A DNA stretch of 64,000 bases from Bacillus sp. DTU_2020_1000418_1_SI_GHA_SEK_038 (GTDB taxonomy: Bacteria > Bacillota > Bacilli > Bacillales > Cytobacillaceae): NCBI RefSeq assembly GCF_032341175.1, contig NZ_CP135435.1, positions 930,001 through 994,000 of the forward strand, in the 5' to 3' direction. Under the pieces are notes generated by a model that saw nothing but the letters and a program-made list of their open reading frames with translations, had not been told where the DNA came from and made no database searches. Made by a program: the position numbers and the translations under genes. Of the stretch, positions 1-64,000 are shown in pieces; positions within the stretch are counted from its first letter, which is position 1; every line of letters begins with the position of its first letter.

Positions 1-154
1 CACTTTTAAAGCACCAGGTGGACTCTTTATCACTGAGAATCTGATGTTCAATATATCCAGGTACAAGTGGAGCCCAGTTATCAATACGACTCACGAATTC
101 CCATACAGTCCAAATAGGTGCATTTACTTCAATTTCATGGTTATAAACCGGCAT
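1..154 (-). CDS. SRPBCC-family protein, N-terminal part only
   Basis: The reading frame runs from an ATG at 154 leftwards off the window edge, so only about 51 N-terminal residues are visible. They start MPVYNHEIEVNAPIWTVWEF and continue with a DNWAPLVPGY segment. This pattern (beta strand, then P-x-x-x-V-W-x-F, then a W-x-P-x-x-P-G turn) is typical of the START/SRPBCC ligand-binding fold, in particular CoxG-like and polyketide-cyclase-like proteins. A ribosome site AAAGGGGCGGG sits just upstream of the ATG. The ligand and role cannot be read from the fragment. Confidence 0.6.
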   Translation of the reverse strand, partial: MPVYNHEIEVNAPIWTVWEFVSRIDNWAPLVPGYIEHQILSDKESTWCFKS

Positions 155-294
155 TTTTCCCGCCCCTTTAGAAATTATTCATCGTTGCCCTACATGAAAA
201 TGTATTCTGACTAAACAAAAGGTATTCCTTTTATAGCGCAGGCACCCCAAAAAGACACACTTTCATAAACTGTCCACCAAAAGTACCTACTGCA

Positions 295-391
295 GTTGTT
301 TCCATTTTTTCGTAGATTACTATAAAAATTTGTACTCTTCCCAGCGGTTGTTTCCATTTTTCCGTAGATTTCTAAAAAATTTGTACTCTTC
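295..391. repeat. Two imperfect tandem copies of a ~45-bp unit
   Basis: The unit at 295-340 recurs at 347-391. Both copies begin with GTTGTTTCCATTTTT, then CGTAGATT, and end with TTTGTACTCTT. They differ by a few substitutions and one indel. The period is about 52 bp. The repeats lie in the otherwise gene-free stretch 155-562, which also holds an inverted repeat TTAGGAT (496-502) / ATCCTAA (529-535) just upstream of the protease gene. No function is evident. Confidence 0.6.
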
Positions 392-562
392 AGCCACCGT
401 TTTTTGAAAAATAATTCTAATGGCCTATCGAAGTGAGGATGAAGGACTCAAGGGTTATCATTGAGGGATACAGAATATTTCCAATGTTATACATATTAGG
501 ATACTGGAGGTGCGTTTTGTAAAGAGGCATCCTAACCAACATCAAAGGAGATGAAAGGATTC

Positions 563-2998
563 ATGTTAAAGAAGAATATGAAAGCTTTTTTATTGGCACT
601 TGTACTATTATTAGCATTTTCACCAATGGGGGCAGGTGCAGCTGGTAAAACGGAAAGCAAGTCAGCTGCCCAGCTAGCCCAATTAGTCGGGGAGTTTAAT
701 TTTTCTTCATCAAACAGAACTAGTGTTATTGTTGAATTAACTGAGCCATCCTTGGTAGAAGCAAAGCATAAAGGAAAGAGTCAATCTAAAGCAAATCTTG
801 CTAACGCTCGTAATCAAGTAAAATCAGATGTTAGCAATGCAGCAAAAAGCTCTCAAGTTATTCGCGAATATGATTATGTATTCTCTGGCTTCTCTGTTGT
901 ATTGGCGGAAAATGAAATTCCCGCTTTATTATCTGTGCCTGGGGTAAAAGCAGTCTACCCTGATGTACAATATCAGGCAACGAGCTTAGGGGAAGGGGAA
1001 ATGATTTCCTCCGAGGAGTACAGCCCGCATATGCTTAACAGTGCACCGCATATTGGTGCCAACGAGGCTTGGGAATTTGGATATACAGGAAAGGGTGTAA
1101 CGGTTGCAGTTATCGATACAGGGGTTGATTACACTCATCCGGATTTAGCTAATGCATTTGGGAGCTATAAAGGCTGGGATTTAGTTGACAACGATAATGA
1201 TCCACAGGAAACACCTGCTGGCGATTCTAGAGGCGATGCAACAACACATGGTACGCACGTTGCAGGAACAGTTGCTGCAAATGGCCTTATTAAAGGTGTA
1301 GCCTCTGAAGCCACTTTACTTGCTTACCGTGTATTAGGTCCTGGCGGGCGTGGAACAACGGCAAACGTAATTGCTGGAATTGAAAAGGCAGTTCAAGATG
1401 GCGCAGACGTTATGAACCTATCACTAGGAAACTCACTAAATGATCCAGATTATGCTACAAGCATAGCATTGGACTGGGCGATGGCTGAAGGCGTTGTTGC
1501 TGTTACATCCAATGGAAACAGCGGTCCGAATAACTGGACAGTCGGTTCACCTGGGACGGCTCGTGATGCTATATCTGTAGGGGCAACTCAGCTGCCTTAT
1601 AATGTTTATAATGTAGCCATCTCTACAACCGAAGGGGCTAGTTATCCTTCAGCAAAAGTAATGGGATTCCCAAATGACCAAGCACTTTTGGCTTTAAATG
1701 GGGCTGAATTCGAGTTTGAATATGTAGATTTAGGTTTAACAGGTGATTTTGAAGGAAAAGATCTAACTGGAAAAATAGCTTTAATTAAACGTGGAGATAT
1801 CCCATTTGTCGATAAGGCAACGAATGCTAAAAATGCTGGTGCGGTGGGTGCCATTATCTTTAACCATAGCCCAGGGGAACAGCCTGATGTGCCAGGTACG
1901 GATGTTCCAACGATTAAAATATCGCAAGAAGATGGACAAAAGCTTCTTGATGAGTTAGAACAAGGCAATAATAAAGTGTCATTAGACATTCAATTTGCCA
2001 ATCGTGTTGGTGAAACAATGGCAGACTTTTCTTCACGCGGTCCAGTCATATACACATGGATGATTAAGCCAGATGTTTCTGCACCAGGTGTCAATATTGT
2101 AAGTACAGTTCCAACTCATGATCCATCGAATCCTCATGGATATGGAGCAAAGCAGGGGACAAGTATGGCATCTCCTCACGTGGCAGGTGCAGCAGCTTTA
2201 ATTCTGCAAGCAAATCCGAATTGGAGTGTTGCTGATGTGAAGGCAGCTCTAATGAATACAGCTGAAAATCTTATCAATCCAGCTACAGGACAAGCTTACC
2301 CACATAATACTCAAGGGGCAGGAAGTATCAAGGTTTTAGAAGCGATTCAAACCAAAACACTTGTTACTCCTGGAAGTCACTCTTTTGGAACGTTCTATAA
2401 AAATAAAGGGAAGCAAGTTGAAAAGCAGAAATTCACAATAAAAAATCTAAGTTCAGAACGAAAGACTTATAGCTTTGAAGTGAACATGGGAGCAAACTCT
2501 CATGCAATTAAAGTATCAACAAGCAATAACTTAAAAGTGAATCCTGGTCAATCTCAAAATGTTAACTTAAATGTACAGGTGGATGCAGGAGCCCTTGCAC
2601 CAGGGTATTATGAAGGCACCATCACGATTAGCGATGGTTCAGAAACGCTTGATTTACCAACGATTCTGTTTGTAAAAGAGCCAGATTATCCACGTGTGCA
2701 ATATCTTGGAGCAGGACAGGTTGCAGATGGAAAAATAGAAATTGAAGGCTTCTTCCCAGGAGGAGCGGAGGAAGTTGACCTATTTGTCTACCTATCTAAT
2801 AAAGACGGGCAGCCACTGGCATATGTAGGTGACATTGCCGTTTACAAAGATGTAAAGGCAGGCTATACGACCTTCGAATGGAATGGAGAACTGACAAACG
2901 GAACTAAGCTTTCAGCTGGCCAATATTACAATATCTATGCCTTTGCTACTTACAAAGGGCAAACCGATTTAGCTGGAACAAATGTTTTTATCGAGTAA
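563..2998 (+). CDS. vpr: Vpr-like secreted subtilisin (S8 serine protease)
   Basis: Extracellular serine endoprotease of the minor extracellular protease (Vpr) type. The start at 563 (MLKKNMKAFLLALVLLLAF) is preferred over the ATG at 551 because AAAGGAG at 544-550 abuts 551. From 563 the product is 811 aa, close to B. subtilis Vpr. Order of parts: Sec signal peptide (about 1-26, cleaved near AGA/AG), I9 propeptide (to about 135), and the S8 catalytic domain with Asp185 (IDTGVD), His229 (HGTHVAG) and Ser534 (GTSMASPHVAG). A PA domain is inserted at about 365-465, and the C-terminal Ig/FlgD-like region ends in NVFIE. The gene stands alone and ends at a strong bidirectional terminator. Signature residues are intact, so an active enzyme is expected. 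Confidence 0.9.
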   Translation: MLKKNMKAFLLALVLLLAFSPMGAGAAGKTESKSAAQLAQLVGEFNFSSSNRTSVIVELTEPSLVEAKHKGKSQSKANLANARNQVKSDVSNAAKSSQVIREYDYVFSGFSVVLAENEIPALLSVPGVKAVYPDVQYQATSLGEGEMISSEEYSPHMLNSAPHIGANEAWEFGYTGKGVTVAVIDTGVDYTHPDLANAFGSYKGWDLVDNDNDPQETPAGDSRGDATTHGTHVAGTVAANGLIKGVASEATLLAYRVLGPGGRGTTANVIAGIEKAVQDGADVMNLSLGNSLNDPDYATSIALDWAMAEGVVAVTSNGNSGPNNWTVGSPGTARDAISVGATQLPYNVYNVAISTTEGASYPSAKVMGFPNDQALLALNGAEFEFEYVDLGLTGDFEGKDLTGKIALIKRGDIPFVDKATNAKNAGAVGAIIFNHSPGEQPDVPGTDVPTIKISQEDGQKLLDELEQGNNKVSLDIQFANRVGETMADFSSRGPVIYTWMIKPDVSAPGVNIVSTVPTHDPSNPHGYGAKQGTSMASPHVAGAAALILQANPNWSVADVKAALMNTAENLINPATGQAYPHNTQGAGSIKVLEAIQTKTLVTPGSHSFGTFYKNKGKQVEKQKFTIKNLSSERKTYSFEVNMGANSHAIKVSTSNNLKVNPGQSQNVNLNVQVDAGALAPGYYEGTITISDGSETLDLPTILFVKEPDYPRVQYLGAGQVADGKIEIEGFFPGGAEEVDLFVYLSNKDGQPLAYVGDIAVYKDVKAGYTTFEWNGELTNGTKLSAGQYYNIYAFATYKGQTDLAGTNVFIE

Positions 2999-3006
2999 AA
3001 AATAAC

Positions 3007-3045
3007 AAAAAGGTCATCGTTCACATATGGAACGATGACCTTTTT
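3007..3045. terminator. Bidirectional intrinsic terminator
   Basis: Perfect 16-bp stem, AAAAAGGTCATCGTTC (3007-3022) with GAACGATGACCTTTTT (3030-3045), and a 7-nt loop. The A and T tracts serve both the protease gene and the convergent GntP-type permease. Confidence 0.9.
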
Positions 3046-3051
3046 ACGATA

Positions 3052-4392
3052 TTAGATCCCTGGAAGAATGCCGGAAAATAAGCTTAGAATATAAACCATA
3101 GCCAATGCCGATAAACCAGCTAAGAAACCGCCGACAGTCCATGCTTTCAATGTTTGCGGAATGGTCAGCTTTCCAAATTTGCTGACAACCCAGAAACCAG
3201 AGTCGTTTGGAAGAGATAATCCGATTCCTCCAGAACAAATAGCAAGTCCTAATAAAATGGGAGAAACGCCAAGGTCAACTGCAAGAGGCCCCATAATGCT
3301 GGAAGTTGTTACAAGAGCAACAGTTGCAGAACCGAGTGATGCACGTAAAATTTGCGAGAAGATGAAAGCTAGTAATAAGACTGGGATGCTTAAATCTTGC
3401 AGCGTTGCAATTAGATGATCGCCAATTCCGCTCTTATTAATAACAGCTCCAAATGCACCACCCGCACCAGTAATAAGAATGATGATTCCTGCAGAATTAA
3501 TGGCTTCAGCATATAATGTTTCTTTAGGGGTTGAAATATAAGGGCCAAGTACAACAATAGCAACGATCACACTAATAAAGAGCGCTACATTCTTCTCCCC
3601 AATAAAACCTAACGTAGAAGAAATAATCGTGCCAGGAACTAAAATTTGTGATACGGTATTAGCTAAAATTAGGACGATTGGCAATGCAAGCATAAAGAAG
3701 GATAGACCAGTGCTAATTTCTTTTCTTGGAGCATCTTGGACGCCTGCGCTTTCTTCCATCTCACCAGAATGATTTACACGTTTTCCGATAAACAAACCAT
3801 ACAGATATCCGCCGATTAATGTGGCTGGAATAGCACAAATAATGCCATATAAAATGAATAAGCCGAGATCGGATTTTGTGTTTTCAGCAACAACTAGTGG
3901 ACCAGGTGTAGGTGCGATCATGTTATGAGATACGATTAAACCTACGCCTAGTGAAGTAACAAAAGTAACGATAGAGAGACCCGTTTTCTTTGATAAGCTT
4001 TTAATTAATCCGCTAAGAATCACGAAGGCTGCATCAAAGAATACTGGAATGGAAACGGCTGTGCCTGTTAAACCTAGACCTGCTGCTGATCTTTTCGTTC
4101 CAAAGACTTTTAACACAGCTTGGGCAATTTTTTCAACCGCACCTGATGCACCTAGGAACTGACCGAATATAACGCCTAGACCAATTAATATTCCAACACC
4201 TGTTAATGTAGCCCCGAAACCTCCAGCGACAATTCCCGGTACTTCTTTAATCGGAAGGCCAATCACTATAGCTGTTGCCAAAGCAACTCCTATTAAAGAT
4301 AAAAATGGTTCAAGCTTTAATTTTAAAATTAGAAAAAATAATGCCGCTAATGATATAAGAAAAATGACTATAAGCATATTTCCTGTGACCAT
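3052..4392 (-). CDS. GntP-family gluconate/acid-sugar permease
   Basis: Polytopic inner-membrane H+ symporter of the GntP family (446 aa, usual family length). Evidence is the hydrophobic profile with a dozen or so segments and family-typical stretches: GFGATLTGVGILIGLG near residue 60, LSKKTGLS near 133, MIAPTPGPLVVAE near 158 and SLPNDSGFWVVSKF near 395. The start ATG at 4392 follows AAGGGGAG. It is the last gene of a three-gene operon after the dehydrogenase and the kinase, 145 nt beyond the kinase stop, with a nested hairpin in the gap. The context suggests uptake of a four-carbon acid sugar such as threonate or erythronate rather than gluconate, since no gluconate kinase is nearby. Substrate is inferred. 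Confidence 0.85.
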   Translation of the reverse strand: MVTGNMLIVIFLISLAALFFLILKLKLEPFLSLIGVALATAIVIGLPIKEVPGIVAGGFGATLTGVGILIGLGVIFGQFLGASGAVEKIAQAVLKVFGTKRSAAGLGLTGTAVSIPVFFDAAFVILSGLIKSLSKKTGLSIVTFVTSLGVGLIVSHNMIAPTPGPLVVAENTKSDLGLFILYGIICAIPATLIGGYLYGLFIGKRVNHSGEMEESAGVQDAPRKEISTGLSFFMLALPIVLILANTVSQILVPGTIISSTLGFIGEKNVALFISVIVAIVVLGPYISTPKETLYAEAINSAGIIILITGAGGAFGAVINKSGIGDHLIATLQDLSIPVLLLAFIFSQILRASLGSATVALVTTSSIMGPLAVDLGVSPILLGLAICSGGIGLSLPNDSGFWVVSKFGKLTIPQTLKAWTVGGFLAGLSALAMVYILSLFSGILPGI

Positions 4393-4459
4393 TTTGTTTT
4401 CTCCCCTTATTAAATGGTTAAATTATAAAATAATTCAAGTTGGAATCTAAAATTAGCCG

Positions 4460-4508
4460 ATAGACCAGCTATCACAGTGCTTTTTATAGCTTGATCAAGG
4501 AGGTCTAT
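4460..4508. other. Nested intercistronic hairpin
   Basis: Between the kinase stop and the permease start lies a nested dyad. ATAGACC (4460-4466) and AGCTAT (4467-4472) pair with ATAGCT (4486-4491) and GGTCTAT (4502-4508), with an asymmetric bulge. No run of T follows, so an mRNA-stability or processing element is more likely than a terminator. Confidence 0.5.
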
Positions 4509-4537
4509 GGATAATGATATCTCTTAATTTTTGAGAA

Positions 4538-5968
4538 TTACTTTCCTTCTAAACAAAGGACAACCTCTTTTAGCGTTGTGGTGGTTCCAACATTTCCAGG
4601 GAAGATAATATAAGGAATATGAGGGAATGTGCTTTCATCACCCGTTTTCCAAACCGGAACACCAGGAGCGATTTGCCCAGCAACGGCTGCACGCTTGACC
4701 TTTAGCCCTTTTGTTCCAATATCGCTTGAGGTAATGCCGCCCTTCCCAATAATATAATTAGGTCTGACAGCAAAGTTACTTACGATACTTGTGACCGCAT
4801 TAGAAATTTCTACGGAAAGCTTTAATTCCTCTTCCTCCATGCCTTCACCAAGATCAAGCCGCTCCCGTCTTGTGTAAATAACTGTCGTCACACCTTCAGA
4901 GACCTTTTGCTCTGCTTCAAGCTTGGCTCGTTTCACTTCATTTAAGAAGGCTGGTTTGTCTAATACAAGATGAACGTTTAATTCAATAAAGTGAAGGGAG
5001 GATAAAGATTTTAAGGCTTGCAGCTGATCAGTTGTCTTTTTAACATGGGAACCGACAATGACAAGACCGCCATTTTTTTGTTCTTCTGTAATTAATTCCG
5101 ACCTTTCTAATAAAGGACGTGAAGAAATATCCCCGATAACCTTTGTAAATGCTGCAGCAGTTCGAAACAAGAATTGTTTTCCCTTTTGTATAGCTTGGAT
5201 CAAGGCGCAAGAGAAAATTATTAAATCCTCTTCTTCAATCGCGTTGACAACCACTTTTCCGAAATTTGAAACCTTCATTAGCTGCTCTGTAATATCGTCA
5301 ACGACCATTTGGCGAAGAGATTGTAAAGAAATATAGGTTACATTTTCCTTAGAAAACTGACCGCCTGTTTTTTCTTCAATCCATTCTCCTAAGTGGCTTG
5401 AGTGGTAGCCAAACGTTCTGTCTTTAGCAAATTCCGTTTCACCAGCAGGAACTAATGCATTTCCTTGTTGAACATAGTGAATATCGTTGATAGTTAGGCG
5501 CCCTCCTTCTTTAAAGAAAGGAATTAGCACCTCACCGTCTAATGGTGCCCCGCTATTATTTTCAATCGTATGGCGCATCACTTCTGTTTCAAGTGGGTAA
5601 TGTCCTCTTAAAGTAGAGTCGCCACGGCTAATAAGAATAAAAGGGCGATCGTATTTCTTAGAGATTTTCTCAACCCGTTCCGCGATGTCACGATGAACCT
5701 GTTCTGTTTCCTTTGCCGTAAAAGCTCTAGAATTTGTCAGTATAAAAAACATTTGTGCATCATCTTGGAATCCGTGTTCAATCGTATCCTCTGACCAATC
5801 AGTAAAGACGGAGACATTATGAACCGTTTGTACGCCAGTCGGGTCATCATCAAGAACAATAATTTTATGATCAAAACTAGGACGGATGGCAGTCCATAAT
5901 TTCCTTACAGCTTCTTTATCAATGGGAGGATAGGATGCAATTACTTCATCTGCTTTCTGCCATTCCAT
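4538..5968 (-). CDS. Four-carbon acid sugar kinase (OtnK/DtnK-like, DUF1537)
   Basis: Predicted ATP-dependent kinase that phosphorylates 2-oxo-tetronate or a related tetronate. The family signature IIVLDDDPTGVQTVHNVSV lies near the N-terminus (residues about 36-55). The C-terminal nucleotide-binding domain shows IIGKGGITSSDIGTKGL and a GNVGTTTTL loop. At 476 aa it is slightly longer than the roughly 420-aa enzymes. Its start overlaps the stop of the upstream dehydrogenase (TAATG arrangement at 5966-5970), so the two are translationally coupled. In known pathways (LtnD-OtnK-OtnI-OtnC) the kinase follows the dehydrogenase. The isomerase and decarboxylase partners are absent here. The exact stereochemistry of the substrate cannot be told from the sequence. 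Confidence 0.8.
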   Translation of the reverse strand: MEWQKADEVIASYPPIDKEAVRKLWTAIRPSFDHKIIVLDDDPTGVQTVHNVSVFTDWSEDTIEHGFQDDAQMFFILTNSRAFTAKETEQVHRDIAERVEKISKKYDRPFILISRGDSTLRGHYPLETEVMRHTIENNSGAPLDGEVLIPFFKEGGRLTINDIHYVQQGNALVPAGETEFAKDRTFGYHSSHLGEWIEEKTGGQFSKENVTYISLQSLRQMVVDDITEQLMKVSNFGKVVVNAIEEEDLIIFSCALIQAIQKGKQFLFRTAAAFTKVIGDISSRPLLERSELITEEQKNGGLVIVGSHVKKTTDQLQALKSLSSLHFIELNVHLVLDKPAFLNEVKRAKLEAEQKVSEGVTTVIYTRRERLDLGEGMEEEELKLSVEISNAVTSIVSNFAVRPNYIIGKGGITSSDIGTKGLKVKRAAVAGQIAPGVPVWKTGDESTFPHIPYIIFPGNVGTTTTLKEVVLCLEGK

Positions 5969-6861
5969 TAATTACCGGCACCTTTCACTTCAAAATTAGC
6001 AAGCTTTTCATAATATTGAACTAAGCCACCATGATCATCTGCTTCTTTGCCATCAACTTTTAAAGCATGGAACATTTCAAGTACTTGTGTTGTAAGAGGG
6101 ATAGGAACTCCGATTGAGTGAGCTGTATCCATTACATTCGTTAAATCTTTGAGGTTGATATCAATTCTTCCGCCTGCTACAAAATTTCTTTCAAGAATTA
6201 ATGGAACTTTGGCATCAAGTACTGAACTTCCAGCTAGACCTCCGCGAATAGCCTCGTACATTTTCTGAATATCTATACCAGCCTTAGCTGCAAGGACGAG
6301 AGCCTCTGACATCGCAGCAATGTTCACATTGACCATAATTTGATTAGCTAGCTTGGCCGTTGTCCCGCAGCCGTTATCTCCAACAAGAGTAATAGCCGAT
6401 CCCATGCATTCTAAAATAGGTTTTACTTTTTCAAAAATTTCTTCTTTTCCGCCTACCATAATGGCAAGTGTACCGTCTATAGCTTTAGGTTCCCCGCCGC
6501 TTACCGGCGCATCCAGCATATGAAGGCCTCTTTCTGCTAGGGCAGCCGCTAGTTCCTTCGAAGCGACAGGAGTGATGGAGCTCATATCGATGATAATAGA
6601 ACCTTCATGTGCGCCTTCCATAATCCCGTTTTCACCATAAATAACACTTTTTACATGCTCAGTTTTTGGAAGCATCGTGAAAATAACCTCGCTGCTTTGA
6701 GCGACTTCCTTTGGAGATTGAGCTTCTTTGGCTCCATCTTGCTTTAATTGCTGAACCGCAGCCTCATTTATATCAAATACAGTTACCTCATAGCCTTTTT
6801 TTAAAAGATTACATGCCATGGGCCTTCCCATGATTCCGAGTCCGATGAAACCAAGTTTCAT
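5968..6861 (-). CDS. NAD-dependent beta-hydroxyacid dehydrogenase (LtnD/GarR-like)
   Basis: Soluble NAD(P)-dependent oxidoreductase of the 3-hydroxyisobutyrate/tartronate-semialdehyde/threonate dehydrogenase family, 297 aa. Visible motifs are the N-terminal dinucleotide loop GLGIMGRP (residues 7-14), the substrate loop DAPVSGGEPKA (117-127) and the catalytic lysine Lys170 in GCGTTAKLANQ. It is the first gene of the operon with the acid-sugar kinase and GntP permease. The most likely reaction is oxidation of L-threonate or D-erythronate at C2 (LtnD role). GarR/GlxR-type chemistry is the alternative. The 5' region carries four phased palindromes, probably bound by the divergent GntR regulator. 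Confidence 0.8.
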   Translation of the reverse strand: MKLGFIGLGIMGRPMACNLLKKGYEVTVFDINEAAVQQLKQDGAKEAQSPKEVAQSSEVIFTMLPKTEHVKSVIYGENGIMEGAHEGSIIIDMSSITPVASKELAAALAERGLHMLDAPVSGGEPKAIDGTLAIMVGGKEEIFEKVKPILECMGSAITLVGDNGCGTTAKLANQIMVNVNIAAMSEALVLAAKAGIDIQKMYEAIRGGLAGSSVLDAKVPLILERNFVAGGRIDINLKDLTNVMDTAHSIGVPIPLTTQVLEMFHALKVDGKEADDHGGLVQYYEKLANFEVKGAGN

Positions 6862-6918
6862 TTCAAATCCTCCTCTTAATAAACCGCTTTCAAATCCTCT
6901 GTTAATTACACACGAAAA

Positions 6919-6990
6919 TTGTACACAAATTATTCAAAAATGTATACAAAAATAATTAGAAAGTGTACAAAAGAATAAAAATCGTATACA
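6919..6990. promoter_or_regulatory. Four phased palindromic operators in the divergent region
   Basis: Four copies of a TGTAYACA-type palindrome are centred at about 6922.5 (TTGTACACAA), 6944.5 (ATGTATACAA), 6966.5 (AGTGTACAAA) and 6986.5 (TCGTATACAG). Centre-to-centre distances are 22, 22 and 20 bp, about two helical turns each, so all sites face the same side of the DNA. TTGTATACAA-like sites are typical of FadR/FCD-type GntR repressors, and such a regulator is encoded at 7145. The array lies just upstream of the dehydrogenase gene (start 6861), so repression of the acid-sugar operon and possibly of the regulator is inferred. Confidence 0.75.
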
Positions 6991-7144
6991 GTCAGGTTAT
7001 TCCTTTTAAAAATGAATCATTCAAACTATACTTTTACATAAGGAGTAAGCGATCCTATTTACAGTATTTATTATTTTCCTAATGGAAGAAATTACTCTTC
7101 CTTCACTTCTTTTTGTCATAACTTTTATTAGGAGTCGATAGTCA

Positions 7145-7762
7145 TTGGTAAGGCAAACGACAGGATTAGCGTATTTGCAATCATATGAATATATAAGAGA
7201 TAAAATTTTAAACGGTGAGCTGCCGAGGGGTACGAAGCTTGTTGAAGAAAGACTGGCTGAAGAACTAGGTGTTAGCCGGACACCAGTGCGTGAATCAATC
7301 AGAAAGCTCGAACAAGAGGGATTAGTTAAACAAAAGAGGGTCGTTAATCCAACAGATATGGATTTGCGAAATATTTTCCAAGTTAGGATCCTGCTAGAAG
7401 GATTTGCTGCGCGCTATTCAGCGACTTATATGAGCCAAGCGGCATTGGAACAGTTAGAGCAGTGCATAGAAATTGGACACTCGGGAACAACGGAAGAAAT
7501 TATGAAAGCAAATGAAGAATTTCATAATATCATTGTACAAACAACAAATAACCCGATGATGATTGATATTATTGACCGGATGCAATCCATTATTTATTTG
7601 TTCAGAAAAACGGTTGTCTACCATAAACGTCCATTTTTAATTGAGGAGCACAGACAAATTTTTGAAGCCATTCAATCTCATGATGGTGAAGAAGCAGAGA
7701 GGATCATGAAGAAACATTTGCAGGCAGACTTGGATTTTTGTTTACATATGCTAAATCAATAA
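7145..7762 (+). CDS. GntR-family (FCD/FadR subgroup) transcriptional regulator
   Basis: DNA-binding regulator of 205 aa. The N-terminal winged helix (residues about 10-75) contains RGTKLVEERLAEELGVSRTP followed by VRESIRKLEQEGLV, the classic GntR signature. The C-terminal alpha-helical FCD domain (about 85-200) has the metal/ligand-type residues in ANEEFHNIIV and EEHRQIFEAI. The start is TTG at 7145, set by TAGGAG at 7129-7134 with about 10 nt spacing. It is divergent from the acid-sugar operon and probably represses it until the sugar acid or a derivative binds the FCD domain. A terminator follows directly. Confidence 0.85.
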   Translation: MVRQTTGLAYLQSYEYIRDKILNGELPRGTKLVEERLAEELGVSRTPVRESIRKLEQEGLVKQKRVVNPTDMDLRNIFQVRILLEGFAARYSATYMSQAALEQLEQCIEIGHSGTTEEIMKANEEFHNIIVQTTNNPMMIDIIDRMQSIIYLFRKTVVYHKRPFLIEEHRQIFEAIQSHDGEEAERIMKKHLQADLDFCLHMLNQ

Positions 7763-7763
7763 A

Positions 7764-7810
7764 GCAAAATGTAAAGCCGTTCAATATTTTGAACGGCTTT
7801 GCATTTTTTA
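7764..7810 (+). terminator. Intrinsic terminator after the GntR gene
   Basis: Stem AAATGTAAAGCCGTTCAA (7767-7784) with TTGAACGGCTTTGCATTT (7789-7806), one wobble pair, followed by a T run. Confidence 0.9.
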
Positions 7811-7850
7811 ATATTGCGATTAGAATGATTTCGTACTGGCCTTGAACGAT

Positions 7851-8582
7851 TTATTTAGTCGAACGAGTCTTATCCCTCAATTTCTCATACCATAATATTG
7901 TCTTGCTTGGATCTTTATCATTGATGAAGATTTTCCTTTTTTCCAGTTCAATATATACATACGGGGAGGCTCCTTTCTGAATAAAAAGCAGGCTGCTTCC
8001 ATAATCTTTCACCTTAAAATGGCCTTTTGACAGCGTTGGCATTCCGATACCGTTCGTTCTTACTGTAATATCGGGCATCACCTCCAATAATTCAACGTGT
8101 ATAATGCCATCAATTGGCCATTCATCTCCGTACATCCCAGTTATCTCAAAACTATTTTCCTTTACACTTAGTTCATATCCCTGATAGCTAAATACAGAAA
8201 GAGTTGTGATCGTCCCAATTACTACGATAAATAGGATGGTGCTGATTATATAGCTTCGCTTTCTTTTACTAGGAATATCAAATTTAGATAAATAAATGAG
8301 GCCGCCCATTAATAGAACCAGTATAACTCCAAATTGAACTTCCATCGAATATGTAAAAGAACTAAACGAGAGAGGCAGCATAATGATCATAACAACTGCC
8401 GTAACAAGTAACAGATTTCCGATTTTTTGAGGATATCCATTCGCAATCAACTGCTGTTTTTCCGTTTCAGAACGGGATGAAAATCCCGAAATTAAAAAAT
8501 AAGCTTTCTTGTAACGCACAGCCCAGCCAAGCACTAAAAACAATAATCCAATCATTAATTGTGAAATAAAAAGCCCCCACAT
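7851..8582 (-). CDS. Membrane protein with DUF3784-like N-terminus and PH-like C-terminus
   Basis: Unrecognised membrane protein of about 243 aa from the ATG at 8582. The upstream extension to a GTG at 8714 is rejected because it would start inside the panE terminator. The first ~60 residues (MWGLFISQLMIGLLFLVLGW, then KKAYFLISGF and a charged stretch) resemble the DUF3784 arrangement of a TM helix followed by an SGF-type turn. Further TM helices lie at about 60-80, 88-110 and 118-140. The C-terminal ~100 residues are soluble, with the strand pattern YELSVKENSFEITGMYG seen in bacterial PH-like domains. No partner gene is obvious and the function is unknown. Confidence 0.6.
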   Translation of the reverse strand: MWGLFISQLMIGLLFLVLGWAVRYKKAYFLISGFSSRSETEKQQLIANGYPQKIGNLLLVTAVVMIIMLPLSFSSFTYSMEVQFGVILVLLMGGLIYLSKFDIPSKRKRSYIISTILFIVVIGTITTLSVFSYQGYELSVKENSFEITGMYGDEWPIDGIIHVELLEVMPDITVRTNGIGMPTLSKGHFKVKDYGSSLLFIQKGASPYVYIELEKRKIFINDKDPSKTILWYEKLRDKTRSTK

Positions 8583-8701
8583 GGATATATGAATACCACC
8601 TTTTAAAAATATTCTTTCTCCTATTAGTTTAACAGAAATGGGGCTGCTTTTTTGGATGAAAAGAGGAAATGGATGTTTGATGTTGTGCTCTTTACTAAAC
8701 C

Positions 8702-8731
8702 AAAAAGATGCCACCTAATAGGGCAGCATCC
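8702..8731 (-). terminator. Intrinsic terminator of panE
   Basis: On the minus strand the imperfect stem GATGCTGCC / GGTGGCATC with loop CTATTA is followed by TTTTT. It lies seven bases past the panE stop. Confidence 0.75.
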
Positions 8732-8737
8732 ATTTAT

Positions 8738-9652
8738 TTAGATCCTAGATTCATAGATTTTCAGATTTGCGTAAATGGTTTCTAATGTTGGTGCTTGAAT
8801 GCTTGTGGCTTGTGCTTGTTTTAGTAAGTAACCGAAAAAATGGTCTGCTTCGATTGGCAGTCCTTTTTCCATATCTCTTTGTAAGGATGATTTAAATTCA
8901 TAGCCGAGTCGCTGTATTTGAGATAATTGAACTTCTTCAATATTCTCAGCAACAGGTGCGCCAATTGCTCTCATAATGCTGACTGTCTCCATAAGAACTC
9001 TTTCGATCGTTTGAAGGCCGAGCTCCTGTTCGCAAATGGGTCCGCTTGGCGATTGGAATAGAGAGGTGACTCCTGATGCAGTGGTTATAAATAAATATTT
9101 ATGCCACATATCCTGCATGATATTTTCGGATAATCGAAAGTTTGCTTTAGTTCCAGAAAAGGCATCCTGCAGTTTTAAAATACGTTCCGTTTTTTCGCCA
9201 TTTCTTTCTCCAAATACAAGGTCATGGATCGGACTTTTTTGGAGAACTTTTCCGGAGTTATCAAGGGTCGTTTCAATAAAGCATAGTCCCCCAATAACCC
9301 GCTCCTCCCCGAACACATCAATAAGCTTCTCAATATGGGCAATCCCATTAAGAAGTGGGAGGATCATTGTTCGATCTCCGGCATAAGTCCGAATACTTTC
9401 AATGCCGCCATCCAAATGATAAGCCTTCGTTGAAAGGATAATGACATCGAACGGGTCAGCCTTTTCTCCAGATAATAGTGCTTTAGGTTTTAGGCTCAGA
9501 TCCCCGTGTATACTCTCAATGATCAATCCATCACGGTCAAGCTGCTGTTTTCTTTTCTCTCGAACGAGAAAGGTAACATCTTCTCCTTTTTCCACAAGGC
9601 GTCCGCCAAAATACCCGCCAATTGCCCCTGCTCCTACAATCAATATTTTCAT
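8738..9652 (-). CDS. panE: 2-dehydropantoate 2-reductase
   Basis: NADPH-dependent ketopantoate reductase, the step from 2-dehydropantoate to pantoate in pantothenate/CoA synthesis, 304 aa (family norm about 300). The N-terminal Rossmann motif is GAGAIGGYFGGRL (residues 7-19). The central ILSTKAYHL (about 71-79) and the catalytic region MWHKYLFITTASGVTSLF, which contains the conserved lysine, are typical ApbA/PanE C-terminal-domain features. An AGGAGG site precedes the ATG at 9652. A terminator follows. Paralogues acting on other 2-oxoacids exist, so the precise substrate is inferred. Confidence 0.85.
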   Translation of the reverse strand: MKILIVGAGAIGGYFGGRLVEKGEDVTFLVREKRKQQLDRDGLIIESIHGDLSLKPKALLSGEKADPFDVIILSTKAYHLDGGIESIRTYAGDRTMILPLLNGIAHIEKLIDVFGEERVIGGLCFIETTLDNSGKVLQKSPIHDLVFGERNGEKTERILKLQDAFSGTKANFRLSENIMQDMWHKYLFITTASGVTSLFQSPSGPICEQELGLQTIERVLMETVSIMRAIGAPVAENIEEVQLSQIQRLGYEFKSSLQRDMEKGLPIEADHFFGYLLKQAQATSIQAPTLETIYANLKIYESRI

Positions 9653-9752
9653 ATTGTAAAAAACCTCCTAAGTAGATCTGCTTCTGCATCTTCTAGGTTG
9701 TCTTAATATTATAATAATTCATATTGAAGTTTCCATGAAATGAAAAGCACCA

Positions 9753-10520
9753 TTAATTAGTTGCCGGCGGTATGATGACAGGATTAGGATTGAGTGTGCC
9801 GCCTCCATTATAATATTGAGGTACTTTGCCAGGGTGAAACCAGTCCCCGATTTTGATCTGGTTGGAAACCTCAATCGGTTCTTCGATTAAAGGGATAATA
9901 ACGTTCATATGCACTCTTACATTTATATAGACTTCAAGATACGTATTATTAATGCCTGTTTCGACAATCTTTGTTTCTAAATCTGATGTGACATCTCCAA
10001 GGATTTCTAACCTGACAGGGATTTCTGGTCCAAGGTTGGATAGTAACGTCATTTTCGTAGCCATTCCTAATGGGATGTGATAAACAATGCCTTTCGAGCT
10101 TTTTGTTTTTTCTTTGTCGATATTAATATCATTCTTGAAGTTTTCAAGCTGGTCTAAATCTCCGGCTTCAACTAAATCTAAATATTCCTGTACTCTAATC
10201 GTTAATTCCGAAATGACTTTATTATACTGGGGATTAAAGCTGTAGCTGGCTTCACCGGCATTTTCATGCTTTACGATTAATTCATTAATATCTATGCTTT
10301 CTGTAGCTTTTTTGGCAATCGCATCATTTATTGCCTGAACTGCGAATTGGCGGGCTCTCGTTTCGGCGATCCCTATTAATGTTGGCTCTAGATTTTTGTT
10401 TATGATAATAACACTGAAAATGGTCGTTAGGATAAAAATAACAAACGTAATAAGAAAAACATATTTAAAGGGGAGCGGCCCCTTTTTAACAGTCCATCTC
10501 CTTCTTCTTTTAATGAGCAT
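9753..10520 (-). CDS. yunB: Sporulation protein YunB
   Basis: Homologue of B. subtilis YunB, a mother-cell-expressed protein needed for efficient sporulation, 255 aa. It has a short basic N-terminus (LIKRRRRWTVKK), one TM helix at about residues 20-42 (YVFLITFVIFILTTIFSVII) and an extracytoplasmic domain with the family features ETRARQFAVQAINDAI, YHIPLGMATKMTLLSNLGP and IVETGINNTYLEVYI. The start ATG at 10520 follows GGGAGGG with 6 nt spacing. It stands between panE and an uncharacterised gene on the same strand. Recognition is by overall sequence pattern. Confidence 0.85.
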   Translation of the reverse strand: MLIKRRRRWTVKKGPLPFKYVFLITFVIFILTTIFSVIIINKNLEPTLIGIAETRARQFAVQAINDAIAKKATESIDINELIVKHENAGEASYSFNPQYNKVISELTIRVQEYLDLVEAGDLDQLENFKNDINIDKEKTKSSKGIVYHIPLGMATKMTLLSNLGPEIPVRLEILGDVTSDLETKIVETGINNTYLEVYINVRVHMNVIIPLIEEPIEVSNQIKIGDWFHPGKVPQYYNGGGTLNPNPVIIPPATN

Positions 10521-10675
10521 TCAAAACCCTCCCAACTGAGCTGAGCTTGTTTGTCGTTCCTTAAGTTCCACGAAAAAATTGATTCGGGCTTTGTACAAAT
10601 ATATGACCATAACAAGAAAATAAACATGCTCAATTTGTCAGTTTTGAAAGGGTTTTGTAGAATCGTTTAATTTAG

Positions 10676-11296
10676 TCAGCTTTTTCGGAAAATAACTTCC
10701 TGATCTAGCACGACTTCTTTTGGAGGAAACTCCATAGGTGGAGCATATGGAATTAATGCAAAATGGATCTCAGTGAGATCAGATGGCAGAGGAGGAGAGA
10801 TGAGAAAGCCCATCTGTGTATTCCCGCCGCCGCCGCGAGATCCCTTTTTTGCTACCTTATATTCGGTAGGGCCTGTTATTTCAAGCATTAAATGTGGAAT
10901 AATATGTCCAATGTTTTCGTTTTCTTTATTTTTATAATTGATTTCTAACGTTACGATGCTTCCGTGCTCATGCTGCATAGCATGAGTTAAAATATAGTCA
11001 AAATCCCCAACAGTTGATTTTTTCATAATTTGAATGACGCCTAAAAGCTCACCGGGCCCCTCTGGCATGTAAAATGGTCCGCTGCCATCATTTAATTCAT
11101 GCATAAGCCAGCCAATCTCCGAAACCTTCATCTTGTATTTTTGTGACCATTCCTCCAATAATTCAGCAGGAGGGGAATAACGCTTTCCTTTGGCAGCAGC
11201 TTTTCTTTCACATAACAGCCTAATGATTTCTTCGTCAATTTTTTTATAAAAATCGGTGTATTCACTTTTTACTTGTTCAAATTCAGCCCATCCCAT
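10676..11296 (-). CDS. Conserved hypothetical cytosolic protein
   Basis: Unrecognised protein of 206 aa with no signal peptide or TM segment. The start ATG at 11296 follows GGAGG with 8 nt spacing. The N-terminal helix (EYTDFYKKIDEEIIRLLCER, then KAAAKGKRY) resembles the first helix of AroQ-type chorismate mutases (I-D-x-x-I-x-x-L-L-x-x-R), but the rest does not continue that fold. The C-terminal half is rich in beta strands, with a glycine-rich GSRGGGGN turn and the proline-rich PPMEFPPKEVV. It may be a structural or ligand-binding protein. No function is proposed. Confidence 0.55.
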   Translation of the reverse strand: MGWAEFEQVKSEYTDFYKKIDEEIIRLLCERKAAAKGKRYSPPAELLEEWSQKYKMKVSEIGWLMHELNDGSGPFYMPEGPGELLGVIQIMKKSTVGDFDYILTHAMQHEHGSIVTLEINYKNKENENIGHIIPHLMLEITGPTEYKVAKKGSRGGGGNTQMGFLISPPLPSDLTEIHFALIPYAPPMEFPPKEVVLDQEVIFRKS

Positions 11297-11512
11297 TTGA
11301 TAACCTCCACAGTTACATTTATTAATTAGTTTAACAAAATTGGTTAATTAAACCAATTTGTCAATATAAGTGTTTTATTGCAATGCTTGAAAGACAACCA
11401 CCATCAATAAAGCTAAAGTAAAAAAAGATTGTAAGAGTTGAAATATTTCAAATTCAAGCCAATTACAAGTAATATAGGTTATAAAGACATTTTAGATATA
11501 GGAGTGATTACG

Positions 11513-12505
11513 ATGAAGGCAGTAATTCATGCAGAGAAGACTGGTTTAGAGGGACTTACATATAGTGAAATAGCAGCAATGGAGCCAAAGGCGGGAGAAA
11601 TTAAGGTTAAACTTAAAACAGCAGGATTAAATCATCGTGACCTATTTGTTCTTGAGCGCCACAAGTCTACAGAGCCTCCTTTAGTCATTGGTTCCGATGG
11701 GGCTGGAATCGTAGAGGCTGTTGGAGAAGGCGTCACTCTTGTACAAATTGGGGATGAGGTTATGGTAAATCCTGGCCTTGGCTGGAAGGAAAAGAGTGAT
11801 GCTCCGCCTGCAGGATTTGAGATTGTCGGTCATCCTTTCCATGGAACCTTTGGTGAATCTATTATTTTGCCAGAGGAAAATGTAGAGCGAAAACCAGAAT
11901 ATTTAACTTGGGAAGAAGCAGGTGTACTGTCATTGGCAGGTCTGACTGCATACCGTGCATTGTTCACAAGAGGAAAAGTGCAGCCAGGAATGAAGGTGTT
12001 TATTCCGGGAGTAGGGAGCGGGGTTGCTACATTTTTAGTGCAATTCGCTAAAGCTGCCGGGGCTGAAGTATATGTGAGCTCACGTTCGAAGGAGAAATGT
12101 GAGAAGGCGTTAGAAATTGGAGCCCACAGAGCCATTGATAGTCATGAAGATTGGAATACAGCCCTAGAAGGATTGAAGATGGATCTTGTCATTGAATCTG
12201 TTGGAGCCGCTACTTTTAATAAGTCGTTAGAAATTCTCCGGACGGGCGGAACGATTGTGACATTTGGAGCTTCAGCAGGAGATGAAGTCAAAATAAATCT
12301 TCGGACCTTTTTCTATGCCCAGCAAAATCTTCTCGGTTCAACATTAGGAAGTGCGGAAGAATATAAAGAAATGCTGCAATTTATGGAGAGTCACCGAATT
12401 CGGCCTGTTATGGATAAAGTTTTTACCCTTGACCAATTTGAACAAGCTTTTAACAGGATGGAACAAGCTGATCAATTTGGTAAAATTGGCTTTAAAATAA
12501 GCTAA
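11513..12505 (+). CDS. Zinc-type alcohol dehydrogenase / quinone oxidoreductase (YogA-like)
   Basis: MDR-superfamily NAD(P)H-dependent oxidoreductase of 330 aa. The start ATG at 11513 (MKAVIHAEKTGL) is set by AGGAG with 9 nt spacing; the longer frame back to 11438 lacks a ribosome site. The GroES-like N-terminal domain contains GLNHRDLFVLER and GSDGAGIVEAVGEGV. The Rossmann domain has PGVGSGVATFLVQFAKAAGA with a G-x-G-x-x-x motif. The cysteine/histidine cluster of the structural zinc is not evident, so it may be a zinc-free quinone-reductase-like member. The substrate is unknown. Confidence 0.75.
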   Translation: MKAVIHAEKTGLEGLTYSEIAAMEPKAGEIKVKLKTAGLNHRDLFVLERHKSTEPPLVIGSDGAGIVEAVGEGVTLVQIGDEVMVNPGLGWKEKSDAPPAGFEIVGHPFHGTFGESIILPEENVERKPEYLTWEEAGVLSLAGLTAYRALFTRGKVQPGMKVFIPGVGSGVATFLVQFAKAAGAEVYVSSRSKEKCEKALEIGAHRAIDSHEDWNTALEGLKMDLVIESVGAATFNKSLEILRTGGTIVTFGASAGDEVKINLRTFFYAQQNLLGSTLGSAEEYKEMLQFMESHRIRPVMDKVFTLDQFEQAFNRMEQADQFGKIGFKIS

Positions 12506-12513
12506 ACTTCTAG

Positions 12514-12543
12514 AAACACCTCAATCTTTTGGGGTGTTTTTAC
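12514..12543 (+). terminator. Intrinsic terminator after the oxidoreductase
   Basis: Stem AAACACCTCAA (12514-12524) with TTGGGGTGTTT (12529-12539, one T-G pair) and a T run. Confidence 0.85.
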
Positions 12544-12606
12544 GTTAATCGAAAAATAGAATATAATAAAAAGAAGAAAACCAATTATTGAAGGGACAGG
12601 AATCAT

Positions 12607-13350
12607 ATGATAGTCAAAAATGATGAAGAATTAGCAGCTTTAAAGGAAATTGGAAAAATTGTTGCGGTCATCCGCGATGAATTGATTTCACGGACAAAAC
12701 CTGGCGTAACGACGAAAGAACTGGATGATTATGCAGGGGAGCTGTTTGAAAAATACGGTGCGGTATCAGGTCCAAAAGGAGAATATGACTTTCCGGGTTT
12801 TACTTGTATCAGTGTAAATGAGGAAGTGGCACATGGCATCCCGGGAAATCGAATCATAAACGATGGGGACCTAGTCAATATAGATGTTTCTGGATCCAAA
12901 AACGGATTTTTCGCAGATACTGGATTATCGATTGTAGTTGGGAATTCAAATGAAAAGCTGCTTCACCTTTGTGAAACGGCACAGAAGGCATTTGAAGAAG
13001 GCTTGAAAAAGATAAAAGCAGGCTCTAAGCTAAGCACGATCGGAAAAACGGTTAACCGAGTAGCGAATCAGAATGGTTATACCGTTATAAAAAATCTAAC
13101 TGGTCATGGAATTGGAAGATCCCTTCATGAGAAGCCAGACCATATTTTAAACTATTTTGAGCCTTGGGATTCCCAATTGCTGCGCGATGGAATGGTTATC
13201 GCATTCGAACCATTTATCTCTATGGGAGCGGAAGAGGTAATCGAGCTTGGTGACGGCTGGACATTCGTGACGCCTGACAAGAGCCTAGTCGCACAATGTG
13301 AGCATACGATAGTCGTGACAAAAGGGGAGCCGATTATTATTACGAGGTAA
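12607..13350 (+). CDS. map: Methionine aminopeptidase, type I
   Basis: Removes the N-terminal methionine from nascent proteins. At 247 aa it is a short type-I enzyme without the zinc-finger extension, similar to the second B. subtilis enzyme (YflG/MapB). All five metal ligands of the pita-bread fold are present: Asp93 (NIDVSG), Asp104 (FADTG), His167 (GHGIG), Glu201 (FEPF) and Glu232 (CEHTIVV). The substrate-binding His76 (VAHGIPG) is also there. The start ATG at 12607 follows AAGGGA. It is monocistronic and ends at a long terminator hairpin. The housekeeping map next to secY/adk would be elsewhere, so this is probably the accessory copy. Confidence 0.9.
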   Translation: MIVKNDEELAALKEIGKIVAVIRDELISRTKPGVTTKELDDYAGELFEKYGAVSGPKGEYDFPGFTCISVNEEVAHGIPGNRIINDGDLVNIDVSGSKNGFFADTGLSIVVGNSNEKLLHLCETAQKAFEEGLKKIKAGSKLSTIGKTVNRVANQNGYTVIKNLTGHGIGRSLHEKPDHILNYFEPWDSQLLRDGMVIAFEPFISMGAEEVIELGDGWTFVTPDKSLVAQCEHTIVVTKGEPIIITR

Positions 13351-13372
13351 ATTAATTTTTAGGAGAAAATAG

Positions 13373-13390
13373 ATGGCTAAATATAAGTAA
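13373..13390 (+). other. Possible five-codon mini-ORF (MAKYK)
   Basis: AGGAG at 13361-13365 is followed by ATG GCT AAA TAT AAG TAA. Its stop codon overlaps the first bases of the terminator stem. This may be coincidence or a leader-like peptide; nothing downstream clearly depends on it. Confidence 0.25.
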
Positions 13391-13446
13391 ACTTTTTTTC
13401 AGCAAGGAGGCAAGTTCCTCTTGTTGATAAAAGTTTACTTTTTTTG
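13385..13446 (+). terminator. Long two-part terminator hairpin after map
   Basis: Perfect outer stem AAGTAAACTTTT (13385-13396) / AAAAGTTTACTT (13429-13440). The inner stem CAGCAAGGAGG / CCTCTTGTTG has one bulge and hides an AAGGAGG sequence. A T run follows. The stretch from here to the sigma-factor gene at 14044 holds the 52-bp tandem repeats and one promoter but no convincing gene. Confidence 0.8.
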
Positions 13447-13600
13447 TTACACGGAACTTGTTCCACGATATGATATTGGACTAGAAGATAGTATTGAAGT
13501 GCTAATGGAGGATACATGGTGGAATAAGACAATATTCATAGATTTAAAAAAACTATGGGTATGTTTTGATACGATTGAATTGACTTTATTGAGGATGAGA

Positions 13601-13935
13601 CCATGAAAGGTTCATAGTGCGTGTTTTATCCTTCCACTTGCTCAAACGCTTACCATGAAAGGTTCATAGTGCGTGTTTTTTCCTTCCACTGGCTCAAACG
13701 CTTACCATGAAAGGTTCATAGTGCGTGTTTTTTCCTTCCACTGGCTCAAACGCTCACCATGAAAGGTTCATAGAGCGTGTTTTTTCCTTCCACTGACTCA
13801 AACGCTCACCATGAAAGGTTCATAGTGCGTGTTTTTTCCTTCCACTGGCTCAAACGCTTACCATGAAAGGTTCATAGAGCGTGTTTTTCCCTTCTACTGA
13901 CTCAAACGCTCACCATGAAAGCTTCAAAGTGTATA
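13601..13935. repeat. 52-bp tandem repeat, six full copies plus a partial seventh
   Basis: Units begin at 13601, 13653, 13705, 13757, 13809, 13861 and 13913, exactly 52 bp apart, and the last breaks off near 13935. Copies are nearly identical; differences are mostly single-base changes such as AGTGCG/AGAGCG. Each unit opens with the dyad ATGAAAGGTTCAT and ends with CTCAAACGCT. The length is not a multiple of three and the copies share no long frame, so the array is not coding. There are no variable spacers, so it is not a CRISPR array. Confidence 0.95.
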
Positions 13936-13999
13936 CTTTCTAAAATTCACCCAAAAAACTGATAAAAAAAACATTTCACCTTTTTTATTTGATTGGAAC

Positions 14000-14028
14000 G
14001 GAACCTTTTTGCAGCAAATGTGGTCTAA
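14000..14028 (+). promoter_or_regulatory. Putative ECF-type autoregulatory promoter
   Basis: GGAACC (14000-14005) followed after 17 bp by GTCTAA (14023-14028) matches the GGAAC...CGTC-like pattern used by Bacillus extracytoplasmic-function sigma factors. It lies directly upstream of an ECF sigma gene, leaving a very short leader that carries its AAGGGGGG ribosome site. Confidence 0.6.
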
Positions 14029-14043
14029 TGAGCACAAGGGGGG

Positions 14044-14595
14044 ATGATGGTGCTTTCGGAAAATGATGTTCTTCTTGCCCAGAGCGGGAACGAGGAGGCT
14101 TTTATTCGATTAATAAGAAATTGTGAGTCTTCCCTTTATCGAGTGGCGAAGGGGATTCTTAAAGAAGAATTGGATTGTGGGGATGCGATACAGGAAACGA
14201 TATTGAAAAGCTATCATTCTATTTCTAAGCTGAAAAATCCAGCCTATTTCAAAACATGGCTAATTCGGATTTTAATAAATGAATGCAATGATATGTTAAA
14301 GAAAAAGCATAAGAGCTACTCTCTCAATAATATAGAAAACTTGGCAGAACCTCAAAAAGCTGAAAATGAATTTGATGAATTAAGGTCGGCTATTTCGGAG
14401 TTAAACGAAAAACATCGGATGGTTGTCGTATTATTTTATTTTGAAGATTGTTCCATAAAGGATATAGCGCAAGTTCTAAATATTAGGGAAGGCACAGTAA
14501 AATCAAGATTAAACCGTGCACGGGCGCTGCTCGCATCCTATCTTAACCAAGAAAATGAAGAAGGGAGAGATGATAATGGACCACTCAAAATTTGA
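14044..14595 (+). CDS. ECF RNA polymerase sigma factor
   Basis: Sigma-70-family extracytoplasmic-function sigma factor of about 183 aa. Region 2 spans about residues 10-75, with the helix DCGDAIQETILKSYHSISKL and FKTWLIRILINECND. Region 4 spans about 115-170, with LNEKHRMVVVLFYFEDCSIK then DIAQVLNIREGTVKSRLNRA as the HTH that reads the -35. The G-rich ribosome site abuts ATG 14044, so translation may begin at ATG 14047 or GTG 14050. The 3' end overlaps the next gene by 20 nt, and the pairing with a single-TM protein identifies a sigma/anti-sigma module. The promoter at 14000-14028 suggests autoregulation. Confidence 0.85.
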   Translation: MMVLSENDVLLAQSGNEEAFIRLIRNCESSLYRVAKGILKEELDCGDAIQETILKSYHSISKLKNPAYFKTWLIRILINECNDMLKKKHKSYSLNNIENLAEPQKAENEFDELRSAISELNEKHRMVVVLFYFEDCSIKDIAQVLNIREGTVKSRLNRARALLASYLNQENEEGRDDNGPLKI

Positions 14596-15616
14596 CACGA
14601 ACATCAAAAAAATCATACAAGAAGAGGAGTTAGAAGCACCTATTTCAGTTAAAAATCGAGTCCATCACACCCTTTCAAATCTTCCAAAAAAGAAACAATC
14701 CTTTACTTTTCCAATAAAGTATTTATTAAGCGGGGCTGTTTGTATATTCCTTACTATTGGTGCCATTTATTTTTTAACTAATGAAAATACACGCCAACCC
14801 AGTGAAACTAGACTTGCTGAAGAGAAAAATGGCAAAGACGAGAATATCGTTATTCATGATTACCTATATGCTGGAGAAAGTGAACATTGGAGAGCCATAC
14901 ATGAGTTCTATGGAAAAGGAGTATTTGCTAAAAAAAAGGATGGCCGGATTGGCTATAACAGTGAATCAGAAGAATTATTTTACATTGAGTATAAAGGCGA
15001 ATTTGCAGAAATAAAAGGAAAACCCTTATCCTATAGCTATAAAACAACCGCTGGTGGGAGTGGCAGATCATTAGACCAAATGGATAAAAAATCGTTCACA
15101 AATCACTCAGGACCTGATCGTGGAGCAGCGATGATGCAGGAAAATGAAACCGTTGAAGTGACAGTGGAATGGGATGAGAAAAAGGAAACATTCCTACTGC
15201 ACCCTGATAACACAAGGAATTGGAATATAACCCCAACCTTTCCTGCACCATCTGACGGAGGAAATCAATCAATATTAAGAGGCTTAAAAGGGAAGGCCGT
15301 ATATATGGATTTAGATGACATAAAGGCTGGTAAAGCTTACAAAACGCGATGGTTTTTTTGGGGGAAGGGTTTAAAGGAGAATCCAGGGGAACAGCTTAAA
15401 ATAACAGCCACCCAAAAGGATACAGGTAAGCGGATAGAGATGGTTCGTGCTAATAATTGGGAAATTACCCTTCCGCAAACTGAAGATTTAAAGGATGTAC
15501 TAAAAGCACAAGCCTCACAGCATGTGATGATGAACTTTCCATCTTCTGGAGTATGGCGGCTTGATGCCCATATCGGCAACAAGTATTATGCAAGCATTGT
15601 TTTAGAGGTAAAATAA
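14576..15616 (+). CDS. Probable anti-sigma factor, single-pass membrane protein
   Basis: 346 aa from the ATG at 14576, chosen because AAGGGAG (14561-14567) gives 8 nt spacing. Layout: a ~43-residue cytoplasmic N-terminus (MDHSKFDTNIKKIIQEEELE) that could bind the sigma factor, one TM helix at about 46-66 (KYLLSGAVCIFLTIGAIYFL), then a large extracytoplasmic domain of about 280 residues. Its C-terminal part (SGVWRLDAHIGNKYYASIVL) looks like an Ig-type strand motif, possibly DUF4871-like. No canonical zinc-binding HxxxCxxC anti-sigma motif is present. Translational overlap with the ECF gene supports the role. The sensed signal is unknown. Confidence 0.7.
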   Translation: MDHSKFDTNIKKIIQEEELEAPISVKNRVHHTLSNLPKKKQSFTFPIKYLLSGAVCIFLTIGAIYFLTNENTRQPSETRLAEEKNGKDENIVIHDYLYAGESEHWRAIHEFYGKGVFAKKKDGRIGYNSESEELFYIEYKGEFAEIKGKPLSYSYKTTAGGSGRSLDQMDKKSFTNHSGPDRGAAMMQENETVEVTVEWDEKKETFLLHPDNTRNWNITPTFPAPSDGGNQSILRGLKGKAVYMDLDDIKAGKAYKTRWFFWGKGLKENPGEQLKITATQKDTGKRIEMVRANNWEITLPQTEDLKDVLKAQASQHVMMNFPSSGVWRLDAHIGNKYYASIVLEVK

Positions 15617-15618
15617 AG

Positions 15619-15658
15619 CAAAGAATGCCCCCGCTGATTATGAGGGCATTCTTTTTTT
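15619..15658 (+). terminator. Intrinsic terminator of the sigma/anti-sigma operon
   Basis: Stem AAAGAATGCCC (15620-15630) / GGGCATTCTTT (15644-15654) followed by T7. The stop codon of the convergent MFS gene lies inside the loop, so the two 3' ends overlap. Confidence 0.85.
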
Positions 15659-16867
15659 ACTCAAACTTACCCCGGCTATTTCCGAATTTCGGTTCATAGC
15701 GACTAGTAAAATAAATCCACTCACTATTAGGAGCAAACTTGTTGTGAAAAATACAGCAGAAAAGCCAAAATAGCCAGAAATAATTCCTCCCATCACGGGA
15801 CCAATAATGTTTCCGAAAAAGCGCAGGCTTGTGTTATAGCCAAGAACTTCCCCTTGCATGGCGATGGGTGCCTCCTGCCTGATATAAGCAATCCGGACGG
15901 GAATAATACCTCCGATTGTCACGCCAAGAGTAAATCGAATGAGCACCAGCTGCGAATAATTCGTGACAAATCCTCCGGGCAGATAGAAAAGGCCTGCTAG
16001 AAAAAGCAAAATAACTAGAATTTTAATATAGCCGTAGCGGTCGGCAATTTTTCCCCATTTTCTAGCCATTATCAAGTTCCCCAGCCCTCCTGCTGAAAAA
16101 GCAATCCCGGCAAAAAATGCAAGGTTTTCCGTGCCATGAAGCTCACTGACATATAAAGAGAGAATGGGCTGGATGCTAAAGTGAGCCATTTGAATAAGAG
16201 CTGAGATGAGCAAAACGGTTAACAAAACAGGGTGGCGGATAATGTGAAGAATGACTTCCTTACTCGAATAACTTGTTTTCTTATCTTCCTTATTCTGCAG
16301 AATGATTTCTTTAGTAAATAAAACGAGCAGAGCGGAAATAAATATGAAAATCGAAGTCCATTTAAATGTATCAGCATAACCAAATATATCTGCAAGGATA
16401 CCGCCAAGCATAGGCCCCATCAGCGAACCTGTAATACTGCCGGTCTGTAAAGTTCCCATTACCTTTCCTGCAATATGCTTCGGGGTTTGCGTTGAAATAA
16501 ATGCCTGCGACATTGGTATAAAGCCTGTAAAAATCCCCATAAAAAGCCTGAGCATAAAAAGCTGCCAGACAGAAGTAACGTATCCCATGAGGAAAATGGA
16601 TAATCCCATACCTAAGCCTGAAACAATGAGAATTTTCTTTCTCCCGTATAAATCACCAATTCTTCCCCAAATCGGCGAAAAGAGAAAAGCGGCAACAAAG
16701 GTAATGGCAAACGTCCATCCAGACCAATGCTGTACATAAGTCGAAGAAAAATTCCCAAACGTCTTAATGTACAGAGAGATAAATGGCAAAACCATCGTCA
16801 TGCTGCCAGCAACGAAGAAATTGGCGAACCACATTATGAATAAATTCCGTTTTGAATCAGGATTCAT
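15638..16867 (-). CDS. MFS multidrug-efflux-type transporter
   Basis: Major facilitator with 12 predicted TM helices, 409 aa, of the drug:H+ antiporter group. Motif A is GRIGDLYGRKKIL between TM2 and TM3 (residues about 68-80). Motif C-like GSLMGPMLGGILADIFG in TM5 marks it as an exporter. It resembles YitG/TetA-like Bacillus efflux proteins. The start at 16867 has AAAGGA directly in front, which is closer than usual. No regulator adjoins it. The substrate is unknown. Confidence 0.75.
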   Translation of the reverse strand: MNPDSKRNLFIMWFANFFVAGSMTMVLPFISLYIKTFGNFSSTYVQHWSGWTFAITFVAAFLFSPIWGRIGDLYGRKKILIVSGLGMGLSIFLMGYVTSVWQLFMLRLFMGIFTGFIPMSQAFISTQTPKHIAGKVMGTLQTGSITGSLMGPMLGGILADIFGYADTFKWTSIFIFISALLVLFTKEIILQNKEDKKTSYSSKEVILHIIRHPVLLTVLLISALIQMAHFSIQPILSLYVSELHGTENLAFFAGIAFSAGGLGNLIMARKWGKIADRYGYIKILVILLFLAGLFYLPGGFVTNYSQLVLIRFTLGVTIGGIIPVRIAYIRQEAPIAMQGEVLGYNTSLRFFGNIIGPVMGGIISGYFGFSAVFFTTSLLLIVSGFILLVAMNRNSEIAGVSLSKKRMPS

Positions 16868-17194
16868 TCCTTTAAAACACTTCTTTCTTTTTTATTTCGT
16901 TTCCCTAAATATAGTATACATGAGTTTCTGAAAATATGAAAAAATATGCAAAGTGGGTGCTTTTTCAAAGTTTACAGCAGTAAAGTATAAAGGTGTAGGA
17001 TGGGTATGAGAAGGGTTAAATTACTTTATCCAAAAAGCAATATATTGGATATTACAGGGCTAAAGCTATAGTCTAATAGGTTTATTGACAAGTGTAAATA
17101 AATTTTAAAATAATGATTGTTTTATTTTTGTACATGTTTTATAATTCTTAATAGGAAAAAGATTCAGAATATACAACACAAAGGGGGATTTTAT
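16868..17194. other. Intergenic region between MFS and the first AGCS gene
   Basis: AT-rich stretch of 327 bp between divergent genes. A possible vegetative promoter for the symporter gene is TTGACA at 17085-17090 with TAAAAT/AATAAT around 17106-17114. The ribosome site AAGGGGG at 17181-17187 serves the TTG start. No other structure was noticed. Confidence 0.45.
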
Positions 17195-18643
17195 TTGGAA
17201 GCTTTTGTTAATGGATTGAATAATATTTTATGGAGTACACCTGTCATTTATATTTGTCTTGGTGTAGGGCTATTATTTTCAATTCTTACTCGTTTTCTTC
17301 AAGTTAGACTAATTAAAGACATGGTTATGCTCATGTTCCAAGGAAAAAGTTCTTCTGCGGGCGTTTCATCTTTCCAGGCCTTATCTATTGCTCTTTCTGG
17401 CCGCGTAGGAACTGGTAATATTGCTGGAACTGCCACTGCTATTGCAATGGGTGGTCCAGGTGCTGTTTTCTGGATGTGGGCAATTGCTTTTATCGGGGCA
17501 GGAACTGCCTTTGTTGAATCAACATTAGCCCAGATTTACAAAGTAAAGAAAGACGGGTTATATCGTGGGGGCCCAGCCTATTACATTGAAAAGGGTATGG
17601 GGGTTAAATGGTTTGCTGTTCTTTTCGCTATCTCTGCTTTAGTGGCATTGTCACTATTAATGCCTGGTATTCAAGCAAATGCAATTGCTTCAGGGATTGA
17701 AAATGCATTTAGTGTTCCTAAATGGATTACAGGGCTATTTGTTTGCGGATTACTTGCACTAATTATCTTTGGTGGAGTTAAGCGTATTGCAAATGCGGCA
17801 CAATTAATTGTTCCGTTTATGGCTATTGGATATATTCTAGTTGCATTAATTATTATGGCAATGAATATCGGAGAAATTGGAAACGTTTTCTCTTTAATCT
17901 TTAGAAGTGCTTTCGGTGCCGATGCGGCATTTGGAGGAATCATTGGTAGTGCAATTGCTTGGGGAGTTAAGCGTGGAATTTACTCTAATGAAGCTGGACA
18001 GGGAACTGGTCCGCATGCTGCTGCTGCTGCAGAAGTTTCCCATCCTGCAAAGCAAGGTTTAGTGCAAGCGTTTTCAGTTTATATCGACACATTATTTGTG
18101 TGTTCAGCGACAGCATTTATGATTCTTTTTACAGGTATGTTCAATACAGTTGGCACAGATGGAAATATGATTGCGGAAAACTTGCCAGGAGTTGAAGCAG
18201 GACCTGGATATACTCAGGCAGCTGTTGAATCAGTATTACCTGGATTTGGAGCAGGCTTCGTAGCTATTTCACTTTTCTTCTTTGCCTTTACTACACTAAT
18301 GGCATACTACTATATGTCAGAAACAAACGTTACCTATTTATTTAAAAACAGTAAATGGCCAACATTTATTCTGAAGTTTGTATTGCTAGGTTCAGCCTTC
18401 TATGGATCTGTTAAAACGGCTGGTCTTGCATGGGCATTAGGAGATGTTGGATTAGGTCTCATGGTTTGGCTAAACATTATTGCCATCCTCATTCTTGCTA
18501 AACCAGCTTTGCTGGCCCTAAAAGACTACGAACAACAAAAGAAACAAGGACTCGATCCTGTGTTCAACTCAACAAAGCTTGGCATCAAAAATGCTGAGTA
18601 CTGGGAAAACGGTTACCAAGAGGAAAAAGAAAAAGTATCTTAA
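17195..18643 (+). CDS. AGCS-family sodium/alanine (glycine) symporter 1
   Basis: Membrane Na+/amino-acid symporter of about 482 aa. The start is TTG 17195, placed by AAGGGGG with 7 nt spacing; the upstream frame to 17117 lacks a ribosome site. The family core is present: SIALSGRVGTGNIAGTATAI near residue 70, GPGAVFWMWAIAFIGAGTAF, GGPAYYIEKGMGVKWF, and SNEAGQGTGPHAAAAAEVSHPAKQ near 265. About 11-12 TM helices are expected. A second AGCS gene follows 346 bp later but each has its own control region. The amino acid carried (alanine, glycine or glutamine) cannot be told. Confidence 0.85.
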   Translation: MEAFVNGLNNILWSTPVIYICLGVGLLFSILTRFLQVRLIKDMVMLMFQGKSSSAGVSSFQALSIALSGRVGTGNIAGTATAIAMGGPGAVFWMWAIAFIGAGTAFVESTLAQIYKVKKDGLYRGGPAYYIEKGMGVKWFAVLFAISALVALSLLMPGIQANAIASGIENAFSVPKWITGLFVCGLLALIIFGGVKRIANAAQLIVPFMAIGYILVALIIMAMNIGEIGNVFSLIFRSAFGADAAFGGIIGSAIAWGVKRGIYSNEAGQGTGPHAAAAAEVSHPAKQGLVQAFSVYIDTLFVCSATAFMILFTGMFNTVGTDGNMIAENLPGVEAGPGYTQAAVESVLPGFGAGFVAISLFFFAFTTLMAYYYMSETNVTYLFKNSKWPTFILKFVLLGSAFYGSVKTAGLAWALGDVGLGLMVWLNIIAILILAKPALLALKDYEQQKKQGLDPVFNSTKLGIKNAEYWENGYQEEKEKVS

Positions 18644-18652
18644 TAGATTACA

Positions 18653-18687
18653 AGAAGGATGCTTGGCATATGCTGAGCATCTTTTTT
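18653..18687 (+). terminator. Intrinsic terminator after AGCS gene 1
   Basis: Stem GATGCT (18658-18663) / AGCATC (18676-18681) followed by T6, with flanking A/T pairing. Confidence 0.75.
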
Positions 18688-18837
18688 CTGTTCTCTTTTA
18701 AAAAACTTAAAAATATTTGCGTTTTATTAAAAAATTTAAAATATTTTTTAGTCCATCCGCCCCTTGCTACTATAGGTTTTTATTAATAATTGAGTAAAAA
18801 ATTATGCCCATCGAATTAATATTTTTAAAAATAAATA

Positions 18838-18866
18838 TTGTGTCTACTTTTTGAATAATATATAAT
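18838..18866 (+). promoter_or_regulatory. Putative promoter of AGCS gene 2
   Basis: TTGTGT (18838-18843), a 17-bp spacer, then a perfect TATAAT (18861-18866). The expected start site near 18873 falls inside the left arm of the 11-bp dyad listed next. Confidence 0.55.
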
Positions 18867-18915
18867 TATTGTAATATGATTAATAGTCTTAATTACAATA
18901 ATATTCTGAAATATT
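18865..18915. promoter_or_regulatory. Operator-like dyad plus CodY-like box before AGCS gene 2
   Basis: A perfect 11-bp inverted repeat, ATTATTGTAAT (18865-18875) and ATTACAATAAT (18892-18902), with a 16-bp spacer, straddles the expected transcription start. It is followed immediately by AATATTCTGAAATATT (18900-18915), a dyad similar to the CodY box AATTTTCWGAAAATT with three mismatches. Repression by CodY and a second regulator is inferred. Confidence 0.5.
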
Positions 18916-18989
18916 AAAGGAGGATTTTTAGAGAAAGAAAGGGTTAATCGATCATGAGATTTTAACTAACAGAGAGAAGGGGAAACAAT

Positions 18990-20342
18990 ATGACAGATAT
19001 TCTATCAAAAATTGCAGATTTTGTTTGGGGACCACCCTTACTAGTATTATTAGTTGGAACAGGACTTTTTCTTACTATTCGTTTAGGATTTATGCAGTTT
19101 AGCAGTCTTCCATATGCACTTAAACTAGCTTTTTCAAAAAACCAGGATAAAAAATCAGCAGGAGATATTTCACATTTCCAATCATTAATGACAGCTCTAG
19201 CTGCGACTATTGGAACTGGTAATATTGCAGGGGTGGCAACAGCGGTTGTTCTTGGGGGGCCTGGTGCTGTATTTTGGATGTGGATCACAGCCCTTGTAGG
19301 GATGGCAACGAAATACGCGGAAGCCATTTTAGCCGTAAAATATCGTACAGTTGGTAAACGAGGAGAAATGGCCGGCGGACCGATGTATTATATTGAAAAA
19401 GGATTAGGCTGGAAATGGCTTGCTGTATTATTTGCATTCTTTGGAGCAATTGCTGCATTTGGTATTGGAAGCTCAGTTCAATCGAACTCTGTTGCAGCTG
19501 CAGTTCAGTCCAGCTTTGGGATTAACCCTTGGATAACTGGTATTATTTTAACTGTTGGAACAGGGGCGGTTTTATTAGGCGGAATCAAAAGTATAGGTAA
19601 AGTTACTTCCTTAATGGTTCCATTTATGGCGATTTTCTATGTTTTAGGTGGATTAACTATAATTTTATTAAATGTTAGCGAGCTTCCTTCTGCATTAGCT
19701 CTTATTTTTACTGATGCATTTACTGGACAAGCAATGGCTGGCGGTGCAATTGGTTCGGTTATCCGTTACGGGGTTGCACGTGGAGTATTCTCTAATGAAG
19801 CGGGTATGGGATCTGCACCAATTGCTGCAGCTGCTGCAAAAACAGATCATCCCGGACGTCAAGCTCTAATTTCTATGACAGGAACTTTTCTTGATACAGT
19901 TGTTGTCTGTTCAATCACTGGTATTACCCTCGTTATGGGTGGACTATATGCAAAAGGTGAATCAACAGGTGCTGCGTTAACGACACAAACCTTTGATCTA
20001 TTGCTCCCAGGTGTTGGCGGCTGGGTTGTAACAATCGGATTAATTTTCTTTGCTTATTCAACTGTATTAGGCTGGGCATATTATGGTGAAAAATGTTTTG
20101 AATACTTATTTGGCTTTAAATCTATTGCAGTTTACCGAATCATTTACACAGCAACTGTGCTGCTTGGTGCAGGAGCAAGTCTTGGTTTAGTATGGACGAT
20201 TGCAGATATTTTCAATGCATTAATGGCAATCCCTAACTTAATCGGACTTCTATTCCTATCTGGAGTTGTTGTAGCTGAAACGAAAGCATTCAAGCAAATT
20301 AGAGCACAAGAAAAGGCACAAAAAGCTAATACAGCAGCATAA
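18990..20342 (+). CDS. AGCS-family sodium/alanine (glycine) symporter 2
   Basis: Second Na+/amino-acid symporter, 450 aa. It has the same signature order as its neighbour: LAATIGTGNIAGVATAVVLG near residue 71, GPGAVFWMWITALVGMATKY, GGPMYYIEKGLGWKWL, and SNEAGMGSAPIAAAAAKTDH near 270. The two proteins are clearly paralogous but diverged through most of their length, so this is an old duplication or separate acquisition. The ATG at 18990 follows GAAGGGG. A 346-bp control region with promoter, dyad and CodY-like box precedes it. Confidence 0.85.
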   Translation: MTDILSKIADFVWGPPLLVLLVGTGLFLTIRLGFMQFSSLPYALKLAFSKNQDKKSAGDISHFQSLMTALAATIGTGNIAGVATAVVLGGPGAVFWMWITALVGMATKYAEAILAVKYRTVGKRGEMAGGPMYYIEKGLGWKWLAVLFAFFGAIAAFGIGSSVQSNSVAAAVQSSFGINPWITGIILTVGTGAVLLGGIKSIGKVTSLMVPFMAIFYVLGGLTIILLNVSELPSALALIFTDAFTGQAMAGGAIGSVIRYGVARGVFSNEAGMGSAPIAAAAAKTDHPGRQALISMTGTFLDTVVVCSITGITLVMGGLYAKGESTGAALTTQTFDLLLPGVGGWVVTIGLIFFAYSTVLGWAYYGEKCFEYLFGFKSIAVYRIIYTATVLLGAGASLGLVWTIADIFNALMAIPNLIGLLFLSGVVVAETKAFKQIRAQEKAQKANTAA

Positions 20343-20370
20343 TATCTATACTATAGTAATATAAAGTATA

Positions 20371-20411
20371 AGAAGGTGAAACCTATTAATGATAGGTCTC
20401 ACCTTCTTTTA
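20371..20411 (+). terminator. Intrinsic terminator after AGCS gene 2
   Basis: Stem AGAAGGTGA and AACCTAT pair with ATAGGT and CACCTTCT around loop TAATG, then TTTTAT. It overlaps the 3' end of the convergent gene at 20409. Confidence 0.85.
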
Positions 20412-20840
20412 TGGCGTTATCCCTAAATACTCAGCCATTTTACTTAGATCCGAATTATTTTGGTCAATCGTAAAAAAGTAAACATTGTTTTCATCATCAA
20501 AAATCATGATATAAGGGTCTTCTTCAACTGGATAAAAAATATTCATTTCATCTGCAAGAGTATGAATCCATTGATTTTGAACTTTAATGGGAGGACGAAG
20601 AGGAATCCTGACAATAAACCCTTTTCTAGGAATGGGATTTATTTTCTTATATATACCCTCAATATTGGATAGGTAGTTTTCAGCTTCTTTATTGATGGCT
20701 GCTGTAATAGGAATTTCTTTAACAACCTTTGCCTTATCTATATGATATACTTCAATCCTCTCGCTCTTTCCCTCGGCATGAATAGGTAATGAATAAACTA
20801 GTAATCCTATTATTAAAACAATGGGAATTATACGGTTCAA
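20409..20840 (-). CDS. Small secreted protein of unknown function
   Basis: About 143 aa from a TTG start at 20840, preferred because GAGGTG then lies 7 nt upstream; a GTG at 20849 would overlap the ribosome site. An N-terminal signal peptide (NRIIPIVLIIGLLVYSLPIH, cleavage near HA/EG) is clear. The mature part has mixed alpha/beta pattern with FIVRIPLRPPIKVQNQWI and MIFDDENNVYFFTID. No cysteine or lipobox is present. It is not a family I recognise. Confidence 0.6.
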   Translation of the reverse strand: MNRIIPIVLIIGLLVYSLPIHAEGKSERIEVYHIDKAKVVKEIPITAAINKEAENYLSNIEGIYKKINPIPRKGFIVRIPLRPPIKVQNQWIHTLADEMNIFYPVEEDPYIMIFDDENNVYFFTIDQNNSDLSKMAEYLGITP

Positions 20841-20999
20841 AGGCTTCACCTCATTAATAATATGACCGGATAGGTGCCTAACTATTCCTCACAAAAGCTG
20901 ACTTAGACTAGACATCTTATGCGTGATACGCTAGTATCAGTAGCGAAAATACTTTTCAAAAAATGAATGTTTACATATATAAAATTTAAGGAGTCCTAT

Positions 21000-22142
21000 A
21001 TGACACAAACTTTAATTAGCGAACTAAAGCCATTTATCCAAGAGGTATGGAAAAAATCGAATTTTTCACAACCAACAACGATTCAGTCAAATGCAATTCC
21101 AGCTGCAGTTGAGGGAAAGGATCTAATTGCTGAGTCTCCGACAGGTACTGGAAAGACGCTTGCTTATTTGCTGCCGATATTAGAGAAAATTGAAAGTGAT
21201 CAAAAGAGCCTTCAGGCGGTTATTATTGCACCTTCTCAAGAGCTTGTAATGCAAATCTTGCAAGAAATTCAAAAGTGGTCCGAAGGCAGCGGTATTCGAG
21301 CAGCCTCCTTTATTGGAGGCGCCAATGTAAAGAGGCAGCTGGAAAAATTAAAAAAGCATCCTCATATTGCTTTAGGTACACCTGGGAGAATGCTGGAATT
21401 AATTAAGCAGAAAAAGCTGAAAATGCATGAAGTCAAAATGATTGTGCTCGATGAGGGGGATCAGCTGCTAGTACCTGAGCATTTGGAAACAGTTCGAAAT
21501 ATCGTCAAGTCCGCTTTAAGTGAACGTCAAATCCTTTTGTTTTCGGCTACACTGCCGCAGGGAACAGAAAAGCTGGCACGAGAATTAACAGCAGATCCTG
21601 AAATTATCAGAGTTGAAAAAGATGAAACAATCAACGCAGCCAATGTTGATCATTTTTACTTTATTACGGAAAAAAGAGACAAAATCATGATGCTTGAAAA
21701 AATCTCAAGGTTGGATGAGATTAAAGCACTTGTTTTTGTAAAGGATATAGGGAATTTAACAGTTATGTCAGAGAAGCTAGCTTATAAAAATATTTTAACA
21801 AGTTCTCTGCATAGTGATTTAAATAAAATGGATCGGCAAAATGCTTTAAAGGATTTACGGACAGGAAAGACAAATTTGCTGCTTGCAACAGATGTAGCAG
21901 CAAGAGGGTTGGATATTAAAGATGTCACTCATGTCGTTCATTTCGATTTCCCGAAAGATTTGAAGCAGTATGTTCACCGTTCAGGAAGAACAGGGAGATT
22001 TGGCGCGAGCGGAACAGTTATTTCCTTAGTAACGGAGAGAGAGGAAAGAGAACTTAGGAAATTTACGAAGGAGCTTGGCATTCTAGCTTCAAAGAAAGTC
22101 ATGCGTGCTGGTAAAATAATCGATCCGGACCAACGAAAATAA
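21000..22142 (+). CDS. yfmL: DEAD-box-type ATP-dependent RNA helicase (YfmL-like)
   Basis: RNA helicase of 380 aa, similar in size to B. subtilis YfmL, without the C-terminal RNA-binding domain of CshA/DbpA. The ATG at 21000 follows AAGGAG. Motifs in order: Q motif QPTTIQSNAIP, Walker A SPTGTGKT (residues about 46-53), Ia PSQEL, Ib TPGR, motif II VLDEGDQLL, motif III SAT, motif V DVAARGLDI and motif VI HRSGRTGR. Motif II reads D-E-G-D, not D-E-A-D. The catalytic Asp and Glu are retained, so ATPase activity is expected. Related B. subtilis proteins act in ribosome assembly and cold growth. Confidence 0.8.
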   Translation: MTQTLISELKPFIQEVWKKSNFSQPTTIQSNAIPAAVEGKDLIAESPTGTGKTLAYLLPILEKIESDQKSLQAVIIAPSQELVMQILQEIQKWSEGSGIRAASFIGGANVKRQLEKLKKHPHIALGTPGRMLELIKQKKLKMHEVKMIVLDEGDQLLVPEHLETVRNIVKSALSERQILLFSATLPQGTEKLARELTADPEIIRVEKDETINAANVDHFYFITEKRDKIMMLEKISRLDEIKALVFVKDIGNLTVMSEKLAYKNILTSSLHSDLNKMDRQNALKDLRTGKTNLLLATDVAARGLDIKDVTHVVHFDFPKDLKQYVHRSGRTGRFGASGTVISLVTEREERELRKFTKELGILASKKVMRAGKIIDPDQRK

Positions 22143-22211
22143 TTATTAGAATAAAGTTTCGATATTCGCCCATACTACTTTTTGAAATAGTAAAAAGGAG
22201 TCGAGGAAGCT

Positions 22212-22346
22212 ATGGGCAGAAAAAAACAGGGTAATGCAAATGCGGAACGCAATAAGAATGCCAAAAAAGGCAATCGAACGAGCTCAGAACTAGTTGAGTT
22301 TACAACAGGACACGATAATCCACAAAAAAACCGCCGCCAAGAGTAA
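22212..22346 (+). CDS. Very small hydrophilic protein (44 aa)
   Basis: An ORF of 44 codons, MGRKKQGNANAERNKNAKKG to the end KNRRQE, preceded by AAAAAGGAG and a second GAGGA, good ribosome sites. It is rich in Lys, Arg, Asn and Gln and has no hydrophobic stretch, like many small Bacillus spore or nucleic-acid-associated proteins. It follows the helicase by 69 nt and is closed by a terminator. The role is unknown. Confidence 0.6.
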   Translation: MGRKKQGNANAERNKNAKKGNRTSSELVEFTTGHDNPQKNRRQE

Positions 22347-22380
22347 AAGGCAGTAGTTATATTTTTTAAAAGAAAATTAA

Positions 22381-22417
22381 AAAAATCCTCTTTATTCTTC
22401 ACGAAAGAGGATTTTTT
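22381..22417. terminator. Bidirectional terminator
   Basis: Stem AAAATCCTCTTT (22382-22393) / AAAGAGGATTTT (22404-22415) with A and T tracts on both sides, between the small gene and the convergent Rieske oxidoreductase gene. Confidence 0.9.
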
Positions 22418-22423
22418 CTATCT

Positions 22424-23947
22424 CTATTGTAAATCAATCTTTTTAAGCGGCAATTTGGTTGGTCCGTTTAGTACTTCTCCATCATACGTGTACCTTGATC
22501 CATGGCAAGGACAATCCCATGTCCTATCTCCCTCATTCCACTCCGTTTCACAGCCCATATGTGTGCAGGTTGTATTAACAAGATGCATATTTCCTTCTTT
22601 GTCCCGGTATGCACCGGCTCTTTCTCCATTAATCATGACAACAGCGCCTTCGTCCTTCTCGATATCATCCAGCGCTTTTGGTGTAACGGCGAGCTTTCCT
22701 TTAATAAGGTGACCAGCAACATCTGTATTAATAGAGAACACCTTTTTAAGACTTGGATCTGCTTGGAATCGAGAAGGAGAGAACAGCTCTTCATAAGGAT
22801 TTTCCTTTCCAATAATGATATCCTTCAGAAGCATAGCTGCCGCTGTTCCATTCGTCATTCCCCATTTCCGGAAACCAGTAGCAACGTGTATATTTGGTTT
22901 ATTGGCCTTGATTCGACCGATATACGGGAGTTTGTCCAATGTTACCAAATCCTGCGCTGACCAGCGGTATGGGAATTCGGTAATCCCAAACACCTCAGCT
23001 GCAAAGTTTTCAAGTGCTTCATAATGCTTCATTGTGTTAATACCTTGTCCTGTTTTATGGCTTTCGCCTCCAACGAGGATTAATTTATCTCCATTATATG
23101 GCGTATATCTGAGAGAGCGGGTTGGTTCATCAGCGCTAATATACATACCATCTGGGAAATCTGTGCTTGTTTTGATCCCAAGTATATAGGAGCGATCGGC
23201 ATACATTCTGGCAAAATAAAATCCCATTATGTCTACAAATGGGTAATGAGAAGCAACAATTACTTGTTTACATTTTACTCGGTGTCCATCTCTCGTAATC
23301 ACGACAGGATGGTCATTTTCCCCAATGTCTACAGCAGTTGTATGTTCATAGACAATGCCGCCAGCATCGAGAAAATCCAGCAGCAAGACATTTAAGTACT
23401 TTAATGGGTGGAATTGTGCCTGATCATTCATCACAAGTGCCAATTTAGTATTAATATTAAAAGGAATGCTCTCCTCTAGCTTGCCATTAATCCCAAGTTT
23501 TTCGTATGCTTCCATTTCTGTCTCAAGCTTCCTCGCATACTGATCAGAAGTCGCATACATGATGGCACGCTGGTCACTAAAGTCACAATCAATCCTTTTA
23601 TCTTGTACTTGGCTGCGAACAAAATCGATCGCTCCCATTTCCGCTTCGAAATAAAGCTTTGTCCTTTCCAGACCAAAGTGATTAATAAATTCATCGTAAA
23701 TTAATCCATGCTGGGCGGTAAGCTTTGCTGTAGTATGGCCAGTTGTTCCAGTCAGGATGTTTCCAGCCTCCAAAATAGCTACCTTTAATCCCTCTTTCAA
23801 AAGAAGGAATCCAGCTGTAATACCGGTAATTCCGCCCCCAACAATGGCCACATCAACAGAAGTATGTTCAGTGAGCTTTCCGAAAGATGGAAGGGGAGCT
23901 TCTCTCCAATAAGACTCAGGAAACTGGGGCATTTTTTTATTAGACAT
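22424..23947 (-). CDS. yhfW: FAD-dependent oxidoreductase with C-terminal Rieske domain (YhfW-like)
   Basis: Fusion of a D-amino-acid-oxidase-type (DAO) flavoprotein with a Rieske [2Fe-2S] domain, 507 aa, as in B. subtilis YhfW. The start ATG at 23947 follows TAGGAGG; the longer frame to 23998 has no site. The FAD-binding motif is VDVAIVGGGITGITAGFLLL with a following ILEAG (residues about 30-60). The Rieske ligands are CTHMGC and CPCHGS near the C-terminus (about 462-485), with the usual Cys-x-His ... Cys-x-x-His spacing. The physiological substrate is unknown; the protein probably oxidises a small amine or similar compound. Confidence 0.85.
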   Translation of the reverse strand: MSNKKMPQFPESYWREAPLPSFGKLTEHTSVDVAIVGGGITGITAGFLLLKEGLKVAILEAGNILTGTTGHTTAKLTAQHGLIYDEFINHFGLERTKLYFEAEMGAIDFVRSQVQDKRIDCDFSDQRAIMYATSDQYARKLETEMEAYEKLGINGKLEESIPFNINTKLALVMNDQAQFHPLKYLNVLLLDFLDAGGIVYEHTTAVDIGENDHPVVITRDGHRVKCKQVIVASHYPFVDIMGFYFARMYADRSYILGIKTSTDFPDGMYISADEPTRSLRYTPYNGDKLILVGGESHKTGQGINTMKHYEALENFAAEVFGITEFPYRWSAQDLVTLDKLPYIGRIKANKPNIHVATGFRKWGMTNGTAAAMLLKDIIIGKENPYEELFSPSRFQADPSLKKVFSINTDVAGHLIKGKLAVTPKALDDIEKDEGAVVMINGERAGAYRDKEGNMHLVNTTCTHMGCETEWNEGDRTWDCPCHGSRYTYDGEVLNGPTKLPLKKIDLQ

Positions 23948-24045
23948 ACCTTTCCTCCTATACGTTACTTCATCCATAATTTTTCCAATAGATGTCATTT
24001 GTATACAGTTTGTAGGAGGATATAACTATAACATTTTTCAATAGA

Positions 24046-24078
24046 ATAAAAAGCCGGCTATAAAAAATAGCCAGCCAT
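24046..24078 (-). terminator. Intrinsic terminator of the small membrane-protein gene
   Basis: On the minus strand GGCTGGCTAT / ATAGCCGGC with loop TTTTT, followed by TTTTTATT. Confidence 0.75.
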
Positions 24079-24118
24079 TCAATCGGAAAAAAATAAATTA
24101 AGACGTTTCATCACTTTT

Positions 24119-24274
24119 TCAATCTCCGCTTTCAGTCACTTCATCATTCGGAATAGGATCAATAGACTTTGCGTCTTCCAGATTCAGTGCTTTATTCGTA
24201 AAATAATGCAGAAGGATTCCAACAATACCTAAGGAAATGACAAAACCGAGTGTTGTCACAATCATTAATATCAT
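24119..24274 (-). CDS. Small single-pass membrane protein (51 aa)
   Basis: From the ATG at 24274, placed by AAGGAGG with 6 nt spacing, the product is 51 aa. One TM helix (ILMIVTTLGFVISLGIVGIL, residues about 2-24) is followed by an acidic cytoplasmic tail ending NDEVTESGD. It has its own terminator. The function is unknown; small membrane peptides of this kind often bind larger transporters or sensors. Confidence 0.6.
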   Translation of the reverse strand: MILMIVTTLGFVISLGIVGILLHYFTNKALNLEDAKSIDPIPNDEVTESGD

Positions 24275-24465
24275 TATTTTGCCTCCTTTTTTTGCGATCC
24301 TTGTAAGACTTGAATCGATCAAATTCGTGTTATAATTGGAAAAAAGGTGATCATTTTAGATATATGCTCGGGAAACACATTTTTTTCCGATAATAAAGGG
24401 ATAATCGTTATTTATAATGAAATAAATAGAAGATGGGAAGAAAAAATAGTTTAGGAGGTTGAAGA

Positions 24466-24945
24466 ATGATTAAGAAAACAGCCGATCTTTGTGATAAATT
24501 CGGAAAGGAATTGGAAGTATGCCAGCAAGAATTCCGCTCTTTCGGGAAGAAGAAACAGTTCGATGGTCCAATTTCAACAGTGAGAGTATTTGAAGATAAT
24601 GTGTTAGTAAAGCAATCATTAGAAACCATACCCGAAGGAAATGTCCTTGTAGTAGACGGAGGCGGTTCGAAAAGATGTGCGTTGGTTGGTGATATGCTAG
24701 CTGAAATTGCGGTCAGCAGGAAGCTTGGGGGCGTCATTATCAATGGCTGTGTTAGGGATTCCGCAGAACTTGCCCAAATGGATATTGGACTTCTAGCGCT
24801 GGGAACTAATCCATTGCGGAGTAAAAAGGATGGAAAAGGTGAAAAAGATATTATTGTTACATTTGGAGGGATTGATTGGAATCCTGGCGATTATATTTAT
24901 GCGGATGAAGATGGAGTAGTAATAAGCTCCAAAAAATTAATCTAA
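24466..24945 (+). CDS. RraA-like protein / HMG aldolase family
   Basis: 159 aa, the length of E. coli RraA. The ATG at 24466 follows TAGGAGG. Family signatures are [20 protein letters not shown] (residues about 64-83) and [15 protein letters not shown] (about 88-102) with the conserved Arg-Asp pair, and the C-terminal [16 protein letters not shown]. In enterobacteria RraA inhibits RNase E, which Bacillaceae lack. Here the relatives are more often 4-hydroxy-4-methyl-2-oxoglutarate / oxaloacetate-type aldolases, so an enzymatic role is possible. No pathway neighbours help. Confidence 0.75.
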
Positions 24946-24977
24946 AAAGCGAAGAGGCCCTCCTCTTCGCTTTTTTT
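24944..24977 (+). terminator. Intrinsic terminator after rraA
   Basis: Perfect stem AAAAAGCGAAGAGG (24944-24957) / CCTCTTCGCTTTTT (24962-24975) ending in T7. Confidence 0.9.
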
Positions 24978-24978
24978 G

Positions 24979-25060
24979 GTGCCTGGCTCAACAATAAATC
25001 AATATCTATATCCTATATCTAAAACATGAAACTAGATATTGAATCGTGGCCTCTGGCACC
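24979..25060. repeat. 82-bp imperfect inverted-repeat element bounded by GGTGCC/GGCACC
   Basis: Begins GGTGCCTGGC (24979) and ends GGCACC (25060). The inner arms AATCAATATCTA and TAGATATTGAAT are near-perfect complements around a ~25-nt loop. The same terminal motif occurs as a compact GGTGCCAGGCACC at 29830-29842. It looks like a small dispersed palindromic element between rraA and the vanW gene. Confidence 0.5.
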
Positions 25061-25074
25061 TGTGCTTATATTCA

Positions 25075-25992
25075 TCATTCTTCCCCGGTAGTTTGGATTT
25101 CTTCAGGCAGAGTTTTCGAAGCGCCTGGAACGATTCGAGGCTCGTATTCGATTTCATCAGATGAATATATTTGGATCGCAATTTGTCCTCCGGAAGCTCG
25201 AGCCCGAATTAATAATGGAAAGGTATATTCGTTTTTAAAGCTGAAGTCAGGTCCATACCAGCTGACAGCAGCATCCCTTCCATTTGGTACATACGGAACG
25301 CTTTTGGAATGGGAATAGCGTTCAATGATTTTCAAACCAGCCCGATCAACCGAGTTAAATAGGGTAGATGAGACTTGGCAGATTCCCCCGCCAATATCCT
25401 CGGCTAACTCTCCTCGAACAATAACAGGCGCACGCATATAACCCCTATTCTTCGTTCGCTTTCCTACAACACGATTAAAGGAAAAAGTCTCACCAGGAAA
25501 AACAACCTGATTATTAATGGCTTCTGCCGCAAGAGCTATATTATGAGAGCGTGCTTTATTTCTTTGATTGAAAAAGGTCACATATCTTCCAATTTGCTTA
25601 ACGTGAATATGCAACAATAAATCCCGATCCACTCGTGGATGAATCGCAAGCATTGGCACTTCAATTTTAGAAGTGTTCCTGTTGTAAAAGTATGTATAGA
25701 ACAGGTCTGTAAAAGCCTTTCGGTGTAATCTCCTGCCTTTTTCTTCTGCTATAGCTTTTCCTGTCTGGCTAATATAAGCATTTTTCGGTGCTAGATACGT
25801 TTGTTTATCGACCACTTCAAGGAGCTCATTCAATTTTTCTATATCGATTAAAGGAAAATCTGGAAAAGAGATTGCGTAATCCATTCGGTCAACTGTTATG
25901 ACTGATTCTCCCTCGCATTCGATTGTGAGGCTTCCAGGCGGTTGAGCAGGTTGGATAAAAAGTAATATTCCGCATAGCCAAGAAAGGTACAT
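25075..25992 (-). CDS. VanW-family protein (YoaR-like)
   Basis: Secreted or membrane-tethered protein of about 305 aa. The start ATG at 25992 gives AGGAGG a 9-nt spacing; a GTG at 26004 overlaps the site. The N-terminus MYLSWLCGILLFIQP is a short signal sequence. The VanW domain (about 160-285) shows NQVVFPGETFSFNRVVGKR, DIGGGICQVSSTLFNS and DAAVSWYGPDFSFKN, all family hallmarks. VanW proteins are linked to the cell envelope and sometimes to glycopeptide-resistance clusters, but no van genes are here. The lia envelope-stress operon starts 240 bp away on the other strand. The biochemical role is unknown. Confidence 0.8.
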   Translation of the reverse strand: MYLSWLCGILLFIQPAQPPGSLTIECEGESVITVDRMDYAISFPDFPLIDIEKLNELLEVVDKQTYLAPKNAYISQTGKAIAEEKGRRLHRKAFTDLFYTYFYNRNTSKIEVPMLAIHPRVDRDLLLHIHVKQIGRYVTFFNQRNKARSHNIALAAEAINNQVVFPGETFSFNRVVGKRTKNRGYMRAPVIVRGELAEDIGGGICQVSSTLFNSVDRAGLKIIERYSHSKSVPYVPNGRDAAVSWYGPDFSFKNEYTFPLLIRARASGGQIAIQIYSSDEIEYEPRIVPGASKTLPEEIQTTGEE

Positions 25993-26123
25993 ATTATGGC
26001 ACACCTCCTAAATCTAGTATGGTTTAGAGCAGAGAATTCATGTATTATTCCTTTCTATTTTTTACTATAGGCTGTTAGGTGAAATTGGAGTCTTTTCCTG
26101 TTCATTTTAATGTCTCTTACCTT

Positions 26124-26156
26124 AGGCCGCTCATATGCTCGGTCTCTGGACCTAGT
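26124..26156. promoter_or_regulatory. Candidate regulator-binding region upstream of liaI
   Basis: Between the divergent vanW and liaI genes there is a GC-richer island with TAGGCC (26124-26129) facing GGACCTA (26148-26154), and inside it GGTCTCTGGACC (26141-26152). LiaR autoregulates the liaIH promoter in B. subtilis through a dyad in this position, so this is the best candidate. The match to the LiaR consensus could not be verified. Confidence 0.3.
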
Positions 26157-26231
26157 TAAAAATAAAGCTCAGGCTCGTTATGAGAAGAATGAAATCAAGG
26201 TAAGATGATATCAAGAAAGGAGGAAACGAAA

Positions 26232-26576
26232 ATGAAAAAATTCGGTTTACTATTAGCAGGAGGAATTGCTGCATTTGTATTATTGTCAAATCTTGGACCA
26301 TTGGTGGCCCTAGGAATCAGCATCGTTATTCTGTACTACGTGTTTAAACAATTTTTGAAAACAGATTCAACATTAATGAAAATTGGCTGGGGGATCATCG
26401 GCTTTATTGCACTGATGGCCACTGCTTCCAATATACCAGCAATCCTTGGTATTGCCGCTGCTTATGTTCTGTATCTTGTGTATAAAAAATGGAATGAAAA
26501 AAAGTCAGTCGTTGTAGAAGACAATGACCCATTCACAAATTTTGAAAAGCAATGGGCAGAACTAAAGAAAAAATAA
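26232..26576 (+). CDS. liaI: LiaI-like membrane protein
   Basis: Small membrane protein of 114 aa with three to four TM helices (for example KKFGLLLAGGIAAFVLLSNL and LVALGISIVILYYVF) and an amphipathic charged C-terminus (TNFEKQWAELKKK). The ATG at 26232 follows AAAGGAGG. Its position directly before a PspA-family gene and the liaFSR genes identifies it as the membrane anchor LiaI, which recruits LiaH to the membrane under cell-wall stress in B. subtilis. It is 21 nt from liaH, so they are cotranscribed. The N-terminal sequence differs from B. subtilis LiaI, so the symbol rests mainly on context. Confidence 0.7.
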   Translation: MKKFGLLLAGGIAAFVLLSNLGPLVALGISIVILYYVFKQFLKTDSTLMKIGWGIIGFIALMATASNIPAILGIAAAYVLYLVYKKWNEKKSVVVEDNDPFTNFEKQWAELKKK

Positions 26577-26597
26577 AAATCTTAAGGAGAGAGAAAA

Positions 26598-27245
26598 ATG
26601 ACAAATCTATTTACTCGTATTAAAAACACTGTATTAGCAGATATCAATGAGGTGCTAGATCAAAAGGAGAAGAGAAATCCAATTACCCTCTTAAATCAAT
26701 ATTTACGTGATTGTGAGAAGGAAACTGAAAAAGTCCGCAAGCTGATGGAACGTCAATATGCGTTGAAGGAAGAGTTCAGCAGAGAATATCGCCAAGCAGA
26801 GGATTTAGCAGGAAAAAGAAAACGTCAGGCTGAAATTGCTTCACAGGCTGGAGAAAATGAACTTTACTTATTTGCTTCCGCGGAGCATGCACAGTATGAG
26901 GAACGTGCGGCACGCCTAAAGGATGCACTGAACCAGTCAAACCAGCAGCTTGCTGAATTAGAAAAAAAATATGAAGAAATGAAGCATAAGCTGAAAGACA
27001 TGCATATTCGCCGCATGGAGCTAATGGGCCGTGAAAATATGACAAGAGCTCAAGTGAAAATGAATCAGGTGCTGGATCAGGACATTTCTTCTAATAAGTC
27101 AGCTTCCCGCTTCCAAGAAATTGAATCATATTTAGATCGATTAGAAAATCAAGTGAACAGCTCCTATTATCGCAGTACGATTGACGCGCGCATCGCACAA
27201 ATAGAAAAAGATATGAAAAAAGAAGAAACTCATTCTATTTCATAA
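26598..27245 (+). CDS. liaH: Phage-shock protein A / LiaH homologue
   Basis: Cytosolic PspA/IM30-family protein of 215 aa, almost wholly alpha-helical. The start LFTRIKNTVLADINEVLDQK is the amphipathic membrane-binding helix typical of the family. The long central coiled coil (residues about 30-180) is rich in Lys, Glu, Gln and Ala. In B. subtilis LiaH forms large rings that protect the membrane against cell-wall antibiotics and daptomycin. It is preceded by GGAGAG and followed by a terminator that partly separates liaIH from liaFSR. Confidence 0.85.
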   Translation: MTNLFTRIKNTVLADINEVLDQKEKRNPITLLNQYLRDCEKETEKVRKLMERQYALKEEFSREYRQAEDLAGKRKRQAEIASQAGENELYLFASAEHAQYEERAARLKDALNQSNQQLAELEKKYEEMKHKLKDMHIRRMELMGRENMTRAQVKMNQVLDQDISSNKSASRFQEIESYLDRLENQVNSSYYRSTIDARIAQIEKDMKKEETHSIS

Positions 27246-27260
27246 GGGAAACATGGTATT

Positions 27261-27292
27261 CTAAAAAGGCGTGGACAACTGCGCCTTTTTTG
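27261..27292 (+). terminator. Terminator between liaH and liaF
   Basis: AAAAAGGCG (27263-27271) pairs with CGCCTTTTT (27282-27290), followed by further T. It lets strongly induced liaIH transcription stop before liaFSR, as in the B. subtilis locus. Confidence 0.8.
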
Positions 27293-27369
27293 GAAGTTTC
27301 ATAGTGAACATTTTAGAACCATCCATTATCATTGCACTTGTGCTTATTTAATAAGGAGGGAGGAGTCCC

Positions 27370-28104
27370 ATGATAAATAGAGTGAAGAGTGAATATATAA
27401 GTTGGATATTATTGCTGGGGGCAGTTGTTCTCTTTTTGGAATTTACATTTTTTAATCGGGGATTGATCTTTTCCCTCCTTGTGGAAGTGGGCATGATTTA
27501 TATCGGGAGAAAATGGATGCCCCGTAAATCCGGAAAACTCCTGTTTTGGCTTGGAATTATCTTTTTGATTATTAGTATTTTTAGTATGATTACATTTAAA
27601 TTTTTTCTGTTAGCGATTCTAATCCATTTCTTAATCCAATTCGTTCAGGCTAAGAAAAATCCAGCACATATCAAGCCTGAATTGAAGGAACCAAGTATGA
27701 ATCTGGAGAAGGAAACGGTCATTCGGCATAAACCGTTCTTCGGCAATCAATTATTCGGACAGCAAAAGACTCCCGACCACGTCTACGAATGGAGCGATAT
27801 TAATATTCAGACAGGGATCGGGGATACCGTTATTGATTTAAGCTACACTGTTCTCCCAAAAGGGGAAACGGTTATTTATATTAGAAATCTAATTGGAAAC
27901 ATTCAAGTCCTTGTTCCTTATGATATAGAAATAAGTGTAAATCATTCTGTATTAGCTGGTTCAATTGAAATCTTTGGAGCTCAGGAACCAAAGGTTTTTA
28001 ATCAGACATTGAAGGTTCAAACTACAGGGTTTGATCAAGCTGAACAACGTGTCAAAATTATTACCTCGATCCCAGTAGGTGATTTAGAGGTGAAGCGCGT
28101 ATGA
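27370..28104 (+). CDS. liaF: LiaF, negative regulator of the LiaRS system
   Basis: 244-aa membrane protein. Three to four TM helices fill residues about 10-90 (for example YISWILLLGAVVLFLEFTFF). The soluble C-terminal domain (about 135-244) contains WSDINIQTGIGDTVIDLSYT and NLIGNIQVLVPYDIEISVNH, the LiaF/DUF2154 signature. LiaF keeps the kinase LiaS inactive without stress. A strong site AAGGAGGGAGGAG precedes the ATG. Its stop overlaps the liaS start in ATGA, so they are coupled. Confidence 0.9.
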   Translation: MINRVKSEYISWILLLGAVVLFLEFTFFNRGLIFSLLVEVGMIYIGRKWMPRKSGKLLFWLGIIFLIISIFSMITFKFFLLAILIHFLIQFVQAKKNPAHIKPELKEPSMNLEKETVIRHKPFFGNQLFGQQKTPDHVYEWSDINIQTGIGDTVIDLSYTVLPKGETVIYIRNLIGNIQVLVPYDIEISVNHSVLAGSIEIFGAQEPKVFNQTLKVQTTGFDQAEQRVKIITSIPVGDLEVKRV

Positions 28105-29147
28105 ATATTGTTCAGCGACAAGTCGTTATAGGAGTAGCAGTATCCATTCTCATCTGCAGCTTCTTTATCATTTCTTTTCTATTTCGTTTTCCGCTAATTG
28201 ATTGGAAAGAGCTATGGGATACAAATATTATGGATATTCCATATGTTATTTTTGTTCCAAGTGTCAGTATTTTTATTGGTATTATGTTTGGTTTAATCTC
28301 AGGATTCAATTGGAAAAAGCAAATTCTAACTGTCGATAACTGGCTCTATCATATTGAAGAAGGCCGTCAAATAGAAACGAAAGAGATGAATGCTCCGCCT
28401 GATCTGCATTCTATTGTAAACAGAGTAGGCAAAATTCAGAAGCAAATTACTGAACAGGCAAAGCTATCACAAAAGCTGGCAACTGAAAAAGCGGAGGATA
28501 TGGAGAGCCGTGTTCAGGAAGTTATTTCTCAGGAAAGAAATCGTTTGGCAAGAGAGCTTCATGATTCTGTCAGCCAGCAGCTGTTTGCTGCTTCTATGCT
28601 AATGTCAGCTATCAATGAAGCAAAGCCTCAGACAAATGAAAGGGAAACGAAGCAATTAAAAATGGTGGAGGAAATGATTCACCAGTCACAGCTCGAAATG
28701 AGAGCCCTTCTCCTTCATTTAAGACCTGCTGCTTTAAAAGGGAAATCCCTTCAAGAAGGAATAAAGGAATTACTTGTCGAATTATCACAAAAAGTAACAA
28801 TGGATATTAAATGGAAAATAGAGGACTTCCCTCTTGATAAAGGAATAGAGGATCATTTATTTCGCATTCTTCAAGAATCGGTTTCTAACACCCTCCGTCA
28901 TTCGAAATCATCGAAGCTCGAAGTTTTGCTAATTCAAAGGGATGAGTTTGTTATTTTAAGAGTTGTGGATGATGGGATTGGCTTTGATGTTGAGGAAGCA
29001 AAAGCTGGGTCCTATGGTTTGCAGAATATGCATGAACGAGCGGTTGAAGTTGGAGGAACCCTCAAAATCATTAGTTTGAAAAGTAGCGGTACACGGCTTG
29101 AAGTGAAAATTCCTATTATAAAGCAAGAGGGGGAGGCCAATGATTAG
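28101..29147 (+). CDS. liaS: Sensor histidine kinase LiaS
   Basis: 348-aa intramembrane-sensing kinase of the HisKA_3 (NarL-partner) type. Two TM helices lie close together (residues about 10-29 and 48-68) with a very short outer loop, as in other Lia/BceS-like sensors. A coiled linker follows. The phospho-acceptor is His154 in [17 protein letters not shown], and the ATPase domain has N-box [19 protein letters not shown] and G-box VVDDGIGFD. It overlaps liaF by 4 nt and liaR by 8 nt. Confidence 0.9.
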
Positions 29148-29772
29148 AGTTTTATTTGTTGATGATCATGAAATGGTAAGAATCGGAGTTTCTTCGTATT
29201 TGTCTGCACAGCCCGATATTGAAGTGATTGGTGAAGCGGACAATGGTAGAACAGCTATTGATATGGCGTTGGATTTACGTCCGGATATCATTTTAATGGA
29301 TTTAGTCATGAAGGAAATGGACGGAATTGAAGCAACGAGAAATATTATTGAAAGATGGCCAGAAGCGAAGATTATTATTGTCACAAGCTTCTTGGACGAT
29401 GAAAAGGTCTATCCTGCTTTGGAAGCCGGGGCAACAAGCTATATGCTGAAAACTTCAAAAGCGAGTGAAATTGCTGATGCTGTCCGTTCCACCTATCAGG
29501 GACAATCCGTCTTAGAACCGGAAGTTACAGGAAAAATGATGGTAAAAATGAGGCAGAGGAACCAGCAGCTCCCTCATGAAGAATTGACAAGCAGAGAAAT
29601 GGAAATACTCTTGCTCATGACGGAAGGAAAGACGAATCAGGAAATCGCTGATGAACTGTTTATCGCCTTAAAAACAGTCAAGACACATGTCAGCAACATA
29701 CTCAGCAAGCTCCACGTACAGGACCGGACCCAGGCTGTGATCTATGCATTCAAGCATTCTCTTACTGAATAG
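29140..29772 (+). CDS. liaR: Response regulator LiaR
   Basis: NarL/FixJ-type response regulator of 210 aa. The receiver domain (1-120) has acidic pocket Asp8-Asp9, phospho-acceptor Asp54 (IILMDLVM), Thr83-equivalent in IIVTSF and Lys in MLKTSK. The LuxR HTH (about 145-205) is [20 protein letters not shown] then [20 protein letters not shown]. It activates liaIH on envelope stress. It overlaps liaS, and a terminator follows. With liaI, H, F and S this is the full Bacillus system apart from liaG, which is absent. Confidence 0.9.
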
Positions 29773-29777
29773 CCATG

Positions 29778-29818
29778 AAAAGACCAACTCTAATTTTTCC
29801 GAGAAGGTCTTTTTTTTC
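29778..29818 (+). terminator. Intrinsic terminator of the lia operon
   Basis: AAAAGACC (29778-29785) pairs with GGTCTTTT (29806-29813), with inner pairs TC/GA, and a T8 run. Confidence 0.8.
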
Positions 29819-29829
29819 ATCTCTTTAAT

Positions 29830-29842
29830 GGTGCCAGGCACC
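29830..29842. repeat. Palindrome GGTGCCAGGCACC
   Basis: A perfect 6+1+6 palindrome between liaR and the DUF421 gene. It carries the same ends as the 82-bp dyad at 24979-25060, so the two may belong to one dispersed repeat family. Confidence 0.5.
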
Positions 29843-29857
29843 GAAAAAGGACAGTAT

Positions 29858-30568
29858 TCATTTTTGTGTTTTTGGGGTGGAAAGTTTTGGTGGATGGATT
29901 GTTTGGAGGAAGAGTCCATCTCCCTCTAGCCATTCAGCTAGAAAGACATCCTTATAATGAGTAATACCTTGATTGCTGAGCTGCGTTTTTAACCAATCTT
30001 CCTTAAAACCAATTTCTTCAAGTTCATCCCATAATACAGTTCCATCACGAATCAGTGTTATGGGGACATAGACTGATTTTCCCGGGAGATTGAAATCCTC
30101 CTGAGTCGTTTTTTGATAGCGCGATTTTTTTAATATACTAATGGAACCGTTGCTTTCTAAGTAACAGAAGGCTACCTCTCTAATGGAAAAGGTCTCGCTT
30201 TGACGGAGCAAGCTTTGAAGCTGGTTAAGATTCAACCTGCTTTTCTTTAAGCCTTCTCTATCGATGACGCCGTTTTTGATAAGGGCGATAGGTTTTCCTT
30301 GGAATATTCCACGGAAAAAGAGGGATTTTCGATCGAGGTATTCTACGATAAATAGCAGTGCCCCCCATAGGATCATTGAGTAAATAATGTAAAAAACGCC
30401 AATCTTATCCTCATACATAGCATTCCCAAGCATTTCACTTAATACAATTGAGGCAATAAATGTAAAAGGAGTGATTTGATTAATAATCTTTCTGCCGACA
30501 ATTTTGACGATGATAAATAAAAAAAAGAAGCCAACAATTAAGTCAATGGATAAATGTAACAGGCTCAA
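29858..30568 (-). CDS. DUF421 membrane protein (YetF/YrbG-type)
   Basis: 236-aa membrane protein. Three TM helices lie in the first ~85 residues (LSIDLIVGFFFLFIIVKIVG, ITPFTFIASIVLSEMLGNAM, VFYIIYSMILWGALLFIVEY). The cytosolic DUF421 domain shows GKPIALIKNGVIDREGLKKS and LRQSETFSIREVAFCYLESN. The start is TTG 30568, placed by AGAGGG. Members of this family in Bacillus include YetF and the spore 2Duf protein, linked to spore inner-membrane properties. Which member this corresponds to is unclear. Confidence 0.8.
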   Translation of the reverse strand: MSLLHLSIDLIVGFFFLFIIVKIVGRKIINQITPFTFIASIVLSEMLGNAMYEDKIGVFYIIYSMILWGALLFIVEYLDRKSLFFRGIFQGKPIALIKNGVIDREGLKKSRLNLNQLQSLLRQSETFSIREVAFCYLESNGSISILKKSRYQKTTQEDFNLPGKSVYVPITLIRDGTVLWDELEEIGFKEDWLKTQLSNQGITHYKDVFLAEWLEGDGLFLQTIHPPKLSTPKTQK

Positions 30569-30758
30569 TACAGTGTCCCTCTTTAATAGTGATTTTTGTT
30601 TTGTTACATTCTATTATTTTCCTAAGATTAGGAAGTTATGAGTCCAATGGGTACGCATTTTATATCTTCCTGAAAATGTTAATAACATGTAGAACATAAA
30701 AACAAATGATATGATAAAATTTACTTAAGTTATTCTGGATAAGACAGGTGGAGAAAAA

Positions 30759-32033
30759 GTGGACAAACATAAAATATTAGCGATTTTAGAAAAGGAACTT
30801 GTTATAGCACTAGGATGTACAGAGCCTGTTGCTATTGCATTGGCTGCAGCAACAGCGAAAAGCTATGTGGAAGGAACGATCCAAGAAATTTGCTTAAAGG
30901 CAAGCGGGAATATTATCAAAAATGCAAAGTCTGTTGGAATACCTGGGATGTCTGGGAAGGGGCTGGACTTCTCAGCAGCACTTGGAGCGGTTGCCGGAAA
31001 CCCAGAGAAAAAATTGGAATTATTAGAGGGATTAACTAAGGAAGATGAGCTCTTGGCCCTTCAGCTGATTAATGAAGGAAAAGTGAAGGCAGGGCAGGCT
31101 GATTCACCAAAAAGGCTTTATATAGAAGTAACGGTTCAAACAGATAAGCAGACTTCTAAAGTAGTGATTTCGGATAATCACAGTAATATTACGTTAATTG
31201 AAGTGGATGGAAAGGCTGTGTTCCTCGGTGGCTGCGAGAATATTGGCATCCAAACCGATGAGGAGGAGCTAGAAAGTTTAACCATTGATGAAATTTATCA
31301 TTGGGTTCTTCAGGCTGATATAAAGGATTTATCATTAGTAAAAAGGAGTATTGAATTAAACCGGGTTATCGGGATGGAAGGTTTGTCTGGTAATTACGGG
31401 TTAAATGTCGGAAGAACAATTCAAGAGAATGTGAAAAAAGGGTTCCTTTCCGATGATTTAGCAACTGCTGCTATGTCTCTTGCAGCTGCAGGCTCGGATG
31501 CGCGGATGGCAGGCTCTACTCTTCCGGTTATGGCGAATACGGGCAGCGGAAACCAAGGAATTGCTGTTACTCTTCCTGTTGTTGCCGTAGCAGAAAAACT
31601 GCAGGTGTCCGAGGATAAAATGATTCGGGCTGTTGCTTTAAGTCACCTGATCACAATCCATATCAAATCAAAATTTGGCCGGCTGTCTGCCTTATGCGGT
31701 GTAACAGCGGCGGGAATGGGCGCGAGCTCCGCCATTGTTTACTTGTTAGATGGCAAATTAGAGCAGGTGAAAGCAGCAGTACAAAACACAATCGGAAATG
31801 TATCTGGGATGATATGCGATGGGGCAAAGGCTGGCTGTGCGATGAAGGTATCCACCTGTTCGAATGTCGCTGTCCAATCTGCATTATTAGCCCTTAATCA
31901 TCAAGAAATTCAATCAACAGACGGATTTATCCACGATGATGTTGAGAAAAGCATCGAAAGCTTCTGCAAGCTAGGTAATGAAGGGACTCGGCAAACAGAT
32001 GAGCTTATTTTAAAATTAATGATGGAGAAATAA
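30759..32033 (+). CDS. cyuA: L-cysteine desulfidase / serine dehydratase-like Fe-S protein (CyuA, UPF0597)
   Basis: 424-aa cytosolic enzyme of the UPF0597/YhaM family, which breaks down L-cysteine to pyruvate, ammonia and sulfide and is related to Fe-S L-serine dehydratases. Cysteines that could bind the [4Fe-4S] cluster are conserved: Cys20 in ALGCTEPVAIALAAA, then FLGGCENIG, LSALCGVTAAG and CDGAKAGCAMKVSTCSN near the C-terminus. The start is GTG 30759, with GGTGGAG upstream. It is monocistronic and divergent from the DUF421 gene. No cyuR-type regulator or cyuP transporter is adjacent. Confidence 0.8.
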   Translation: MDKHKILAILEKELVIALGCTEPVAIALAAATAKSYVEGTIQEICLKASGNIIKNAKSVGIPGMSGKGLDFSAALGAVAGNPEKKLELLEGLTKEDELLALQLINEGKVKAGQADSPKRLYIEVTVQTDKQTSKVVISDNHSNITLIEVDGKAVFLGGCENIGIQTDEEELESLTIDEIYHWVLQADIKDLSLVKRSIELNRVIGMEGLSGNYGLNVGRTIQENVKKGFLSDDLATAAMSLAAAGSDARMAGSTLPVMANTGSGNQGIAVTLPVVAVAEKLQVSEDKMIRAVALSHLITIHIKSKFGRLSALCGVTAAGMGASSAIVYLLDGKLEQVKAAVQNTIGNVSGMICDGAKAGCAMKVSTCSNVAVQSALLALNHQEIQSTDGFIHDDVEKSIESFCKLGNEGTRQTDELILKLMMEK

Positions 32034-32170
32034 AGAAAGTGGACTCTGATTCCGTTATTTACCTGGAAAGAGGGTATTTCAAGTGGGTAGCGGACTCTAG
32101 TTCCACAATAGTATGAAAAATAGGGTATTTACCTCGTATTTTTGTTAATTAACGGATTCTATGTCCTCAT
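32034..32170. repeat. Three degenerate copies of a CGGAC...TCCG dispersed palindrome
   Basis: Copies start near 32041 (GGACTCTGATTCCGTTATTT), 32091 (CGGACTCTAGTTCCACAA) and 32152 (ACGGATTCTATGTCC). They are separated by runs with AGGGTATTT. The same unit recurs at 34743, 36313 and 36363 and was hit by the IS at 34804. The rest of the 32034-32340 gap holds only the ribosome site AAGGAGAGG of the next gene. Confidence 0.6.
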
Positions 32171-32340
32171 CATTCGAAAAAGATGCGAATTTTTTAGAAA
32201 TAGGGGATTCGCTGACTGCTAAAATCTTTTTCAAAACGTTCGACATAAATAATATTTCAAAGACTTGTCTCATATCTTATACAATACGATTCTGGCAATA
32301 CAGCCGGGTCATATTTGGCAGATGTATAAGGAGAGGCAAA

Positions 32341-33666
32341 ATGAATAAATTTTTCAAAGGAACATTATTATTAGCTGTTGCAGCATTTGCGGGAGAATGC
32401 ATCGAATTTTTAGTAAATATGGTTTTAGCGAGGGAACTGGGGGAAAGAGGACTTGGCCTGTACATGTCCATTCTTCCAACGATTTTCTTGATTGTTTTGC
32501 TGGCGAGCTTTGAACTCCCCATCTCCATTTCAAAGTTTATTGCGGAAAAAGACAAGAAATATCATTATAGCATGCTCAACCATGTTATTAAGTTAACCGT
32601 TATTTTTACAGCTATTTTACTGCCATTGGCCATTACGATTATTCCATTTATCTCAGTATTTGATCAGTATCATCCTTATCTGAGATGGGTAGTAATTGCC
32701 TTTATCCCGATTGTTTCTTTCTCCTCGATTACAAGAGGATTTTTTATGGGGAAGCAGCAAATGGGGAAAATCGCTACTTATAATTTTATGAGAAAAATTG
32801 TACAGCTTTTATTACTAGTTTTCCTGTATCAAGTCTTTCAATTTGATACGGAGACGGCTGTGTTAATTGCCTTTTGTACCTTCATAGGGAGCGAGATTGT
32901 TGTTTTCTTCTACTTGCTCCATATGTTTATTCTACAATTTCAGCAGGTAAAAAGAGAGCCGCGCGAAAGAATGAGCGGGGGTACTGTTTGGAGAAGCTTG
33001 ATGGCAGTATCCATTCCAACAACGGCATTAAGAGTATTTCATGCTTTGACACATGCGGTAGAGCCATTCCTCATTAAGGCAGCTCTATTACAAGCTGGAG
33101 TGAGCGGGATCGTGGCCACTGAACATTTCGGCATGCTGGCGGGAATCGCGATGACGGTAGGTTTTTTTCCAGCGTTTATTGCCCATTCCTTTTTAATTAT
33201 GCTCATCCCAACCGTTTCTGAAGCCTATTCTGAAAAAAATACTGACAAGCTCCAACGCCTTCTGCAGCAAGTATGTATGATCACCTTTCTTTACGGAATC
33301 CCGGCTGTCATTTTCTTCTACTTATTTGCTGAACCGATTACACTTAACTTTTTCCATTCTTCTGATGCAGCTATTTATTTACAAATGCTATGGCCGTTTT
33401 TCCTGCTGCATTATTTCATCATTCCGATGCAGGCTTTCCTAATCGGTCTGGGACTTATGAAAGAGGCTTTTTACCATTTTGTTTGGTCAACGATTGTATC
33501 TTTTTCAGTGATGTACGTCCTCGGTTCCATGCAAAGCTTCCAAATGGATGGCATTATCATTGGGATGAATGCCGGGGCTGTTCTCTTATTTCTCATGCAT
33601 TACCTAACTATTTGTAAGAAAATTGGTGTTAGCATACTGCTTTCTCCCGTTAGAGAGTTTCATTAG
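32341..33666 (+). CDS. ykvU: MVF/MATE-fold lipid flippase, SpoVB/YkvU-like
   Basis: 441-aa polytopic membrane protein with about 12-14 TM helices, of the oligosaccharide/lipid flippase superfamily that includes SpoVB, MurJ-like proteins and YkvU. The ATG at 32341 follows AAGGAGAGG; an upstream extension to 32161 runs through repeats and is rejected. The N-terminal KGTLLLAVAAFAGECIEFLV plus ELGERGLGLYMSILPTIFLI and the SITRGFFMGKQQMGKI motif are typical of SpoVB relatives. Its length matches YkvU (about 445 aa) better than SpoVB (about 518). The likely role is in spore cortex or envelope precursor export. The symbol is a best guess. Confidence 0.7.
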   Translation: MNKFFKGTLLLAVAAFAGECIEFLVNMVLARELGERGLGLYMSILPTIFLIVLLASFELPISISKFIAEKDKKYHYSMLNHVIKLTVIFTAILLPLAITIIPFISVFDQYHPYLRWVVIAFIPIVSFSSITRGFFMGKQQMGKIATYNFMRKIVQLLLLVFLYQVFQFDTETAVLIAFCTFIGSEIVVFFYLLHMFILQFQQVKREPRERMSGGTVWRSLMAVSIPTTALRVFHALTHAVEPFLIKAALLQAGVSGIVATEHFGMLAGIAMTVGFFPAFIAHSFLIMLIPTVSEAYSEKNTDKLQRLLQQVCMITFLYGIPAVIFFYLFAEPITLNFFHSSDAAIYLQMLWPFFLLHYFIIPMQAFLIGLGLMKEAFYHFVWSTIVSFSVMYVLGSMQSFQMDGIIIGMNAGAVLLFLMHYLTICKKIGVSILLSPVREFH

Positions 33667-33711
33667 ACTATTAATGGAAAGGCTATATTAGCGATTAATG
33701 TTGAATACCAG

Positions 33712-33778
33712 CCTTAAGCATGCATGCGGACGGGTTTTATTCGGGGTGAAAACAGGAGAGAGCATGTATGCATAAGGC
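33712..33778. other. Large imperfect hairpin
   Basis: CCTTAAGCATGCATGC (33712-33727) and GCATGTATGCATAAGG (33762-33777) pair with three mismatches around a 34-nt loop that contains CAGGAGAG. No T run follows, so it is not an ordinary terminator. Confidence 0.4.
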
Positions 33779-33825
33779 GGTCTGATCGCCAAAAAAATAC
33801 ATTAACATAGCCTGTAGAAATAACA

Positions 33826-33857
33826 AGAGCAGCCAAGTTTAAATGGCTGCTCTAAAA
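33826..33857. terminator. Terminator between the flippase and thioesterase genes
   Basis: AGAGCAGCCA (33826-33835) pairs perfectly with TGGCTGCTCT (33844-33853). It lies directly past the thioesterase stop on the minus strand and could serve both convergent genes. Confidence 0.7.
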
Positions 33858-33863
33858 ATGTTT

Positions 33864-34376
33864 TTAATTAGGCAGATTCATTTTGTATGAATTTACCCTT
33901 TCGATACTGTCTTTTTTCCGTTTTTTTCTTATTTCTGCGCGTTCCTTTGCGGAATCGTACAGGCTTTTCTCTTCCTCTGATTCTGGAATTACGGCGGGAA
34001 CGGGAGTAGGCTTTCCGTTTTTATCGACAGCGACCATCGTTAAGAAAGACATGGCACAAATATTGCTTTCACCCGTTAATAAATCTTCCGCAATGACTTT
34101 TACAAATACTTCCATAGAGGATCTTCCTGTATATGTAACAAAGGCTTCTAGGCAAACGGCATCACCTTGATGAATGGGGTGCAGGAAATCAACCGAATCC
34201 GTAGAGGCTGTTACTACGTTCTTCCTTGCATGGCGCGTGGCTGATATCGCGGCTGCATCGTCTATGTAAGCCATTAATTTCCCCCCGAATAAAGTTCCGT
34301 AAGCGTTCGTATCTGGCGGCAATACGATACTTGTTTTCATAACATATGATTCTTTGCATTTTTTTTGTTCCTGCAT
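33864..34376 (-). CDS. ykhA: Acyl-CoA thioesterase, hotdog fold (YkhA-like)
   Basis: 170-aa acyl-CoA thioesterase of the YciA/BFIT hotdog family. It hydrolyses acyl-CoA to free acid and CoA. Signatures: VLPPDTNAYGTLFGGKLMAYIDDAAAISA (residues about 18-47, written here as two motifs NAYGTLFGGKLM and IDDAAAISA) with the catalytic Asp, then VDFLHPIHQGDAVCLEAFVT. The basic, coiled C-terminal tail (ERAEIRKKRKKDSIERVNS) is typical of Bacillus YkhA. The start is placed at 34376; upstream is AT-rich sequence. Confidence 0.85.
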   Translation of the reverse strand: MQEQKKCKESYVMKTSIVLPPDTNAYGTLFGGKLMAYIDDAAAISATRHARKNVVTASTDSVDFLHPIHQGDAVCLEAFVTYTGRSSMEVFVKVIAEDLLTGESNICAMSFLTMVAVDKNGKPTPVPAVIPESEEEKSLYDSAKERAEIRKKRKKDSIERVNSYKMNLPN

Positions 34377-34602
34377 AATGCCCTCCTATGAGTCCTATCT
34401 GTATATTCTAAATTCATCATAACAAAAGGATATTAATTCCGTTTAAAATTTATTTACAATTTTATATTTGTTCCTATATAAGTATGCACGATAATGCTGT
34501 TCATTATTTTCAAATTGCTGCACGATTTTCCGCCTTAAACGTCTTACCTATAAATAAACTAAAAAGGCAGATGAATTTTAATGAAGTGAAGAGTTTGAAG
34601 TA

Positions 34603-34734
34603 ATGATAGAAGGACAGTATCCGTTAGCAGCGACATTAACAATTCCTGATGCCGAGATGGTGGGAAAAAAATATATTTCTAGAGTTGGAACTAGTGCCAA
34701 GCATTACGCGTCTACAAGAAAGACCTTCTTATGA
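34603..34734 (+). pseudogene. Possible remnant of an alpha/beta-hydrolase gene
   Basis: A 43-codon frame, starting MIEGQYPLAATLTIPDAEMV, has no good ribosome site. The segment YPLAATLTIP resembles the early strands of bacterial alpha/beta hydrolases of the YPLxATLTxPE type, but the expected HGSG continuation is missing. It may be a decayed gene end or chance. Confidence 0.25.
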
Positions 34735-34800
34735 CTAAATATGCGGACATTGATTCCGTTATTTTCATAAAATAGCCCTAATTTATGAGCTAGACGGACA

Positions 34801-34803
34801 CTA
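34801..34803 (+). repeat. Left target-site duplication CTA
   Basis: CTA directly left of the IS terminus; the matching copy is at 36259-36261. Confidence 0.75.
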
Positions 34804-34854
34804 TGGAGCTCTGTCAAGAAAGTGGACACCTAAATATCGAAATTTATTGTGCTA

Positions 34855-34963
34855 GGCTTGTCTTAAATTATTCAAATTATAGATGATTCCGTGGAAGCGT
34901 CAAGCCCAAACCGCTTGACCCATCCACGGAATCATCTGGCTAGTCGCTAGTTTAAGACAAGCC
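34855..34963. other. Symmetric 109-bp cruciform inside the IS left end
   Basis: Three nested perfect arms: GGCTTGTCTTAAA (34855-34867) / TTTAAGACAAGCC (34951-34963), ATGATTCCGTGGA (34883-34895) / TCCACGGAATCAT (34923-34935), and GTCAAGC (34899-34905) / GCTTGAC (34913-34919). The unpaired 15-nt segments on both sides are equal in length. It lies between the OrfB stop (34985) and the IS terminus. Confidence 0.85.
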
Positions 34964-34984
34964 ACCAAACTGCCTATCACCAAC

Positions 34985-35860
34985 TTATGCAGAAATCCTC
35001 TCATAATACTTTTGCGCATATTCGACTGGAGATAAATATCCTATAGATCCGTGTATTCTTTTCCGATTGTAAAAAAACTCAATGTACCGAAAGATTTCGG
35101 TATATGCCTGCTTTTTAGTCTGGAATCGGCGACCTTGTATCAATTCTTTTTTTAGAAGGCTAAAAAATGATTCCGCACAGGCGTTATCATAACAATTTCC
35201 CGTGCGACTCATGCTTGCTTCCATACCGTATTCCTGGAGTTTTTCCCGATAGTCTTTTGAGGCATACTGAGTTCCACGATCCGAATGATGAAGCAATCCT
35301 TCGTCTGGCTTTTTTGCTTGATAAGCGTCATTCAATGCGTCTAATACCAATTGAGTTTCCATATGTCCGTAAAGCCGCCAACCAACAATTTCACGGGTAA
35401 ACAAATCAAGAATACTAGCTAAATATAAACGCCCTTCCCCACAGGGAATATAGGTAATATCAGCTACCCACACCTTGTTTGGTGCCGAAGTAGTAAAGTT
35501 TTGATTCAATTTATTAGGTGCAACAGGATAATCATGATTTGAGTTCGTTGTAATTACCTTGAATTTCTTAGAAACACATGAACGCAGTCCTAATTCCTGC
35601 ATGTACTTACTAACTGTACGTTCAGTAATTGTGTAACCTTCTTTCTGCAATTGTTTTGTAATTTTTGGGCTGCCATACACATTTTCCGAATCATAATAAT
35701 GAAAGACAATGCGATCTTTAATCTTTTTTCTAAGCAATTCTTGTTGGCTGGGCTCACGATTTCTCCACTTAAAATAACCGCTCCTAGACACATTTAATGC
35801 TTTACACATCTTCATCACTGAAAAGTCAGAGCGATTGTTTTCAATGAATTCATACTTCAT
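34985..35860 (-). CDS. IS3-family transposase OrfB (DDE integrase domain)
   Basis: 291-aa catalytic subunit. The N-terminal HTH_21-type segment (MCKALNVSRSGYFKWRNREP) is followed by the rve/DDE core: first Asp in VWVADITYIP (residue about 134), second Asp in LLHSDRGTQYAS (about 194) and Glu in NACAESFFSLLKKE (about 230), then the C-terminal FYNRKRIHGSIGYLSPVEYA typical of IS3. It lies in the -1 frame relative to orfA and its ATG overlaps the orfA stop in ATGA. The product is probably made mainly as an OrfAB fusion. Confidence 0.9.
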   Translation of the reverse strand: MKYEFIENNRSDFSVMKMCKALNVSRSGYFKWRNREPSQQELLRKKIKDRIVFHYYDSENVYGSPKITKQLQKEGYTITERTVSKYMQELGLRSCVSKKFKVITTNSNHDYPVAPNKLNQNFTTSAPNKVWVADITYIPCGEGRLYLASILDLFTREIVGWRLYGHMETQLVLDALNDAYQAKKPDEGLLHHSDRGTQYASKDYREKLQEYGMEASMSRTGNCYDNACAESFFSLLKKELIQGRRFQTKKQAYTEIFRYIEFFYNRKRIHGSIGYLSPVEYAQKYYERISA

Positions 35861-36180
35861 GGCTTTGGTCTGCTGAAGATGTGCACCGCCTTTTTTACAA
35901 TAGCTAATTCTTCTTGAGTTTCAGCTAATTTTTTATCTTTAGCTTTTAGTTCACGTTCTTTTTCTCGTAATTGTTTTTCTAACGTTCTTATACGATCTTC
36001 AATTGCGACAGGTTCATTTTCAAACTCACGATATTTTGTCATCCAATCATGGAGACAACTTAGTGGAACCTTTAACTCATCAGCAATATCTCTCATTGAT
36101 TTCTTTTGCTGTTGCTCTTGTGCAAACCTAACTGTTTCTCGTTTAAATTCTTCACTATATCTTTGACGATGTTCACCCAT
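35857..36180 (-). CDS. IS3-family transposase OrfA (HTH plus leucine zipper)
   Basis: 107 aa from the ATG at 36180, set by TAGGAGGG with a short spacing; a longer frame to 36213 lacks a site. The HTH_Tnp_1 domain (YSEEFKRETVRFAQEQQQKK and DIADELKVPLSCLHDWMTKY) binds the IS ends. A coiled coil (TLEKQLREKERELKAKDKKL) mediates multimerisation. The slippery sequence A_AAA_AAG lies near its 3' end (35890-35896), correctly phased for a -1 shift into orfB. Confidence 0.9.
   Translation of the reverse strand: MGEHRQRYSEEFKRETVRFAQEQQQKKSMRDIADELKVPLSCLHDWMTKYREFENEPVAIEDRIRTLEKQLREKERELKAKDKKLAETQEELAIVKKAVHIFSRPKP
35890..35896 (-). other. Programmed -1 frameshift site A_AAA_AAG
   Basis: On the minus strand the OrfA codons GTA AAA AAG give A_AAA_AAG in the zero frame. 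The -1 frame is open from here through the OrfB start at 35860, so a shift makes the OrfAB transposase. The same heptamer is used by IS911-type elements. Confidence 0.8.
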
Positions 36181-36258
36181 GGAAACCCTCCTAATTATTA
36201 TCATCATAACCAATTATGATGTTCGTTAAGGAGATGTCCACTTTTTATTCTAGTTGCA

Positions 36259-36566
36259 CTAGGTTCGTTATTACAAAAAAACACGAGGAAAATACAGCTT
36301 TTTTACAAAATAGCGGTACCTAAGTCCGTAAGCATAAGAAATTAACCCATTTTATCATAAATAACGGCACTGGTGTCCGCCAATCATAGATGGGCTAGAT
36401 AACCAATTTTTAAAATAATGTTAATGATGTAGGGGACCAGGACAATAGCAGAAAAGAAAAGAATATCAATGAGAAGGAGGGCAGCTGCGCAAGGCTGCCT
36501 ATATTATCTCAATTTTGTTAAAAGTAGTTTCTCAAATTTTAGCCAGAGCTTGTTAGTGAATATAAA
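36259..36566. repeat. Right IS flank with more CGGAC...TCCG-type repeats
   Basis: Begins with the CTA duplication. GCGGTACCTAAGTCCG starts at 36313 and ACGGCACTGGTGTCCG at 36364. A small hairpin GGCAGC/GCTGCC lies at 36480-36499. Joining 34803 to 36262 recreates a full repeat unit CGGACACTAGGTTCGTTATT. No gene is seen. Confidence 0.6.
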
Positions 36567-37064
36567 TTACAGATATAAAACCATATGCTCCTCATCAAAA
36601 TATAGATCTCCAATTTTTAATGCCCTTTTGTCCCTTCCAAATGTTTCAAAACCAAAGGAATGGTACAGTTTCTTGGCAGCCTCGTTTGTTGCCTCGACAG
36701 TTAAGTATATTTGTTCGATTTCGTTTAACTCTTTTGCTTTTTCGATTGCTGCAGATATTAATTGTTTTCCAATGCCCATTTTGCGTTTTTCAGGAGAAAC
36801 ATACATTGCAAAAATATTAGCTCGATGATTTAGCTTCATTTTGGATTCTATAAACAATGTCACCGAACCGATTAAAGCATCGCCTTCAAACGCGCCGAAG
36901 GTAAAGGAATCCCCTGATTGAAATCTTTCTCCATAAACCACAGAAGGACGGTCTTTCTCTTCTTCGTAGCTGGACGCAAAGGCGGATGGATGATTTTTTA
37001 AAGCAATTAATCTTAAATATTGATAAGCTTCAGCATCGCTGGGGTTTAATAGTCTTATATTCAT
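36567..37064 (-). CDS. GNAT-family N-acetyltransferase
   Basis: 165-aa acetyl-CoA-dependent acyltransferase. The acetyl-CoA loop is MYVSPEKRKMGIGKQLISAA (residues about 87-106, R/Q-x-x-G-x-G/A type) and the C-terminal YLTVEATNEAAKKLYHSFGF is the standard GNAT beta5/alpha4 region. The ATG at 37064 follows GAGGTGAG. The substrate is unknown; small-molecule or antibiotic acetylation are both possible. Monocistronic. Confidence 0.8.
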   Translation of the reverse strand: MNIRLLNPSDAEAYQYLRLIALKNHPSAFASSYEEEKDRPSVVYGERFQSGDSFTFGAFEGDALIGSVTLFIESKMKLNHRANIFAMYVSPEKRKMGIGKQLISAAIEKAKELNEIEQIYLTVEATNEAAKKLYHSFGFETFGRDKRALKIGDLYFDEEHMVLYL

Positions 37065-37173
37065 TGTCTCACCTCATAGTTTCTATAGAACAAGTTAGGG
37101 AAAAAATTAATTTGTACAGAAAAATGAGCTTGGTTAACGTTCCAAGTACTTTACTATTTTGTTATTTCCAACT

Positions 37174-37506
37174 TCACGCAGGTGGGATAATTCCAGAAAT
37201 AAGTAGAATAAACAATACTAAACCGATAGAAAGAAAAATCACAGAGGAAGTAAATATTGGACCTCTTTTAAAAACAAACGGCTCTCTCTTTTGAATGAGT
37301 CCAGTTTGGGCACTTAAATGACTGTCGATAAATCGCGTGGCGGTACCTCCACTGCTTGAGAACCAAAATGAAATAACTGAAAAGGCAGCACCAGTGAAAA
37401 ACATTACCTCAATAAAACGAACAGAAAACTTTGATGCGACAAAATATGTTATAGCAACTTCTATAACAAAAGTTATAAGCAAAATAATTAAATTTTTCGT
37501 ACGAAT
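37174..37506 (-). CDS. Small membrane protein, possible ATT start
   Basis: The frame encodes a membrane protein with an N-terminal TM helix, a second helix (VMFFTGAAFSVISFWFSS), a polar loop and a C-terminal helix (TSSVIFLSIGLVLFILLISG). With the TTG at 37482 as start there is no ribosome site. Eight codons upstream an ATT at 37506 lies just after GAGGAGGAGAAAGGT with ideal spacing and gives RTKNLIILLITFVIEVAITY, a typical N-terminus. So either ATT is the start or a former ATG has mutated. The loop/TM layout is reminiscent of DUF3899 proteins. The function is unknown. Confidence 0.5.
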   Translation of the reverse strand: MRTKNLIILLITFVIEVAITYFVASKFSVRFIEVMFFTGAAFSVISFWFSSSGGTATRFIDSHLSAQTGLIQKREPFVFKRGPIFTSSVIFLSIGLVLFILLISGIIPPA

Positions 37507-37662
37507 ACCTTTCTCCTCCTCTATTTAAAAAATCCCGTTGTATATTTTTCTATATATATTTAGTGTACAACACCCATGAAGTTTTTCCATATTAAATTTG
37601 GGTATATAGGAAATAATAGGCATACGAGTTTAACCACTTTATCAGTCATGGAGAACGATTAG

Positions 37663-39174
37663 ATGAGAAAGCGCCGGTTTGAGTTTTTAATTGCACTTGT
37701 TTTAATTTTTTCCTTTTATATCATCCTTTTCGGCCGTTACGGTTTGGAAGTCAAAGCAGTAATTTCACTGTTATATATATCTGCACTCTCGATTAGTATC
37801 TATTCCTTAATGCTGGAGAATCGATCTCCACAGCATACCCTTTTATGGGTATATGTTTTAATTTTTTTTCCTGTTTTAGGATATTTGTTTTATTTATTTT
37901 CTGGGCAGCTTTATTTAAAGGGGTCTCTTTTTAAAAGCAAGCGAAAACGGGATCGAGATGAGTGGAAGAAACTCTTGCAGCAGGAGTCTGCACCGGATTT
38001 TTCCTTTTTGCAGGATACACAGCATTCGTTTTTAAAATATGCCAGTAATGCTTCTCCCACTCCTATTAGTACAGCCTCACGAGCATTTATCTTAAAAGAT
38101 GGGGAAGATACCTTTTCCGAAATTAAGAAAAGGCTAAGAGAAGCAGAAGTTTTTATTCACATGGAATATTATATTTACCGTTCTGATCGTCTTGGCAAGG
38201 AAATTATCCAGATACTTATTGAAAAGGCGAGAAAAAATGTAGAGGTTTTGTTTATGGTCGATGCAGTCGGAAGCAGAAAAATGGATGCAGAAGACATACA
38301 GGCTATGCAGAAGGCCGGGATAAAAGTACAATCATTTTCCCCATTAAAGTACGGCTTTTTCAACCAAAAAATAAATTTTCGCAATCACCGTAAGATCATT
38401 GTGATCGATGGCAAGGTTGGCTTTGTTGGCGGATTGAATGTTGGGGTGGAGTATCTTGGCGAGGATCGAACGATCGGATTCTGGCGTGATACTCATATGC
38501 TGCTTAAAGGAGAGGCTGTTTATTCCCTTCACACCGTCTTTTTGCTCGATTGGGAATATGTCAGCGGGGAAAAGCTTCTCGGGAAATATACATCGAATAA
38601 ATTAAAAATAGAAGAGGATGTCCTTGATGGTGCCGTCCAAATTGTAGCGAGCGGTCCCGACACTCAGCAGGCGCTGATGAGTGATTTTTATTTTTCCATG
38701 ATTTCCTCAGCTACTAAGTCGATCTGGATAGCCAGTCCTTACTTTGTACCCGATGAGGCCATTCGAACCGCATTAAGGGTTGCTGCTGGAAAAGGAATAG
38801 AAGTTCGAATCATGGTTCCGGAAATTAATGATGGTTTTCTAACGCAATATGCAAGCAGATCCTATTTCCCTGAGCTGCTTCGTTATGGAGCAGAAATCTA
38901 TTCTTATAGGAAAGGATTTTTGCACCAGAAAATTATAATCATTGATGGGAACTTGGCATCGCTTGGAACGGCGAATATGGACATGCGCAGTTTTCACTTG
39001 AATTTTGAAGTCAATGTATTCCTGTATGGAACAAGCTCCATCCGTGATCTCGTTGCCCATTACGAAGAAGATATGGAATATAGCGAAAAAATCAGCCCTG
39101 TTCAATATTTCAAAAGAGGTTTTGTGGAAAGATCGAAGGAGTCATTTGCAAGGCTGTTCTCAGGGGTCTTATAA
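37663..39174 (+). CDS. cls: Cardiolipin synthase
   Basis: Membrane phospholipase-D-superfamily enzyme that condenses two phosphatidylglycerols to cardiolipin, 503 aa, the length of B. subtilis YwiE. Two TM helices lie at residues about 8-26 and 31-48 plus a third at 60-80. Two HKD motifs follow: His242 in NHRKIIVIDGKVGFVGG and His421 in LHQKIIIIDGNLASLG. A phospholipase signature MDMRSFHLNFEVNVFLYG closes the second. The ATG at 37663 is preceded by TGGAGA. Monocistronic. Confidence 0.9.
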   Translation: MRKRRFEFLIALVLIFSFYIILFGRYGLEVKAVISLLYISALSISIYSLMLENRSPQHTLLWVYVLIFFPVLGYLFYLFSGQLYLKGSLFKSKRKRDRDEWKKLLQQESAPDFSFLQDTQHSFLKYASNASPTPISTASRAFILKDGEDTFSEIKKRLREAEVFIHMEYYIYRSDRLGKEIIQILIEKARKNVEVLFMVDAVGSRKMDAEDIQAMQKAGIKVQSFSPLKYGFFNQKINFRNHRKIIVIDGKVGFVGGLNVGVEYLGEDRTIGFWRDTHMLLKGEAVYSLHTVFLLDWEYVSGEKLLGKYTSNKLKIEEDVLDGAVQIVASGPDTQQALMSDFYFSMISSATKSIWIASPYFVPDEAIRTALRVAAGKGIEVRIMVPEINDGFLTQYASRSYFPELLRYGAEIYSYRKGFLHQKIIIIDGNLASLGTANMDMRSFHLNFEVNVFLYGTSSIRDLVAHYEEDMEYSEKISPVQYFKRGFVERSKESFARLFSGVL

Positions 39175-39285
39175 TCCAGTAAGCCAAACAATCACCATGC
39201 TTCTATATGATAAAAAAAGGAAATGTCAAGAATAAAACAAAAAAATAACATAATTTTTGAATATTTAGAAGAAACTAAAAATATA

Positions 39286-39312
39286 TTGACTATGACGAAC
39301 CATAGGTATAAT
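39286..39312 (+). promoter_or_regulatory. Putative promoter of the leader RNA / NCS2 permease
   Basis: TTGACT (39286-39291) and TATAAT (39307-39312) with a 15-bp spacer, or TAATAT two bases further with 17 bp. This places the start around 39320, 40 nt before the structured leader. Confidence 0.55.
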
Positions 39313-39360
39313 ATATAAGTTGAATGCAGACGAATCGAAAAAAAACAAACAAATAAATGT

Positions 39361-39517
39361 AAGCGTTTCATTTATAAGAATCTTGGGGATAGGCTCGTTT
39401 CTACGGGTATGTCTTCCAACCGTATTAAAACCGGTCGCTTGAATTCTATTGATTGGAATTAGAGAAGCCGCAGACTTAAAGGCGTGTTTTTACATGTCTT
39501 AAATCTGCGGTTTTTTT
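39361..39517 (+). ncRNA. Structured leader with attenuator; purine-riboswitch-like
   Basis: A closing stem AAGCG (39361-39365) / CGCTT (39436-39440) encloses TATAAGAATC, GGGGATAGGCTC, GTTTCTAC and a stem TACGG (39402-39406) / CCGTA (39420-39424). The order TATAA, GGATA-x-GG, GTTTCTAC resembles the conserved core of purine riboswitches, but the second loop and the final CTATG are not canonical. After a small hairpin, a terminator follows: CCGCAGA (39468-39474) / TCTGCGG (39504-39510) with T7. The gene downstream is an NCS2 nucleobase permease, the expected target. A diverged purine riboswitch variant is inferred. A cre-like TGTAAGCGTTTCA at 39359-39371 overlaps its 5' arm. Confidence 0.55.
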
Positions 39518-39665
39518 GATATGTATGTAAATGGTGTAGTGAAGAATTTCTTTGGATCAGGCTGTGTAGAATGTCATAAGGGGGTGTTTTTACTTATAAA
39601 AATGGAAGTACAAGGGGTTTAGAAAAGATGACTAAAAATTAAAAAGAAGCTGGAGGTGCATTTTG

Positions 39666-41192
39666 TTGAACAAGTCAGCTGTGTATTATCCCTGGTTTAA
39701 AAGGGAAGATATGGACGGATTTTTCGCCTTGTTTCAAAACAACCTCGCGGATTTTGTCATCATTGCAGTCAGCATGCTGGGGATGGGTTTTCCTAAGGAG
39801 ATCGTTTTTGGAAAGGTGATACCTGGTGCAGCCATTGCAGTCCTAGTTGGAAATCTGTATTATGCTTATACGGCAAACCGACTTGCGAAAAAGGAAGGGC
39901 GTGCGGATGTTACGGCATTGGCATACGGTATAAGCACTCCTGTTATGTTTGTTTTTCTATTTGGAGTTCTTCTTCCCGCAAAGACTATAGTCGGTGATCC
40001 GGAACTCGCGTGGAAAATAGCTGTAGGTGCATGTTTGGTCAGTGGATTAATAGAAATCCTGGTCAGTTTTATTGGAAGGTGGATTCATAAGCATATTCCA
40101 AGAGCTGCCATGCTGGGAGCTTTGGCTGGAATCGCTCTAGCTTTCATTGCAGGAGAAATGCTATTTAAAACTCTGGAAATCCCGGTAGTGGGTTTAGTTG
40201 TTTTAGCGATTATTATTGTCGGAATTATTGGTAAAATAGCTATGCCATTTAATATCCCGGCCTCCCTGTTCGCCATCATTATTGGAACAATCATCGCTTA
40301 TTCAATGGGACAATCCAGTTTTGCGCAGATTACCGAGGGGCTTGGAGATTTAGGTTTTTATCCATTCATTCCAACACTTGCAGCTTTTGATGGAACTGTG
40401 CTGCTGTTTACTACCCTGACCGCAATATTGGCTGTCGTCATTCCCATTACTATTTACAATGCGGTAGAAACAATGAATAATGTCGAAGCTGTCGCAACTT
40501 TGGGTGATAAATATGATGTAAAAGAGTGTATGGCTGTCGATGGAGTGGGTACAGTTCTGGGAACATTTTTTGGCGGGGCGTTCCCGACAACTGTCTATAT
40601 GGCCTCAGTAGGGTCCAAGTGGATGGGAGCAGGCCGAGGTTACAGTATACTGAATGGAATTGTCTATGTTTTCGCCGCTATGTTCGGACTGATCGCCGCG
40701 ATTTCCAGCATCATTCCTGTTTCCGCGATTGCACCAATTATGGTATTTGTCGGGATTTCGATGATTGCAACGGCATTCCAATCCAATCAGGCAAAGTACT
40801 TCATGGCCGTATCCATTGCCATGCTGCCATATTTCGCGAACTACATCATGACCCGTTTTAATAATGCAGCGGGGGAAGTCGTAGAAGGCATTTCATCGGC
40901 TATTGTTCCCTTGGGGCAGGGAGCGATGTTCTCGGGTATCATCTTAGGGGCAATCACTGTCTATGTCATTGATCATAACTTTAAGAAGGCTGCCATATTT
41001 TCAATGGTCGGATTCCTGTTCTCATTCTTTGGAATCATGCACGCTCCAAAACTAGCATTTAATGCTGCGCCTGCCTATGAAATCGGCTATCTTCTCATGG
41101 CGGTCTACTTTATTTATTATGCCTATAAGGGAGTCAGAGTCCTTGCTGAACCGGAGATTGACGAGCCGATTATTAAAGAGAAAAGCGGGTAA
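39666..41192 (+). CDS. NCS2-family nucleobase (purine-type) permease
   Basis: Polytopic transporter of about 508 aa with 12-14 TM helices. The start is one of two TTGs (39663 or 39666); GGAGGTG at 39652-39658 favours 39666. Conserved stretches are GNLYYAYTANRLAKKEGRAD then VTALAYGISTP, AVETMNNVEAVATLGDKYDV, and DGVGTVLGTFFGGAFPTTVY, the family's permease signature region of the AzgA/PbuG side. The leader RNA with a purine-riboswitch-like core upstream supports a purine substrate (guanine, hypoxanthine, xanthine or an oxidised purine). It is monocistronic with its own terminator. Confidence 0.8.
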   Translation: MNKSAVYYPWFKREDMDGFFALFQNNLADFVIIAVSMLGMGFPKEIVFGKVIPGAAIAVLVGNLYYAYTANRLAKKEGRADVTALAYGISTPVMFVFLFGVLLPAKTIVGDPELAWKIAVGACLVSGLIEILVSFIGRWIHKHIPRAAMLGALAGIALAFIAGEMLFKTLEIPVVGLVVLAIIIVGIIGKIAMPFNIPASLFAIIIGTIIAYSMGQSSFAQITEGLGDLGFYPFIPTLAAFDGTVLLFTTLTAILAVVIPITIYNAVETMNNVEAVATLGDKYDVKECMAVDGVGTVLGTFFGGAFPTTVYMASVGSKWMGAGRGYSILNGIVYVFAAMFGLIAAISSIIPVSAIAPIMVFVGISMIATAFQSNQAKYFMAVSIAMLPYFANYIMTRFNNAAGEVVEGISSAIVPLGQGAMFSGIILGAITVYVIDHNFKKAAIFSMVGFLFSFFGIMHAPKLAFNAAPAYEIGYLLMAVYFIYYAYKGVRVLAEPEIDEPIIKEKSG

Positions 41193-41234
41193 TGCAAACA
41201 ATAGACAAATAGTAAAAAAGAATAAAAACTTTAC

Positions 41235-41265
41235 AAAGATCCTGTTTTTCGGGATCTTATTTTTA
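41235..41265 (+). terminator. Intrinsic terminator after the permease
   Basis: AAAGATCC (41235-41242) / GGGATCTT (41251-41258), followed by ATTTTTAT. Confidence 0.75.
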
Positions 41266-41410
41266 TGTATAAAACTAGAGGATATTATCAATCAAATCAA
41301 AGCAGACCACGAAGAAATCGAAACCCACAATAGTAGTAAAAATAGGAAAAAACTAGTATGATATAATTGTTTGATGGTTTAGAATAATCTGACCAAAGAG
41401 GGGGAGTTTC

Positions 41411-42802
41411 ATGCTTTCAACAGCTGTCATTGAGGAAGTACTTGCCGCTGCGCTTGCAACCGGCGGTGATTTCTCTGAAGTGTTTGTTGAGGACCGGTAT
41501 ACAAACAATCTGACACTTCAGAGCGGCAAAATTGAAAATAGTTTGTCTGGCAGGGATTTTGGGATAGGCATCCGGGTTTTCAAAGGATTACAAAGTGTCT
41601 ATACGTATACAACGGATGCTTCAAAGGAAGGATTGTTAAAAGCAGCAAGAAATGCAGCTCACGCCATTTCCGGAGATAAGATTATCCAGCCGCAGCCTCT
41701 CGTTAAAGAAATTATTACGTGTGCCCATCCGATTACAATAAATCCGAAAGATACCGAAAAAAGCCGCAAAGCGGACGTGATGAAAAAGGCGTATGAGATC
41801 GCAAAAAACTACCACTCTACTATACAGCAGGTTCTGATTCGTTATTTGGATGAAGAGCAAAATGTGCTGATTGCAAATAGCGAAGGGAAATTTGTTGAGG
41901 ATAAGAGAGTGAGAAGCAGATTGGCGATCCAATCCATTGCCTCTGACGGCAGTCAAATGCAGCCTGGCTTCTACGGACCGGGTGCCCATAAGGGGTTTGA
42001 GTTTTTCGAGAATTTAAATCTTGAGCATTATGCGGGAGAGGCCTCGCGAATCGCTGTGACAATGCTAGGTGCTGAACCATGTCCAAGCGGGAAATTCCCG
42101 GTCATTATTGATAATGAATTTGGCGGGGTTATTTTTCATGAGGCTTGCGGACATGGGCTCGAAGCAACCTCTGTGGCAAAAAATAACTCAGTTTTTGCGA
42201 ATCGGATAGGTGAAAAAGTGGCGTCAGATGTCGTTACATATATTGATGACGGCACACTCGAGAATGAGTGGGGATCCATTACAATCGATGATGAGGGTGA
42301 GAAGGCTCGTAAAAATGTACTCATAGAAAATGGGATATTAAAAGGTTACTTGATTGATAAATTTAACGGTCGAAGAATGGGGATGCCTTCAACAGGTTCC
42401 GGCAGAAGACAATCATACCGTTTTGCTCCGACTTCTAGAATGACAAATACTTATATTGCAGAAGGCGAATCCACTCCAGAAGAAATTATCGCCAATACGG
42501 AGCATGGAATTTATGCTAAATATATGGGTGGCGGATCAGTTAATCCGGCAACCGGGGACTATAACTTTGCGGTAATGGAAGCTTATTATGTAAAAAATGG
42601 TAAGCTGGGTAAACCGTTAAAAGGAGCTACCCTAATTGGGAACGGTGCTGAAACATTAAAGCTTGTCGATATGGTAGGCAATAATTTAGCTCATGGTGAG
42701 GGAATGTGCGGCTCCTTAAGTGGAAGCATTCCAGTCAATGTTGGCCAGCCGATGATTCGTGTTAGTGAAATGACGGTTGGCGGCAGTAAGGAGGCTGAAT
42801 AA
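41411..42802 (+). CDS. tldD: TldD-family metalloprotease subunit
   Basis: 463-aa catalytic subunit of the TldD/TldE heterodimeric metallopeptidase. The zinc site HEACGH (His243-Glu244 ... His248) is present in GGVIFHEACGHGLEATSVAK, and the C-terminal region shows the conserved CGSLSGSIPVNVGQPMIRVS. In E. coli TldD/E unfolds and trims small peptides such as microcin B17 precursor and CcdA antitoxin. The ATG at 41411 follows GAGGGGGAG. It is 2 nt from tldE, so they form one operon. No RiPP precursor or toxin gene was seen nearby. Confidence 0.9.
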   Translation: MLSTAVIEEVLAAALATGGDFSEVFVEDRYTNNLTLQSGKIENSLSGRDFGIGIRVFKGLQSVYTYTTDASKEGLLKAARNAAHAISGDKIIQPQPLVKEIITCAHPITINPKDTEKSRKADVMKKAYEIAKNYHSTIQQVLIRYLDEEQNVLIANSEGKFVEDKRVRSRLAIQSIASDGSQMQPGFYGPGAHKGFEFFENLNLEHYAGEASRIAVTMLGAEPCPSGKFPVIIDNEFGGVIFHEACGHGLEATSVAKNNSVFANRIGEKVASDVVTYIDDGTLENEWGSITIDDEGEKARKNVLIENGILKGYLIDKFNGRRMGMPSTGSGRRQSYRFAPTSRMTNTYIAEGESTPEEIIANTEHGIYAKYMGGGSVNPATGDYNFAVMEAYYVKNGKLGKPLKGATLIGNGAETLKLVDMVGNNLAHGEGMCGSLSGSIPVNVGQPMIRVSEMTVGGSKEAE

Positions 42803-42804
42803 GG

Positions 42805-44163
42805 ATGATGGTCCAGGATTTTAAGCAGAAGCTTTTTTCACTTGCGGAGCAGCATGGCTTTTCTGATATGGAGCTTTATTATGAAAAAGAGGAGAAATTC
42901 AGCTGCAGTTTGTTTAAAGGCGAGCTAGATTCCTATGAAAGCTCTGAAATAGCTGGGGTCTCTTTTCGGGGTATATGTGATGGAAAAACAGGCAGTGCGT
43001 TCACTGAAAAGCTTGATGAGGAATCCTTGTTATTTTTGGTAGAAAGCGCCAAGGAAAATGCTCTAGTTTCTGAGGAAGAAACAATGGATGAGATGTTTGC
43101 TGGAAGTGACTCTTACTATGATGGAAGCTTTTATTCAAATGAGCTGGAGAAAGTGTCCATTCCAGAAAAAGTAGAACTATTAAAGACAATCGAAAAGCAT
43201 ATTTATGCTTATGATGAAAGAGTCACAGGGACGAATTATTTTATGCTGGAAAGCGCAGATTCAGAGAGAACCATCATAAATAGCAAGGGGCTCGCACTTA
43301 AGGAAAGGCTTAACCATATCGGTATGTTTATTTCTGTTGTTGTGAAGCAGGGGGATGAAATAAAAACAGGGTTATATATAAACGTGACAAGGGATTTCTC
43401 CTCTTTAGATCCTGAAGAGATTGCCAAGCAAGCTGTTGAAGAGGCTCTTTCACAGTTAAATGCACAAACAGTGCCCAGCAAACGCTATCCGGTAATATTA
43501 CGAAATACCGCAGCAGGAAGTCTCCTGCAAACTTTTTCGCCGGTTTTTTCTGCCGAAAACGCACAAAAGGGCCAGTCTCTTTTAAAAGAAAAGGTTGGAG
43601 AATCCATTGCTGTTCCGGCATTACAAATTGTAGATGATCCGTTTCTGGAAAACGGACTGTTCAGTAAAACCTTCGACAGTGAAGGAGTGGCAACAGCTAA
43701 AAAGGAAATTGTCAAAGATGGAAGACTTGTTACACTTCTTCACAATCGAAAAACAGCAGAGAAAGCAAATGTTGAGTCAACGGGGAATGCTTATAAATCT
43801 TCCTATAAAGGAACTTTAGCTGTTTCACCAACAAATTTCTATATTACCCCAGGCCAAACGAGTTTGGAAGGGCTGACTTCATCGATAAAGGAAGGCATCA
43901 TCATAACCGATTTGGAAGGGCTGCATTCTGGTGCAGATTCGGTTTCCGGTAATTTTTCTTTAGCCGCCAAAGGCTATTATGTAAAGGATGGTGAGATTCA
44001 GTTCGCCGTCAAGCAAATGACAATTGCGGGAAATTTCTATGAGCTATTAAACAGCATTGAGCAAATTGGCTCAGATCTTGACTTTTCATTTTCTTTTGTC
44101 GCTCCAGGCTATATCGGTTCACCATCCCTATTAATAAAGGAACTGGCTGTAACAGTGGAATAG
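42805..44163 (+). CDS. tldE: TldE/PmbA-family partner subunit
   Basis: 452-aa partner of TldD. It shares the fold but, as expected for TldE, lacks the HExxxH zinc motif. Family features: FSCSLFKGELDSYESSEIAG near the N-terminus, SFRGICDGKTGSAFTEKLDE, and the C-terminal TITDLEGLHSGADSV-type segment IITDLEGLHSGADSVSGNFS followed by GYYVKDGEIQFAVKQMTIAG. AAGGAGG lies 11 nt before the first of two tandem ATGs. It is translated directly after tldD. The heterodimer is probably cytosolic. Confidence 0.9.
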   Translation: MMVQDFKQKLFSLAEQHGFSDMELYYEKEEKFSCSLFKGELDSYESSEIAGVSFRGICDGKTGSAFTEKLDEESLLFLVESAKENALVSEEETMDEMFAGSDSYYDGSFYSNELEKVSIPEKVELLKTIEKHIYAYDERVTGTNYFMLESADSERTIINSKGLALKERLNHIGMFISVVVKQGDEIKTGLYINVTRDFSSLDPEEIAKQAVEEALSQLNAQTVPSKRYPVILRNTAAGSLLQTFSPVFSAENAQKGQSLLKEKVGESIAVPALQIVDDPFLENGLFSKTFDSEGVATAKKEIVKDGRLVTLLHNRKTAEKANVESTGNAYKSSYKGTLAVSPTNFYITPGQTSLEGLTSSIKEGIIITDLEGLHSGADSVSGNFSLAAKGYYVKDGEIQFAVKQMTIAGNFYELLNSIEQIGSDLDFSFSFVAPGYIGSPSLLIKELAVTVE

Positions 44164-44244
44164 ATGGAAGGGCATATCACATTTGCTTGTGGTATGCCTG
44201 TCTTTATATATTCATTTCAATCTTAAATAAAGGTGTGTGCAGAA

Positions 44245-44784
44245 ATGGAAATACTGGACGGAAAACGAGTGATCCTACGCTCGCTAACCCTTGATGATGC
44301 TGAAAAAGTTGAAGAATACGCAAGTGACTATGAGATATCGAAAACAACCTTAAATATTCCGCATCCGTATCCAAAGGGCTCTGCTAGAGATTTTATCAGG
44401 AGTGTTTTAGAGGCGCAAAAAGAGGGAAGAAACTTCAACTTTGCGATTATCTGCAAGGAGAATCGAAGTTTTATAGGCCTTATTGGGCTTCGACCTGTAA
44501 CGGAGCATAAAAGGGGAGAAGTTGGCTATTGGATTGGTAAGCCCTTCTGGGGAAATGGATATGGAACCGAAGCGGCAAAGCTGATCATCAAATACGGCTT
44601 TGAAGTATTAAACCTGAATCGTATTTATGCAGCGGCTTTTACAAGTAACCCTGGTTCGTGGAGGATTATGGAAAAGTGTGGGATGAAGCATGAAGGAATT
44701 TTCCGCAATCATGTATGTAAAGATGGCAAGCCATTGGATTTAACGTATTACGGAATTTTAAAAGAGGAATATAAGGTCGAATAA
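44245..44784 (+). CDS. RimJ/RimL-type GNAT acetyltransferase
   Basis: 179-aa acetyltransferase from the ATG at 44245 (AAAGGTG 9 nt upstream; a GTG at 44233 overlaps that site). It has the RimL pattern: LDGKRVILRSLTLDDAEKVE at the start, GEVGYWIGKPFWGNGYGTEA with the acetyl-CoA loop (residues about 95-114), and LNRIYAAAFTSNPGSWRIME then KCGMKHEGIFRNHVCKDGK. Members acetylate ribosomal or other protein N-termini, or small molecules. The substrate is unknown. Confidence 0.85.
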   Translation: MEILDGKRVILRSLTLDDAEKVEEYASDYEISKTTLNIPHPYPKGSARDFIRSVLEAQKEGRNFNFAIICKENRSFIGLIGLRPVTEHKRGEVGYWIGKPFWGNGYGTEAAKLIIKYGFEVLNLNRIYAAAFTSNPGSWRIMEKCGMKHEGIFRNHVCKDGKPLDLTYYGILKEEYKVE

Positions 44785-44829
44785 ATGCAAATCCCTCCTT
44801 CAATGCGAAAGGAGGGATTTGCATTTATT
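44780..44829. terminator. Perfect 21-bp bidirectional terminator
   Basis: AATAAATGCAAATCCCTCCT (from 44780, plus T) and its exact complement at 44809-44829, loop CAATGCGA. It serves the acetyltransferase and the convergent yetJ gene, whose stop codon is within it. Confidence 0.9.
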
Positions 44830-45469
44830 AGTCTCTGCTTCCAAGAATACCGAAAATACGAAGAATATTAATGAATAAGTTAATAAAATCAAGATATAAG
44901 TTAAGAGCCATTAAAGGCACTTCTTCTGCCGTTACACCATATCTCTTCATACGATTAAAGTCAAAGAGAACATATCCGCTAAATACAAGCACTCCAATAA
45001 AGGAGAAAGCTAGCATTCCCGTAGAGCTAAGCGGCCAGAAAATATGAAAGATTGAAATGGCTATCAGTGCAAACAGAGCAGCCATCAGCATGCCGCCCAG
45101 GAAGGTCAGATCACGCTTTGTTGTTGAAGCATAAATCGCTAAGCCTGTAAAAACGGTAGTCGTTGTGGCTAATGCTAGCAATACTGGGTTCGGACCGATT
45201 ATCGCAAGATAGTGAGAAATAATTGGATAAGTCGTCATTCCCGAAATAAATGTAAAGGAGAAAAGGAAAGAATACGACATAGCCTTTCTTCGGCGTATAA
45301 TAAATGCAAATAATAGCATTCCTATTTCAAGAATAATGAGCGGCAAAAACATAGCCGGCGGAACGAAAACCCCTGCCATTGTGCCAATAAAGGCAATTCC
45401 TAGTGAAATCGCAAATGTTCTTAAAACGGCGGGTAAATACCTATGGTTTGCGGTTTGTTGCATATACAT
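44828..45469 (-). CDS. yetJ: Bax inhibitor-1 family membrane protein (YetJ-like)
   Basis: 213-aa protein with seven TM helices of the BI-1/TMBIM family. B. subtilis YetJ (214 aa) is a pH-sensitive calcium leak channel gated by a di-aspartyl latch Asp171/Asp195. Here the same pair is Asp170 (YVLFDFNRM) and Asp194 (NLYLDFINLF), offset by one. The ATG at 45469 follows GGGGTGA. Monocistronic. Ion specificity is inferred from the homologue. Confidence 0.9.
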   Translation of the reverse strand: MYMQQTANHRYLPAVLRTFAISLGIAFIGTMAGVFVPPAMFLPLIILEIGMLLFAFIIRRRKAMSYSFLFSFTFISGMTTYPIISHYLAIIGPNPVLLALATTTTVFTGLAIYASTTKRDLTFLGGMLMAALFALIAISIFHIFWPLSSTGMLAFSFIGVLVFSGYVLFDFNRMKRYGVTAEEVPLMALNLYLDFINLFINILRIFGILGSRD

Positions 45470-45536
45470 TCTGCTTCACCCCAAAAAAATTTTCTATATA
45501 ATTATACGTTAGTCCTTTAAAAGAGTTTCAAAAATT

Positions 45537-45905
45537 TTATTTTTCCTTTAATAAATCTCTGATTTCTGCCAAAAGAACCTCCTTCTTATCGACTGCTGGC
45601 TTCGATTCTTCCTGCTTTTTAAAGCGTTTGTTTATGATCCTGACAAAAATAAAAATCGAAAACGCAACGATAAGAAAATCTAGAATCGTCTGAGCAAACG
45701 CGCCAATCTTTATTTCAGCTGTCCCAACTGTAATAACGAGCAGCTTTGTTAAATCAACCCCGCCAACTAGCAGCCCTACTAGCGGCATAATTATATCTTC
45801 TACGAGGGAGGAAACAATTTTTCCAAAAGCAGCCCCAATGATCACTCCGACTGCGAGATCTAGCACATTTCCTTTTAGCGCAAATTTTTTAAATTCATTT
45901 ATCAT
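45537..45905 (-). CDS. mscL: Large-conductance mechanosensitive channel
   Basis: About 122 aa from the ATG at 45905 ([20 protein letters not shown], the standard MscL N-terminus); the GTG at 45920 overlaps the ribosome site. It has TM1 ([20 protein letters not shown] with the gating glycines), periplasmic loop [18 protein letters not shown]2 ([20 protein letters not shown]) and a charged C-terminal helix ending [14 protein letters not shown]. It forms a pentameric pore that opens on osmotic downshock. Monocistronic. Confidence 0.95.
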
Positions 45906-46041
45906 AGTTTGAAAAAACACCTTTCTCTTACAAAATTAACGTCTATTATACTATGTTATATAGATGAATTTCCAGTTAACAAAGACTTATGTAATTTGCA
46001 ACATTTGTTGTGTGGGAGGTTCCTTCAACTATATAATATAG

Positions 46042-46067
46042 AAAAGCAGAGGAATTCTGCTTTTTTT
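46042..46067 (+). terminator. Leader terminator/attenuator-like hairpin before yhdT-panF
   Basis: AAAAGCAGA (46042-46050) / TCTGCTTTT (46056-46064), loop GGAAT, then more T. It lies 54 nt before the yhdT start and reads in the same direction. No gene ends here on the plus strand, so it may end a short leader RNA. Confidence 0.6.
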
Positions 46068-46120
46068 ATTGAAGTTATATATTGGACTTTTAAAGAGGAA
46101 AAAATATTAAGGAGAACAAA

Positions 46121-46414
46121 ATGGAAAAAAGAAGCCATAAAGTAGATCCACGGTTTAAAATTGCTGAAAAAGAAGCATGGATCGGAATTGGACTTGTTCT
46201 ATTTAACTTTATCTGGTGGTTTGGCTTTGCATATGGAATGGGCTCAGCTCCTGTGGAAAAATACGAATACATATGGGGTCTGCCAGCCTGGTTTTTCTAC
46301 AGCTGTGTAGCTGGGTTTATCATCATGGTCATGCTTGTAATTGTTGCTGTTAAGTTTTTCTTTAAAGATGTCTCCTTTGATGAAGAGACGGAAGGGGGGA
46401 CCTCTGCGAAATGA
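46121..46414 (+). CDS. yhdT: YhdT-family small membrane protein (DUF997)
   Basis: 97-aa protein with two TM helices (residues about 22-41 and 62-86) and the family pattern EKEAWIGIGLVLFNFIWWFG and WGLPAWFFYSCVAGFIIMVM. AAGGAGA precedes the ATG. In many bacteria yhdT is the small partner gene of panF, and here it overlaps panF by 4 nt. It may be an auxiliary subunit of the SSS transporter. The exact role is unknown. Confidence 0.8.
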   Translation: MEKRSHKVDPRFKIAEKEAWIGIGLVLFNFIWWFGFAYGMGSAPVEKYEYIWGLPAWFFYSCVAGFIIMVMLVIVAVKFFFKDVSFDEETEGGTSAK

Positions 46415-47856
46415 GCTGGCAAGTAGTCGCTCCGTTAATTATTTTTCTTGTTCTTATTTTTATTATAGGATTTTGGGCAAGCAGGCAGATGAATGAATCC
46501 AACTCCTTTCTGCAGGAATATTTTCTTGGGGGAAGGGAGCTTGGCGGATTTATTTTGGCGATGACGATGATGGCGACCTATGGAAGTGCAAGCAGCTTCA
46601 TCGGTGGTCCGGGAGTTGCCTATACACAGGGGCTTGGATGGGTGCTGCTCGCTATGTCTCAAGTAGTGACCGGCTATTTTGTCCTCATGGTTCTAGGGAA
46701 GAAATTTGCCATCACAGCGAGAAGATATCAAGCAGTTACTTTGATTGACTTTTTAAAGGAGCGTTATCAAAGCAAGTGGGTTGTCCTCCTATCAGCCTTT
46801 AGTATCATCGTGTTTCTTTTTTCTGCAATGGCGGCACAATGGGTTGGCGGGGCTAGACTGATAGAATCGCTGACAGGGCTAAGCTATCTTTCAGCTTTAT
46901 TTATTTTTGCGATTTCTGTCATGGTTTATGTCATTATTGGCGGCTTTCGGGCAGTAGCTCTAACAGATGCTGTACAAGGAGCTATCATGTTTATTGGGAC
47001 GCTAATATTACTGATTGCTGTCATTATTGCTGGCGGCGGAATTCCAAACATAATTAAGGATCTCGCAGCGGAAAATCCGAATTTAATTAGTCCATACGGT
47101 TTCGATAGGGGGTTAACCCCGCTTTATGTATCGTCATTTTGGATATTAGTTGGAGTTGGAGTGGTTGGGCTGCCGCAAGTAACGGTACGTGCCATGTCAT
47201 ATAAAAATTCGAAAGCAATGCACCGGGCTATCATTATAGGGACAGTTGTTGTTGGATTTATTATGCTCGGCATGCATTTAATCGGTGTGTTTGCCCGGCC
47301 AATTCTTCCGGGGATTGAAATTGGCGATAAGGTAATGCCGCTTATCGCGCTTGAAGTGCTGCCTCCGTGGCTTGCTGGAGTAGTATTGGCTGCACCAATG
47401 GCTGCCATCATGTCAACGGTTGATTCCTTATTGCTGCTTGTAAGCTCTGCTGTCGTGAAAGATGTATATTTGAACTATATTAGACCAGATGCTAGAGAAG
47501 GCACCATTAAGAAAATGAGCTTTGGGGTGACCGCGATTTTAGGTATACTTGTCTTTCTAATGGCCCTGAGTCCGCCTGATCTTATCATTTGGCTCAACTT
47601 ATTTTCATTCGGCGGTTTAGAAGCAGCCTTTATTTGGCCAGTAGTTCTAGGATTATATTGGGAAAGAGGCAATAAATTTGGAGCCATTTCATCAATGGCT
47701 ATAGGGATTGGATCTTACATTATAATCCATATGTATTTTCCAAATCCTTTTGGTATGCACACGGTTGTCATGCCGATTGTATTATCATTGATAGCGTTTA
47801 TTACAGTTAGTTTACTTACTGGAAGAAGAGAAGCGAACGTAATAAATAGCTATTAA
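46411..47856 (+). CDS. panF: Sodium/pantothenate symporter
   Basis: 481-aa SSS-family Na+ symporter with about 13 TM helices that imports pantothenate. Signatures are FLGGRELGGFILAMTMMATY then GSASSFIGGPGVAYTQGLGW near residue 50-75, ARRYQAVTLIDFLKERYQSK, YVIIGGFRAVALTDAVQGAI (the SSS motif) and MAAIMSTVDSLLLLVSSAVV. It is translationally coupled to yhdT. With panE at 8738 this bacterium both makes and takes up pantothenate. A terminator follows. Confidence 0.9.
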   Translation: MSWQVVAPLIIFLVLIFIIGFWASRQMNESNSFLQEYFLGGRELGGFILAMTMMATYGSASSFIGGPGVAYTQGLGWVLLAMSQVVTGYFVLMVLGKKFAITARRYQAVTLIDFLKERYQSKWVVLLSAFSIIVFLFSAMAAQWVGGARLIESLTGLSYLSALFIFAISVMVYVIIGGFRAVALTDAVQGAIMFIGTLILLIAVIIAGGGIPNIIKDLAAENPNLISPYGFDRGLTPLYVSSFWILVGVGVVGLPQVTVRAMSYKNSKAMHRAIIIGTVVVGFIMLGMHLIGVFARPILPGIEIGDKVMPLIALEVLPPWLAGVVLAAPMAAIMSTVDSLLLLVSSAVVKDVYLNYIRPDAREGTIKKMSFGVTAILGILVFLMALSPPDLIIWLNLFSFGGLEAAFIWPVVLGLYWERGNKFGAISSMAIGIGSYIIIHMYFPNPFGMHTVVMPIVLSLIAFITVSLLTGRREANVINSY

Positions 47857-47864
47857 ACGAATGG

Positions 47865-47903
47865 CAAGAGCAGTAGCCTTTATTAGGGTTATTGCTCTTT
47901 TTA
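47865..47903 (+). terminator. Intrinsic terminator after panF
   Basis: AAGAGCAGTAGCC (47866-47878) / GGGTTATTGCTCTT (47886-47899) with T run. Confidence 0.8.
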
Positions 47904-48046
47904 TATTTATAGTTTTTCGAAAAATGGGTATATTGGGAGATTTGTAGAATGGCGGGCTATTTGTTACACTCTTAACATACAATAAATTTTTGTCATGTTT
48001 GTAATGATAATATAATAAAAATTGTTTTAGCTAATAGGGAGTTTTT

Positions 48047-49201
48047 ATGAAAAATAATATATATATCCTTTTTTTAATCATGTTATCAGGAACGTTAGCC
48101 GCATGCTCTAATGAAACAAATGCATCCAATGATACTCAAAAGACACAAATCAAATCTTCTGCTGCACAATTGGCTGTTGATAAGATGGAGACTAAGGACA
48201 CAGCTTGGCTAGAGGAAAAAGCACTTTACAAGTTTGAAGCGACAGAAGGGTCAATCGATTATGCGGTATATCTTTATGCTGAGGATGAGCAAAATGTAAT
48301 GAAAGAGGAGAGCGGTTCAGTTGGAAAAAATCAATTATTTACTGGAACGTATTTCTTTTATTTAGCAGATAAAGCTTCATCAGTCGCATTTAAACAGGCA
48401 GCCCTAGTCAATGGGGGGACCCCTTTCAAATTTAATCCTTCCTTAAACCAGGCCTATTCTTTAAAGTTAGGGAAAACTACGGTTTTTGCTGTACATCATT
48501 CAAGTGAGCAAGGGAATTATAAGCCATTAATGTATGCAATAAATGATGGAGAGATTGTGAAAATTTCCTCTGAAGAAGGACTAGATGAAATTACCGGAAC
48601 GGAAATAAAAACGATTAATCAAAAATATTTGCAAACTGCACATCTGCAGGAAAATAAAGTTTGGAAGTTTAGTACATGGGAGTTTAATGGAGAAGCATTG
48701 GAGATCACCAAAAAAGATGAATCTACATTTGACGCAACGTCTAGAAATGTAAGTGAGCACTGGTATAAACGGTGGAGCGAAAAGAAAGAGTTATACTATC
48801 CCTTCCATAATATAGAACTTAGCCATGATATGGTCGAAAAGGCGAAGCAAGGAATCCCTTTAGGAAGTCCGTATCCAATCGGAACGAATATTGCTAACAT
48901 TAAGAAATCCGAGCCGAATTTTATGGAGGAAGGGTTAACGGAAGGTACTCCTTATTTGATGTACCCAGAAATAACCTATTATTATGAGCAAGCAACTGGA
49001 ACGGTAACAGCCGTTTCCTTCCCCGGTGAGCGGGTGAAAACAACAATGGATGAGATTAAGAAATTACTTGGAAATCCGGAGCAAGAGGAGATCAATGCGG
49101 ATAAAGAGATTCTCGCTGTCTATAATGCAGATAAATATGTTGTAAAGGTTTTATCTAGTGAGGATGGGAAAGTGAAAACCATTTATTTATCGAAAAAGTA
49201 A
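48047..49201 (+). CDS. Lipoprotein with C-terminal DUF4309-like domain
   Basis: 384-aa lipoprotein. The signal peptide MKNNIYILFLIMLSGTLAAC contains a lipobox LAAC, so Cys20 is lipidated and the protein is anchored to the outer face of the membrane. The middle part is beta-rich (AVYLYAEDEQNVMKEESG). The C-terminal ~125 residues (GIPLGSPYPIGTNIANIKKS then MYPEITYYYEQATGTVTAVS and TMDEIKKLLGNPEQEE) resemble DUF4309/YjgB-type domains. The function is unknown. It is followed by a hairpin and the large intergenic repeat. Confidence 0.7.
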   Translation: MKNNIYILFLIMLSGTLAACSNETNASNDTQKTQIKSSAAQLAVDKMETKDTAWLEEKALYKFEATEGSIDYAVYLYAEDEQNVMKEESGSVGKNQLFTGTYFFYLADKASSVAFKQAALVNGGTPFKFNPSLNQAYSLKLGKTTVFAVHHSSEQGNYKPLMYAINDGEIVKISSEEGLDEITGTEIKTINQKYLQTAHLQENKVWKFSTWEFNGEALEITKKDESTFDATSRNVSEHWYKRWSEKKELYYPFHNIELSHDMVEKAKQGIPLGSPYPIGTNIANIKKSEPNFMEEGLTEGTPYLMYPEITYYYEQATGTVTAVSFPGERVKTTMDEIKKLLGNPEQEEINADKEILAVYNADKYVVKVLSSEDGKVKTIYLSKK

Positions 49202-49207
49202 ACATAG

Positions 49208-49238
49208 TAAAGGCTGCCGACAAAGTCGACAGCCTTTC
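49208..49238 (+). terminator. Hairpin after the lipoprotein gene
   Basis: AAAGGCTG and CGAC pair with GTCG and CAGCCTTT (49209-49237). Only a weak T-rich tail follows, so termination efficiency is uncertain. Confidence 0.55.
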
Positions 49239-49246
49239 AACTGTTA

Positions 49247-49438
49247 TTGTCTAGCTTCAGCGCCTAGCCCCTCGAGGTCATAAGCCAATCCGTCAAGAAG
49301 GTTAAAGAACAACCTTCCTGCCGGCTTGTTTTATGCTTGTCGGACTTGCACAGGATGTGCTGACATCGGCGTTCGCCACAGGACGTGGCGGTTTTTAGTC
49401 GATGTTCATCTGATCAAGGCGCTTCCGCTTTTCTTATT
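49247..49438. repeat. ~190-bp dispersed Bacillus-type intergenic repeat
   Basis: It opens TGTCTAGCTTCAGCGCCTAG and closes AAGGCGCTTCCGCTTTTCTT, with terminal complementarity AGCGCCT/AGGCGCT. The GC-rich interior can fold (AAGGTT/AACCTT, CAGGATGTGCTGACAT, CCACAGGACGTGG). From general knowledge, sequences of this kind with GCGCCTAGCCCCTCG and GGCGCTTCCGCTTTTC ends recur between genes in many Bacillus genomes. It touches the ampS stop codon. Confidence 0.7.
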
Positions 49439-50669
49439 AAAATGCCCAATCCCCATTGCGGAAGACAGGCTCTGTTTTTCCGTCTACTGTAATGCCATCA
49501 ATGTCCATTTCAGCAGATCCAATCATGAAGTCCACATGAGTAAGACTTTCATTTAGGCCATGTTCCTTTAACTCATCACTTGACATCTGCTTTCCGCCTT
49601 CTAAACAGAATGAATAGGCACTGCCGATTGCAAGATGGTTTGATGCGTTTTCATCGAATAATGTATTATAGAAAAGCAGATTAGATTGGGAAATTGGCGA
49701 ATTAAAAGGAACAAGCGCCACTTCACCAAGATAATGTGATCCTTCATCTGTATCGACAAGCTGTTTAAGAATTTCTTCACCTTTCTCTGCCTTAACATCA
49801 ACAATTCGGCCATTTTCAAAGGTTAATGTAAATTGATCGATAATATTTCCGCCATAGCTTAATGGCTTTGTACTTGATACTGTTCCATTCACACCAGTTT
49901 TATGAGGGACAGTAAACACCTCTTCGGTTGGCATATTGGCCATGAATTCATGACCTTTTTCATTGATGCTGCCTGCACCACACCAAAGATGCTTTTCAGG
50001 AAGCTCGATCGTTAAATCAGTTCCAGGTGCTTTATAGTGCAGCTTTTTATAACGTTTACTGTTTAAATAATCTACTTTCTCGTGCAGCGTTTCATCGTGC
50101 TGCTTCCAAGCTTCAACTGGATTTTCTACATCCGTACGTGTAGCTTTAAAAATCGCATCCCATAATAATTGTACTCTAGAATCTGCAGGTGCGTCAGGGA
50201 AAACCATATCGGCCCATGCTGGGGATGGAGCGGCAATGACAGTCCAGCTGACTTTATCCGCCATCATCATTTTTCTGAAGTTAGAAAGCGCTTTCCCTGC
50301 AGCTTTTTGAAAATTACCGATTCTCTCGGATTTAACACCCTTTAGTAAGTCCGGGCTTGCGGAAACGATCGACATGAAGGCAGCACCGTTCTTTGCCAAT
50401 TCTTCAGATTCTTTCGCACGCCATTCAGGATATTCATTGAAAGCCTCATCAGGTGCGAGTTCATATTTCGTACGAGATACAAGATCATCGTTCCAATTCA
50501 CAACTACATTATAAGCACCTGACTCATACGCTTTTTTCACAATAAGACGAACTAAATCAGCTGAATCAAGGGTTGTATTAATGACAAGAGTTTGCCCTTG
50601 TTGAATATTAATTCCAACCTTTACCGCAAGCTCTGCATATTTCTCTAAATTTGTTTGAAAATCATTCAT
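49437..50669 (-). CDS. ampS: Aminopeptidase, M29 family
   Basis: 410-aa cytosolic metallo-aminopeptidase like B. subtilis/Staphylococcus AmpS. Visible features: NIQQGQTLVINTTLDSADLV (residues about 20-39), MSIVSASPDLLKGVKSERIG, the C-terminal metal ligands in ELPEKHLWCGAGSINEKGHE, NMPTEEVFTVPHKTGVNGTV, DTDEGSHYLGEVALVPFNSP and ESLTHVDFMIGSAEMDIDGI. Length and order match the family. It releases N-terminal residues from peptides for turnover. Its 3' end abuts the dispersed repeat. Monocistronic. Confidence 0.9.
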   Translation of the reverse strand: MNDFQTNLEKYAELAVKVGINIQQGQTLVINTTLDSADLVRLIVKKAYESGAYNVVVNWNDDLVSRTKYELAPDEAFNEYPEWRAKESEELAKNGAAFMSIVSASPDLLKGVKSERIGNFQKAAGKALSNFRKMMMADKVSWTVIAAPSPAWADMVFPDAPADSRVQLLWDAIFKATRTDVENPVEAWKQHDETLHEKVDYLNSKRYKKLHYKAPGTDLTIELPEKHLWCGAGSINEKGHEFMANMPTEEVFTVPHKTGVNGTVSSTKPLSYGGNIIDQFTLTFENGRIVDVKAEKGEEILKQLVDTDEGSHYLGEVALVPFNSPISQSNLLFYNTLFDENASNHLAIGSAYSFCLEGGKQMSSDELKEHGLNESLTHVDFMIGSAEMDIDGITVDGKTEPVFRNGDWAF

Positions 50670-50774
50670 TAAGTATTCTCCTTTACCAAAAACTTCTTTT
50701 TAATTGTAACTTTTTTGATGTAAAAAAGATACTTTGAAGAAATATTAATTCTCCCAGACGCACAAAAAGGAATC

Positions 50775-52055
50775 CTAGACAGATCCCTTTTTGCTAACTA
50801 CAGTATTTGGTTTCTCAGAAATAGCAAACATGAGCCAGTAAAGCACGGCACTTAAAACCGCAAGGCCAGCCAAAATTATAAACGTCCAGTCATACCCAAT
50901 CCATACAGTCAAAGGAATGGAGATGGGGGCAATTGTTTTGCCGAATGTAAACCGCAGGCTTGCTGCCGCAAAATATTGGCCGCGCATATGCTCAGGAGCG
51001 ATTTTTGAAACAAAGCTTTGCTGAATGCCCACTGTCATTAGCTCACCAAATGTGAAGAGTGCCATAGCGATAATTAATCCCCAAATCCAATTTGTTTGTC
51101 CAAACATGAAAATGGCTGCTGCATACGTAAGGGAGGAAATAACAAATACATTTCTTTCCTTATATTTAATCATGATTTTCGTAACAGCTACTGTGAATAA
51201 GGCAACAAGGAAGCCGTTTTCAGATAAAAGAATGCCAAAAGCTTGTTCACCACTGACCGAAAAAGCCCAATCACCGAATTTCAATAATGGCTGATTGTGT
51301 ACAAACTCGCTCGTATAAATCGGAATTAATAAATCCAGCTGCATAAATGTTTGTGCCGCCAATACACCCGCAATGATAAAAAGGAGGAAGGTTTTATCCT
51401 TAAAAATAATCCCGTAGTCCTTCATCTGGTGGATTAAAAAGGAATACCATTTATCATTCTCATTAACTAGTTGGGACTGCTGAGGCACAGTTTCTCTTGT
51501 CATTTTTGCTAAAATCACAGCTAAAATAATACAGATGATGCCCGCAATTAATAGAAGCTCGAAACGGTATTTCGTGTAAAAAATGGCGCCCAACACAGGC
51601 CCAATAACAACCGCGATATTAATCGATGTATAGAAGATCGCAAATACATGACTGCGATGCTTTTCCTCGACAACATCTGCGACCATTGCCTGACTTGCCG
51701 GCCAATAAAACGAACTGAATACGCCAACAAAGGCGAAACAAATAAATCCAAGCCATGGTGAATTGAGCCATGGAGAATCTGCGAGCGCAAAGACTAGAAA
51801 GCTAAGACCCTGTCCGAAGGCTGATAAAACCATCATCGTTTTTCGTCCAAAACGATCCGCACAATAGCCTCCCATTAAATTCGCTAAAACGGAAAATACT
51901 TGAGAAAAAATAAGCAGCAGTCCCGCTTTATCCTTCCCAAATTCACCTGCAAAATAAATCGTCAAAAAAGGGAAGAACATCCAAAAAGTGATGTTGATTG
52001 CCGCTTCTCCAAATAATCGTACTTTTAGATTCGAATCCCAATCTCTAATCTTCAT
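50775..52055 (-). CDS. MFS transporter
   Basis: About 426 aa from the ATG at 52055 (MKIRDWDSNLKVRLFGEAAI), set by AGAGGA; the frame to 52100 lacks a site. Twelve TM helices are predicted. Motif A is GGYCADRFGRKTMMV (residues about 58-72). A longer central loop (about 195-215) and an extended loop with LKFGDWAFSVSGEQAF lie in the second half. It resembles Bacillus drug/peptide-type exporters of the YttB/YwoG-like group. It is next to the sigma-54 activator but on the same strand downstream, so a link to that regulon is not shown. Confidence 0.7.
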   Translation of the reverse strand: MKIRDWDSNLKVRLFGEAAINITFWMFFPFLTIYFAGEFGKDKAGLLLIFSQVFSVLANLMGGYCADRFGRKTMMVLSAFGQGLSFLVFALADSPWLNSPWLGFICFAFVGVFSSFYWPASQAMVADVVEEKHRSHVFAIFYTSINIAVVIGPVLGAIFYTKYRFELLLIAGIICIILAVILAKMTRETVPQQSQLVNENDKWYSFLIHQMKDYGIIFKDKTFLLFIIAGVLAAQTFMQLDLLIPIYTSEFVHNQPLLKFGDWAFSVSGEQAFGILLSENGFLVALFTVAVTKIMIKYKERNVFVISSLTYAAAIFMFGQTNWIWGLIIAMALFTFGELMTVGIQQSFVSKIAPEHMRGQYFAAASLRFTFGKTIAPISIPLTVWIGYDWTFIILAGLAVLSAVLYWLMFAISEKPNTVVSKKGSV

Positions 52056-52184
52056 ATTAAATCCTCTTTTTCCCTTAAAATAGCTATGTAATACTACCAT
52101 TTTTTAGAAGGGAATACAAGATTTTAAAAGAAACAGAGAAGGCACTTACTGCAATGATATCGCAAATGGCAAGATTTTTACCCT

Positions 52185-53894
52185 TTAGCTGGGCTTTTCA
52201 ATCCCGTATTTTTTTATGTGATATTGAAGACTTTGACGGGTAATCCCAAGTTTTCTGGCTGCTTTTGATATATTCCAATCCGTTTGCTCTAGTGTTGTTA
52301 GAATAAAGTGTTCTTTTGAATTGGCAAAAATTGATTTTATTGGCTTCTTCTCTAATTCTTTCATTTCACTCGATTTATTTTTTGTTTGGGAAAATATTTT
52401 TCTTCTAATATAGGTTGGCAGATGATCTACTTCAATGACTCGATCTGTTTCGTTCACTCTAATAATGATGTTCTCGATTAAATGCTCAAGCTCCCTCGTA
52501 TTTCCTGGCCAATAGTATTGGAGAAGAGTAGTTTGTAACGATTTAGATAGATTTGGCACTTCTTTATTAAACTTGTCTTGATAAGATTCTAAGAAATATT
52601 CTATAAAGAAATGAATATCCTCTGTCCTCTCTCTTAATGGAGGAATGAAAAGACTCGTGCGTGCAATTCGATAAAATAAATCAAGACGCATTTTACCTTC
52701 AGAAATAAGCCTTTCCGGGTCTTCGTTTGAAGCACTAATCACAGTGCATTGCACGGGTGTTACATCGTTTGATCCTACTCGTCTGACTAACCGTTCCTGT
52801 AAAACACGCATAAGCTTAGATTGCAATGTCATTGGCATAGAGTTGATTTCATCTAGAAATAAAGTGCCATCCTTTGCGTGTTCAAAGAGACCAATTTGAT
52901 TGGTCGCTCCAGTAAAAGCTCCTTTCACTGTGCCAAAAAGGGTGCTTTCTAAAAGGTTTTCAGGTATGGCTGCACAATTAATAGCGATAAATGGGCTGTT
53001 AGCTCTTGGGCTGTGATTATGGATGCTTTGGGCAAACAGCTCCTTCCCTGTTCCTGTTTCTCCAACAATTAACACATCGGTGTTATGAATCGCAATGTTT
53101 TGTGCCTCTTTTATTAAATTTTTTAATGCGAGGCTATTTCCTTTAATATTTTCAAACGTATAAGTAGTGCCATTTTTTGATTCAGCCCCGCTTTTTTCAG
53201 AACTAGTAATTTTTCGTTTCTGTTCAATAGTCTGATAAAGCATATCTTTGAGTCTAGTTTCATTTGTACTAATGGAATAAACGGCAATTGTTTCTCCATC
53301 CTTTTGGATAGGAAATGTGCTGTAATTCACATATTTTGGCACTCCATTAACAGTTGAATGAGCTCTATATCTTGAAAAAATAGGCTTTCCAGTCTTGAAG
53401 GTATGTTTATGCTCGGAATTTTGCGGATTGTAATTATAAACAGACCACAAGTGCTGGCCTATAATCTCATTCCTATTCAGCCCTTCCATTTTCTCCTGAG
53501 CAAGATTGTATAAAACAATTTCGCCCTTTTGATTGCTCATCATAATCCCTTCACCTAATGATTCGATAATTTTTTCCAAGCAATATAATCTCATTTTTGG
53601 ATTCTTTAATAAGTCAGAAATATCCTCAAAGCAAAGAATAATATAAGGATGATTGGCAGAAAACACCTTAACCTCAACAGAAAATTTTCTCTGATTGAGT
53701 GTAACCGAAAAAGATTCATTATCCATAAATCGTACATGCTCGCAGGGGATAAAATTAGAAATATGAGTGCCTTCAGTAAATTCAAACGAAATAATTTCGC
53801 TTAGGTCTTGCCAAAGTATCTCGTAATTTTCATTTAAGATTATTACGCCATCCGCCTGACCTTTCATTAGTGAACCAAGTGATGCTGCAATCAA
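52185..53894 (-). CDS. Sigma-54-dependent transcriptional activator
   Basis: 569-aa enhancer-binding protein from a TTG at 53894, set by AGGAGGAG; the upstream frame to 53993 would cover an activator site. Domains: two PAS-like sensory regions (about 10-100 and 110-215), then AAA+ with Walker A GETGTGKELFAQ, the sigma-54 contact loop GAFTGA, Walker B GTLFLDEIN and the arginine-finger region LFYRIARTSLFIPPLRERTE. The C-terminal Fis HTH is NISKAARKLGITRQSLQYHI. It is divergent from hutU and most similar in layout to RocR/BkdR-type Bacillus regulators. The 15-bp elements before the three nearby sigma-54 promoters are its likely binding sites. The PAS ligand is unknown. Confidence 0.9.
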   Translation of the reverse strand: MIAASLGSLMKGQADGVIILNENYEILWQDLSEIISFEFTEGTHISNFIPCEHVRFMDNESFSVTLNQRKFSVEVKVFSANHPYIILCFEDISDLLKNPKMRLYCLEKIIESLGEGIMMSNQKGEIVLYNLAQEKMEGLNRNEIIGQHLWSVYNYNPQNSEHKHTFKTGKPIFSRYRAHSTVNGVPKYVNYSTFPIQKDGETIAVYSISTNETRLKDMLYQTIEQKRKITSSEKSGAESKNGTTYTFENIKGNSLALKNLIKEAQNIAIHNTDVLIVGETGTGKELFAQSIHNHSPRANSPFIAINCAAIPENLLESTLFGTVKGAFTGATNQIGLFEHAKDGTLFLDEINSMPMTLQSKLMRVLQERLVRRVGSNDVTPVQCTVISASNEDPERLISEGKMRLDLFYRIARTSLFIPPLRERTEDIHFFIEYFLESYQDKFNKEVPNLSKSLQTTLLQYYWPGNTRELEHLIENIIIRVNETDRVIEVDHLPTYIRRKIFSQTKNKSSEMKELEKKPIKSIFANSKEHFILTTLEQTDWNISKAARKLGITRQSLQYHIKKYGIEKPS

Positions 53895-53976
53895 ATCTTC
53901 TCCTCCTGACTTAATAAACTTACAACAGTTAATTTCGAATATAACATTAATTATAAATTTTTTAAATAGTCTGCAT

Positions 53977-53991
53977 GCAGTATTTATCTGC
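53977..53991. promoter_or_regulatory. Activator-site candidate 1 (GCAGTATTTATCTGC)
   Basis: First of eight copies of the 15-bp element GCAAAANNNATCTGC. It lies 210 bp before the hutU -24 element and 82 bp upstream of the activator gene, so it could also serve autoregulation. An overlapping CTGCATGCAG palindrome starts at 53971. Confidence 0.75.
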
Positions 53992-54054
53992 ATCGATATA
54001 AATTAACCTAGAATGCACTTGATTGTGTGCAAATCTAGGTCTAAATAAAAAGGC

Positions 54055-54069
54055 GCAAAATCTATCTGC
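54055..54069. promoter_or_regulatory. Activator-site candidate 2 (GCAAAATCTATCTGC)
   Basis: Second copy, 78 bp from the first and 131 bp before the hutU -24 element. Confidence 0.75.
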
Positions 54070-54200
54070 GGATCCTTCTAAAAAGTTATTTGAAAAGCTC
54101 GACATTCCAATTAGAAAAAAAGATTTTAATAAATAAAAAACTTGATAGTTTCGGCTTTTTTGTATGAACAATCAGGAAATTTCCATTACTCGTTTTCATT

Positions 54201-54216
54201 TGGCACACTCCTTGCA
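54201..54216 (+). promoter_or_regulatory. Sigma-54 (SigL) promoter of hutU
   Basis: TGGCACactccTTGCA matches the -24/-12 consensus TGGCAC-N5-TTGCW perfectly. It lies 50 bp before the hutU start codon. Confidence 0.92.
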
Positions 54217-54265
54217 TTGTCTAATAATGAGTGTCAGCAATTATTAAATCTAGGAGGAATTATAC

Positions 54266-55987
54266 ATGTCAAAACCAGAAATCCTATATTCCGTTAAAGC
54301 ACAAAGAGGACCAGAGCTACGCTGTAAAGGGTGGAGACAAGAATCTATTCTAAGAATGCTAGAAAATAATATGGAAAATGCCGAAAAGCCTGAAGAACTA
54401 GTGATCTATGGCGGAATCGGTAAAGCTGCTCGTAACTGGGAATCTTACCATGCGATTGTTAAATCTTTAAAAGAGCTTGAAGATGATGAAACGCTAGTTG
54501 TGCAATCTGGGATGCCTGTTGCGGTATTTAAAACACATAAATATGCTCCAACAGTTGTCATGGCAACGACTAACATCATGAAGGCTGACTGGCCAACATT
54601 CTATGATCTACAAGATAAAAACTTAACAATGTATGCAAACTATACAGCAGCACCTTGGGAGTATATTGGTACACAGGGTGTTATCCAAGGTACATTTGAA
54701 ACATTATCGGCAATTGCTCGACTTCATTACAATGATTCACTTGTTGGAAAAATCCTATTAACAGCTGGAGCTGGCGGAATGGGCGGAAACCAGACAAGAG
54801 CGATGACGATGCATGGCGGAGTAGCGATTCTATGTGACTCAAACGTTGAAATTATTAATCGCCGTATTGAAAAGAAATTTATCGATGTATTAGCAGATTC
54901 ATTGGATGATGCGATTGCGATGGCGAAGGAAGCAGCTGCTGAAGGCAAACCACTTGGTATCGCAGTAGTTGGAAATGCAGCGGATATTTTTGAAGAGGTT
55001 CTTGAAAAAGGCTGGTTGCCAGACATTACAACTTCTATGACACCAGGACATGACCCAATTTCCTACTTGCCGGCTGGCTACACAGTGGAAGAAGCAGAAA
55101 AGCTTCGTGACACTGATCGCACTCTATATTTAGAAAAAGCACGTGAAACGATGATTCGTGAACTGAAAGCGCTAATCAAATTTATGGATCTTGGTGTTCA
55201 TTCATTTGAATACGGTACAAGCCATCGTAAAGAGTGTATCGATGCCGGATTTGATGAGAAGGAAGCGAAGCGTCTCCCTGGTTTCGTAGCTGAATACCTT
55301 CGTCCATTATTCTGTGAAGGCCGTGGACCTTTCCGTTGGATCTGTCTATCAGGTGAAGCAGATGACTTACGTAAAATTGATGAAATGATTTTAGAGGAGT
55401 TTGCTGATGACTATCTAGTCACTCGCTGGATCAAGTTAGCGATGAAGCATATTCCGATTGAAGCCTTACCAGCACGTATTTGCTATATGGGCTTCGGTCA
55501 GCGTAAGAAGTTTGCTTTAAAAGTAAATGACATGATTCGCAAAGGTGAACTTGCAGGACCAGTTGCCTTCTCACGTGACAACTTAGACTCTGGTTCCATC
55601 GTGAATCCAACATTTGAATCTGAAAATATGAAGGACGGATCTGATTTAATTTCTGACTGGCCTGTATTGAACGGTCTATTGAATGCAGTTGGCATGTGTG
55701 ACCTAATTGCGCTTCAAGCAAACTATTCAATGGGTGAGGCTGTTCACACTGGAGTAACGATGATTGCAGACGGTACAGCTGAATCTGATATGAGACTTGA
55801 AGTAGCAATGACAGTGGACTCCGGAATTGGAGTTGTCCGTCACGCACAAGCTGGCTATGAAATCGCCCAAGATGTTGCGAACGGAAAAGGAAAGTTAACG
55901 AAGGAAAGCATCCAAATCCCATTATGGTGGTCGCCAAAGGCAACATTTGGACCGAAGGATTTAGAAAAAGAAGAAGTAAAAGCATAG
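54266..55987 (+). CDS. hutU: Urocanate hydratase (urocanase), divergent type
   Basis: 573-aa NAD+-dependent cytosolic enzyme, converting urocanate to imidazolone propionate in histidine breakdown. The ATG at 54266 follows TAGGAGG. Family features: LRCKGWRQESILRMLENNME, VIYGGIGKAARNWESYHAIV, YIGTQGVIQGTFETL, TAGAGGMGGNQTRAMTMHGG (dinucleotide binding) and the active-site Cys406 in LPARICYMGFGQR. Compared with typical urocanases the segment before YIGTQG (TTNIMKADWPTFYDLQDKNL, MYANYTAAPWE) differs from the usual TAGSW-type sequence. This raises the possibility of a related imidazole substrate. hutH, hutI and hutG are not in the window. Sigma-54 control replaces the HutP control known from B. 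subtilis. Confidence 0.85.
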   Translation: MSKPEILYSVKAQRGPELRCKGWRQESILRMLENNMENAEKPEELVIYGGIGKAARNWESYHAIVKSLKELEDDETLVVQSGMPVAVFKTHKYAPTVVMATTNIMKADWPTFYDLQDKNLTMYANYTAAPWEYIGTQGVIQGTFETLSAIARLHYNDSLVGKILLTAGAGGMGGNQTRAMTMHGGVAILCDSNVEIINRRIEKKFIDVLADSLDDAIAMAKEAAAEGKPLGIAVVGNAADIFEEVLEKGWLPDITTSMTPGHDPISYLPAGYTVEEAEKLRDTDRTLYLEKARETMIRELKALIKFMDLGVHSFEYGTSHRKECIDAGFDEKEAKRLPGFVAEYLRPLFCEGRGPFRWICLSGEADDLRKIDEMILEEFADDYLVTRWIKLAMKHIPIEALPARICYMGFGQRKKFALKVNDMIRKGELAGPVAFSRDNLDSGSIVNPTFESENMKDGSDLISDWPVLNGLLNAVGMCDLIALQANYSMGEAVHTGVTMIADGTAESDMRLEVAMTVDSGIGVVRHAQAGYEIAQDVANGKGKLTKESIQIPLWWSPKATFGPKDLEKEEVKA

Positions 55988-56025
55988 TCATATTTAGGTT
56001 CCCCTACAACACTTGTCTTAACGTA

Positions 56026-56068
56026 AACAGTCTGCTTTTCCCTTGGATGGAGGAGCGGGCTGTTTTTT
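56026..56068 (+). terminator. Intrinsic terminator after hutU
   Basis: AACAGTCTGC (56026-56035) / GCGGGCTGTT (56055-56064, two wobble pairs) followed by T run. It separates hutU from the ABC operon. Confidence 0.75.
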
Positions 56069-56109
56069 CGATGGAAAAACTTATTGTTTTTTATTAGCTT
56101 CAGTCGATA

Positions 56110-56124
56110 GCAGAATTTATCTGC
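56110..56124. promoter_or_regulatory. Activator-site candidate 3 (GCAGAATTTATCTGC)
   Basis: Third copy and the most symmetric: GCAGA-N5-TCTGC is a perfect dyad. It is the distal site of the first ABC operon. Confidence 0.8.
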
Positions 56125-56230
56125 GTTTAGATAATGGCCTCTTATTTTAGGGGGATACTTGATATTAACAGTGTTTGCTTATTTGTTAGCAAAATTAAGT
56201 TAACCATTTACAGTATAACCACAAAAACCC

Positions 56231-56245
56231 GCCAAACCTATCTGC
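56231..56245. promoter_or_regulatory. Activator-site candidate 4 (GCCAAACCTATCTGC)
   Basis: Fourth copy, 121 bp after site 3. The left half has one deviation (GCC for GCA). Confidence 0.7.
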
Positions 56246-56307
56246 ATAATATGAATGCTTCTAAATTGAATGGATTATCAATAAAAGTACTTTCTTATAT
56301 TAAAAGA

Positions 56308-56322
56308 GCAAAAATCATCTGC
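56308..56322. promoter_or_regulatory. Activator-site candidate 5 (GCAAAAATCATCTGC)
   Basis: Fifth copy, 77 bp after site 4 and 115 bp (start to start) before the -24 element. Confidence 0.8.
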
Positions 56323-56422
56323 GTTATTACGTGTCATATTTTTATAAAAGGGGGAACAATTCGTTCTGCATATGACTAGAACACCCGCATAAATCGGAAT
56401 TTTCTGAATAATAGGTCATTCT

Positions 56423-56438
56423 GGCATAATTTTTGCAA
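56423..56438 (+). promoter_or_regulatory. Sigma-54 promoter of the branched-chain-type ABC operon
   Basis: TGGCATaatttTTGCA, one base off the -24 consensus. The surrounding sequence (GTCATT before, AAAGATTTTAATTGAT after) is nearly the same as at the promoter at 61487. Confidence 0.88.
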
Positions 56439-56482
56439 AGATTTTAATTGATAACTAAAAAAATGATCCGGGGTGAGATTGC

Positions 56483-57646
56483 ATGAAAAAGATGCTTTAT
56501 CTATTATTATTAGTTTTTTCTTTGATTTTAACAGCTTGTAGTGCAGAAAATTCAGATGGAAAGGAAGCCTCTAAAGATTCAAAAAAGAACAGCCAAGATG
56601 CGATTAAAATTGGTTGGTTTGGACCGTTGACAGGGCCTACATCTACTGACGGGCAAATAAGTTTAAATGCTTCACAACTGGCCGTAGATCAAATTAATGA
56701 AAATGGTGGAATTAATGGACAAAAGGTAGCACTAATTTCTGTTGACGACCAAGGCAAGCCGCAAGAAGCCGCAAAAGGAGTTCAAAAATTAATAAATAGT
56801 GATAAGGTAGTTGCCGTTATAAGCGGAGCCTACTCAGGTCCAACTTTAGCAGCGGCTTCCCTAGTTCAAAAAGAAGGCGTACCAATGATTGTTTCATATG
56901 CGAAGCACCCAGAAGCTACAAAGGGAGGGGACTATGTTTCTAGAATGATCTACACCTCTGATGTACAAGCAAAAGCTCTTGCGGATTATGCCGTAAATGA
57001 AGAGAAATTAAAAACCTTTGCTATTGTATATATGAATATTGATTATGGTAAGGAAAGCCAGGTTGCTCTAGAGAAAGAAATAAGTGAGTTAGGTGGTAAT
57101 GTTTTAGTAAGTAAATCATTTAATATGGGTGATACTGATTTTAATTCAGCTTTATCAGCTGTGAAGGAAAAAAAACCTGATGCTATATTTGTTGTAGCCT
57201 ACTACAATGAGGGTGCTTCCATCGTAAGCCAAGCAAAACAAATGGGTCTAGAATCTAGAATAATCGGCATTGATGGTTTGGATGCACCAAAATTTCTCGA
57301 ATTAGCTGGGGATCATGCTGAAGGAACTGTCATAACTACCTCATTCTATACGGCAGATGAGAGAGAAATAGTTCAAAAATTTGTTAAAGCCTATAAGGAA
57401 AAATTCAATACCGAATTAAGTATTACAGCTTCCCAGAGCTATGATGCGGTTTTAGCGATAAAGGATGCAATTGAACGTTCAAGTACTGATAGAGGGGACA
57501 TAGCTAAGGCAATTAATTCAACTAAAGATTTAGAAGGCACCTCCGGAAATATTACAATTGATGAAAATCATGAAGTCGTTAAGCCAATCGTATTCATGAA
57601 AGTTGAAAATGGAGAATTTAACTACCTGCATTCAAAAACATATTAA
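56483..57646 (+). CDS. Branched-chain-type ABC transporter substrate-binding lipoprotein
   Basis: 387-aa extracytoplasmic solute receptor of the LivJ/Peripla_BP_6 family. The signal peptide MKKMLYLLLLVFSLILTAC ends in a lipobox (LTAC, Cys19 lipidated), followed by a Ser/Lys-rich linker. The binding domain begins IKIGWFGPLTGPTSTDGQIS and continues with AVDQINENGGINGQKVALIS and AVISGAYSGPTLAAASLVQK. GGGGTGAG precedes the ATG. It is first in the operon with livH, livM, livG and livF-type genes. The sigma-54 and urocanase context suggests histidine, urocanate or a similar imidazole ligand instead of leucine; this is inference. Confidence 0.88.
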   Translation: MKKMLYLLLLVFSLILTACSAENSDGKEASKDSKKNSQDAIKIGWFGPLTGPTSTDGQISLNASQLAVDQINENGGINGQKVALISVDDQGKPQEAAKGVQKLINSDKVVAVISGAYSGPTLAAASLVQKEGVPMIVSYAKHPEATKGGDYVSRMIYTSDVQAKALADYAVNEEKLKTFAIVYMNIDYGKESQVALEKEISELGGNVLVSKSFNMGDTDFNSALSAVKEKKPDAIFVVAYYNEGASIVSQAKQMGLESRIIGIDGLDAPKFLELAGDHAEGTVITTSFYTADEREIVQKFVKAYKEKFNTELSITASQSYDAVLAIKDAIERSSTDRGDIAKAINSTKDLEGTSGNITIDENHEVVKPIVFMKVENGEFNYLHSKTY

Positions 57647-57656
57647 ATATATAAGT

Positions 57657-57700
57657 GGAAATAAAAGGGATTCAATATAATATTGTATCCCTTGTTTTCC
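57657..57700 (+). other. Intercistronic hairpin after the receptor gene
   Basis: AAAGGGATTCAATA pairs with TATTGTATCCCTT (57665-57677 / 57681-57693) with loop TAA, plus outer GGAAA/TTTCC. It is a common device for partial termination or mRNA protection that raises the receptor above the permeases. Confidence 0.7.
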
Positions 57701-57727
57701 TTTTTAACTGTAAAGGGGTGGGATGAC

Positions 57728-58609
57728 TTGATAGTTGAACAGTTAATTAATGGAATAGCATTAGGTTTCGTATATGTACTAATAGCACTTGGGCTAACAA
57801 TGGTATATGGAGTATTAAAAGTTTTGCACTTTGCCCACGGTGTTATATATATGGTTGGAGCCTTCTCGGCAATGGTAGGAATATTATATCTAAATCTTTC
57901 TTTTATACCATCTTTGATATTTGCCTTAGTAATTTCTGGCCTGGTTGGTGTAGGGATTGAAAAGTATGCTTATAGACCTCTAAAAGATGTCCATCCAATC
58001 ACGGTTCTTATAAGTGGTGTAGGAATAGCTATATTACTTCAAAATCTATTTCAAATTATTTTTACATCTGATTCTCATGCCTTCCCAAAAACGAATATTG
58101 GGGTACACAGTATTGATATTTTGGGGATTGCATCATTAACTAATATTAAACTTTATATGATCATAATTGGTCTTATTGTTTTAGCTGTGCTTTACCTGTT
58201 CTTGAATTTCACCAAAATAGGTATAGCTATTAAAGCAGTTTCTCAGGATCGGAAGGCAGCTGCATTAATGGGTATAAATGTTAATAGAATTGTCATGGTT
58301 ACTTTTCTGCTTGGTTCTATGCTAGCCGCTTTAGCTGGCATTATAACTGCGTTAAATTATAATACACTATCACCTGCTATGGGGGATATTCCCGGATTAA
58401 AAGCTTTCTGTGTTGTTGTACTAGGTGGTTTAGGTTCAATTCCCGGAACAGTCTTAGGTGGATTGATATTGGGAATAGCAGAGGCATTAAGTACAGGATA
58501 TTTAGAGGGCATGCCTATTGATACGAATGCCATCGCTTTTATACTGCTAGTTGTTATTTTACTAATAAAACCTTCAGGAATATTCGGAAAGAATATAGAA
58601 AAAGTGTAG
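57728..58609 (+). CDS. LivH-type ABC permease
   Basis: Membrane permease of about 293 aa, 8 TM helices. The start is TTG 57728 with AAGGGGTGGGA upstream; the frame to 57683 would begin inside the hairpin. Family features: EQLINGIALGFVYVLIALGL then TMVYGVLKVLHFAHGVIYMV (residues about 3-42), and AVSQDRKAAALMGINVNRIV (the EAA-like loop touching the ATPases). The C-terminal GVLGLGSIPGT-type motif reads VVLGGLGSIPGTVLGGLILG. It pairs with the LivM-type permease just downstream. Confidence 0.88.
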   Translation: MIVEQLINGIALGFVYVLIALGLTMVYGVLKVLHFAHGVIYMVGAFSAMVGILYLNLSFIPSLIFALVISGLVGVGIEKYAYRPLKDVHPITVLISGVGIAILLQNLFQIIFTSDSHAFPKTNIGVHSIDILGIASLTNIKLYMIIIGLIVLAVLYLFLNFTKIGIAIKAVSQDRKAAALMGINVNRIVMVTFLLGSMLAALAGIITALNYNTLSPAMGDIPGLKAFCVVVLGGLGSIPGTVLGGLILGIAEALSTGYLEGMPIDTNAIAFILLVVILLIKPSGIFGKNIEKV

Positions 58610-58618
58610 GTGATATCA

Positions 58619-59560
58619 TTGTTGGATTTTATTAACCCATATTATATAGATATTTTAATTTTTTTAGTGATTAATATTCTTTTAGGCCTAGGATTGAATT
58701 TAACAACTGGATTTGCAGGTCAGGTTTCTTTGGGACACGCAGCATTCTATGGAATTGGTGCTTACACATCAGCCATATTATCTGCTAATTATGGTTTAAA
58801 TGTTTGGATATCCATGCTCATTGCTATTGTAGTAACTTTCTTATTAGGTGCACTTTTAGGGCTGCCTAGTTTGCGTTTAAGGGATGATTTTCTTGCAATT
58901 ACAACATTGGGCTTAGGACTTGTCGCGCACTCTTTTTTTAATAATTCCCAACTTACAGGAGGAGCGTATGGAATAAATTCAATACCTGCCCCAACCTTTT
59001 TTGGGATAGAGGTGGAGAACGTAGGATATCTCATTTTGGTTGTCATTGCATTAATCTTAGCCATCTATATCATGAGAAAAATGACACGGTCTAGAATTGG
59101 GAGAGCTTGGGTGACTATAAGAGAAGATGAAACTGTAGCTCAATCGATGGGAATCAATACCATGTATTATAAAGTGTTAGCCTTTGCAATCGGAGCAGCC
59201 TTTGCAGGTGTTGCAGGTGCCTTATTTGCTCATAAAATTTATTTTGTAAATGCTGACTCTTTTACATTTACAACTTCAGCAACTATCTTAAGTATGATCG
59301 TTATAGGTGGGTTGGGTAGTATAAGGGGAACTTTATTAGGTGTGACACTTTTATACACAATACCGGAACTATTTCATATTTTTGATGTAGGAAATTTGTT
59401 GAACTTAAATTATCTAGATAATTATAAAATGATGTTTTACGGATTACTTATGGTTTTAGTTATGAGATATAGTCCTAAAGGATTGATAGACATTAAAAAT
59501 ATAAAAATTAGAAATTTAAAACCAGCTGTGAAAAGTGGTGATCAGAATGTTGGAAGTTAA
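58619..59560 (+). CDS. LivM-type ABC permease
   Basis: About 313 aa, 8-9 TM helices. Start choice TTG 58619 or 58622, both after TAGGTGA that overlaps the livH-type stop; the GTG at 58610 lies within that site. Signatures: LNLTTGFAGQVSLGHAAFYG then IGAYTSAILS (residues about 24-55), RVGRA/RIGRAWVTIREDETVAQSMG (read here as two parts RSRIGRAWVTIRE and DETVAQSMGIN) and VIGGLGSIRGTLLGVTLLYT. It overlaps the next ATPase gene by 14 nt. Confidence 0.85.
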   Translation: MLDFINPYYIDILIFLVINILLGLGLNLTTGFAGQVSLGHAAFYGIGAYTSAILSANYGLNVWISMLIAIVVTFLLGALLGLPSLRLRDDFLAITTLGLGLVAHSFFNNSQLTGGAYGINSIPAPTFFGIEVENVGYLILVVIALILAIYIMRKMTRSRIGRAWVTIREDETVAQSMGINTMYYKVLAFAIGAAFAGVAGALFAHKIYFVNADSFTFTTSATILSMIVIGGLGSIRGTLLGVTLLYTIPELFHIFDVGNLLNLNYLDNYKMMFYGLLMVLVMRYSPKGLIDIKNIKIRNLKPAVKSGDQNVGS

Positions 59561-60314
59561 AAATGTTTCAAAGTTTTTCGGTGGATTAACAGCTATAAAA
59601 AATGTAAGTCTGAAGGTACAAAAAGGTGAAATTTTTGGTTTAATTGGACCAAATGGCGCAGGTAAAACAACATTGTTTAATATGTTAACAGGAATTTATA
59701 GTCCTAATAATGGAGAAATAGTATTTGAAGAAACTATGATTCAAAAGTTAAAACCATTTCAAATAGCCAGATTAGGAGTTTCAAGGACATTCCAAAATAT
59801 AAGGTTATTAGGTAATGAGACTGTTGCAGAAAATGTAAAGATAGGAATGTTTCGAAAGACAAAGTCAGGCTTAATTTCAGCTATAATGAATGCTAAATCT
59901 CAACGGAAAGAAGAGCAATTTGTTGAAGAAAAAGTTAAACAAATATTAATGGAGGTTGGTTTAGAAAATTACATGGATTTAAATGCAGGTAATTTATCTT
60001 ATGGAAATCAGCGTAAGGTAGAGATAGCCCGCGCACTTGTATCTGATCCAAAACTTATATTATTAGATGAACCATGTGCGGGTATGAATGATACTGAGGT
60101 AGAAGAAATAAATTTATTAGTAAAAAGTATACGAGACAAAGGGACAACAGTGATCATTATCGAACATAATGTCCCTATGCTAGTAGGATTGTGTGATAGT
60201 ATGGCTGTATTAAATCACGGAGAGAAGATAGCTGATGGATCTCCTGAGCAAGTTACTTCTGATAGCGCAGTAGTAAATGCCTATATAGGAAGTGAAGAAG
60301 AGGAAGTGATTTAA
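59547..60314 (+). CDS. LivG-type ABC ATPase
   Basis: 255-aa ATPase from the ATG at 59547. Walker A GPNGAGKTTLFNML (residues about 33-46), Q-loop FQNIRLL, signature LSYGNQRKVEIARAL (a LSxGxQ variant usual in LivG), Walker B LILLDEPCAGMND and H-loop IIEHNV. The extended region after Walker A with SPNNGEIVFEET fits the family. It forms the motor with the LivF-type ATPase next to it. Confidence 0.9.
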   Translation: MLEVKNVSKFFGGLTAIKNVSLKVQKGEIFGLIGPNGAGKTTLFNMLTGIYSPNNGEIVFEETMIQKLKPFQIARLGVSRTFQNIRLLGNETVAENVKIGMFRKTKSGLISAIMNAKSQRKEEQFVEEKVKQILMEVGLENYMDLNAGNLSYGNQRKVEIARALVSDPKLILLDEPCAGMNDTEVEEINLLVKSIRDKGTTVIIIEHNVPMLVGLCDSMAVLNHGEKIADGSPEQVTSDSAVVNAYIGSEEEEVI

Positions 60315-61019
60315 TTGCTAACAATAAAAAATCTGAATGTTTTTTATAACCAAATTCATGCAGTAAAAGATCTCAACATAGAGTTAAATAAAGGGGAAAT
60401 AGTAACCTTAATGGGATCGAATGGTGCTGGAAAGTCCTCAAGTCTAAATGCGATTTCTGGATTAATAAAATCCTCAGGTTCCATCCTATTTAATGGTGAT
60501 GAAATAAATAGATTAAGTCCAGATCAAATTGTTAAAAAAGGAATAGTAATGGTTCCCGAAGGTCGAAGAATTTTTCCTAAATTAACAGTTTTGGAAAACT
60601 TGCTATTAGGAGCATATACTAGAAACGTTACTAATAATATTAAAGCACAGGAATTGGAAGAAATATTTGAATTATTTCCTAGACTTGAAGAAAGAAAAAG
60701 GCAATTAGGCGGTACAATGAGTGGTGGTGAGCAGCAAATGTTAGCAATAGGCAGGGCATTAATGGGGAAACCAAAAGTTTTAATGCTTGATGAACCATCT
60801 ATGGGGTTAGCACCAATCGTTGTAAAAGATATTTATGAAACTATTAAGAAAATTAAAGGCCAAGGGCTAACAATATTATTAGTTGAACAAAATGCAAATA
60901 AAGCATTATCTGTTGCTGATAGGGCATACATCATCGAGAATGGACAAATTAAATATCATGATAAGGCACGAAATTTATTAGAGCAAGATGTTATCCAAAA
61001 AGCCTATCTTGGTGGCTAA
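60315..61019 (+). CDS. LivF-type ABC ATPase
   Basis: 234-aa ATPase, start TTG 60315 directly after the livG-type stop, with GAGGAAGTGA upstream. Walker A GSNGAGKSSSLNAI (residues about 34-47), VPEGRRIFPKLTVLENL (Q-loop region characteristic of LivF), signature MSGGEQQMLAIGRAL, Walker B VLMLDEPSMGLAPI and H-loop LVEQNA. It closes the five-gene importer operon and is followed by a strong terminator. Confidence 0.9.
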   Translation: MLTIKNLNVFYNQIHAVKDLNIELNKGEIVTLMGSNGAGKSSSLNAISGLIKSSGSILFNGDEINRLSPDQIVKKGIVMVPEGRRIFPKLTVLENLLLGAYTRNVTNNIKAQELEEIFELFPRLEERKRQLGGTMSGGEQQMLAIGRALMGKPKVLMLDEPSMGLAPIVVKDIYETIKKIKGQGLTILLVEQNANKALSVADRAYIIENGQIKYHDKARNLLEQDVIQKAYLGG

Positions 61020-61131
61020 ATATTGTTCTTATAAATTCAGCTGCGATCTAGTAATACGAACCCTAATTTCTATTCTAAAAGTTTAATAAAAGTAATTGGC
61101 AAGATACATTCTTAATATTAGTTAATATTAG

Positions 61132-61175
61132 AAATAGCCTATTTTCCCTTAAGGAAAAGTAGGCTATTTTTTATT
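61132..61175 (+). terminator. Intrinsic terminator of the five-gene ABC operon
   Basis: AAATAGCCTA (61132-61141) / TAGGCTATTT (61160-61169), with inner TTTTCC/GGAAAA, then T run. Activator site 6 begins just after it. Confidence 0.88.
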
Positions 61176-61177
61176 AA

Positions 61178-61192
61178 GCAAAAAACATCTGC
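61178..61192. promoter_or_regulatory. Activator-site candidate 6 (GCAAAAAACATCTGC)
   Basis: Sixth copy, distal site of the second ABC operon. Confidence 0.8.
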
Positions 61193-61297
61193 ATGTAAAT
61201 AGGGTCTACTTAATAATGGCGTGACTAATACTTTTCATCGAATATCCTGCAAAAACGCAATAATTAATAAAAATTACAGTTTTTTTATTTTGCTTAT

Positions 61298-61312
61298 GCA
61301 AAAGTAATCTGC
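61298..61312. promoter_or_regulatory. Activator-site candidate 7 (GCAAAAGTAATCTGC)
   Basis: Seventh copy, 120 bp after site 6. Confidence 0.8.
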
Positions 61313-61374
61313 ATGATTAAAGAGTAGCTAAATAAAAGATTTTGACGAATAAACTGTTTGCAGTTAATAAAATA

Positions 61375-61389
61375 GCAAAAAACATCTGC
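61375..61389. promoter_or_regulatory. Activator-site candidate 8 (GCAAAAAACATCTGC)
   Basis: Eighth copy, identical to site 6, 77 bp after site 7 and 112 bp (start to start) before the -24 element. Confidence 0.8.
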
Positions 61390-61486
61390 AGTTTTATTTG
61401 CTGAATTTATTGAATAGAGGGAATATTTAGGAATAACGAGACTAAAGAAGCCCCTGTGATGCGAAATTATATTACATTAGTCATTT

Positions 61487-61502
61487 TGGCACAATCCTTG
61501 CA
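61487..61502 (+). promoter_or_regulatory. Sigma-54 promoter of the second ABC operon
   Basis: TGGCACaatccTTGCA, a perfect -24/-12 match, embedded in sequence closely similar to that around 56423-56438. Confidence 0.92.
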
Positions 61503-61649
61503 AAAGATTTTAATTGATTAGAAAAAATCATTTAAGAGAGGAGAGCGGTATTTTTCAAAGGATTAATCTCCTGATTGAAAAGATATTAGTAAATAGCTTA
61601 CTAGATTTTACGGAAAGTTTTGGTTACAAAATCCAAAGGGGGCAATGAA

Positions 61650-62480
61650 ATGAAAAGGTTTACAATTTTTGCTATTGTAATGATTTTCTCACTTATTCTA
61701 TCAGCTTGCGGTACGAGTCAAAAGACTTCAGAGGGAAGCGGAGATAGTGCAGCTTCAGGTGAAGGTAAGAAAAAACTTAAAATCGCAACAGAGGCAAACT
61801 ATGCGCCATTTGTATTTTTAGATAATGGTGAAATGAAAGGCTTTGACGTTGACTTTATGAGTGCCGTTGCTAAGGAAGCAGGCTATGAATATGAAATGGT
61901 CCATGTCGGCTGGGATCCTCTATTTGTCGAAGTAAAAGACAAACTTTCGGATATGGGGATTTGTGCGATTACGATTAATGATGTGCGATCAGAAACCTAT
62001 GATTTTTCTGCACCATACTATTTATCAACGAATGAGATTCTAGTTCCAGAGGGCAGTGATATTAAGAGTGCAGCTGACTTAAAGAATGACAAGGTAGTGG
62101 CAGTTCTTGGCGGAACGACTGGGGAAGCGGCAGTAGAGAAAATACTTGGAGTAAACAATAAAAACATTAAAAAGTTTGATAATAATAATTTAGCCATTTT
62201 GGAATTAACGAGTGGCGGTGCAGATGCAGTAGTTGCCGATAATGCAGTAGTTCAGGCTTATGCCCAGAATAATCCAAACGATAAGCTAAATGTTATTAGC
62301 GATAAAGAAGGCTTTGAAAATGAATTTTACGGCCTTATGTTTCCAAAAGGCAGTGAATTAAAAGCAGAATTTGATGTGGCTGTTACTGAGGTTTTGAAAA
62401 ATGGAACTTATACTGAAATTTATAAGAAATGGTTCGGAGTAGAACCGGATGTTGAGACCATTTTAGCTCAGCAAAAATAA
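61650..62480 (+). CDS. Polar-amino-acid-type ABC substrate-binding lipoprotein
   Basis: 276-aa receptor of the SBP_bac_3 family (HisJ/GlnH/ArtJ type). The ATG at 61650 follows AAAGGGGG. The signal peptide MKRFTIFAIVMIFSLILSAC ends with lipobox LSAC (Cys20). The binding domain starts LKIATEANYAPFVFLDNGEM, followed by GFDVDFMSAVAKEAGYEYEM and the RSETYDFSAPYYLSTNEILV hinge region. The ligand is probably a polar amino acid such as histidine, inferred from the shared sigma-54 control with hutU. A hairpin separates it from the permease. Confidence 0.88.
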   Translation: MKRFTIFAIVMIFSLILSACGTSQKTSEGSGDSAASGEGKKKLKIATEANYAPFVFLDNGEMKGFDVDFMSAVAKEAGYEYEMVHVGWDPLFVEVKDKLSDMGICAITINDVRSETYDFSAPYYLSTNEILVPEGSDIKSAADLKNDKVVAVLGGTTGEAAVEKILGVNNKNIKKFDNNNLAILELTSGGADAVVADNAVVQAYAQNNPNDKLNVISDKEGFENEFYGLMFPKGSELKAEFDVAVTEVLKNGTYTEIYKKWFGVEPDVETILAQQK

Positions 62481-62491
62481 ATAATTAAATC

Positions 62492-62529
62492 AAAATTGCG
62501 TAACGCAGTAGGAAAAGTTACGCAATTTT
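62492..62529 (+). other. Intercistronic hairpin after the second receptor gene
   Basis: Perfect 13-bp stem AAAATTGCGTAAC (62492-62504) / GTTACGCAATTTT (62517-62529). As in the first ABC operon, it sits between receptor and permease and probably sets their expression ratio. Confidence 0.8.
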
Positions 62530-62551
62530 GGTTTACATAGGGGGAAGAGCA

Positions 62552-63208
62552 ATGGATTTCAGGTTGGACATCTTAGTAAATTATATTCCTTTCTTTGTAA
62601 AGGGGACATTATTAACGATTGGTTTGTCAATTGTAGGTATTATATTTGGAACCATTCTTGGTTTATTTATCGGCTTAGGGAAAATGATGAAAAATAAGCT
62701 GCTTGCCTTTATTTTTAATTGCTACATTATATTTTTCCGCGGAACACCTTTATTTGTTCAAATATTATTAATTCATTTCGGGGTAGTACCATTATTTATT
62801 GGGCATACGAATGGGATTGTGGCTAGTATTATTGCGCTCTCCTTAATTGCAGGTGCCTATATAGCTGAAATTTTTCGTGCTGGTATACAGTCCATTGATA
62901 AAGGACAGATGGAAGCAGCCCGTTCTCTCGGCATGTCCCATGTTCAAGCAATGAAACATGTCATATTGCCTCAGGCCTTCAAACGAATGATCCCTCCTCT
63001 AGGGAATGAGTTCATTGTCCTTATTAAAGAGTCCTCCCTCGCAGCCATCGTGGCGACACCTGAACTGATGTACTATGGACGAGCATTAGCTAGTCAAACT
63101 TTCCGTGTGTGGGAGCCTTATATTACAGCAGCGCTCATTTATCTTGTGTTAACAACAACATTAGGCTTCTTATTGAATAAACTTGAAAGAAGGTTGACAA
63201 CAGAATGA
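62552..63208 (+). CDS. Polar-amino-acid ABC permease (HisM/GlnP type)
   Basis: 218-aa membrane permease with five TM helices. The ATG at 62552 follows AGGGGGAAGAG. Features: [20 protein letters not shown] (His/Glu/Gln/Arg permease N-terminus), [16 protein letters not shown], and the EAA loop [20 protein letters not shown] then [17 protein letters not shown]. As a single permease gene it probably works as a homodimer. It overlaps the ATPase gene by 4 nt. Confidence 0.9.
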
Positions 63209-63927
63209 TTCAAGTGAAGAAATTAAAAAAAACATTCGGACAAAATGAAGTTTTAAAAGATATTAATGCTTCTATACAACCACAGGAAGTTGTCGTTGTG
63301 ATTGGTCCATCAGGGTCAGGAAAGTCTACATTTTTAAGATGTATTAATTTGCTTGAATCGATAACAGACGGTCAAATTACAATTGAGGGCGTTGATATAA
63401 CCGATAAAAAAACAGATATTAATAAAGTAAGAACTGAAGTCGGAATGGTTTTTCAGCAATTTAATTTATTTCCTCATAAAACGGTCATTCAAAATATCAT
63501 GCTTGCTCCTATGCAAGTGAGAAAAATATCTGCAGAGGAAGCTAAGAAAACAGGTCTTGAGCTTCTGAAAAAAGTGGGACTTGAGGAGAAGGCAAATGTT
63601 TATCCAGATTCATTATCAGGCGGGCAAAAGCAGCGGGTTGCAATTGCAAGAGCGTTAGCGATGAAGCCAAAAATCATGCTTTTCGATGAGCCGACCTCAG
63701 CGCTAGATCCAGAAATGGTTGGAGAAGTGCTTGAAGTAATGAAGCAATTGGCTAAAGAAGGGATGACGATGGTTGTTGTAACTCATGAAATGGGATTTGC
63801 CCGAGAAGTGGGAGATCGGGTTTTGTTCATGGATGGAGGTGTCATTGTCGAAGAAAATAGTCCGAAAGAAATTTTTGAAAACCCAAAGCATGAAAGAACG
63901 AAAGCTTTTTTAAGTAAAGTTTTATAA
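63205..63927 (+). CDS. Polar-amino-acid ABC ATPase (GlnQ/HisP type)
   Basis: 240-aa ATPase. Walker [15 protein letters not shown] (residues about 32-45), Q-loop [17 protein letters not shown], signature [19 protein letters not shown], Walker [21 protein letters not shown] and H-loop [12 protein letters not shown], with [17 protein letters not shown] at the C-terminus. This is the complete PAAT-family ATPase. It is the last gene of the operon; a terminator follows. Confidence 0.92.
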
Positions 63928-63930
63928 GAA

Positions 63931-63966
63931 TAAAAACATCGGCTGAGTAAAGCTGATGTTTTTTTG
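63931..63966 (+). terminator. Intrinsic terminator of the second ABC operon
   Basis: AAACATCGGCT pairs with AGCTGATGTTT (one wobble) around loop GAGTAA, followed by a T run to 63965. Confidence 0.85.
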
Positions 63967-63973
63967 CAGAAAT

Positions 63974-64000
63974 GGATAAGATATCTGCTCCATGCAAAAT
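63974..64000. promoter_or_regulatory. Possible further activator sites at the right edge
   Basis: GGATAAGATATCTGC (63974-63988) keeps the full right half ATCTGC and part of the left. The last seven bases GCAAAAT (63994-64000) match the left half of another copy that runs off the window. This suggests another sigma-54 unit beyond the edge. Confidence 0.35.

Follow-up and report, generated by a model that had tools for sequence, protein, structure and literature searches.

A probable sigma-54 regulon with its own PAS-domain activator and an apparently altered second histidine-breakdown pathway in a Bacillus genome

Introduction

The hut genes of Bacillus subtilis are controlled by HutP, CodY and CcpA. 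The cluster described here resembles canonical hut (HutH, HutU, HutI and HutG) in its enzyme families and in its reaction order, and differs from it by altered active sites, an M20 hydrolase in place of HutG and a dedicated sigma-54 activator. The degradation of N-tau-methylhistidine (Beliaeva 2022) is, to judge from the title alone, similar in concept: there too, a histidine methylated on its ring would be broken down in a Hut-like manner. Ergothioneine utilization (thiourocanate hydratase, ErtD and ErtE; models NF058530, NF058531, NF058538 and NF058540) also combines a divergent HutU homologue with an amidohydrolase and an M20-family hydrolase, but HutU2, the hydratase homologue of the cluster, falls far below the thiourocanate models, and those genes of the cluster that were scanned in this genome include no ErtD or ErtE homologue.

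Concerning regulation, the closest systems are the Firmicutes sigma-54 regulons of RocR, BkdR, AcoR, SoxR, PrdR and Clostridium HiaR (which controls hiaL-hyp-hutH), in which, as here, one local activator is accompanied by several upstream sites. According to PMC6615313, the sites of such activators usually lie 100-250 bp upstream of the -24/-12 element, and PrdR-type sites are of the form TGT-N10-12-ACA, unlike the dyad TGCARA-N5-TCTGCA of this locus. SoxR of Bacillus thuringiensis acts through an inverted repeat (PMC4941409). A cre box inside a pair of activator sites is not mentioned in the passages of these accounts that were consulted. The regulon and its motif were not met in the literature searched; most subscription papers lay outside that search, and absence from print is not claimed.

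Results

Gene content and promoters

The genes recognized by a previous sequence-only reading of the window (the whole stretch of 64,000 nucleotides analysed), namely the activator, the hutU homologue and the five-gene LivJHMGF-type and three-gene HisJ-type importers, were all found in gene and domain scans (Table 1). The unit does not stop at the window end: two further sites and a perfect -24/-12 element precede a five-gene catabolic operon beyond it, whose genes (a second hutU copy, hutU2b, followed by hutI2, an M20 hydrolase gene, a permease gene and hutH2) were thus out of reach of that reading. Two of the three promoters that it had listed are perfect, while the third starts at 56422, not at 56423, and carries one mismatch. 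With the hutU2b promoter, the cluster contains three perfect and one one-mismatch copies of TGGCAC-N5-TTGCA, and the genome contains sigL (456 bits versus a cut-off of 277). Canonical hutUI are present elsewhere in the same genome, as is hutG.

The activator gave Pfam matches over the cut-off to PF00158 (214 bits), PF02954 (43 bits) and PF13426, and its AAA+ interaction domain with GAFTGA and its Fis-type HTH place it among the sigma-54 enhancer-binding proteins. With the PrdR model NF041552 it scored 379 bits, below the cut-off of 795. Its start is most likely the TTG at 53894, after AGGAGGAG, and the distal site of hutU2a is therefore intergenic.

Table 1. Features of the cluster in window coordinates, or in genome coordinates where so indicated
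Feature	Position	Strand	Details
Sigma-54 activator, PAS + AAA+ with GAFTGA + Fis-type HTH	52185..53894	-	569 aa; Pfam
hutU2a distal activator site, putative	53977..53991	+	One mismatch; 224 bp upstream of -24
hutU2a proximal activator site, putative	54055..54069	+	146 bp upstream of -24
hutU2a -24/-12 promoter	54201..54216	+	Perfect TGGCAC-N5-TTGCA
hutU2a, divergent urocanate hydratase homologue	54266..55987	+	TIGR01228, 648.6 bits
liv-type unit third activator site, putative	56110..56124	+	312 bp upstream
liv-type unit activator site, putative	56231..56245	+	One mismatch
liv-type unit proximal activator site, putative	56308..56322	+	
liv-type unit -24/-12 promoter	56422..56437	+	One mismatch
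Five-gene LivJHMGF-type ABC importer	56483..61019	+	56483-57646, 57683-58609, 58610-59560, 59535-60314, 60315-61019
his-type unit activator site, putative	61178..61192	+	309 bp upstream
his-type unit activator site, putative	61298..61312	+	
his-type unit proximal activator site, putative	61375..61389	+	
his-type unit -24/-12 promoter	61487..61502	+	Perfect
Three-gene HisJ/GlnH-type ABC importer	61650..63927	+	Binding protein from ATG 61650, permease 62528-63208, ATPase 63205-63927
hutU2b distal activator site, putative	63994..64000	+	First bases only, cut by window end; genome 993994
hutU2b unit: hutU2b, hutI2, M20 hydrolase, permease, hutH2	genome 994001-1001669		Past window
hutU2b cre-like box	genome 994019		Perfect; past window
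hutU2b second activator site, putative	genome 994073		Past window
hutU2b -24/-12 promoter	genome 994217		Perfect; past window

The 15-bp element

Exactly eight matches to GCARARNNNATCTGC occur in the 4.47-Mb genome, all of them inside about 10 kb of this locus (C1:984055-994087, i.e. from window position 54055 to just past the window end, which one match crosses and another lies beyond). Allowing up to one mismatch, 95 matches were found genome-wide versus 22 for a reversed-pattern control, so that the frequency of the element is not a random one. Within the window, 29 strand-matches (near-palindromes being scored on both strands) were counted at the same tolerance, whereas 100 dinucleotide shuffles averaged 8.6 and none of them reached 29. 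Eight copies had been claimed, and all eight places do carry the element, with an exact fit to the claimed form GCAAAANNNATCTGC in five only: the copy at 56110 (GCAGAATTTATCTGC) falls outside that form, and those at 53977 (GCAGTATTTATCTGC) and 56231 (GCCAAACCTATCTGC) have one mismatch each to GCARA-N5-TCTGC. One further exact GCARA-N5-TCTGC is located elsewhere in the window, at 46046.

The dyad is better written TGCARA-N5-TCTGCA; the high information content of its core positions is partly due to the choice of sites by those very positions, while flanks and spacer were not used in picking them. Counted upstream from the -24 element, the typical sites stand at about 110-150 bp and at about 190-230 bp; neighbouring ones are 77-81 bp apart in 41/56 cases. 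Of the 16 perfect -24/-12 elements, none has an exact motif site nearby except the three in the cluster. A candidate second locus of the regulon near hutG, where genome positions 4333907 and 4334004 carry sites with one mismatch each at a distance of 97 bp, was dropped because the first site is in a coding frame and a LysR gene lies between the sites and hutG; inspection by eye of 700 bp found no -24/-12 element there.

Conservation in related loci

The relatives compared were the best 80 of 172 encoding stretches, equivalent to 74 loci, to which the counts of this paragraph refer unless otherwise indicated. An activator orthologue adjoins hutU2 in 39/43 Bacillales loci, and motif matches in these 43 loci and our own amount to 93 versus 1 for the reversed pattern. 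A -24/-12 promoter with an upstream site precedes 49/52 hutU2 genes of related clusters, whereas the cluster-internal genes had no upstream site (0/43 M20 hydrolase and 0/24 permease genes); genes whose start the alignment missed were skipped in these per-gene counts, as was a single livJ situated too close to an end. The M20 hydrolase is present in 44/44 Bacillales loci. The canonical hutU, surveyed in 50 of the 74 loci, is complete in 42/43 Bacillales genomes with hutU2 and fragmentary in the remaining one. In a separate survey of genomes, run with an activator query one residue longer than the final predicted start, an exact site pair was found in 4/5 genomes whose activator orthologue reached 74% identity or more and in 0/96 that lacked such an orthologue. 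So, the motif does accompany orthologous activators, and the sequence comparison lends good support to the proposal that these genes form a local sigma-54 regulon under a PAS activator of their own, with the 15-mer as its probable enhancer.

Some observations count against this arrangement. Only 4/18 hisJ units have both site and promoter, 2/44 hutI2 genes have sites without a promoter, one locus (L046) has a promoter with a degraded site, and another (L054) is weak, since its site is reversed and has one mismatch and its -24/-12 match stands at a distance of 11 bp from the start. The per-gene count is also a fairer figure than the 53/60 obtained with a set of 60 promoters, which is not independent as the set was assembled by hand, mostly from promoters already known to bear the site; it leaves out L030_10243 and L048_10243 (both inside hutU2) and -24/-12 matches such as L012_4989, L021_4862, L032_4888, L036_4889, L040_3438, L040_8234 and L046_20395. 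Exact sites of relatives outside the clusters were dropped as members of the regulon after examining 19 of 73 such matches: no -24/-12 element was found within 450 bp in these 19 stretches, and 16/19 fell within open frames that were 195 codons long or longer. A twentieth stretch taken with them turned out to be the cluster of L041.

In all, the HutH2/HutU2/HutI2 pathway was found, among the same best 80 of 172 stretches, in seven phyla. FtcD and/or FTCD_C homologues follow in 23/31 distant loci (neighbours being assigned by domain scans on examples and by clustering for the rest), and a HutF partner is present in Streptomyces. Burkholderiaceae relatives with the same HutU2 signature adjoin ErtD and ErtE.

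Altered enzymes

HutU2, HutH2 and HutI2 still pass the cut-offs of the hutU, hutH and hutI models. With TIGR01228, hutU2a scored 648 bits (cut-off 375) versus 973 for the canonical hutU, and in a tree of 32 rows, 24 of them HutU2, the latter formed a branch apart from canonical HutU. Compared to five canonical rows only, HutU2 differs from all of them at 15 columns and lacks canonical residues: GGAQP, TDQTSAHD and RDHLD are replaced by GGNQT, TSMTPGHD and RDNLD, and there is a two-residue gap in HHGGG. Identity as thiourocanate hydratase was rejected, as both copies were below the cut-offs of NF058530 (608.7 and 603.5 bits versus 930) and of the S-methyl-thiourocanate model NF058531 (643 and 642.1 bits versus 880).

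HutH2 scored 660 bits with TIGR01225 (cut-off 539) and keeps the MIO triad ASG, but has Asp at the position of His83 of HAL (Pseudomonas putida numbering). Within the best 80 of 172 stretches, that position is Asp in 42/42 Bacillales HutH2 and Asp or Cys in 18/18 lyases of distant loci. In the same set, the HADE motif of HutI2 is changed to HADA in 41/44, a judgement from which 18 distant rows not matched by the search expression were left out. The urocanate/imidazole role first assigned to the cluster is not supported and is probably wrong: the hydratase is a divergent paralogue, canonical hutUI are elsewhere, and the homologues of lyase, hydratase and imidazolonepropionase in the cluster are altered at residues common to the canonical enzymes compared.

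Cre-like box

A perfect cre-like box lies between two sites in 14/60 promoter regions, where 0.035 would be expected, and its distance from the distal site is 25-27 bp downstream in every case. That the cre-like consensus TGWNANCGNTNWCA is exact in no more than these 14 regions, and among the cluster promoters of this genome only at hutU2b, counts against the reading preferred below; ccpA is also present (538 bits versus a cut-off of 442). The box is probably a CcpA operator within the site pair that would shut the hutU2b operon when a better carbon source is present.

Discussion

Apparently, the cluster encodes a second and altered version of the pathway for histidine breakdown, together with importers that belong to it, and a single dedicated activator turns on the whole set by way of the repeated element, whose exact form is confined to this locus; the compound consumed is probably a modified histidine and not histidine itself. 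A probability of about 0.55 is given to the whole reading, i.e. a self-contained island under sigma-54 and CcpA control, with a re-specified Hut pathway that would yield glutamate from a histidine modified on its ring, N-tau-methylhistidine being the likeliest. In the mechanism that we infer, the divergently transcribed PAS/AAA+/Fis-type activator would bind the paired dyads and loop the DNA to activate sigma-54 RNA polymerase at four promoters, those of hutU2a, the liv-type importer, the his-type importer and hutU2b-hutI2-M20-permease-hutH2, and CcpA bound between the dyads of the last one would repress it under better carbon. HutH2 would remove ammonia from the modified histidine, HutU2 would hydrate the resulting acrylate, HutI2 would open the ring and the M20 hydrolase would release glutamate. 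The family libraries used assign no substrate to the HutH2/HutU2/HutI2 genes of this pathway. It can be argued that the FtcD and HutF partners of distant loci imply a hydrogen at C2, and therefore a substituent on a ring nitrogen; on the other hand, ErtD and ErtE in Burkholderiaceae clusters point to a hydantoin route, and thus to a C2 substituent there, and the lyase of those clusters retains His83, both of which count against this reading. A more specific version is offered tentatively, and may well not hold: the re-specified pathway for a histidine analogue would be joined in Bacillales to a composite enhancer, with a CcpA operator in fixed register between two copies of a new activator site, as a single DNA module integrating inducer, sigma-54 and carbon status; the need to accommodate all three would have fixed the spacing at 77-81 bp.

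That the island simply provides isoenzymes, a sigma-54-controlled histidine/urocanate pathway for other conditions, agrees with the model scores of the three enzymes and with the FtcD and HutF partners elsewhere, which fit formiminoglutamate. It is nevertheless unlikely, considering that the canonical HutU coexists in nearly all the Bacillales genomes, that His83 is lost in 60/60 cluster lyases of Bacillales and distant loci (best 80 of 172 stretches), that HutU2 and HutI2 are altered where the canonical enzymes compared agree, and that the constant M20 hydrolase would merely duplicate the function of HutG with plain formiminoglutamate as the product. Also, a Bacillus thuringiensis sigL mutant grows on histidine (doubling time 16.9 versus 15.9 h; PMC4428206), and therefore the ordinary hut system seems to be independent of sigma-54 there. 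Rather less probable is a C2-substituted histidine (2-thio, 2-oxo or 2-amino) degraded via a hydantoin or a carbamoyl or amidino glutamate by a carbamoylase-like M20 enzyme. Its C2-amino form was suggested by the Burkholderia locus L009, where a HutU2-like gene lies beside ErtD (681 bits versus a cut-off of 600) and ErtE (616 versus 520), and Asp at position 83 might pair with a 2-aminoimidazolium. It is retained as a rival but weakened by the FtcD and HutF partners, which need a hydrogen at C2; besides, the thiourocanate models are far from reached, the Burkholderiaceae cluster lyase retains His83, and HutI2 was not found in the Burkholderiaceae clusters examined. Position 83 as proof of charge pairing was rejected, since His83 gives way not only to Asp but also to Cys and Asn.

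Concerning the element itself, its recognition by some regulator other than the neighbouring activator is improbable: site presence tracks the activator among relatives, in two loci (L052 and L053) neither activator nor promoter nor site is present in the stretch examined, distant activators have a different recognition helix and their loci are without the dyad, and the distance upstream is the usual one for such activators (PMC6615313). Least credible of all is that the repeats reflect chance or the mere shared ancestry of close DNA. It is true that many of the relatives are closely related, and that those three in which an exact pair was found probably recur among the 43 loci (one with identical coordinates). 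Yet the element precedes four different promoters of one genome, reaches 75 sites per Mb within related loci versus 0.35 outside, is missing from internal genes of the same loci, and persists in loci L048-L050, whose proteins have diverged to 50-60%.

On the preferred reading of a re-specified Hut pathway, the annotation 'urocanate hydratase' is probably wrong in dozens of genomes and gives way to a testable modified-histidine pathway with named enzymes, importers and regulator, the last of which could serve as a sensor. N-tau-methylhistidine is a breakdown product of muscle protein, and if it is the substrate, the locus would show how soil bacteria sense and recycle such a product. Should the published N-tau-methylhistidine genes belong to the HutU2 family, novelty would be left to the regulation alone, the enzymes being known already. 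With its fixed succession of enhancer, cre and enhancer, the layout would offer a clear natural example of catabolite repression that acts within a sigma-54 enhancer.

Specificity of the probable activator site

All eight 15-mers described in the sequence-only reading of the window are present, but only five fit the form claimed for them; one has GCAGA and two carry a single mismatch to GCARA-N5-TCTGC. Two of the three proposed -24/-12 promoters are perfect, while the third, at 56422, has TGGCAT. One isolated GCARA-N5-TCTGC match occurs elsewhere in the window (see the table). The frequency of the element in the genome is not that of a random word: GCARARNNNATCTGC occurs exactly eight times in the 4.47-Mb genome, always within C1:984055-994087 (C1, genome contig coordinates, in which the window spans 930001-994000). 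Perfect TGGCAC-N5-TTGCA was found 16 times; the three instances in the cluster have exact motif sites upstream of each, and the other 13 have no exact motif site anywhere close. One gene of the genome scored over the cut-off as sigL (456 bits).

Features located in the genome and in related loci
Feature	Location	Remark
Isolated 15-mer	window 46046-46060	GCAGAGGAATTCTGC; fits GCARA-N5-TCTGC; outside the cluster
Putative activator sites of hutU2b	C1:993994, 994073	motif scan
Cre-like box, perfect	C1:994019-994032	TGAAATCGTTTTCA; between the two hutU2b activator sites, 19 bases beyond window end
-24/-12 promoter of hutU2b	C1:994217	perfect; promoter scan
hutU2 copies	window 54266-55987; genome 994282-996003	
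Canonical hutUI	C1:429958	HutU 973 bits vs 648 for HutU2
AraC-like regulator gene, 493 aa	C1:428155-429636 (L006:4156-5637)	recognised by eye; directly upstream of canonical hutUI
Second lyase	C1:1007170	His83 kept
hutG	about C1:4335055	
Third hutU homologue class	L108:6253-13246; L109:6209-9515	773-785 bits

An activator orthologue of at least 74% identity was detected in 5 of 101 relatives. The motif was not missing beside it: the exact pair was present in four of these five and in none of the 96 others, at least one of the activator-bearing relatives recurring among the 43 Bacillales genomes considered below. Among 299 genomes of the order, both the exact pair and hutU2 were confined to the own genome, the best hutU2 matches elsewhere reaching at most 52% identity, the level of canonical HutU.

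Named genomes searched with HutU2 yielded 74 loci (from the best 80 of 172 encoding stretches), 43 from Bacillales (L012-L054) and 31 from other groups (L055-L085). GCARA-N5-TCTGC matched 93 times in the own locus plus the 43 Bacillales loci, versus once for the reversed pattern used as control, and once versus zero in the 31 other loci. Counted by gene, with omission of genes whose start lay outside the alignment and of one livJ too close to an end, 49 of 52 hutU2 genes had both a -24/-12 promoter and a site no further than 460 bp off (the site exact in 43 cases, with a single mismatch in 6). One of the 49, in L054, is weak: its site is reversed and has one mismatch, and its promoter match stands 11 bp before the start. 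As to the exceptions, L046 keeps the promoter with a degraded site, and L052 and L053 showed neither promoter nor site, nor an activator within the stretch examined. Internal genes, taken as controls, had sites in 0/43 (M20), 0/24 (permease), 0/20 (hisM), 0/6 (livH), 1/42 (hutH2) and 4/44 cases (hutI2). Promoter and site were found upstream of four of the five livJ scored and of 4 of 18 hisJ, which indicates that, judged from sequence, the transporter units are regulon members in some lineages only.

In the 43 genomes, GCAAAWNNNATCTGC gave 142 matches, of which 69 fell in the fetched 917 kb and 73 in the remaining ~206 Mb (reversed control, 22); 33 genomes had at least one match inside the fetched stretch. 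None of the 19 outside matches examined had a nearby -24/-12 promoter. The activator was detected in 40 of 44 Bacillales loci. Distant activators have the recognition helix IRQSLxYRMKK versus TRQSLQYHIKK, and their loci are devoid of the GCARA-N5-TCTGC dyad; one of them, L067, has TTGCATAAAAATTATGCAA-type dyads in its place. Taken by itself, we give the existence of a real and specific sigma-54 regulon a probability of about 0.9.

A sigma-54 gene was seen beside the cluster, within the fetched stretch, in L021, L025, L032, L036, L043 and L045 (domain scan of L021 only).

Architecture of the promoter regions

In 60 promoter regions, the commonest spaced word was GCAAA-N5-TCTGC (53/60, a figure that is not independent, as the regions were chosen by hand and mostly already known to bear sites), promoter words reaching at most 52. 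Conservation extended to positions not used for picking: T before the site (81%), A at positions 6 (75%) and 10 (88%), and A or G after the site (94%). Relative to the downstream promoter core, 38 of 89 exact sites lay 110-149 bp and another 38 lay 190-229 bp upstream, with neighbouring sites 77-81 bp apart in 41 of 56 cases; liv and his promoters have a third site ~310 bp upstream.

A perfect TGWNANCGNTNWCA box, cre-like (CcpA operator) by its consensus, was found in 14 of the 60 regions; 200 dinucleotide-shuffle sets had 0.035 on average and never more than 1. Each of the 14 boxes begins 25-27 bp past the distal site and 52-55 bp ahead of the proximal one. In the own genome, where ccpA is present, the box belongs to hutU2b, and 13 further promoters of relatives have it at the equivalent place.

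Altered Hut enzymes

The operon behind the hutU2b promoter, past the end of the window, encodes HutU2b, HutI2, an M20 PepT-like hydrolase, a permease and the ammonia-lyase homologue HutH2. In a midpoint-rooted HutU tree of 32 rows, a branch of length 1.16 (100/99) sets HutU2, together with its relatives from Burkholderia, Paraburkholderia and Streptomyces, apart from canonical HutU and a third class; within the HutU2 side, separation from Streptomyces is unclean (49/61). A second HutU of at least 927 bits accompanies hutU2 in 42 of 43 Bacillales genomes (in the remaining one, G325, there are fragments scoring 570 bits at most), and six of seven other genomes have a long-form urocanase.

Position 83 of the lyase (HAL) is D in 42/42 Bacillales cluster lyases, D (9) or C (9) in 18 distant ones, N in Streptomyces, and H in canonical lyases as well as the two Burkholderiaceae clusters. 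Catalytic residues other than this one are conserved, except in rows cut short, in five distant rows with SSG instead of ASG, and in L083. HutI2 has HADA versus canonical HADE in 41 of the 44 Bacillales rows, the remaining 3 being unmatched; in 27 other rows, the same position is A in 8, Q in 1 and unmatched in 18. The M20 enzyme has EQ versus EE of PepT relatives (43/43). A re-specified Hut pathway is the probable meaning of these changes.

The two HutU2 proteins of the own genome are 96% identical and pair together in the tree, as do the copies of L014. Besides the own locus, hutU2 is doubled in ten fetched loci (L012, L013, L014, L020, L026, L030, L038, L040, L066 and L074), one copy often standing alone beside the activator. 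Concerning the third class, hutU of L108 occurs with electron-transfer flavoprotein genes and canonical hutU, and in L108 and L109 its neighbour is a 540-550 aa protein matching no NCBIfam model. Assignment of this class as thiourocanate hydratase was ruled out by NCBIfam models.

Possible substrate

M20 accompanies HutI2 in 44/44 Bacillales loci and 0/31 others; 23 of the 31 non-Bacillales loci have FtcD and/or FTCD_C homologues, and Streptomyces has HutF (594 bits vs 362). The partner that comes after HutI2 is lineage-dependent. The substrates of FtcD and HutF contain a formimino group, which needs a hydrogen at C2; the presence of these partners therefore argues for a putative substituent on a ring nitrogen of the substrate. 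Smaller residues at HAL position 83 would free space at the distal edge of the ring. PMC11432326 discusses an interaction of His83 with the substrate imidazole, and cites a 2022 paper for acceptance of N-tau-methylhistidine by HAL. At roughly even odds, this compound is the best-fitting substrate. The main evidence against a single substrate across the whole clade is a Burkholderia cluster with ErtD and ErtE.

MTTB-type methyltransferases occur at 6 of 31 distant loci, and one of these loci (L061) has a corrinoid protein. The genes near hutU2 in L057, L061, L062, L063, L075 and L077, on anaerobe and actinobacterial contigs, are of the MTTB family without the internal stop.
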